A DNA stretch of 20,874 bases from a virus. Positions 1 to 20,874 of this stretch are shown piece after piece (position 1 is the stretch's first letter; each line of letters starts with the position of its first letter). The stretch covers positions 1 to 20,874 of IMG/VR virus record IMGVR_UViG_3300042335_000165; one strand, given 5' to 3'. Position numbers and translations under genes: made by a program. Under the pieces are notes generated by a model. That model worked only from the letters and a program-made list of their open reading frames with translations, did not search any database and was not told the DNA's origin.

Positions 1-162
1 ATTGAAGCGTGGATGTGCGGCAAGTCGGTGTTGAGTTACAAGTTTAACGCATCGGGCGGCATCCTCAGCAGGGAAGTATTAGCACCACCAAGCGACATCG
101 ACCTGTACAGCAGTGACCGCGTTGCTGAATCATTGATAACCATATACAATGAAATTGCTTAA
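1..162 (+). CDS. C-terminal end of an unrecognised phage protein (partial)
   Basis: An open frame runs from the first base to a TAA at 160-162 and gives 53 residues, ending in ESLITIYNEIA. The start lies outside the window. The last 14 bases overlap the start of the tail chaperone gene, so the two are probably translationally coupled and belong to one late operon. I do not recognise the fragment. Its position directly before a tail-assembly chaperone suggests a tail or virion protein, but nothing in the visible residues shows that. Confidence 0.6.
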   Translation: MEAWMCGKSVLSYKFNASGGILSREVLAPPSDIDLYSSDRVAESLITIYNEIA

Positions 163-709
163 TCGCCTAACCGTTGCCCAGTTCCAAGAACTGACCGCCA
201 TCGACCCTGATATGGGCGCATTGCGGAAAAAGGTCAACACCGTCTGCATCGTGGATGGCTTCGACCAAAATGCTGTTGAAGGGTGGACGATTGAACAGCT
301 AAACGCAAGGGCGGCAGTCATTGACGAGGAGTGCGGTGCGCTGTCGATGCTACCTGCCAAGCGGGTGGTTCGTATTGGCGGCAAGCGTTACAGGATGGAG
401 TGGTTCATAGACCAGATGAGCGCGGGGCAGATGATGGAGCTTCTAAACTATCAGTTGACGAGCGATAGGGAGGTTGTGGCGAATCTGCACCTGTTGCTCG
501 CCAGTTTAACGCGGGAGGTCACTTGGTACGGCAAGACATTGGCGTATGATGGAGGCAAGCACGCGGAAAGGGCGGAGGCGATGAAGAAGGCGAAGATGGC
601 TGACGTGTGGGGGTTTGCCTGTTTTTTTTTGCGTCATTCAGAGCCTTTATTGAAGATTATGCAGACCTATTTCGCGGAGGCGAAGAAGAAGACAGCGGGC
701 AAGGCGTAG
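149..709 (+). CDS. Tail assembly chaperone, short (0-frame) form, lambda gpG-like role
   Basis: This 186-residue protein has the layout I associate with tail-assembly chaperones of Bacteroidota phages. An N-terminal helical part (LTVAQFQEL) is followed by a GGKRYRMEWFIDQMSAGQ segment, the motif NLHLLLASL near residues 112-120, and ADVWGFACFF at 151-160. The C-terminus is lysine-rich (AEAKKKTAGKA). Such proteins bind the tape measure and load tail tube subunits during assembly. The ATG at 149 overlaps the preceding gene by 14 bases. From 622 to 630 the gene holds nine T in a row, and a second frame opens here and continues to 846, as expected for a short/long chaperone pair made by -1 frameshifting. 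The family call comes from pattern memory and has not been tested by a search. Confidence 0.65.
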   Translation: MKLLNRLTVAQFQELTAIDPDMGALRKKVNTVCIVDGFDQNAVEGWTIEQLNARAAVIDEECGALSMLPAKRVVRIGGKRYRMEWFIDQMSAGQMMELLNYQLTSDREVVANLHLLLASLTREVTWYGKTLAYDGGKHAERAEAMKKAKMADVWGFACFFLRHSEPLLKIMQTYFAEAKKKTAGKA

Positions 710-846
710 CCAAACCCGACTACGGATGGCTGGGCGTTGCGTATGTGCTGATAGCCAAGCGCGACCCTTTGAAGATGGATGCGGTGTTTGCGATGCCAGC
801 ACGGCAGTTTATGAATTACGTTCGATTGGCAAAAGACCTGCAATAG
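604..846 (+). CDS. Frameshift extension of the tail assembly chaperone (gpGT-like long form)
   Basis: This frame lies -1 to the chaperone frame. It is closed by a TGA at 601-603 and open to a TAG at 844-846. It has no convincing start of its own: the only early candidate is a GTG at 607 inside the chaperone gene, and the first residues are a low-complexity CLFFFASF stretch. If ribosomes slip one base back in the T run at 622-630, the fusion has about 232 residues: 160 from the chaperone and 72 from here. The tail part, with DYGWLGVAYVLIAKRDPLKM and then ARQFMNYVRLAKDLQ, reads like real protein and resembles the extension used by long tail chaperones to contact the tape measure. An assembly indel in the T run is the main alternative. 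Confidence 0.6.
   Translation, partial: RVGVCLFFFASFRAFIEDYADLFRGGEEEDSGQGVAKPDYGWLGVAYVLIAKRDPLKMDAVFAMPARQFMNYVRLAKDLQ
622..630 (+). promoter_or_regulatory. Probable -1 ribosomal frameshift site (T9 slippery run)
   Basis: Nine T occupy 622-630. In the chaperone frame the codons are TGT TTT TTT TTG, so the heptamer T TTT TTT sits in the right phase for tandem -1 slippage. Slippage leads straight into the open frame ending at 846. I see no clear stem-loop or pseudoknot just downstream. Confidence 0.6.
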
Positions 847-862
847 CACACATTTGCGGGCA

Positions 863-872
863 GTGGTATTTA
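863..872 (+). promoter_or_regulatory. GTGGTATTTA motif, copy 1
   Basis: The exact 10-mer GTGGTATTTA sits 6 bases before the ATG at 879, in the 32-base gap after the chaperone. It is one of five copies placed just before genes of the late operon. Its function is unknown. Confidence 0.5.
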
Positions 873-878
873 TAGCTG

Positions 879-1472
879 ATGAAGTTCGATGTAAACCTAA
901 CCAGCCAGCTTTCTGCCATTGGCAGTGACGTTACCGAATCCGTTAGCCTGACCGAGAGCGATGACGTTAAGAAGGCAGTACTACGGTGGCTTAATGACGC
1001 GATTGATGCGATGAATAAAGCAGTGGATAGGTACGATGCTACCGCCACGCTAAACCTTCGCCAGTCGTTCCGCGCTTCCGACTTCCGACTTGATGGGCAG
1101 GCGTTGAAGATTGACCTTGAAGGTGCGGAGTATTGGGCCTATGTGAACTACGGCGTTGATGGCGTGCAGAACAAGCGCGGCAGGCCGTTCAGTTTCCGCT
1201 ACATCAGGCCCAGCAAGCGACACGTGGCGGCAATCCGCAAGTGGGCGATTGACAAGGCGTTGGGCATCCCGAAGGAAGAGATTGACGAGGCCGCGTACAA
1301 CATAGCGCGCGCTATCAAGAGGCGAGGCATTGAGCCGCGACCATTCTACACCGACACCATGACTGACAAGCGAGTGAACGAATTAACCGTGACCATCGCC
1401 GACATTACAGGGCAAAAAATAAGCCTGCGCCTACTTTCCGAATTTGGCAAACAAACAGCAACCAGACGATGA
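879..1472 (+). CDS. Putative HK97 gp10-like tail/neck component
   Basis: This 197-residue basic protein has a centre of the type EGAEYWAYVNYGVDGVQ followed by RGRPFSF, and a later IEPRPFYTD. That order, an aromatic YxxYxxYG-like strand and then an R-P-F segment near the C-terminus, recalls HK97 gp10-like neck or tail-completion proteins. The start is the ATG at 879, six bases after a GTGGTATTTA motif. The gene ends in an ATGA overlap with the next gene. Neighbours on both sides are tail genes, which supports a virion assembly role. The family assignment is tentative; an unrelated tail protein with similar motifs remains possible. Confidence 0.45.
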   Translation: MKFDVNLTSQLSAIGSDVTESVSLTESDDVKKAVLRWLNDAIDAMNKAVDRYDATATLNLRQSFRASDFRLDGQALKIDLEGAEYWAYVNYGVDGVQNKRGRPFSFRYIRPSKRHVAAIRKWAIDKALGIPKEEIDEAAYNIARAIKRRGIEPRPFYTDTMTDKRVNELTVTIADITGQKISLRLLSEFGKQTATRR

Positions 1473-2662
1473 GCATAACGATTGTATCCTCCCTTCCAGC
1501 ACTTCTACCTGTCGGCAACAGCGATGTTGTTGTGGTCAGCAGTAACCTAACCGCATCTGCAAACTTCCGCTACATCTGCGATGTAAGTGGAAGCACGGCA
1601 AGCGCACGATTGAAATGCGATAAACTACCGACAACAAGCTACGGATTCTTCGGGGTTAGCAAGGTGGTTGAAACGCTGATATTACCCGCAGTTCCGCAAA
1701 CCACAAGCGGATGGCAGTCGGGTGGCTATGCGGTAAAGGCGAATCTGACCTTCCGCGAAGAATACGGTTCACCGCCAACGGTGGCGACAGGAACAACAAC
1801 AGGTTCAGTCATCGCGTGGCAGGCGGCGTTCAGGCAACAGGACTACAACACAGCCATTGCCGCGCCAACGACATACTATGCCGCTACGGTGAGCGGTGAC
1901 GCTGTGGCATTGAAGGTGGTGAGCAACAGGCCAACAACGCAGACGCTGACCAGCGGAAGCAACGACTTCCTGTCGATGGTTGTGGACACGGCGGTGACAG
2001 GGGTGGCACTTCGCGTGACCTACGACAGCGGGGCAACGCGGTCGCCTTTCTTGGTGACAGGAACGGTAAGCGGACTTGCGCCTTTGATTAACGCAGGCCC
2101 GAGAGGATTGTACAACTTAACCAGTGCGCAGTGCAGTGATGGCAATGCAGGCTCGGTAAACTTTCCAACGCAAGGAGGCACAATAGCAGTGCAGATGACC
2201 GCCAACACAGCAGGCGGCAATACTTCTGCATTCAGCCGCACACAGGCATACACCTACACGATTGACAACTGTGAGCGATACGACCAACTGCGGGTCTTCT
2301 TCCGCAATATGTACGGCGGAGTGGATGGCTACACGTTTACAAAAAAGAATCGGAAATCGGTAAATGTAAACAGACAAACCTACGGATACAACAACACGGT
2401 GTACGGCGATGACCAGTTTGACAAGCAGTGGAGCGTCACCTATCGCGACACCTACAACCTACAAAGCGATTGGCTATCGGATGCGCAGTTCAGTTGGCTT
2501 CAAGAGATGATTTACAGCCCTGAATGCTGGATTGAGTTGTCAGGTGCGCTCGTCCCTGTGGTGGTGCAGACCAATACCTTCGCGATTATGAAGCGCATCA
2601 ATGACCGATTGCAGGCCATCACCGTTGATGTTCAGGTAGGCTACGAAAACACCGCGCTATGA
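1469..2662 (+). CDS. Tail structural protein, Ser/Thr-rich, unknown family
   Basis: The 397-residue product starts at an ATG overlapping the previous stop by four bases (ATGA). The first 260 residues are rich in Ser, Thr, Val and Gly with alternating beta-strand character, as in many virion surface proteins. The last 130 residues are different: a charged, aromatic part with YDQLRVFFRNMYGGVDGYTF, then SDAQFSWLQEMIYSPECW, ending in DVQVGYENTAL. This C-terminal part resembles a conserved tail protein of Bacteroidota phages that I cannot name. It is followed by an ATGA overlap with the hub-like gene, so a distal tail role is reasonable but inferred from context. Confidence 0.5.
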   Translation: MSITIVSSLPALLPVGNSDVVVVSSNLTASANFRYICDVSGSTASARLKCDKLPTTSYGFFGVSKVVETLILPAVPQTTSGWQSGGYAVKANLTFREEYGSPPTVATGTTTGSVIAWQAAFRQQDYNTAIAAPTTYYAATVSGDAVALKVVSNRPTTQTLTSGSNDFLSMVVDTAVTGVALRVTYDSGATRSPFLVTGTVSGLAPLINAGPRGLYNLTSAQCSDGNAGSVNFPTQGGTIAVQMTANTAGGNTSAFSRTQAYTYTIDNCERYDQLRVFFRNMYGGVDGYTFTKKNRKSVNVNRQTYGYNNTVYGDDQFDKQWSVTYRDTYNLQSDWLSDAQFSWLQEMIYSPECWIELSGALVPVVVQTNTFAIMKRINDRLQAITVDVQVGYENTAL

Positions 2663-4902
2663 TGACGAAATTCGTTTGCTATCCTGACGCGGACAACCCA
2701 ACAGTAGGCTATGACCTTGACCTATCGCAGGATACTGACATCGCTATCACGTTCAGCGTTCAGGACTTGGCCGACATCACCAAGCGGCGCGGAGCGTTCA
2801 GCAAGACAATCGCCTTGCCATCCAGCAAAGCCAATGACATCGCCTTCCGCTATGCGTACAACGTGCAATCCTTTGTGGGCGGGTTCACGCCAAACAAGCA
2901 GGTAAAGTGCGCGCTTTGGAATGATGGGGTGCAGGTATTTCGTGGCACGATGCAGATGCTGTCGATGTCAGTAACGCGAGGGGTTGCGACTTATGAGGTT
3001 GGCATCTACGGCGAGGAGGTGAGCCTGTTCAAAGCGATGGAAGGAGTGAAACTGGTGGACACGGTGGGCGTGACTGGAATGAACCACACCTTCACCGAAT
3101 CGCTGGTGACTGGAAGTTGGGATGACACGTTCAGCGACGCAAGTGGGTTTGTTTATGGAGCAGTTGATGCGTTAGGATTACCGCATTGTTTTAACGTGCC
3201 GAACAATTATTTGGGAGGCGTAATAGCCAACGCTTATCAAAGTTTATTTAGGCTTGTGCCGATTGAAATTCAGCGACCGAATATCTGGGTGAAGAAGATG
3301 GTGGACTTGATTTTCGCGCAGCACGGATACCGCTACGAATCGACATTCTTTCAAAGCACCGAGTTTGAGCGATTAGTCATTCCATACGCAGGCGAGCCTT
3401 TTACACAGGCAAGTGGCGACAACAACTGCTATGTTCAAGCATCTGGGTATGTTAATGATGCGCCTTGGACTTACACGGTGGTTTACGACAATGATTCTGC
3501 ACCATTCACCAATTCAGGTGATGGCAAATTTGATATGGCAACAGGCGTTTATACTGCTGCAAGTGGCTATATGGGCAAGTATAATCTTGGCCTGTCATTT
3601 GGGTTCAAAAATTTATCCGTTGGCTTTACTTATGATTGGGCAATTCAAGATAGCGGTGGCACGGTTCTAAAAGACGTAGGCGGCAGGTTAATTCAAGAAA
3701 CAGGTATTGACGACCCGATATTGTTGCGCAACTATTCAATTGTTTTGGCTGGAAACGACACGTTAAAATTGGTGATAACAGCAAACAATGGCGGCATTGA
3801 ATTATTGGACAATGGCACTATTCAAATTAATTTAGTTCAGCGAATAGGATTGAATGGCGTGTCGATTGATATGCGAACGGCACTACCTGCCGACACCTTG
3901 CAGATTGACCTGCTATCCGACCTGCAAAAAATGTTCAACCTGTACTTCTACCAATCGCCGCTTGATCCAACCTTGATTTACGTCGAGCCGTTTATTGACT
4001 TCTACACATCAGGCGTTGTGGACTGGTCGCAGAAATCAGACGAAGCGCAGGAGATGCAGATGACAATGGGCGATCCTGAACTTCGCAAGCAGTTTGTCTT
4101 TGCATACCGAAACGGAGGCGAGGCACTTGCTAAAAGTTATCAAGACACTTGGCAGGAAGGTTACGGATGCAGGATTTACGACACGGACAACTTTTACGGA
4201 CAAGGTGAACAGCGGATTGAAACCAAGTGCGCGACGGTCATTCCTGCGCAATATCAAACCAATATCGTACTTGGCCGCACCTTTGACGTTGAAACCGATG
4301 GCACGTTAAGGCCGATGAAAACAGGATACCGCATAGCGCAGTACAACTACATCGAAATGACACCTGCGCCAAGTGGATCGACGCAAGATTGGTTCTATTT
4401 GCAAAATATAACACAGGCATCATCGCAAGTTACAGGCACTTTTTTGCCTTACATTGGTCACGTTGACAATCCTTATGATCCGCAACAAGACTTGGCATTT
4501 GGTATGCCGAAGCAGATTTACTTTACCCTTCCCGATGGTCAAGGCGGTTACACGCCATACACGAACAACAACCTGTTCAACGGCTACTGGAAGACCTACA
4601 TTGAGGAAATTGCAAGCAAGGAAGCGATGACCGTACAGGCCACCTTCTTGCTCACCGTTACCGACATCGCGGCACTTGACTTCCGAAAACCTGTCTACTG
4701 GCACGGCGTTAAGTGGCGACTTTTGGAAATCAGCGACTATCGGGTCGGTCAAAATGTGATGTGCCGCGTGACCCTGCGCCGCATCCTGAACCTTGCCGAA
4801 TTTACAGCGCAAACGGTAACGCCAAATTTGAATTATAACCTTGAATCCGAAGTGGATGGCGAGGTCATTCCAACATACACAACACCAGTACAGGTACGCT
4901 AA
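2659..4902 (+). CDS. Large tail protein, probable tail hub/baseplate component
   Basis: The 747-residue product begins with a beta-rich domain carrying RRGAFSKTIALPSSKAND near residues 43-60, a motif I associate with large tail hub-like proteins of Bacteroidota phages. The C-terminal third again looks conserved, with FRKPVYWHGVKWRLLEISDY and then CRVTLRRIL, as in hub proteins that present a platform at the tail tip. The start is in an ATGA overlap and the stop in a TAATG overlap with the tape measure gene. The middle (about 3180-3860) is visibly richer in A+T than both ends and may be an exchanged domain. Hub identity is an inference from position next to the tape measure and from motif memory. 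Confidence 0.55.
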   Translation: MMTKFVCYPDADNPTVGYDLDLSQDTDIAITFSVQDLADITKRRGAFSKTIALPSSKANDIAFRYAYNVQSFVGGFTPNKQVKCALWNDGVQVFRGTMQMLSMSVTRGVATYEVGIYGEEVSLFKAMEGVKLVDTVGVTGMNHTFTESLVTGSWDDTFSDASGFVYGAVDALGLPHCFNVPNNYLGGVIANAYQSLFRLVPIEIQRPNIWVKKMVDLIFAQHGYRYESTFFQSTEFERLVIPYAGEPFTQASGDNNCYVQASGYVNDAPWTYTVVYDNDSAPFTNSGDGKFDMATGVYTAASGYMGKYNLGLSFGFKNLSVGFTYDWAIQDSGGTVLKDVGGRLIQETGIDDPILLRNYSIVLAGNDTLKLVITANNGGIELLDNGTIQINLVQRIGLNGVSIDMRTALPADTLQIDLLSDLQKMFNLYFYQSPLDPTLIYVEPFIDFYTSGVVDWSQKSDEAQEMQMTMGDPELRKQFVFAYRNGGEALAKSYQDTWQEGYGCRIYDTDNFYGQGEQRIETKCATVIPAQYQTNIVLGRTFDVETDGTLRPMKTGYRIAQYNYIEMTPAPSGSTQDWFYLQNITQASSQVTGTFLPYIGHVDNPYDPQQDLAFGMPKQIYFTLPDGQGGYTPYTNNNLFNGYWKTYIEEIASKEAMTVQATFLLTVTDIAALDFRKPVYWHGVKWRLLEISDYRVGQNVMCRVTLRRILNLAEFTAQTVTPNLNYNLESEVDGEVIPTYTTPVQVR

Positions 4903-6491
4903 TGGCAGATATAAAAAACACCGTTGTCGTTGGTCTTCGATTGGAAGACGAAACGCAGAAAGGCACGCAATCGGCAAGGTCGCAACTTAAATCGTTGCGC
5001 GAGGAGATGTTGCAGCTCGAACAAACAGGGCAACGCAACACTGACCGCTTCCGCGAGTTGCAAGCGCAGGCGGGTGGACTTGCTGACCAAATTGGCGACA
5101 CGCAGGCGCAAATCAAGGCGATGGCTTCCGACACGAGAACGCTGGACACCTTGCTTGGCGTGGGTCAAGGCTTGGCAGGTGCATTCGCAGTGGCGCAGGG
5201 TGCGGCGGCGTTGTTTGGCGATGAGAATGAGGACTTGCAGAAGGCGATGATGAAGGTGCAGGGTGCATTGGCGTTGCTGAACGGCGTGCAGGCGGTCGCT
5301 AACGTGTTGAACAAGGATTCGGCTGTAATGGTGAATCTGAACGTGGTGGCACAGCGAGCGTATGCGTTGGCAGTTGGCACGAGCACAGGCGCGATGAAGG
5401 CATTTAGGTTGGCATTGGTTGCGACTGGAATTGGCGCGGCTGTGGTGGCTATTGGCTTGCTGATTGAGAACTTCGATAAGCTAACGGGTGCGGTCAAGCG
5501 TTTCCTTGGCATCAAGACCGAAAGCAACAAGGCGATTGCCGATGGCACGCAGGCGATGGAGCGGGAGATTGAAATATTGAAGGCACGAGGTGCAAGTCAG
5601 GAGCAAATCTTTGCGCGGGAGTTTGACCTGTCGCGTGAACGGATGCGGATGGCGAAAACTGCAGAAGAACAAGAAGAAGCACGTCACCAGCACAACTTGC
5701 TACGGGCGCAGTACGAAACATACCTTAAAGAACAGCAACTTAAAAAGCAGGAAGAAAACCAAAAGGCGCACGATACGCGGATGATTGAACAGCGGAAGAT
5801 TCGTGAAAAGGCGTTGAAGGATGCGGAGGATTTGGTGTACTTGGAGCGCGTAGATGGCCTGACGCAATTTCTTGAAATCGCGGAGACGCAAGAGCAGGGG
5901 TTGCACGTAATTAAGCGGAATGGCGTTGACGCGATGCTCAAGGAATCAGAAAGGCAGCGGCAGCGCGAGGAGCAGATTGAGCAAGCGAAAATTGAGACGG
6001 CAAGGCTGGGCTTTCAGACCATTGGCAATCTTGCGACCTTGTTTGCAGGCAAGACCGAGCAGGGACAACGCCGTGCCTTTGAGGTCAACAAGAAGATGAA
6101 TATGGCAATTGCGCTGATTGAGACCTTCCGTGCGGCGCAGGCGGCGTACTTAAGCCAAATGACTATACCCGACCCTTCCGCACCCGTTCGTGCGGTCATC
6201 GCGGCGGCAGCGGCAACAGCGGCAGGGTTGGTGCGAGTTGCGCAAATCAGCAAGCAGCAATTTCAATCGCCAAGCGGCGGCGGTGGAGGTGGAGGCGGTG
6301 GTTCAATGGGAGGCGGTGAAGGCGGAGGAGGTATGTCCGCGCCAACAGCAACCAACCCGAATGCGCAACTGCTCAACCCACCTGCTAACGGACAAAACTC
6401 AGGGATGCGGGCGTATGTGGTTGAATCAGACATCCGCTCGGTTAGTGGCAGGCTACGGCGAATGAGTGAATTTGCAACGTTAGGCGCGTAG
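4902..6491 (+). CDS. Tail tape measure protein
   Basis: The 529-residue protein shows the tape measure pattern. A long charged helical start (QLKSLREEMLQLEQTGQ and following) is followed by hydrophobic Ala/Gly-rich segments near residues 85-107 and 170-188 (ATGIGAAVVAIGLLIENF). Then comes a long Glu/Lys/Arg/Gln coiled-coil region to about residue 375 and another Ala-rich stretch. Near residue 457 is a run of nine glycines with further glycine clusters. Tape measures set tail length at about 0.15 nm per residue, so this one would predict a tail near 80 nm, which is short. Its position after the hub-like gene and the upstream frameshifted chaperone fit this call. Confidence 0.8.
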   Translation: MADIKNTVVVGLRLEDETQKGTQSARSQLKSLREEMLQLEQTGQRNTDRFRELQAQAGGLADQIGDTQAQIKAMASDTRTLDTLLGVGQGLAGAFAVAQGAAALFGDENEDLQKAMMKVQGALALLNGVQAVANVLNKDSAVMVNLNVVAQRAYALAVGTSTGAMKAFRLALVATGIGAAVVAIGLLIENFDKLTGAVKRFLGIKTESNKAIADGTQAMEREIEILKARGASQEQIFAREFDLSRERMRMAKTAEEQEEARHQHNLLRAQYETYLKEQQLKKQEENQKAHDTRMIEQRKIREKALKDAEDLVYLERVDGLTQFLEIAETQEQGLHVIKRNGVDAMLKESERQRQREEQIEQAKIETARLGFQTIGNLATLFAGKTEQGQRRAFEVNKKMNMAIALIETFRAAQAAYLSQMTIPDPSAPVRAVIAAAAATAAGLVRVAQISKQQFQSPSGGGGGGGGGSMGGGEGGGGMSAPTATNPNAQLLNPPANGQNSGMRAYVVESDIRSVSGRLRRMSEFATLGA

Positions 6492-6500
6492 TGGTATTTG
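6491..6500 (+). promoter_or_regulatory. GTGGTATTTG motif, copy 2 (one mismatch)
   Basis: GTGGTATTTG starts at the last base of the tape measure stop codon and ends 5 bases before the ATG at 6506. It differs from the other four copies only in its last base. Its presence argues that the in-frame GTG at 6491 is part of the motif and not the start codon of the protease. Confidence 0.45.
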
Positions 6501-6505
6501 ACCAT

Positions 6506-7093
6506 ATGGAACAGCTACCTGTTTACTTAATGACGATTGACGAAGATGGCGAAGGCGTTAGCTATGTGAGCCTTGTGGAATCACCCGCAATCGAGCGACC
6601 TTTCATTGCCCTATCCAAACAGCACCGCTTCGCTGAGGATGCGGCACTTCGCATCTTGACAGGCCCGTTAATGCTTGCTGACACGCCAATCATAAGACAG
6701 GATGACACGCGGGGTAAGTACTACGTGATGTTCGACAAGGACACCATCCGCAAGATGGTGCAGAAGTACTTTAAACAGCAGAACCAAGCGAAGGTGAACG
6801 CCGAACATAGCAAGCCGCTGGATGGCGTGTATATGTTTGAAAGCTACCTGATTGACCGCGAGCGTGGCGTGAATCCACCGAAGGGATTTGAAGATGCGCC
6901 TGATGGCAGTTGGTTTGGTTCGTTCAAAGTGGAGAATGACAAAGTGTGGGAAGAGCGCGACCAGTTTACAGGTTTCAGCATCGAGGGGTACTTCGGGATG
7001 CAACCAACTGAATCCAGTTTAGAAGCGGCGATGGCAAGCCTTGAAGATGCGTTCAGCGTTTTTTTGCATACTATTTCAACGCGTGGTATTTAA
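6506..7093 (+). CDS. Prohead protease, XkdF-like (Peptidase_S78_2 type)
   Basis: The 195-residue protein matches the layout of XkdF-type putative phage serine proteases: VSLVESPAIERPFIAL near the N-terminus, GPLMLADTPIIRQDD, KYYVMFDKDTIRKM, an AEHSKPLDG segment with a candidate catalytic His, a G-S-W-F-G-SFKV strand, and TGFSIEGYF near the C-terminus. Such proteases trim scaffold and capsid proteins during head maturation. I chose the ATG at 6506 over the in-frame GTG at 6491, which falls inside the repeated GTGGTATTTA-type motif. The gene lies directly before the probable scaffold and the major capsid gene, the usual place for this enzyme. Its stop codon is embedded in the next copy of the motif. 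Confidence 0.75.
   Translation: MEQLPVYLMTIDEDGEGVSYVSLVESPAIERPFIALSKQHRFAEDAALRILTGPLMLADTPIIRQDDTRGKYYVMFDKDTIRKMVQKYFKQQNQAKVNAEHSKPLDGVYMFESYLIDRERGVNPPKGFEDAPDGSWFGSFKVENDKVWEERDQFTGFSIEGYFGMQPTESSLEAAMASLEDAFSVFLHTISTRGI
7083..7092 (+). promoter_or_regulatory. GTGGTATTTA motif, copy 3
   Basis: The exact 10-mer covers the last codons and most of the stop of the protease gene (read as R-G-I-stop) and ends 17 bases before the ATG at 7110. Confidence 0.5.
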
Positions 7094-7109
7094 GTAAAAG
7101 CGACTATTT

Positions 7110-7685
7110 ATGAGCATAGCAAATAGATTGACTGAATTGGCAGACGCACTGCGCAAGTTCACCGCGACACCTACGCCGCAAACCTTTGCCGACTACAAAT
7201 TGGAAGATGGCACAATGGTGCGTGTTGATGGCGACCTTGTTGCAGGTACGCCTGTATTCGTTGTGACCGAGGAAGGGATGCTACCCGCACCTGATGGCCA
7301 GCACACTGTACCCGAAGTTGGCGTTATCACAACCGAAGGCGGCAAGATTGTCGAAGTCGGAGATTTGCCAGCAGGTGAGCCAGTGGTGGAGGAAGAAGTA
7401 GCCGCACAGGAGGTGGAGATTGAAGTTGCTCCCGAAGGCGACAAAATGGAAGAGCGCATAGCCGCACTTGAAGCGAAGTTGGAGGAGTTGTTGTCAAAAT
7501 TGGCAGGTGCGATGGAAGCCAACACCGCACGCTTTGACCAGTTGGATGCCGAGGTTCAGAAGATGAGCAAGGTGCCAACCGCAGAGCCACGCAAACGGAC
7601 AAGCGATGCGATTGTTGAGAATATCAAACTATCGCGCAACACGAATTTTGAAGCATTAACAAATAACCTTAAAAATCTAAAATAA
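7110..7685 (+). CDS. Probable capsid scaffolding protein
   Basis: The 191-residue acidic protein sits between the prohead protease and the capsid gene, the standard place for a scaffold. Its first half has beta-type repeats of the form DYKLEDGTMVRVDGDLVAG and then APDGQHTVPEVG. The middle is a Glu/Val-rich linker (VVEEEVAAQEVEIEVAPEG). Next comes a predicted coiled coil (MEERIAALEAKLEELLSKL), and a basic C-terminus ends in NLKNLK. An acidic coiled-coil protein with a basic tail is what scaffolds look like, because the tail often binds the capsid protein. The beta part has the flavour of small DGT/DG domains seen in other phage head proteins. The role is inferred from context and composition. 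Confidence 0.6.
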   Translation: MSIANRLTELADALRKFTATPTPQTFADYKLEDGTMVRVDGDLVAGTPVFVVTEEGMLPAPDGQHTVPEVGVITTEGGKIVEVGDLPAGEPVVEEEVAAQEVEIEVAPEGDKMEERIAALEAKLEELLSKLAGAMEANTARFDQLDAEVQKMSKVPTAEPRKRTSDAIVENIKLSRNTNFEALTNNLKNLK

Positions 7686-7692
7686 AAAAATT

Positions 7693-8679
7693 ATGGCATT
7701 TTCACTGGGAGGATTAACATCCTATGTCGAGCAACAGCGGTTGCCGTTGCTGACCAAAGCGGTTTTCGATGCGAAGACCCAATCATTGATGCAGAAGCGT
7801 GTGGGCGTTAAGTTTGAGGAATCCTTGAACTTGATGGACACCGATGCTGTGTTTCAAGCCGCATCCACTTGTGCGTGGAATGCGTCAGGCACAACCACGT
7901 TCAGCCAGCGTAACATCAGCGTTGCGCGCGTTAAGGTGCAAGAGGAGTTGTGTCCACGTTCATTGGAACAGTACTGGATGCAGACGCAGTTGACGCAGGG
8001 TAGCAACTACGAAGGTGTGCCTTTCGAGCAGGCGTTTGCCGAGCAGAAGGCAAAGCAGATTGCCAAGAACATCGAAAACGCCATTTGGCAGTCAACAACT
8101 GCGACTGGCGCATCAGGGTGGACAGGTTCATCTGCATCATTGAGCGGTGACGCGAATCTGAACAAGACCGTTGGTTTGTTGCACCTGATGGAGAAAACCA
8201 CTGCATCCGCTTCAATCGTGTCGAGCCTTGCAGGTGCGGCTTTCAGCGACACCACCATCGTGAGTGCGTTTGAGAATGTGTATCAGAACATCCCTGTTGA
8301 AATCATCAGCAAGGACGACATCTACGCTTTCTGCGGTTGGGATACTTACCGCATCCTTGCCAACAAACTTGTAGGATTGAACTTGTATCAGGGCGACCTT
8401 GGGCAGTTGGGTGCTGGTGAGATGTTCTTCCCTGCGACCAATATGAGAATCTGCGCGGTGAATGGATTGAATGGCACGCGCCGCATCGTGGCAACGTCAT
8501 TGAGCAACCTGTTTTTCGGAACTGACCTGCTTTCTGATGAGGATACCTTCCGCATTTGGGCATCGTACGACAACGACCAGATTCGCTTCCAAGCGGCACT
8601 GAAATACGGGGTGCAATTTGCTTATCCCGAGTTTATGGTGCTATACAAAGCAAGCAACGCAACCACACCTGCTGGCTGA
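7693..8679 (+). CDS. Major capsid protein
   Basis: The 328-residue protein follows protease and scaffold genes and is followed by a strong terminator, typical of the major capsid gene. Sequence features fit a capsid protein of Bacteroidota phages: a helical N-terminus (TSYVEQQRLPLLTKAVFDAK), then QRNISVARVKVQEELCPRSL, an AEQKAKQIAKNIENAIW helix, and a C-terminal EDTFRIWASYDNDQIRFQAA segment. Its length fits an HK97-fold protein without a fused scaffold domain, consistent with a separate scaffold upstream. Only seven bases (A-rich) separate it from the scaffold gene. The fold itself cannot be proved by eye. Confidence 0.75.
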   Translation: MAFSLGGLTSYVEQQRLPLLTKAVFDAKTQSLMQKRVGVKFEESLNLMDTDAVFQAASTCAWNASGTTTFSQRNISVARVKVQEELCPRSLEQYWMQTQLTQGSNYEGVPFEQAFAEQKAKQIAKNIENAIWQSTTATGASGWTGSSASLSGDANLNKTVGLLHLMEKTTASASIVSSLAGAAFSDTTIVSAFENVYQNIPVEIISKDDIYAFCGWDTYRILANKLVGLNLYQGDLGQLGAGEMFFPATNMRICAVNGLNGTRRIVATSLSNLFFGTDLLSDEDTFRIWASYDNDQIRFQAALKYGVQFAYPEFMVLYKASNATTPAG

Positions 8680-8684
8680 TTATA

Positions 8685-8715
8685 GGGCAGGGAAACCTGC
8701 CCTTCTTTTTCTTTT
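8685..8715 (+). terminator. Rho-independent terminator after the capsid gene
   Basis: GGGCAGG (8685-8691) pairs perfectly with CCTGCCC (8696-8702) around a GAAA tetraloop. A T-rich tract with two C interruptions follows (8703-8715). It lies six bases after the capsid stop and may partly end transcription so that downstream genes are made at lower level. Confidence 0.85.
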
Positions 8716-8737
8716 GACACTATAAACAAGAAAAAAT

Positions 8738-9286
8738 ATGAGCTGCGCACTTACATCAGGTTATGCATTAGGATGCCGCAACAATGTCGGCGGCATTAGC
8801 GAAATTAGGCTTGCATCGTGGAACGTAACAGGGTCAGTAGCCACCAACACCACAGGCACGGTGACTGGCTTTACAGGTTATGCTTCGGGAAGCAATGCCT
8901 TCTACAAATACGAATTGCCGAAGGGCGTGGGTCAGTTCACTGAAACGACAAACGCCAGCGTTGAAAACGGCACTATCTTTTACCAGCAAGAAATGACTTT
9001 GGTCATCAACAGGCTCACGCAAGAGGTGCGCAATCAGTTGCGCCTTGCTTCGAATGGCAGGTTGTTGGCCATTGTAACTGACCGCAACGGCAAGTATTGG
9101 CTGTTGGGTGAAACGAATGGCATCGAGGTTACGGGCGGCACGGCGCAGTCAGGAACAGCGATGGGTGACCGTGGTGGTTATGAGTTGACGTTCACGGCGA
9201 TGGAGGCACAGCCTTGCAGGGAGGTGCTATCGACTGTCATCGCAGGTGTGACGTCAGGTACGCAAATTACAGGCGGCGCGAATTAA
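8738..9286 (+). CDS. Probable major tail (tube) protein
   Basis: The 182-residue beta-rich protein has a pattern typical of tail tube subunits: YKYELPKGVGQFTETTNAS, then SVENGTIFYQQEMTLVINRL, a short helix (QEVRNQLRLASNG), LAIVTDRNGKYWLLGETNG, and GDRGGYELTFTAMEAQPC near the C-terminus. Tail tube proteins polymerise around the tape measure. The gene stands alone between two terminators, right after the capsid gene, which would allow high-level expression. The start ATG at 8738 follows an A-rich leader (AAGAAAAAAT). A head decoration protein is the main alternative, but the repeated strand-turn pattern and the ending favour a tube. Confidence 0.65.
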   Translation: MSCALTSGYALGCRNNVGGISEIRLASWNVTGSVATNTTGTVTGFTGYASGSNAFYKYELPKGVGQFTETTNASVENGTIFYQQEMTLVINRLTQEVRNQLRLASNGRLLAIVTDRNGKYWLLGETNGIEVTGGTAQSGTAMGDRGGYELTFTAMEAQPCREVLSTVIAGVTSGTQITGGAN

Positions 9287-9308
9287 GTGTAGTTCAGTTT
9301 GGGTTGGT

Positions 9309-9349
9309 GAAAGCCAGTGCGTAAGGGTCGCACTGGCTTTCTTATTTTT
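9309..9349 (+). terminator. Strong rho-independent terminator after the tail tube gene
   Basis: A perfect 13-bp stem, GAAAGCCAGTGCG (9309-9321) with CGCACTGGCTTTC (9329-9341), has a 7-base loop and a TTATTTTT tail. It separates the head/tube genes from the glycosyltransferase. Its T tract overlaps a promoter-like element. Confidence 0.9.
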
Positions 9350-9350
9350 G
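9343..9350 (+). promoter_or_regulatory. Promoter-like -7 element TATTTTTG before the glycosyltransferase
   Basis: TATTTTTG matches the Bacteroidota -7 consensus TAnnTTTG and is followed by CAC, like the site at 20355. It overlaps the terminator's T tract. No clear -33 TTTG is seen at the right distance. The ATG of the next gene is 27 bases downstream, after a G-poor leader. Confidence 0.35.
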
Positions 9351-9358
9351 CACAACAC

Positions 9359-9371
9359 AAACCCTTAAATC
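9359..9371 (+). repeat. Leader repeat AAACCCTTAAATC, copy 1
   Basis: This 13-mer lies 6 bases before the ATG of the glycosyltransferase and is repeated exactly at 20528-20540, just before the last gene of the window. Related A/C-rich leaders precede the other small right-end genes. Confidence 0.5.
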
Positions 9372-9377
9372 TGCACA

Positions 9378-10448
9378 ATGAGAATCTGCATCGTTTACAA
9401 CCAACACCCGACTGGGTGCAGTTACTACCGACTTGAAATGCCGAATGCGGCCGTTCACGACCTATGCGGTGGGGTGGTGGATTTTGTCAGCATCGATGAT
9501 ATACGAAGGATGGAAGAGGATGAATTGAAAACGATTGACCTATTCCTGTACAATCGCACGTGGATAGCAGGGCCGTTGGAGGCGGTTGAGCAGGTGGCCA
9601 ACATCCTTCGGCAATACGGCGCGCGCATCATCCTTGATATGGATGACTATTGGCATTTAGGCACAGGGCATAGCTTTTACAGGCATTACCACGACACGAA
9701 GATGCCTGCGATAATCGAAAAGCACATCCGCATAGCTGACCACATCATCACGACCACGACATACCTGCGCGATGAGTTGGTCAAGTTCAACAAGAACGTC
9801 AGCATATTTCCGAACACGCCTTATTTGCAATACAAGCAGTTTCAGGAACAGCCAACGCAAAGCGAGCGGGTGCGGTTCGGTTACTTCGGCGCGGCCCAGC
9901 ACACAGAGGATGTTGAGTTGATGCGGTCACCACTGCAACGCCTGTCGGATGAAACCGAACTGGATGGCAAGTATATGATTTACTTGGCGGGCTGGAATGA
10001 TAGCAACCCAATCTATCAAGGCTATGAGCAGGTGTTCAGCAACAAAGGGAAGAACAACAACTATTCGCGCATTCAAGCGGCAGATATTTACAGCTATGTG
10101 CAGGGTTACAACTGGGTAGACGTGAGCCTTGCACCTTTACGCGACACCAAGTTCAATCGCTTAAAGTCGGAGTTGAAGATAACGGAAGCGGCGTGGATGG
10201 GTAAGGCGGTCATTGCCAGCGAGGTGCCTATGTATGCCGACTGCATCGAGAATGGCGTGGATGGGTGGCTTGTTCCTGAAAAGAAGGAGAAGTTGTGGTA
10301 TAAGTATATACGGGCGTTTATCAATGAACCTGCGATGGCGAAGGAAATGGGTGAGCGGTTGCGGGCGAAGATGCAGGGCAAGTTTGATATTCAGCAAATC
10401 AGCGAGGCGAGGCTGAATTTGTACAAAAGCGTGGCGCGTGGTATTTAA
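9378..10448 (+). CDS. Glycosyltransferase, GT4/GT1-like (GT-B fold)
   Basis: The 356-residue protein begins with MRICIVYNQHPTGCSYYRL, a first Rossmann strand followed by a substrate-binding loop. It carries IILDMDDYW near residues 85-94, a motif common in phage and bacterial GT-B enzymes. The second Rossmann domain has SELKITEAAWMGKAVIAS (about 264-281) and then ENGVDGWLVPEKKEK, the usual donor-nucleotide site with its conserved Glu. It probably transfers a sugar from a nucleotide donor to a virion protein, a host surface glycan or another acceptor that the sequence does not show. It has its own terminator and promoter-like element upstream and interrupts the structural genes, so it looks like an added gene (moron). 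Confidence 0.8.
   Translation: MRICIVYNQHPTGCSYYRLEMPNAAVHDLCGGVVDFVSIDDIRRMEEDELKTIDLFLYNRTWIAGPLEAVEQVANILRQYGARIILDMDDYWHLGTGHSFYRHYHDTKMPAIIEKHIRIADHIITTTTYLRDELVKFNKNVSIFPNTPYLQYKQFQEQPTQSERVRFGYFGAAQHTEDVELMRSPLQRLSDETELDGKYMIYLAGWNDSNPIYQGYEQVFSNKGKNNNYSRIQAADIYSYVQGYNWVDVSLAPLRDTKFNRLKSELKITEAAWMGKAVIASEVPMYADCIENGVDGWLVPEKKEKLWYKYIRAFINEPAMAKEMGERLRAKMQGKFDIQQISEARLNLYKSVARGI
10438..10447 (+). promoter_or_regulatory. GTGGTATTTA motif, copy 4
   Basis: The exact 10-mer overlaps the end of the glycosyltransferase gene, again read as R-G-I-stop, and ends 6 bases before the ATG at 10454. Confidence 0.5.
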
Positions 10449-10453
10449 CCTTG

Positions 10454-11260
10454 ATGCTATACCTGAAAGCCAGCCAATCGAATACTATCAACGTCACGTG
10501 GACTGAACGCGCAACCAACGCGACCATCTACAAGTTGATACTGACCAACATCGCCAAGAACACCAGCACGGCGGTGTACATTGACGCGATTAGCAACGCA
10601 TCCAGTTACGAGGAGAGATATGACCGCTTCACCTTCACGCTTGGCGCATTGGAGAAGGGGCAGTATAAATACGAGGTGTATCAGGATGCTAACGGCTACG
10701 CGGCAGGTGATACCCTTGGTGGCGGCTTGTTCGTGTTTGAAGATGGCGGCTATGCGTACATTAGTGCGGCGGCTGACCAAAGCACGAATGCGCCTTGGGG
10801 GTGTCAGGGGACTTTGATACTGGAAGGCGCATCACCCGAAGCGATTGGTCAGGGCCTAATTAACACCGCAACAATCGTTGCAGGTTGCGCCACATCGGGT
10901 ATAAGCGCGAGGCTTTGCGATGAATTGATACTGAACGGGTATAGCGATTGGTTTCTTCCTTCGCTTGATGAATTGTCCGAAATGTACACCAAATTGAAGG
11001 TGAACGGCTTCGGCAACTTCGCAAATCACACCTATTGGTCATCAACGCAAGCCGATGCTAATCAGGCTTTCACAGTGAATATGAATAACGGCAATCAAGG
11101 CACGCATTCAAAGGGTAGCACGTCAAATCGCTACACAAGAGCGATGCGGAGATTCCTGATGGGAACGCCAAGGGTCGTGGAAACAGGATTGGCCTACATT
11201 GAACCCGCAGTTGAAACCTACGTTGCACCAAGTAACAACAACACCTATGTCAGCTTCTAA
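10454..11260 (+). CDS. Ig-like plus DUF1566 (Lcl C-terminal-like) protein, candidate surface or receptor-binding protein
   Basis: The 268-residue product has two parts. Residues 1 to about 100 look like a beta-sandwich: NTINVTWTERATNATIYKL, then YDRFTFTLGALEKGQYKYEVYQ. Residues about 100-236 match DUF1566/Lcl-type domains, with GYSDWFLPSLDELSEMY, TYWSSTQADANQAFTVNM and RYTRAMRRF. This fold is related to the C-type lectin/FGE group often displayed on surfaces for ligand binding. I chose the ATG at 10454, six bases after a GTGGTATTTA motif, over the TTG three bases earlier. There is no signal peptide, as expected for a virion protein. The gene overlaps the portal start by 14 bases. A head decoration or tail tip role is inferred, not shown. 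Confidence 0.6.
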   Translation: MLYLKASQSNTINVTWTERATNATIYKLILTNIAKNTSTAVYIDAISNASSYEERYDRFTFTLGALEKGQYKYEVYQDANGYAAGDTLGGGLFVFEDGGYAYISAAADQSTNAPWGCQGTLILEGASPEAIGQGLINTATIVAGCATSGISARLCDELILNGYSDWFLPSLDELSEMYTKLKVNGFGNFANHTYWSSTQADANQAFTVNMNNGNQGTHSKGSTSNRYTRAMRRFLMGTPRVVETGLAYIEPAVETYVAPSNNNTYVSF

Positions 11261-13298
11261 ATTCGCATTCAGTTTCATCCCGACCACCGACTATCAGTTG
11301 CCTGTAATGCTTGAAAACAAGCAGGCCAATATGGTGCTGTTTGGTGAGCGCAACGAATACCCCTACTATCTGCTTGACAACTACCACAAAAGCGCGAAGC
11401 ACTGCGCCATCGTCAATGGCAAGGTTCACTACATCGTAGGCAAGGGATGGAAGGCGAGCGATAAAGGTACAGTTGAACAGCAAGCACGTGCGGAGGAGTT
11501 CATCCGCGACCCCAACGTTGAGGATGATTTGAACGACTTGACCGAGAAGTTGGTGCTGGATTTGGAGTTGTTTAACGGCTTCGCGCTCGCAGTGACGTGG
11601 AATCGTGGCGGTGGCATCGCCTTTGTTGAACACGTTCCATTCCAAAAGGTGCGAGTTAGTTTGGATGATGAGATGTTCCTGATTGCTGACTGGTACGATG
11701 CACGTATGATTCAGCAATTTCCAAAGGGCAACGAGGTGGAGAAGATGCCGAAATTCGATGAGAAGAATCGCGTTGGAAAGCAAATGTTTTACTACCGCCA
11801 CTATTCGGCAGGCGTTCAGCACTACCCGCTTCCTAACTACCAAGGTGCGCTCGCTTACATTGAGTGCGATGCGGAGATAGCGCGCTTCCACATCAACAAC
11901 ATCCGCAACCAGTTTTGGGGTGGGCAGTTGATAAACTTCGCTGATGGCATCCCGACTGAGGAAGAAAAAGATGAGATTGAGCGGATGATGCGCCGCAAGT
12001 TCAGCGGTGCGGGGAATGCGGGTAGATTCGTGCTGACGTTTAGTAGCGGAAAGGAAAGCGCGCCGAGCATCCAATCGCTAACGCCGAGCGATTTGGACAA
12101 GCAGTTTGACCTGCTGAACAAGCAGATTCAGGAGGAAATATTTGTGGCGCATAACGTCACCAACCCGATGCTGTTTGGCGTGAAAACCGAAGGGCAGTTG
12201 GGAGGTCGTAAGGAATTGATTGAGGCTTACGAACTTTTCAAAAACACCTACATCAACGCGCGGGTGATGATTGTGGAAAGGATGATTAACTACATCGCAG
12301 GGTTTAACGACATCGAAGGCTTGTATTTATGCCCTACCGACCCAGTGACCGAGCAGTTAAGCGAACAGGTGCTGACGCAGATAATGACGCGCAACGAACT
12401 GCGCGAGAAGGCAGGCCTTGAACCGCTTGAAGAAGAAGCCACGCAACCCGAAGGCGCACCTGCGGCGGAGGCATTGGCGAGCGAGCCAGTGAACGAAGCA
12501 CTGCGGACGATGACAGGGCGGCAGTTTCAGCACCTAATGCGGATAGTGCGCAACTTCCAGTCGGGCAAGATTAGCGAGGCGCAGGCCCGCACGATGTTGG
12601 GCAGTGGCTTTGGCTTGACCGCCGAGCAGATTAACGACTTCCTGACTGATAGACAGGCCGAGTTCAGCGCACAGGGCGAAGATGCAGAGATGCGGATGTT
12701 GGCGGCGATTGGTGCGCAGTACGGCGATGACGCGGAAGCCTTTGACGTGGTGGACCAATGGGAGTTGGCATTGGAAGGCGACCCTGAAACCTTTGCGGTC
12801 GATGAGGAGGAGGAGAAGTTGGACAAGCGGATAATGGCCTATCGCAAGAAGAACAGGCTGGCAACGGTCAAAGAAATAGCCGAGGCGTTGAAGGTCAGCC
12901 CTGCGAAGATTCGCAAACGGATTGCCTATCTGCTGGAAAAAAACCGCTTCCCGATTAGCCGCGATATTGACATCGCAACGAAAGAAACGCCAGTTGAGGA
13001 GGAAGTGGTGGAGGTGCGCTATCGCTACGATTGGCGGCCAGAATATGCAGGATTGAGCAAGGCGGATGGCTACGACAAAAGCCGCAAGTTCTGCCAAACA
13101 ATGCTGGATTTGAGCGCGACAAAGTTGTACACAAGGAGCGATATAAACGACATCGGGCAGTTGGTTGGCTGGAATGTTTGGGAGCGCAGAGGCGGGTGGT
13201 TCACGCTTCCGAACGGCAACCACAGGCCAAGTTGCAGACATATGTGGGTTCAGCAGTTAGTGGTTAAAAAAGGAACAACGGTTAAAAGAGTAGTATGA
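11247..13298 (+). CDS. Portal protein with C-terminal HTH-like and MuF-like extension
   Basis: Residues 1 to about 385 of this 683-residue protein look like a portal: AIVNGKVHYIVGKGW, LDLELFNGFALAVTWN, EIARFHINNIRNQFWGG, and VTNPMLFGVKTEGQLGGR near 303-320, followed by the long wing helix. Portals form the ring through which DNA enters and to which the neck attaches. The extension holds a helical segment with SEAQARTMLGSGFGLT (about 442-457). A winged-helix-like stretch (LATVKEIAEALKVSP, from about 538) follows. A C-terminal part with SRKFCQTML and then NHRPSCRHMW recalls MuF-type minor head proteins. The start is the ATG at 11247, inside the end of the previous gene. An in-frame upstream start at 11199 would extend the overlap and is less likely. 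Confidence 0.75.
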   Translation: MSASKFAFSFIPTTDYQLPVMLENKQANMVLFGERNEYPYYLLDNYHKSAKHCAIVNGKVHYIVGKGWKASDKGTVEQQARAEEFIRDPNVEDDLNDLTEKLVLDLELFNGFALAVTWNRGGGIAFVEHVPFQKVRVSLDDEMFLIADWYDARMIQQFPKGNEVEKMPKFDEKNRVGKQMFYYRHYSAGVQHYPLPNYQGALAYIECDAEIARFHINNIRNQFWGGQLINFADGIPTEEEKDEIERMMRRKFSGAGNAGRFVLTFSSGKESAPSIQSLTPSDLDKQFDLLNKQIQEEIFVAHNVTNPMLFGVKTEGQLGGRKELIEAYELFKNTYINARVMIVERMINYIAGFNDIEGLYLCPTDPVTEQLSEQVLTQIMTRNELREKAGLEPLEEEATQPEGAPAAEALASEPVNEALRTMTGRQFQHLMRIVRNFQSGKISEAQARTMLGSGFGLTAEQINDFLTDRQAEFSAQGEDAEMRMLAAIGAQYGDDAEAFDVVDQWELALEGDPETFAVDEEEEKLDKRIMAYRKKNRLATVKEIAEALKVSPAKIRKRIAYLLEKNRFPISRDIDIATKETPVEEEVVEVRYRYDWRPEYAGLSKADGYDKSRKFCQTMLDLSATKLYTRSDINDIGQLVGWNVWERRGGWFTLPNGNHRPSCRHMWVQQLVVKKGTTVKRVV

Positions 13299-13861
13299 GC
13301 ATCGCCTTATTTGTATCGGAGGAATACCTGCTGGAAAACAGCGTGATAAACGAGAACGTAGCCTATACCCAAATCAGGCCCACGTTGGTCAAGGTTCAGG
13401 ATATGCACATCCAACCTGCGCTTGGCAGTGCGTTGTACAAAGAAGTGCAGACGCAAGTGGTGAGCGGTTCGGTGACCGCGCTAAACACCACACTGCTTGA
13501 AGATTACATCCAACCTGCAATCGTGCAATGGATGTACTTTGAACTTCCGATGGTGCTTTCCTTCAAGTATATGAACAAAGGGATGGACCGCAGGACCAGC
13601 ACTGAAAGCAACCCGATGAGCGTGGATGAGGTGTTCAAACTGATGGACAAGGTGAAGAACGATGCGGAGTGGTACACGGAGCGCATTACCCGCTACTTGC
13701 AGGAGAACCACGCCAGTTACCCATTGTTTGACAACCCACCAACGGCGATTGACACGATTTACCCGAACGGCAGTAGTTACCAAACAGGGATGGCATTGGG
13801 AAAGCGTGGACGCTTCCGTGACCCATTGGATTATCCCGAAAAACGATTCTATCCTTTTTAA
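13295..13861 (+). CDS. Head-tail connector protein (DUF6712-like)
   Basis: The 188-residue, mostly helical protein starts in an ATGA overlap with the portal gene. It has FVSEEYLLENSVINENVAYTQIRP at the N-terminus, then MHIQPALGSALYKEVQ, LEDYIQPAIVQWMYFELP and MDKVKNDAEWYTERITRYL. This is the pattern of small helical adaptor proteins, common in Bacteroidota phages, that sit directly after the portal gene and bridge portal and neck. The DUF6712 label comes from memory of such sequences. The position after the portal strongly supports a head-completion role. Confidence 0.65.
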   Translation: MSIALFVSEEYLLENSVINENVAYTQIRPTLVKVQDMHIQPALGSALYKEVQTQVVSGSVTALNTTLLEDYIQPAIVQWMYFELPMVLSFKYMNKGMDRRTSTESNPMSVDEVFKLMDKVKNDAEWYTERITRYLQENHASYPLFDNPPTAIDTIYPNGSSYQTGMALGKRGRFRDPLDYPEKRFYPF

Positions 13862-13900
13862 TGGCACACGCGAAGAACATTAACAAATTAAAGCAGTACT

Positions 13901-14404
13901 ATGAGTTGGGTGCAATTAAAGAACGACCTGCTGACCTTTGCGGCGGCACATCCACAAATCAACAGCGTGGGCTTCGGCGACCCGCTGGCGATAGGAACGG
14001 ACAACACGATAAACCTGCGGACAACGGACAGGGATAGGGTTGTTTACCCTTTGCTGTTTGCTGACCTGCAATCGATGACCGCGAATGTTGGTGCGCTTAC
14101 GCTTGGCGTGAGTGTGCTTGTGATGGACCGCGTTGAGGATAGCCGCAACCTATCAACAGTGGTGACAGGTAGCGTTGTAGCGAGGTGGACTGACAACGAA
14201 GACGAGGTGCTGAACGACACTTTATATATAATGCGTGACTTTATCAGCAAGTTCACGAATGACCCTGCGAAGGATTACACCTTACAGGATGCGGTGAGTG
14301 CAACGCGATTCGTGGAGGCGAGGGATGACAAGGTCGCGGGATGGCAGGCTTCGGCAAACTTTGACTTTGAATATCCGCACAATTCTTGCGAAGTTCCGAC
14401 ATAA
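13901..14404 (+). CDS. Neck/tail-completion (tail terminator-like) protein
   Basis: The 167-residue protein begins MSWVQLKNDLLTFAAAHPQI, followed by NSVGFGDPLAIG, VVYPLLFADLQS, a LGVSVLVMDRVEDSRNLS strand-turn-strand, and VLNDTLYIMRDFISKF. It ends with DDKVAGWQASANFDFEYP. This mix of an N-terminal helix, central beta sheet and a helix after a D-rich turn resembles tail terminator or neck proteins that cap the tail tube. It lies two genes after the portal in the connector block, with a 39-base gap before it. The exact family is not certain. Confidence 0.55.
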   Translation: MSWVQLKNDLLTFAAAHPQINSVGFGDPLAIGTDNTINLRTTDRDRVVYPLLFADLQSMTANVGALTLGVSVLVMDRVEDSRNLSTVVTGSVVARWTDNEDEVLNDTLYIMRDFISKFTNDPAKDYTLQDAVSATRFVEARDDKVAGWQASANFDFEYPHNSCEVPT

Positions 14405-14414
14405 GTGGTATTTA
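14405..14414 (+). promoter_or_regulatory. GTGGTATTTA motif, copy 5
   Basis: The exact 10-mer begins right after the stop codon of the neck protein gene and ends 15 bases before the ATG at 14430. It has the same spacing class as the copy at 7083. Confidence 0.5.
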
Positions 14415-14429
14415 ACTAAAAATAGCGAT

Positions 14430-14702
14430 ATGAACATTGGGCAACAATTAGACGCGATGCTGGGAGGCTACGGCGCAATTACCGTAGTCACAGGCGCGGT
14501 GACAGGTCAGGCGTTTGAATTTCTTGTGGTGAATGCATCCACGAGCTTCACGACTTTGACCGACAGCGAAGGCAACAACGCGCTGACGTACTTGGGATTA
14601 TCAGGCATTACAGTGATGACAGGGATGATTGTCAGGGCGCGTAACGGCTTGAAATTAGCCGCGGTCACGGTATCAGGCGGCAACGTATTTGCTTATTCCT
14701 GA
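14430..14702 (+). CDS. Small virion-like protein (fibre-associated), unknown family
   Basis: The 90-residue product is rich in Gly, Ala, Thr and Val with repeated short strands: AITVVTGAVTGQAFEFLVVN, then TTLTDSEGNNALTYLGLSG, MTGMIVRARNGLKLAAVTVS and an aromatic end (NVFAYS). I chose the ATG at 14430, which follows motif copy 5 and an A-rich stretch; an in-frame opening upstream lies inside the neck gene. The stop shares a base with the start of the fibre gene (TGATG), so the two are coupled. It could be a fibre base, a trimer partner or a small decoration protein. I do not recognise it beyond that. Confidence 0.6.
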   Translation: MNIGQQLDAMLGGYGAITVVTGAVTGQAFEFLVVNASTSFTTLTDSEGNNALTYLGLSGITVMTGMIVRARNGLKLAAVTVSGGNVFAYS

Positions 14703-16774
14703 TGGCATTAGCGCACGGATATGCATTGCCTTTCGAGGCATTGAGGCGCACGGGCGTGCTGGCGCAGAACACTGCTGACGCTACCATTCGCGCGACTGCT
14801 GATGGCGCGACAAAGGAAGCGGCGGGCAGTTGCCTTGATGCGCGTGCATTGGAAGTGCAACAGCGCACGGTTGTTCAGCCTTCCATTTTGGTTGTGCCGC
14901 AACTGACGCGCAATGGCGTTGTTCTAAACCAACTTCCTGACACCCGCACCAACTTCATTCAAAACAACACGATGACAGGTGCGACTGGTTCGGTAGCACC
15001 TACAACTTGGAGTGTTGTCGCGCCACCTATTGGGATTACTATTGGCTATTCAGCGAGCGGCCAGACGACTGCGGCTGATGGCACGTTGGTGGACTACATT
15101 GACGTAACGGTAAGCGGCACGGCATTGACTTCGGGTAATTTTAATTTGCGGCCTGAACCTGTGAGTTCAACTGTCAGCGGCAATTTGTTATTTGCCGCAG
15201 GGATGACGTACACGGCAAGTTTCTATATGTCTTTATTGTCAGGTTCGGTTTCGGGAGTTAGTCCTAACTATCAAATTCAAGAGGTTTCAGGAACAACATT
15301 TGTGGCTGGTACTTCATTAGATTTATCGGCGATTACATCAAATCTTACAAGGTATAGCGTCACACGACCAATTGCAGGCACAGGCGGTGCTGATAGAATT
15401 AGAACGCGCTATGGACACGCCATAGCAAGCGGTCAGGTGTTGAACTACACGATTCGCATAGCATCTCCGCAGTTGGAGAAGGGTAGTGTTGCTACGCCTG
15501 TCATCCGCACGGCGAGTGGCTTTGTGAGCGTTGATATGCTTGGGGTGGCGAGAGATGGCGCACCGCCTGACTTCACCTTCACGCGAGCGACCACCGCCAC
15601 GCGAGTGAATGCGAGTGGCTTGATTGAATCGGTGGCTTCGGGGTTGCTTCGCTTGGATTACCCTGTGACAGGCGGTTGCCCTGCGGGGTTGATTGAGCCG
15701 AGTGCGCAGAATTTGGCGTGGCATTCGCAGACGTGGGCGACAGGGACGAATTGGGGGTTGAGCAGTACAACAACTGTAACAGGAACGACAGGCACGCTTG
15801 ACCCGCTTGGGACAAACACAGCAAATGCGATTAGTCCGACTTCTGCGAGTGGGGCGCATTTGGTCTTGTCTAATAATTCAACAGTAATAAGTTATACAAG
15901 CGGCACTATTTACACGCAATCTGCATTCTTCAAACAAGGCACAGGCGCGGCAGGTAGATACGTGCAGTTGACGTTTACAGGTGCGGCATTTACGCAAGCA
16001 GGCTATGCCAACTTCGACCTGCAAACAGGGGCGTTGGTTGCAAGTGGCGGTACGGCAGACACGAACAGGGCGGCATCTATCGAGAATTACGGCAACGGAT
16101 GGTATAGGTGTAGGTTCACGGCAACTTGTAATACTACGAGTACAGGTGTAGGCGTAATACCTGTTTTAATCACCGCAAGTGGCGACACCCGCACAGCTTC
16201 ATTCACAGGCGTTACAGGCGACATCTTGTACGGCTGGGGCGCACAGGTCGAAACAGGCTCAATCCCGACTTCGTACATCCCCACGACCGCCGCATCCGCA
16301 ACCCGCAACGCGGATGTTTGCACAGTGTCGGGGGTATCGGGGTATATCGGGCAGACGGAGGGTACGTTGTATGCGGAGTTTGAGATACGAAGCGATTCAA
16401 CAACAAGAAGGCTTTTTGGTCTAAGTGACGGCACTCAATCAAATAGAGTTTTTTTATATTACACAAGTAACGCATTAAGAGCGCAAATTCAAAGTACAGA
16501 TATTTCCTTAGGCAATCCTGCTGCTGGTTATCATAAAGTAGCCTTTGCGTATCAGCAAAGCGGTGTTAGCGGTACTTTATTCGCAAGTTTAGATGGAGGC
16601 GCAGTAGTTTCAGGGACGGCAGGAACTTTTCCTTCGGCATTAAAAGAAGTTTTTTTTGGAAAAAGAGAAGATTCTGCAGACACACAACAATGGAACGCTC
16701 GCATCCGTGCCGCCGCTATCTACACCACAAGGCTATCGAATGACCAACTCGCCAACATAACCCGACTAACCTAA
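14702..16774 (+). CDS. Modular tail fibre / receptor-binding protein with carbohydrate-binding modules
   Basis: The 690-residue protein starts with a short helical anchor (residues 1 to about 55). At least two beta-sandwich modules of the carbohydrate-binding kind follow. The first opens near DTRTNFIQNN and ends with QLEKGSVATPVIRT (about 257-270). The second opens near EPSAQNLAWHSQTW (about 332) and ends with QVETGSIPTSYIPTT (about 514-528). Q-x-E-x-G-S-x-x-T closing motifs of this type are common in phage fibre modules. The C-terminal 140 residues look LamG/concanavalin-like (GTLYAEFEIRSD, AGYHKVAFAYQQSG, then RIRAAAIYTTRLSNDQL). It is probably the main host-recognition protein. Base composition changes sharply inside the gene, suggesting module exchange. 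Confidence 0.75.
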   Translation: MALAHGYALPFEALRRTGVLAQNTADATIRATADGATKEAAGSCLDARALEVQQRTVVQPSILVVPQLTRNGVVLNQLPDTRTNFIQNNTMTGATGSVAPTTWSVVAPPIGITIGYSASGQTTAADGTLVDYIDVTVSGTALTSGNFNLRPEPVSSTVSGNLLFAAGMTYTASFYMSLLSGSVSGVSPNYQIQEVSGTTFVAGTSLDLSAITSNLTRYSVTRPIAGTGGADRIRTRYGHAIASGQVLNYTIRIASPQLEKGSVATPVIRTASGFVSVDMLGVARDGAPPDFTFTRATTATRVNASGLIESVASGLLRLDYPVTGGCPAGLIEPSAQNLAWHSQTWATGTNWGLSSTTTVTGTTGTLDPLGTNTANAISPTSASGAHLVLSNNSTVISYTSGTIYTQSAFFKQGTGAAGRYVQLTFTGAAFTQAGYANFDLQTGALVASGGTADTNRAASIENYGNGWYRCRFTATCNTTSTGVGVIPVLITASGDTRTASFTGVTGDILYGWGAQVETGSIPTSYIPTTAASATRNADVCTVSGVSGYIGQTEGTLYAEFEIRSDSTTRRLFGLSDGTQSNRVFLYYTSNALRAQIQSTDISLGNPAAGYHKVAFAYQQSGVSGTLFASLDGGAVVSGTAGTFPSALKEVFFGKREDSADTQQWNARIRAAAIYTTRLSNDQLANITRLT

Positions 16775-17028
16775 TGGCTACCTTCCGCAAATACGCTTTC
16801 CCAACCCAAGCCGAATTCGAGGCTTTCTATCAACTATCGCAACCCGATGCCACCTGCGTGGAGTTGGGCGACATCGACAACACCTACTGCGTGGACCTGC
16901 TGTGGGATGACCAACCCAATGCAGATTGGGAGCAGTTTGAAACGTGGCCTGAACCCATAGGCGTACATACCTTCCTTGGCTGGGACGAACAATACACCAA
17001 AGAATACAATGAAAGAATTTCTGAATAG
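16774..17028 (+). CDS. Small acidic protein downstream of the fibre gene
   Basis: This 84-residue protein starts in a TAATG overlap with the fibre stop. It has an acidic, aromatic sequence with YCVDLLWDDQPNADWEQFE, then WPEPIGVHTFLGWDEQY. I have the impression that similar V-D-x-L-W and G-V-H-T-F motifs occur in small phage proteins beside fibre genes, but I cannot name a family or activity. Coupling to the fibre gene would fit a fibre chaperone or a small tip protein; this is inference only. The holin gene starts 20 bases before its stop in another frame. Confidence 0.6.
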   Translation: MATFRKYAFPTQAEFEAFYQLSQPDATCVELGDIDNTYCVDLLWDDQPNADWEQFETWPEPIGVHTFLGWDEQYTKEYNERISE

Positions 17029-17311
17029 CATCGGCATCAACATCGGCCTAACCATTGCAGGCTTCCTTGGGTCGCTTCTGCTTCTACCCAAGCAACGCAA
17101 TTGGAAGATGCAGTTGGTCAGCGTGTTCAGCGGTAGCCTTTGCGCCACCTACCTCGCGCCTGTGCTGATTGGCTTCCTCAACATCAACGCACCCAACATC
17201 CAGTACGGCTTGGCATTCTTGGTCGGATTCAGTGGAGTGAAGATTGCCGAGGTGTTGGAAGCAAAGATTCTCAAAACCCTTACTAATGATAGTAACGCGG
17301 AACGCGGCTAA
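17009..17311 (+). CDS. Putative holin (three transmembrane segments)
   Basis: The 100-residue protein starts at ATG 17009, inside the end of the previous gene. It shows three likely membrane segments: about 9-27 (INIGLTIAGFLGSLLLL), 35-57 (LVSVFSGSLCATYLAPVLIGF) and 66-85 (YGLAFLVGFSGVKIAEVL). A basic loop (PKQRNWK) separates the first two, and the tail is charged. Three membrane segments in about 100 residues fit a class I-type holin. It precedes an amidase endolysin and a spanin by one gene, which supports the call. Holins time lysis by making holes in the inner membrane. Confidence 0.65.
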   Translation: MKEFLNSIGINIGLTIAGFLGSLLLLPKQRNWKMQLVSVFSGSLCATYLAPVLIGFLNINAPNIQYGLAFLVGFSGVKIAEVLEAKILKTLTNDSNAERG

Positions 17312-18164
17312 CATCCACACACTCGCCTATGCGGGTGACGAACTGAACTTACTGCTAATTTCCGACCTTCATTGGGATAACCCGAAGTGCGACCGCGACC
17401 TGCTCAAACGGCACTTGGACGCGGCAAAGGCGAAGGGTGCAGGTATCATCGTGAACGGTGATTTTTTCTGCTTGATGCAAGGCAAAGGTGACCCGAGAAA
17501 AAGCAAGGACGACATCAGGCCCGAACACAACAAAGGCAACTACCTGCAAGCGGTTGTGGAGGATGCGGTCGAGTGGTTTAGTCCGTACAAGGACAACCTG
17601 CTTTTGATAGGCTACGGCAACCACGAAACGATGATCATCAAGCATATGGAGTTTGACCCGCTTCAAATGTTCCAATCCATCTACAATTACAAGAACCAAA
17701 GCAACCTGCAGTTGGGCGGATACGGTGGCACGTTGAAGGTGGTGGGGAAAATTCGTAGCGGCCTGCATCGCGCGTTCGTCATTCACTACTACCACGGTTC
17801 AGGCGGAGGCGGCCCAGTCACCAAGGGCGTGATTCAAGACCAACGCATTATGTCTTTTGTTGAAGGCTACGACCTGACGTGGCAAGGTCACGTTCACGAG
17901 CTTTACCACCACGTCAATATGGTACAATATTTCAATCGCACCCAAGACATCATCCAGCAGAGGCGTGTACATCAGGTGCGCACATCTACGTACAAAGAGG
18001 AGTACGGTGCAGGTGAAGGCGGCTACCACATCGAGAAGGGAAGACCGCCAAAACCGCTTGGTGGCTATTGGCTGAATTTGCAACAAGAACGACTGCGGAC
18101 AACGGAGGACAATGGGAAGAATCGAGACAGGACTGAGTGGGTGGTTAAACTGCATACAACGTAA
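17286..18164 (+). CDS. Calcineurin-like metallophosphoesterase
   Basis: The 292-residue protein carries the signature motifs of the family in order: D27-x-H29 (SDLHWD), G58-D59 (VNGDFF), GNHE at 111-114, a candidate His at 170 (HYYHGSGG), and GHVH at 201-204. These residues bind two metal ions and hydrolyse phosphate esters; the substrate cannot be told from sequence. The ATG at 17286 lies within the end of the holin gene (26-base overlap), so it is embedded in the lysis operon. No signal peptide is visible, so it acts in the cytoplasm. Roles in nucleotide, RNA/DNA-end or signal-molecule turnover are all possible. Confidence 0.85.
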   Translation: MIVTRNAANIHTLAYAGDELNLLLISDLHWDNPKCDRDLLKRHLDAAKAKGAGIIVNGDFFCLMQGKGDPRKSKDDIRPEHNKGNYLQAVVEDAVEWFSPYKDNLLLIGYGNHETMIIKHMEFDPLQMFQSIYNYKNQSNLQLGGYGGTLKVVGKIRSGLHRAFVIHYYHGSGGGGPVTKGVIQDQRIMSFVEGYDLTWQGHVHELYHHVNMVQYFNRTQDIIQQRRVHQVRTSTYKEEYGAGEGGYHIEKGRPPKPLGGYWLNLQQERLRTTEDNGKNRDRTEWVVKLHTT

Positions 18165-18173
18165 ATTCACGAT

Positions 18174-18593
18174 ATGCGACAAATTAAATATCTTGTGGTC
18201 CATTGCACAGCGACACCACAAGCGACAACGGTGGAAAGCATCCAGCGGTACTGGCGTGAACGGCTTGGGTGGAAGGCGAGTGGCTATCACAAAATCGTAA
18301 AGGCAAATGGCGAGGTTATCACTTTGGCGCAGGATGATGCGATTTGCAATGGGGTGGCTGGCTTTAATAGCGTTAGCCTACACGTCAGCTATATTGGCGG
18401 CATTGATTCGCGTGGCAATCCATTGGACAACCGCACGCAAGGGCAGAAAGACGCGATCAGTCAAGTCCTCCACGCGTGGCGGGCCAAGTACCCAGACGCA
18501 AAGATTCAAGGCCACCGCGACTTCTTGAAGCGTGGTGTTAACTGGAAAGAATGTCCTTCGTTTGATGCTAAAGCCGAGTATAGTCATATTTAG
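18174..18593 (+). CDS. Endolysin: N-acetylmuramoyl-L-alanine amidase, T7 lysozyme-like (Amidase_2)
   Basis: The 139-residue protein is a single-domain amidase of T7 lysozyme type. Expected zinc ligands are H10 (VVHCTATP), H114 (QGHRDF) and C127 (KECPSFD). Y38 in SGYHKIV and K125 match the catalytic positions known from T7 lysozyme. SLHVSYIGG is the family's central strand. It cuts the amide bond between N-acetylmuramic acid and L-alanine in peptidoglycan. No signal peptide is seen, so it needs the holin to reach the wall. Its last 29 bases overlap the spanin gene. Confidence 0.92.
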   Translation: MRQIKYLVVHCTATPQATTVESIQRYWRERLGWKASGYHKIVKANGEVITLAQDDAICNGVAGFNSVSLHVSYIGGIDSRGNPLDNRTQGQKDAISQVLHAWRAKYPDAKIQGHRDFLKRGVNWKECPSFDAKAEYSHI

Positions 18594-18981
18594 CCTCCTG
18601 CTGGCTGGGTGCTGTCGAAAGGCAGTGGAAGTCCGCACCAACACGGTTGTGCAGAAGGACAGCGTTATGATTGAGGTGCCGAGGTTCACGGAGCTGTACA
18701 TTGACAACCCCTGCGATAGTGCTGGCATCCTGCGGCAGTTCAGATTAACGGATAGCACGAAATCAAGCGTTTTAAGCGCATCAAATTATCGGGGTGGTAT
18801 TCGCATCCAACTGCGCAGAGATACGGTCATACAACGCTTCGTAGAGCGCGACACGGTAACGATTGAGCGCGTGGTGAAAGTCGGGCCTGCAAAGCGCAAG
18901 AATCGGATGGCATTTGTGTGGTTCGGAATAGCACTCGGATTGGTGCTGTCCATCTTGGCTTTCCGCTTGATGCGCCTGTAA
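18565..18981 (+). CDS. Probable unimolecular spanin (lipoprotein with C-terminal membrane anchor)
   Basis: Starting at ATG 18565 the product has 138 residues. Residues 1-16 form a lipoprotein signal with lipobox LAGC (IVIFSLLLAGC), so C16 would be lipidated and carried to the outer membrane. Residues about 114-135 (FVWFGIALGLVLSILAF) form a transmembrane helix preceded by a basic AKRKNR stretch. The middle is a periplasmic segment with beta-type repeats of R-D-T-V. An outer-membrane lipid plus inner-membrane helix in one short protein is the hallmark of u-spanins such as T1 gp11, which fuse the two membranes in the last step of lysis. Overlap with the endolysin gene supports this. In-frame openings upstream (18532) would hide the signal and are unlikely. 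Confidence 0.75.
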   Translation: MLKPSIVIFSLLLAGCCRKAVEVRTNTVVQKDSVMIEVPRFTELYIDNPCDSAGILRQFRLTDSTKSSVLSASNYRGGIRIQLRRDTVIQRFVERDTVTIERVVKVGPAKRKNRMAFVWFGIALGLVLSILAFRLMRL

Positions 18982-18982
18982 T

Positions 18983-19021
18983 CGAGGCTTCGCGAAGGGG
19001 TCGTTTCTAAACTTTTTTTTT
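18983..19021 (+). terminator. Possible weak terminator after the lysis genes
   Basis: An imperfect hairpin (CGA/TCG outer pairs and CTT/AAG inner pairs around CGCG, 18983-19003) is followed, after TTTCTAAAC, by a run of nine T (19013-19021). The distance from stem to T run is too long for a textbook terminator. The place, after the last late gene, makes it plausible. Confidence 0.3.
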
Positions 19022-19094
19022 GGAAAGTGCGTTTAGACGCTGGAAACGCAGAAAAAAAAATAAAAAAAAGTATACAACCTATATATATATGTAT

Positions 19095-19110
19095 GTATAT
19101 TTGCATATAC
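19095..19110. promoter_or_regulatory. Palindrome over the promoter, possible operator
   Basis: GTATAT and ATATAC are perfect 6-base inverted arms around TTGC. The palindrome covers the whole TATATTTG element, so a dimeric regulator bound here would block RNA polymerase. The low complexity of the region (long A and TA runs just upstream) means a chance match is possible. Confidence 0.35.
19096..19103 (+). promoter_or_regulatory. Promoter -7 element TATATTTG
   Basis: TATATTTG matches TAnnTTTG and is followed by CA. It lies in the AT-rich spacer 18982-19151, which holds no gene, 48 bases before the ATG at 19152. No clear -33 TTTG is seen. It sits within the palindrome at 19095-19110 and probably drives the row of small genes to its right. 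Confidence 0.5.
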
Positions 19111-19151
19111 CAAAACGGAAAAAAAACACTAACCCTTTAAACCCAAAAACA

Positions 19152-19337
19152 ATGACTACTCAAAACCAAGAAATCATCCGCATCAACGACCAAGAGTGGA
19201 ACTACGCAGATTTTGGAATGAGCTTTGTTGCATCCTTCTGCTATTGCTTCGCTAACAACCTACGCCAAGTTGGTGAGGCCATTATCACCTTTGAGAATGG
19301 TGTAAAAATTCACACAATTCCAGTGGCCAGCAAATAA
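19152..19337 (+). CDS. Small hypothetical protein
   Basis: The ATG at 19152 follows a long A/C-rich leader and gives 61 residues: MTTQNQEIIRINDQEWNYA at the start, a Phe/Tyr/Cys-rich middle (SFVASFCYCFANN) and a C-terminal strand pair (AIITFENGVKIHTIPVASK). An open frame extends upstream to 19020 through the AT-rich spacer but lacks gene character there. It is the first gene after the promoter at 19096. I do not recognise it. Confidence 0.6.
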   Translation: MTTQNQEIIRINDQEWNYADFGMSFVASFCYCFANNLRQVGEAIITFENGVKIHTIPVASK

Positions 19338-19352
19338 ACCAACCAACAAGGG

Positions 19353-19376
19353 GCGCGACTTGTCAACGCGCATCTT
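19353..19376 (+). terminator. Weak hairpin between small genes
   Basis: GCGCG (19353-19357) pairs with CGCGC (19367-19371) around a 9-base loop, followed only by ATCTT. It could be a weak terminator or attenuator, or simply RNA structure between 19337 and 19400. Confidence 0.25.
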
Positions 19377-19399
19377 TAACCCTATAAACCCCAACCCCA

Positions 19400-19612
19400 A
19401 TGAACATCATCGAATCAACCCCCATCAACCTCGGCAATGACGATTGTGACATCGTGAATGCCTTCATCTACAAGCAGAATGATACGCTTCACCTGCACAT
19501 CGATTACCCAACCTCTGACCGCATTACCAACGAGTTCAGGCAGAGCGACATTGACGCGCTGTGGGAGTGCCAATATCCTGAGTGGAATGACCTTCTTTTT
19601 TCAACTATCTAA
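19400..19612 (+). CDS. Small hypothetical protein, paralogue A
   Basis: The 70-residue acidic protein starts MNIIESTPINLGNDD and has NAFIYKQNDTLHLHIDY, then QSDIDALWECQYPEWNDL. It lines up along its length with the next gene's product: I-I-x-x-T-P-I-x-L, D/N-A-x-I-x-K-Q, L-H-x-x-Y, and A-x-W-x-x-Q-x-x-x-W. The pair probably arose by tandem duplication. The leader is AACCCCAACCCCA, without a Shine-Dalgarno sequence. Function unknown. Confidence 0.65.
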   Translation: MNIIESTPINLGNDDCDIVNAFIYKQNDTLHLHIDYPTSDRITNEFRQSDIDALWECQYPEWNDLLFSTI

Positions 19613-19623
19613 ACCCAAACCAA

Positions 19624-19878
19624 ATGCAACACGACATCATCGCTCACACACCCATCACGCTTGACAATGGCAAGGTGGTGGATGCGTACATCCACAAGCA
19701 ACCCAGCGGAATGTACGCGCTTCACGTGAATTACATCTTTGAAGCGAACACCAATTCAACCCGAACAAAGCAGATTGCCGAAGCAGTGTGGCGCAAGCAA
19801 CACCGCGACTGGTTCAGGTTCATCCGCTTCCAGCGTTCATCCACACCACTGCCAATGCCTAAACCAACCAACCAATGA
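19624..19878 (+). CDS. Small hypothetical protein, paralogue B
   Basis: The 84-residue basic protein shares the pattern of its neighbour (DIIAHTPITLDNGKVVDAYI, HKQ, LHVNY, IAEAVWRKQHRDWFRF) but carries a longer, proline-rich C-terminus (STPLPMPKPTNQ). The charge has switched from acidic to basic between the two copies, so they may have different partners. The leader is AAACCCAAACCAA. The stop forms an ATGA overlap with the next small gene. Function unknown. Confidence 0.65.
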   Translation: MQHDIIAHTPITLDNGKVVDAYIHKQPSGMYALHVNYIFEANTNSTRTKQIAEAVWRKQHRDWFRFIRFQRSSTPLPMPKPTNQ

Positions 19879-20030
19879 AACACACCTTCACCCTTGACGC
19901 GTGGTTCGCCTACATCCGCAAGCAACTGCGCACGACACCAACACCGACAAATGCGGAAATCAAACAGCCACTGCGCTTCGACTGGGCGTTGTACGGCCGC
20001 ATCCTTGAAGCTAAACACCTAACCAACTAA
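19875..20030 (+). CDS. Small hypothetical protein (51 aa)
   Basis: ATG 19875 in an ATGA overlap opens a 51-residue frame ending at TAA 20028-20030: MKHTFTLDAWFAYIRKQL, a Thr/Pro-rich turn, then LRFDWALYGRILEAKHLTN. The stop is followed by an A/C-rich leader and the next ATG, as for the surrounding genes. It is helical and basic. The arrangement in an unbroken row of small genes is the main support. Confidence 0.55.
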   Translation: MKHTFTLDAWFAYIRKQLRTTPTPTNAEIKQPLRFDWALYGRILEAKHLTN

Positions 20031-20041
20031 ACCCCAAACCA

Positions 20042-20242
20042 ATGACAACCCTAATCAACAAACTAACACCACAAGCACGCGCCAAGATGGACGCGATGGA
20101 TGCTGAACAAAAAGAACGCCTGACGTGGTGGCTCACCCGTAGCGAGTATGTTCACGAAACACCGTACTACGCGGTGATTAGCATTTGCATGAATTTTGGA
20201 ATCCAGACTGACGATTTTTATACCCTATTCGAAATATTATGA
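20042..20242 (+). CDS. Small hypothetical protein (66 aa)
   Basis: The product begins MTTLINKLTPQARAKMDAMD and continues with an acidic/basic helix (AEQKERLTWWLTRSEYVHE) and a hydrophobic end (YYAVISICMNFG, then DDFYTLFEIL). The leader CTAAACCCCAAACCA precedes the ATG. The stop forms an ATGA overlap with the next gene. I recognise no family. Confidence 0.6.
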   Translation: MTTLINKLTPQARAKMDAMDAEQKERLTWWLTRSEYVHETPYYAVISICMNFGIQTDDFYTLFEIL

Positions 20243-20412
20243 AAGCCCTGACCTACTTCGTATTCTTTATCGCCACCTGCTTCGTCTGCGCCATCCACAC
20301 GGACGAAGGATGGTGGTACTTTACAGCCTACGCGCAAACATTCATATTTATATATATATTTGCACGTCTAAACAAACACGATGAAAAACACAAGCAAAAC
20401 CAAAACCGTTAA
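20239..20412 (+). CDS. Small membrane protein (57 aa)
   Basis: ATG 20239 (ATGA overlap) opens a 57-residue frame. There are two hydrophobic segments, residues 3-19 (LTYFVFFIATCFVCAI) and about 26-42 (WYFTAYAQTFIFIYIFA), joined by HTDEG. The tail is basic and hydrophilic (RLNKHDEKHKQNQNR). It looks like a two-pass membrane protein, as often made early by phages. Its 3' part contains a promoter-like TATATTTG and overlaps the start of the next gene by 32 bases in another frame. Confidence 0.5.
   Translation: MKALTYFVFFIATCFVCAIHTDEGWWYFTAYAQTFIFIYIFARLNKHDEKHKQNQNR
20355..20362 (+). promoter_or_regulatory. Promoter -7 element TATATTTG inside the small membrane gene
   Basis: TATATTTG followed by CAC matches TAnnTTTG and lies 18 bases before the ATG at 20381. 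The leader that follows is free of G until just before the ATG. No clear -33 TTTG is present. It could give independent expression of the last two genes. Confidence 0.4.
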
Positions 20413-20545
20413 ACCTTTAATGCAACTTACTTCCGTGTACTGCGAGGCTGACACCCTCAACTTATGCCGCGCGCGATTTGGCACGATACGCGCCGCGTTA
20501 AACTATGCTGCCAACCAAACACAAACTAAACCCTTAAATCAATGA
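20381..20545 (+). CDS. Small basic hypothetical protein (54 aa)
   Basis: ATG 20381 opens a 54-residue frame: MKNTSKTKTVKPLMQLTSVY, then CEADTLNLCRARFGTIRAAL and NYAANQTQTKPLNQ. The first 32 bases overlap the membrane gene, and the stop forms an ATGA overlap with the final gene. The start is preceded by a promoter-like element at good distance. The protein is basic with a short helical core. Its C-terminal codons contain the repeated leader AAACCCTTAAATC of the next gene, so the far end may be constrained by that signal and not by the protein. Function unknown. Confidence 0.45.
   Translation: MKNTSKTKTVKPLMQLTSVYCEADTLNLCRARFGTIRAALNYAANQTQTKPLNQ
20528..20540 (+). repeat. Leader repeat AAACCCTTAAATC, copy 2
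   Basis: Exact copy of 9359-9371, ending one base before the ATG at 20542. It suggests a shared translation or early-expression signal for this gene and the glycosyltransferase. Confidence 0.5.
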
Positions 20546-20874
20546 CATTTACAGAATATTTAAAATCCATTAACGCCTGCTCCGATGCAATTGAGTGGGC
20601 AGAAAGTAAAACAGTCGAAGAGGTTGTCGCTACCTGCCACCGCGGCGATTGGTTGCTGTGGCTCGCATATAAATGCGACATCGGACTGCAACCATTAACA
20701 CTTGCAAAAGGGCACTGCGCCAACACCGTTAGGCACTTGATGAATGACGATAGAAGCCTTAAAGCAGTTGACACTGCGATTGCTTTTGGCGAAGGCAGGG
20801 CAACACGCGAGGAGTTAGATGCTGCCTATGCCGCTGCCTATGCCGCTGCCTATGCCGCTGTCGATGCCGCTGCC
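20542..20874 (+). CDS. Imm5-like protein with Ala/Tyr repeats (partial, 3' end outside window)
   Basis: The visible 111 residues read MTFTEYLKSINACSDAIEW, then CHRGDWLLWLAYKCD, LTLAKGHCANTVRHLMNDDR and AIAFGEGRATREELDAAYAA. The pattern A-C-x-x-A, G-D-W-L-L-W, C-A-x-x-V-x-x-L-M-x-D-x-R-S followed by a run of Ala-rich repeats is one I associate with a phage and bacterial family linked to the putative immunity protein Imm5; the link is from memory. The end contains a 12-base tandem repeat. The gene starts in an ATGA overlap and runs off the window. Its biochemical role is unknown. Confidence 0.7.
   Translation, partial: MTFTEYLKSINACSDAIEWAESKTVEEVVATCHRGDWLLWLAYKCDIGLQPLTLAKGHCANTVRHLMNDDRSLKAVDTAIAFGEGRATREELDAAYAAAYAAAYAAVDAAA
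20821..20874 (+). repeat. 12-bp tandem repeat coding Ala-Ala-Tyr-Ala
   Basis: The unit GCTGCCTATGCC occurs three times exactly (20821-20856), then once as GCTGTCGATGCC, then half a unit to the window edge. It keeps the frame of the Imm5-like gene, so copy-number change would lengthen or shorten the protein in steps of four residues. Confidence 0.85.

Follow-up and report, generated by a model that had tools for sequence, protein, structure and literature searches.

Known systems and the present locus

Frameshifted tail chaperones are already known, and the gene of a G/GT-type chaperone usually has the major tail (tube) gene on one side and the tape measure gene on the other. In phage lambda, a late -1 ribosomal slip in G/GT gives rise to a longer, minor product that carries a second domain (PMC5009743). 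In phage P2, E and E+E' are a short and a long tail protein with a common N-terminus, and the long form arises by a -1 slip on TTTTTTG in the absence of a downstream structure (PMC3091744). In E. coli, -1 slippage on the heptamer U_UUU_UUU is weak (PMC5009743). RNA polymerase can also slip on such runs: in Shigella mxiE, two overlapping ORFs are joined by a U added at a nine-T run (PMC1088944, PMC6260861). Nine is the usual slippage threshold and the length at which many bacteria avoid A/T runs, and the mxiE T9 is a used site (PMC1088944, PMC3711429, PMC6260861).

Here, we analyzed the whole 20,874-base virus record IMGVR_UViG_3300042335_000165 (positions 1 to 20,874; hereafter the window), which carries a candidate two-form tail protein with a T9 run. 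The locus resembles lambda G/GT in its predicted late -1 slip, by which a minor long product would gain a second domain, but it has another slippery site and no sequence match, and its relatives, unlike lambda, encode both C-termini on the same DNA for up to ~250 nt. It resembles P2 in its predicted short and long products with a common N-terminus and slip on a T run, no downstream structure having been found in either, but there is no detectable sequence relation; whereas P2 slips on T_TTT_TTG in genes between the tape measure and the tube, the predicted site here is T_TTT_TTT within an invariant T9, at another gene position. The nine-T run and the overlapping ORFs recall mxiE, although that gene is unrelated and polymerase slippage, established there, is only a candidate here. 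Lastly, gp38-gp39 of the Nonlabens phages P12024S and P12024L are homologous to the window's pair on the evidence of predicted fold and -1 domain, and have a T9 with the -1 frame open through it, but the first T of their run is at codon position 2 instead of 3, and the records give two genes with no frameshift noted. As far as the literature searched shows, the large family and the invariant T9 in two codon phases described below appear to be new, as do a probable corrected gene model for P12024S and P12024L and a largely dual-coded second domain in relatives.

Reading frames around the T9 run

The initial annotation had placed the run in the chaperone frame as TGT TTT TTT TTG at 620-631, and this is in frame with ORF 149-709. 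As it also described, the -1 frame has no stop from 604, after TGA 601-603, until TAG 844-846, and the 0 frame continues for 81 nt from TTG (629) through the end of its stop (709). It gave the -1 frame no good start codon of its own; a GTG is present at 607, but it is a byproduct of a 0-frame Val-Trp pair (GTN TGG, which contains NTG in the -1 frame) and is replaced by CTG in the relative L024. The features of the locus are as follows.

149-709, + strand: 0-frame gene for the chaperone-like 186-aa short product, the predicted major form (ORF list; 64 unique full-length window-type relatives; AlphaFold2 model with mean pLDDT 82)
622-630, + strand: T9 slip site, with the T_TTT_TTT heptamer at 622-628 (sequence and exact conservation in relatives)
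604-846, + strand: -1 open frame, predicted to be coding from the slip (628) to TAG 844-846 as a second C-terminal domain (conservation in relatives)
149-628 plus the -1 frame to TAG 844-846, + strand: predicted fusion of 232 aa (conservation of both frames)
631-709, + strand: dual-frame stretch (variation suppressed at codon positions 1, 2, and 3 alike)

According to the proposed mechanism, ORF 149-709 would give the short protein most of the time, and we infer that this is the major form. Ribosomes decoding TTT TTT (623-628) after T622 would occasionally slip one base back on T_TTT_TTT and continue in the -1 frame to 846, yielding a minor 232-aa form in which the first 160 residues, common to the short form, would be followed by a different, conserved domain. 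The junction peptide is predicted to be MADVWGFACFFFASFR if the slip occurs at T_TTT_TTT or if the transcript contains U10, and MADVWGFACFFLASFR if it occurs at T_TTT_TTG.

The T9 run by itself is unremarkable, because three such runs were observed on either strand of the window versus 0.78 expected by chance; only one of them lies in ORF 149-709. The runs at 19013 (+) and 19052 (-) fall in an A/T-rich stretch between larger genes (19013-19060), perhaps a terminator region.

Conservation of the run and of both frames

Twenty-four viral contigs encode a 0-frame protein 86-100% identical to that of the window (clade A), and T9 has the same codon phase in all 24. The -1 frame and its C-terminal sequence KPDYGWLGVAYVLIAKRDPLKMDAVFAMPARQFMNYVRLAKDLQ are kept in every one of these contigs long enough to show them, the C-terminal 44 aa of the -1 frame being invariant, and the length of the overlap changes by a single whole codon and in no other way. 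More distant relatives, found by searching with the -1 domain and with a neighboring gene, comprised clade B (46 unique genes, with a 0-frame protein ~46% identical to that of the window) and clade C (L037, ~28% identical), and the -1 domain retains 18 invariant columns as far out as L037. Among window-type sequences, exact T9 in the same codon phase was present in all of the unique contexts (56/56) and all of the unique full-length genes (64/64). A run of 8 or 10 Ts occurred in none of the window-type relatives, and none of the relatives seen had the two parts in one continuous frame; together with the conservation of the -1 frame, the outcome of all three checks supports the interpretation in the initial annotation. 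No isolate-phage relative was found by tblastn with the window protein, and no relative in bacterial genomes was found with the portal profile or the chaperone profile.

The codon that opens the run is TGT in clade A, GCT in clade B, and GGT in clade C, and its third position is always T. TGT was used at the run in 17/17 clade A sequences versus 3/34 of the Cys codons elsewhere, and GCT in 46/46 clade B sequences versus 64/705 of the Ala codons elsewhere; these counts are not independent within a clade, because the sequences are related, but the three clades agree.

The variability of the codon positions was counted in 45 clade B genes of one length. Before the slip, codon positions 1, 2, and 3 were variable at 56, 42, and 133 of 160, respectively; none of the 12 positions in the four slip codons varied; and in the overlap, the counts were 2, 10, and 5 of 27. 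Downstream of the overlap, positions 1, 2, and 3 were variable at 5/44, 33/44, and 9/43, the high value belonging to 0-frame position 2, which is the wobble position of the -1 frame. The pattern in clade A is similar. Such a distribution would be expected from reading of the 0 frame as far as T9, of the two frames immediately afterward, and then of the -1 frame. These comparisons show both frames to be under protein-level selection, with the frame switch at T9 and T9 itself kept as a nucleotide sequence.

Homopolymers are error-prone in assembly, and a true run of 8 or 10 Ts would place the two parts in a single continuous frame. However, T9 was present in ~180 unique sequences from many samples, as well as in two deposited isolate genomes, and selection acts on both frames across the overlap. 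Because T9 recurs in so many separate assemblies, a miscounted T is very unlikely, and we assign an artefact a negligible probability.

Nonlabens phages and the larger family

The matches of the 0-frame AlphaFold2 model in BFVD were viral proteins with no annotated function, 30 of them with E values up to 0.001. They included I6R9M9 of Nonlabens phage P12024S (TM 0.65), which, from its length of 175 aa, would correspond to gp38. The gp38 gene comes after the terminase gene and contains T9 as CTT TTT TTT TAT. The -1 frame is open through T9 into gp39, which is annotated as a separate gene and whose ATG coincides with the gp38 stop; the arrangement in P12024L is alike.

P12024S, NC_018271.1 23136-23830 (L174:1237-1931): gp38-gp39, annotated as two genes
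P12024L, NC_018272.1 23946-24640 (L175:2047-2741): corresponding pair, annotated as two genes

Each pair is probably a single gene with a -1 slip at T9, which suggests a corrected gene model for these two cultured marine phages. A very large and so far unlabelled phage family, with these two as cultured members, thereby joins the two-form tail proteins.

A scan with gp38 found 63 relatives, and a scan with the -1 domain, which is blind to the slip site, found at least 583; only the best 80 of these were kept, so that the most divergent members were unseen. Across all groups, the -1 domains can be aligned and have F-R, G-W, and D positions in common, and the Nonlabens-type relatives match only families of unknown function (phrog_32199 and phrog_38404). 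Among the matches listed, the 165 unique upstream protein parts formed 14 clusters at 50% identity, and sequences with the F-x-x-x-WGWY motif had T9 in 118 of 119 unique cases and T10 in one. The first T of the run occupies codon position 3 in window-type sequences (flanking residues C/A/G-FF-L) but position 2 in those of the Nonlabens type (V/L/I-FF-Y/W), a clean natural case of a homopolymer held at exactly nine in two codon phases.

When the DNA was scanned for six or more Ts before ATCRTTTRGG, the runs preceding a -1 domain were T9 in 83 cases and T10 in two, and no T7 or T8 preceded a -1 domain. The same scan returned 11 further T9 matches without the literal GW motif and five matches cut by contig ends. 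One T6 match passed the crude GW filter but was rejected as a chance match, its upstream frame being only ten codons long. A similar T run was absent from the examined genes of one Bacteroides phage and one Porphyromonas phage. The similarities to Nonlabens, Porphyromonas, and Bacteroides phages suggest that the host of the window phage belongs to the Bacteroidetes.

These sequences also bear on whether the two frames are fused at all. The -1 frame might be translated alone from an internal start, as annotated for gp39; candidate starts are the gp39 ATG at the gp38 stop, the GTG at 607 of the window, and, in most window-type relatives, a GTG or TTG ahead of the run. However, the GTG and TTG codons are dictated by the 0-frame Val-Trp codons, and the CTG of L024 takes their place there. 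Moreover, among the matches listed, the -1 frame from its preceding stop to T9 is free of ATG, GTG, and TTG in 128 of 143 Nonlabens-type sequences, despite the conservation of the residues right after T9 (LSFR), which could therefore hardly be made without slippage. An internal start also leaves the invariant T9 unexplained. We consider translation of the -1 frame alone very improbable; as the main route, an independent start was rejected on the basis of the CTG of L024 and the 128 sequences without a start. Even taken together, the absence of a fusion and an artefact are improbable.

Probable slippage by the ribosome or by RNA polymerase

On the comparative data, a fusion made by slippage at T9, at the level of either the ribosome or the polymerase, is nearly certain. 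We lean toward a -1 slip by the ribosome, for which lambda G/GT and P2 E/E' are the precedents. T_TTT_TTT is the only heptamer common to all groups and is in frame in all of them. The P2-like T_TTT_TTG, considered as the sole heptamer, is possible in the window but was rejected, because P12024S has TAT as its next codon and so lacks this heptamer. The initial annotation suggested a plain poly-T slip without a visible downstream structure, and a search for a downstream stem-loop or pseudoknot in the RNA yielded nothing significant or covarying. Against the ribosome stand the weakness of the heptamer in E. coli and the lack of a stimulating structure in that search. In addition, the heptamer alone would not need exactly nine Ts, yet shorter runs (T7 or T8) were not seen.

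Alternatively, RNA polymerase may insert a single U into T9 (or omit two), and ordinary translation of this fraction of the mRNAs would give the same fusion, which we regard as a serious but less probable alternative. The run is a conserved A/T run of about nine or more; its length is exactly nine in both codon phases although the flanking residues differ, with one or two T10s, and T7 and T8 not found; polymerase slippage needs no downstream structure, consistent with the negative search. However, the lambda and P2 precedents are ribosomal, the flanking residues may alone fix the run length if they are kept for protein reasons, and transcriptional slippage on T9 would be expected to yield other frames too. 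To our knowledge, the characterized tail chaperones (lambda, P2) slip on the ribosome. Codon phase cannot distinguish the two, because any T9 holds T_TTT_TTT in frame, and both the ribosome and the polymerase could contribute. The question is directly testable in an existing laboratory phage. We offer only as a tentative and rather doubtful proposal that a large lineage of tailed phages, apparently infecting Bacteroidetes, sets its chaperone ratio by polymerase slippage on an exact T9 rather than by ribosomal frameshifting, many members carrying two distinct conserved C-terminal domains on the same ~170-255 bases.

Dual coding of the second domain in relatives

The dual-coded stretch of the window itself is short (631-709). 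The 0 frame of many Nonlabens-type relatives stays open for 168-255 nt beyond the slip site, which places the greater part of the -1 domain in two frames. In L196-L239 (e.g., L212), the extension is 240-255 nt and ends ~25-40 nt before the end of the -1 frame, so that nearly the whole second domain is coded in two frames, both of which are conserved. In 17 genes of one length, third positions were variable at 91/161 before the slip, and in the overlap, positions 1, 2, and 3 were variable at 2, 14, and 9 of 83. When one protein was kept and its codons were drawn at random, the chance that the other frame stayed open was below about 0.02 for representatives with a long overlap, apart from one value of 0.04. 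The mean pairwise identity among 12 representatives was 37% for the 0-frame extension and 51% for the -1 domain, and by this measure both are recognizably conserved. Relatives with a largely dual-coded second domain offer a good system for studying overlapping genes.

Predicted function and gene neighborhood

The chaperone-like gene follows the terminase and cargo genes, and three genes separate it from a tape-measure-like gene, the product of which resembles the N-terminal part of Porphyromonas phage tape measures. The tail genes downstream are as follows.

879-1472, + strand: next gene, HK97-gp10-like or Neck1-like tail or connector protein (weak match to phrog_5, E 0.0052; PF04883 below the cut-off)
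4902-6491, + strand: tape-measure-like gene, the fourth after the chaperone-like gene (phrog_9483, tail length tape measure, E 2.3e-9)

Because the gene does not lie between tube and tape measure genes, as is usual for G/GT-type chaperones, we name the product chaperone-like and do not file it as a proven member. Neither part of the window protein had a family match in Pfam or PHROGs, searches of Pfam and the PDB with -1-domain profiles were uninformative, and a Foldseek search of the PDB gave no significant match for the 0-frame model. When 289 PDB chains were re-aligned, the HK97 tail assembly chaperone 2ob9 ranked first, with a weak score (Z 4.1 over 58 residues). The neighborhood, the two-form anatomy, and this weak fold match indicate that the protein pair is likely a tail chaperone. 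By analogy with lambda gpG/gpGT, the common part may act on the tape measure and the -1 domain may recruit the tube protein.

Whichever way the slip is made, the two-form protein could be real and yet have another job in head or tail assembly. Its gene is placed downstream of the terminase region and well ahead of the tape measure, outside the usual interval, and no Pfam or PHROG function was assigned, both of which would suit such a role. Against it stand the first rank of 2ob9, weak as it is, the tail genes just downstream, and the two-form expression by a late -1 slip, which is a hallmark of tail chaperones. We consider this other role unlikely, and retain the tail chaperone as the preferred assignment.

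The content of the interval between the terminase gene and the chaperone-like gene differs among relatives. It includes genes that, by inspection of their sequences, resemble those of glycosyltransferases, sugar-nucleotide enzymes, and methyltransferases (window 1-162, L024:4690-6014, and L037:1343-4480). Elsewhere in the window, a portal-like protein of 699 aa (11199-13298) has a C-terminal part with weak winged-helix-like matches, which is unusual for a portal, and an ORF at 20542-20874, cut by the right end of the record, has Ala/Tyr-rich repeats (AAYAAAYAAAYAAVDAAA) as its last part.
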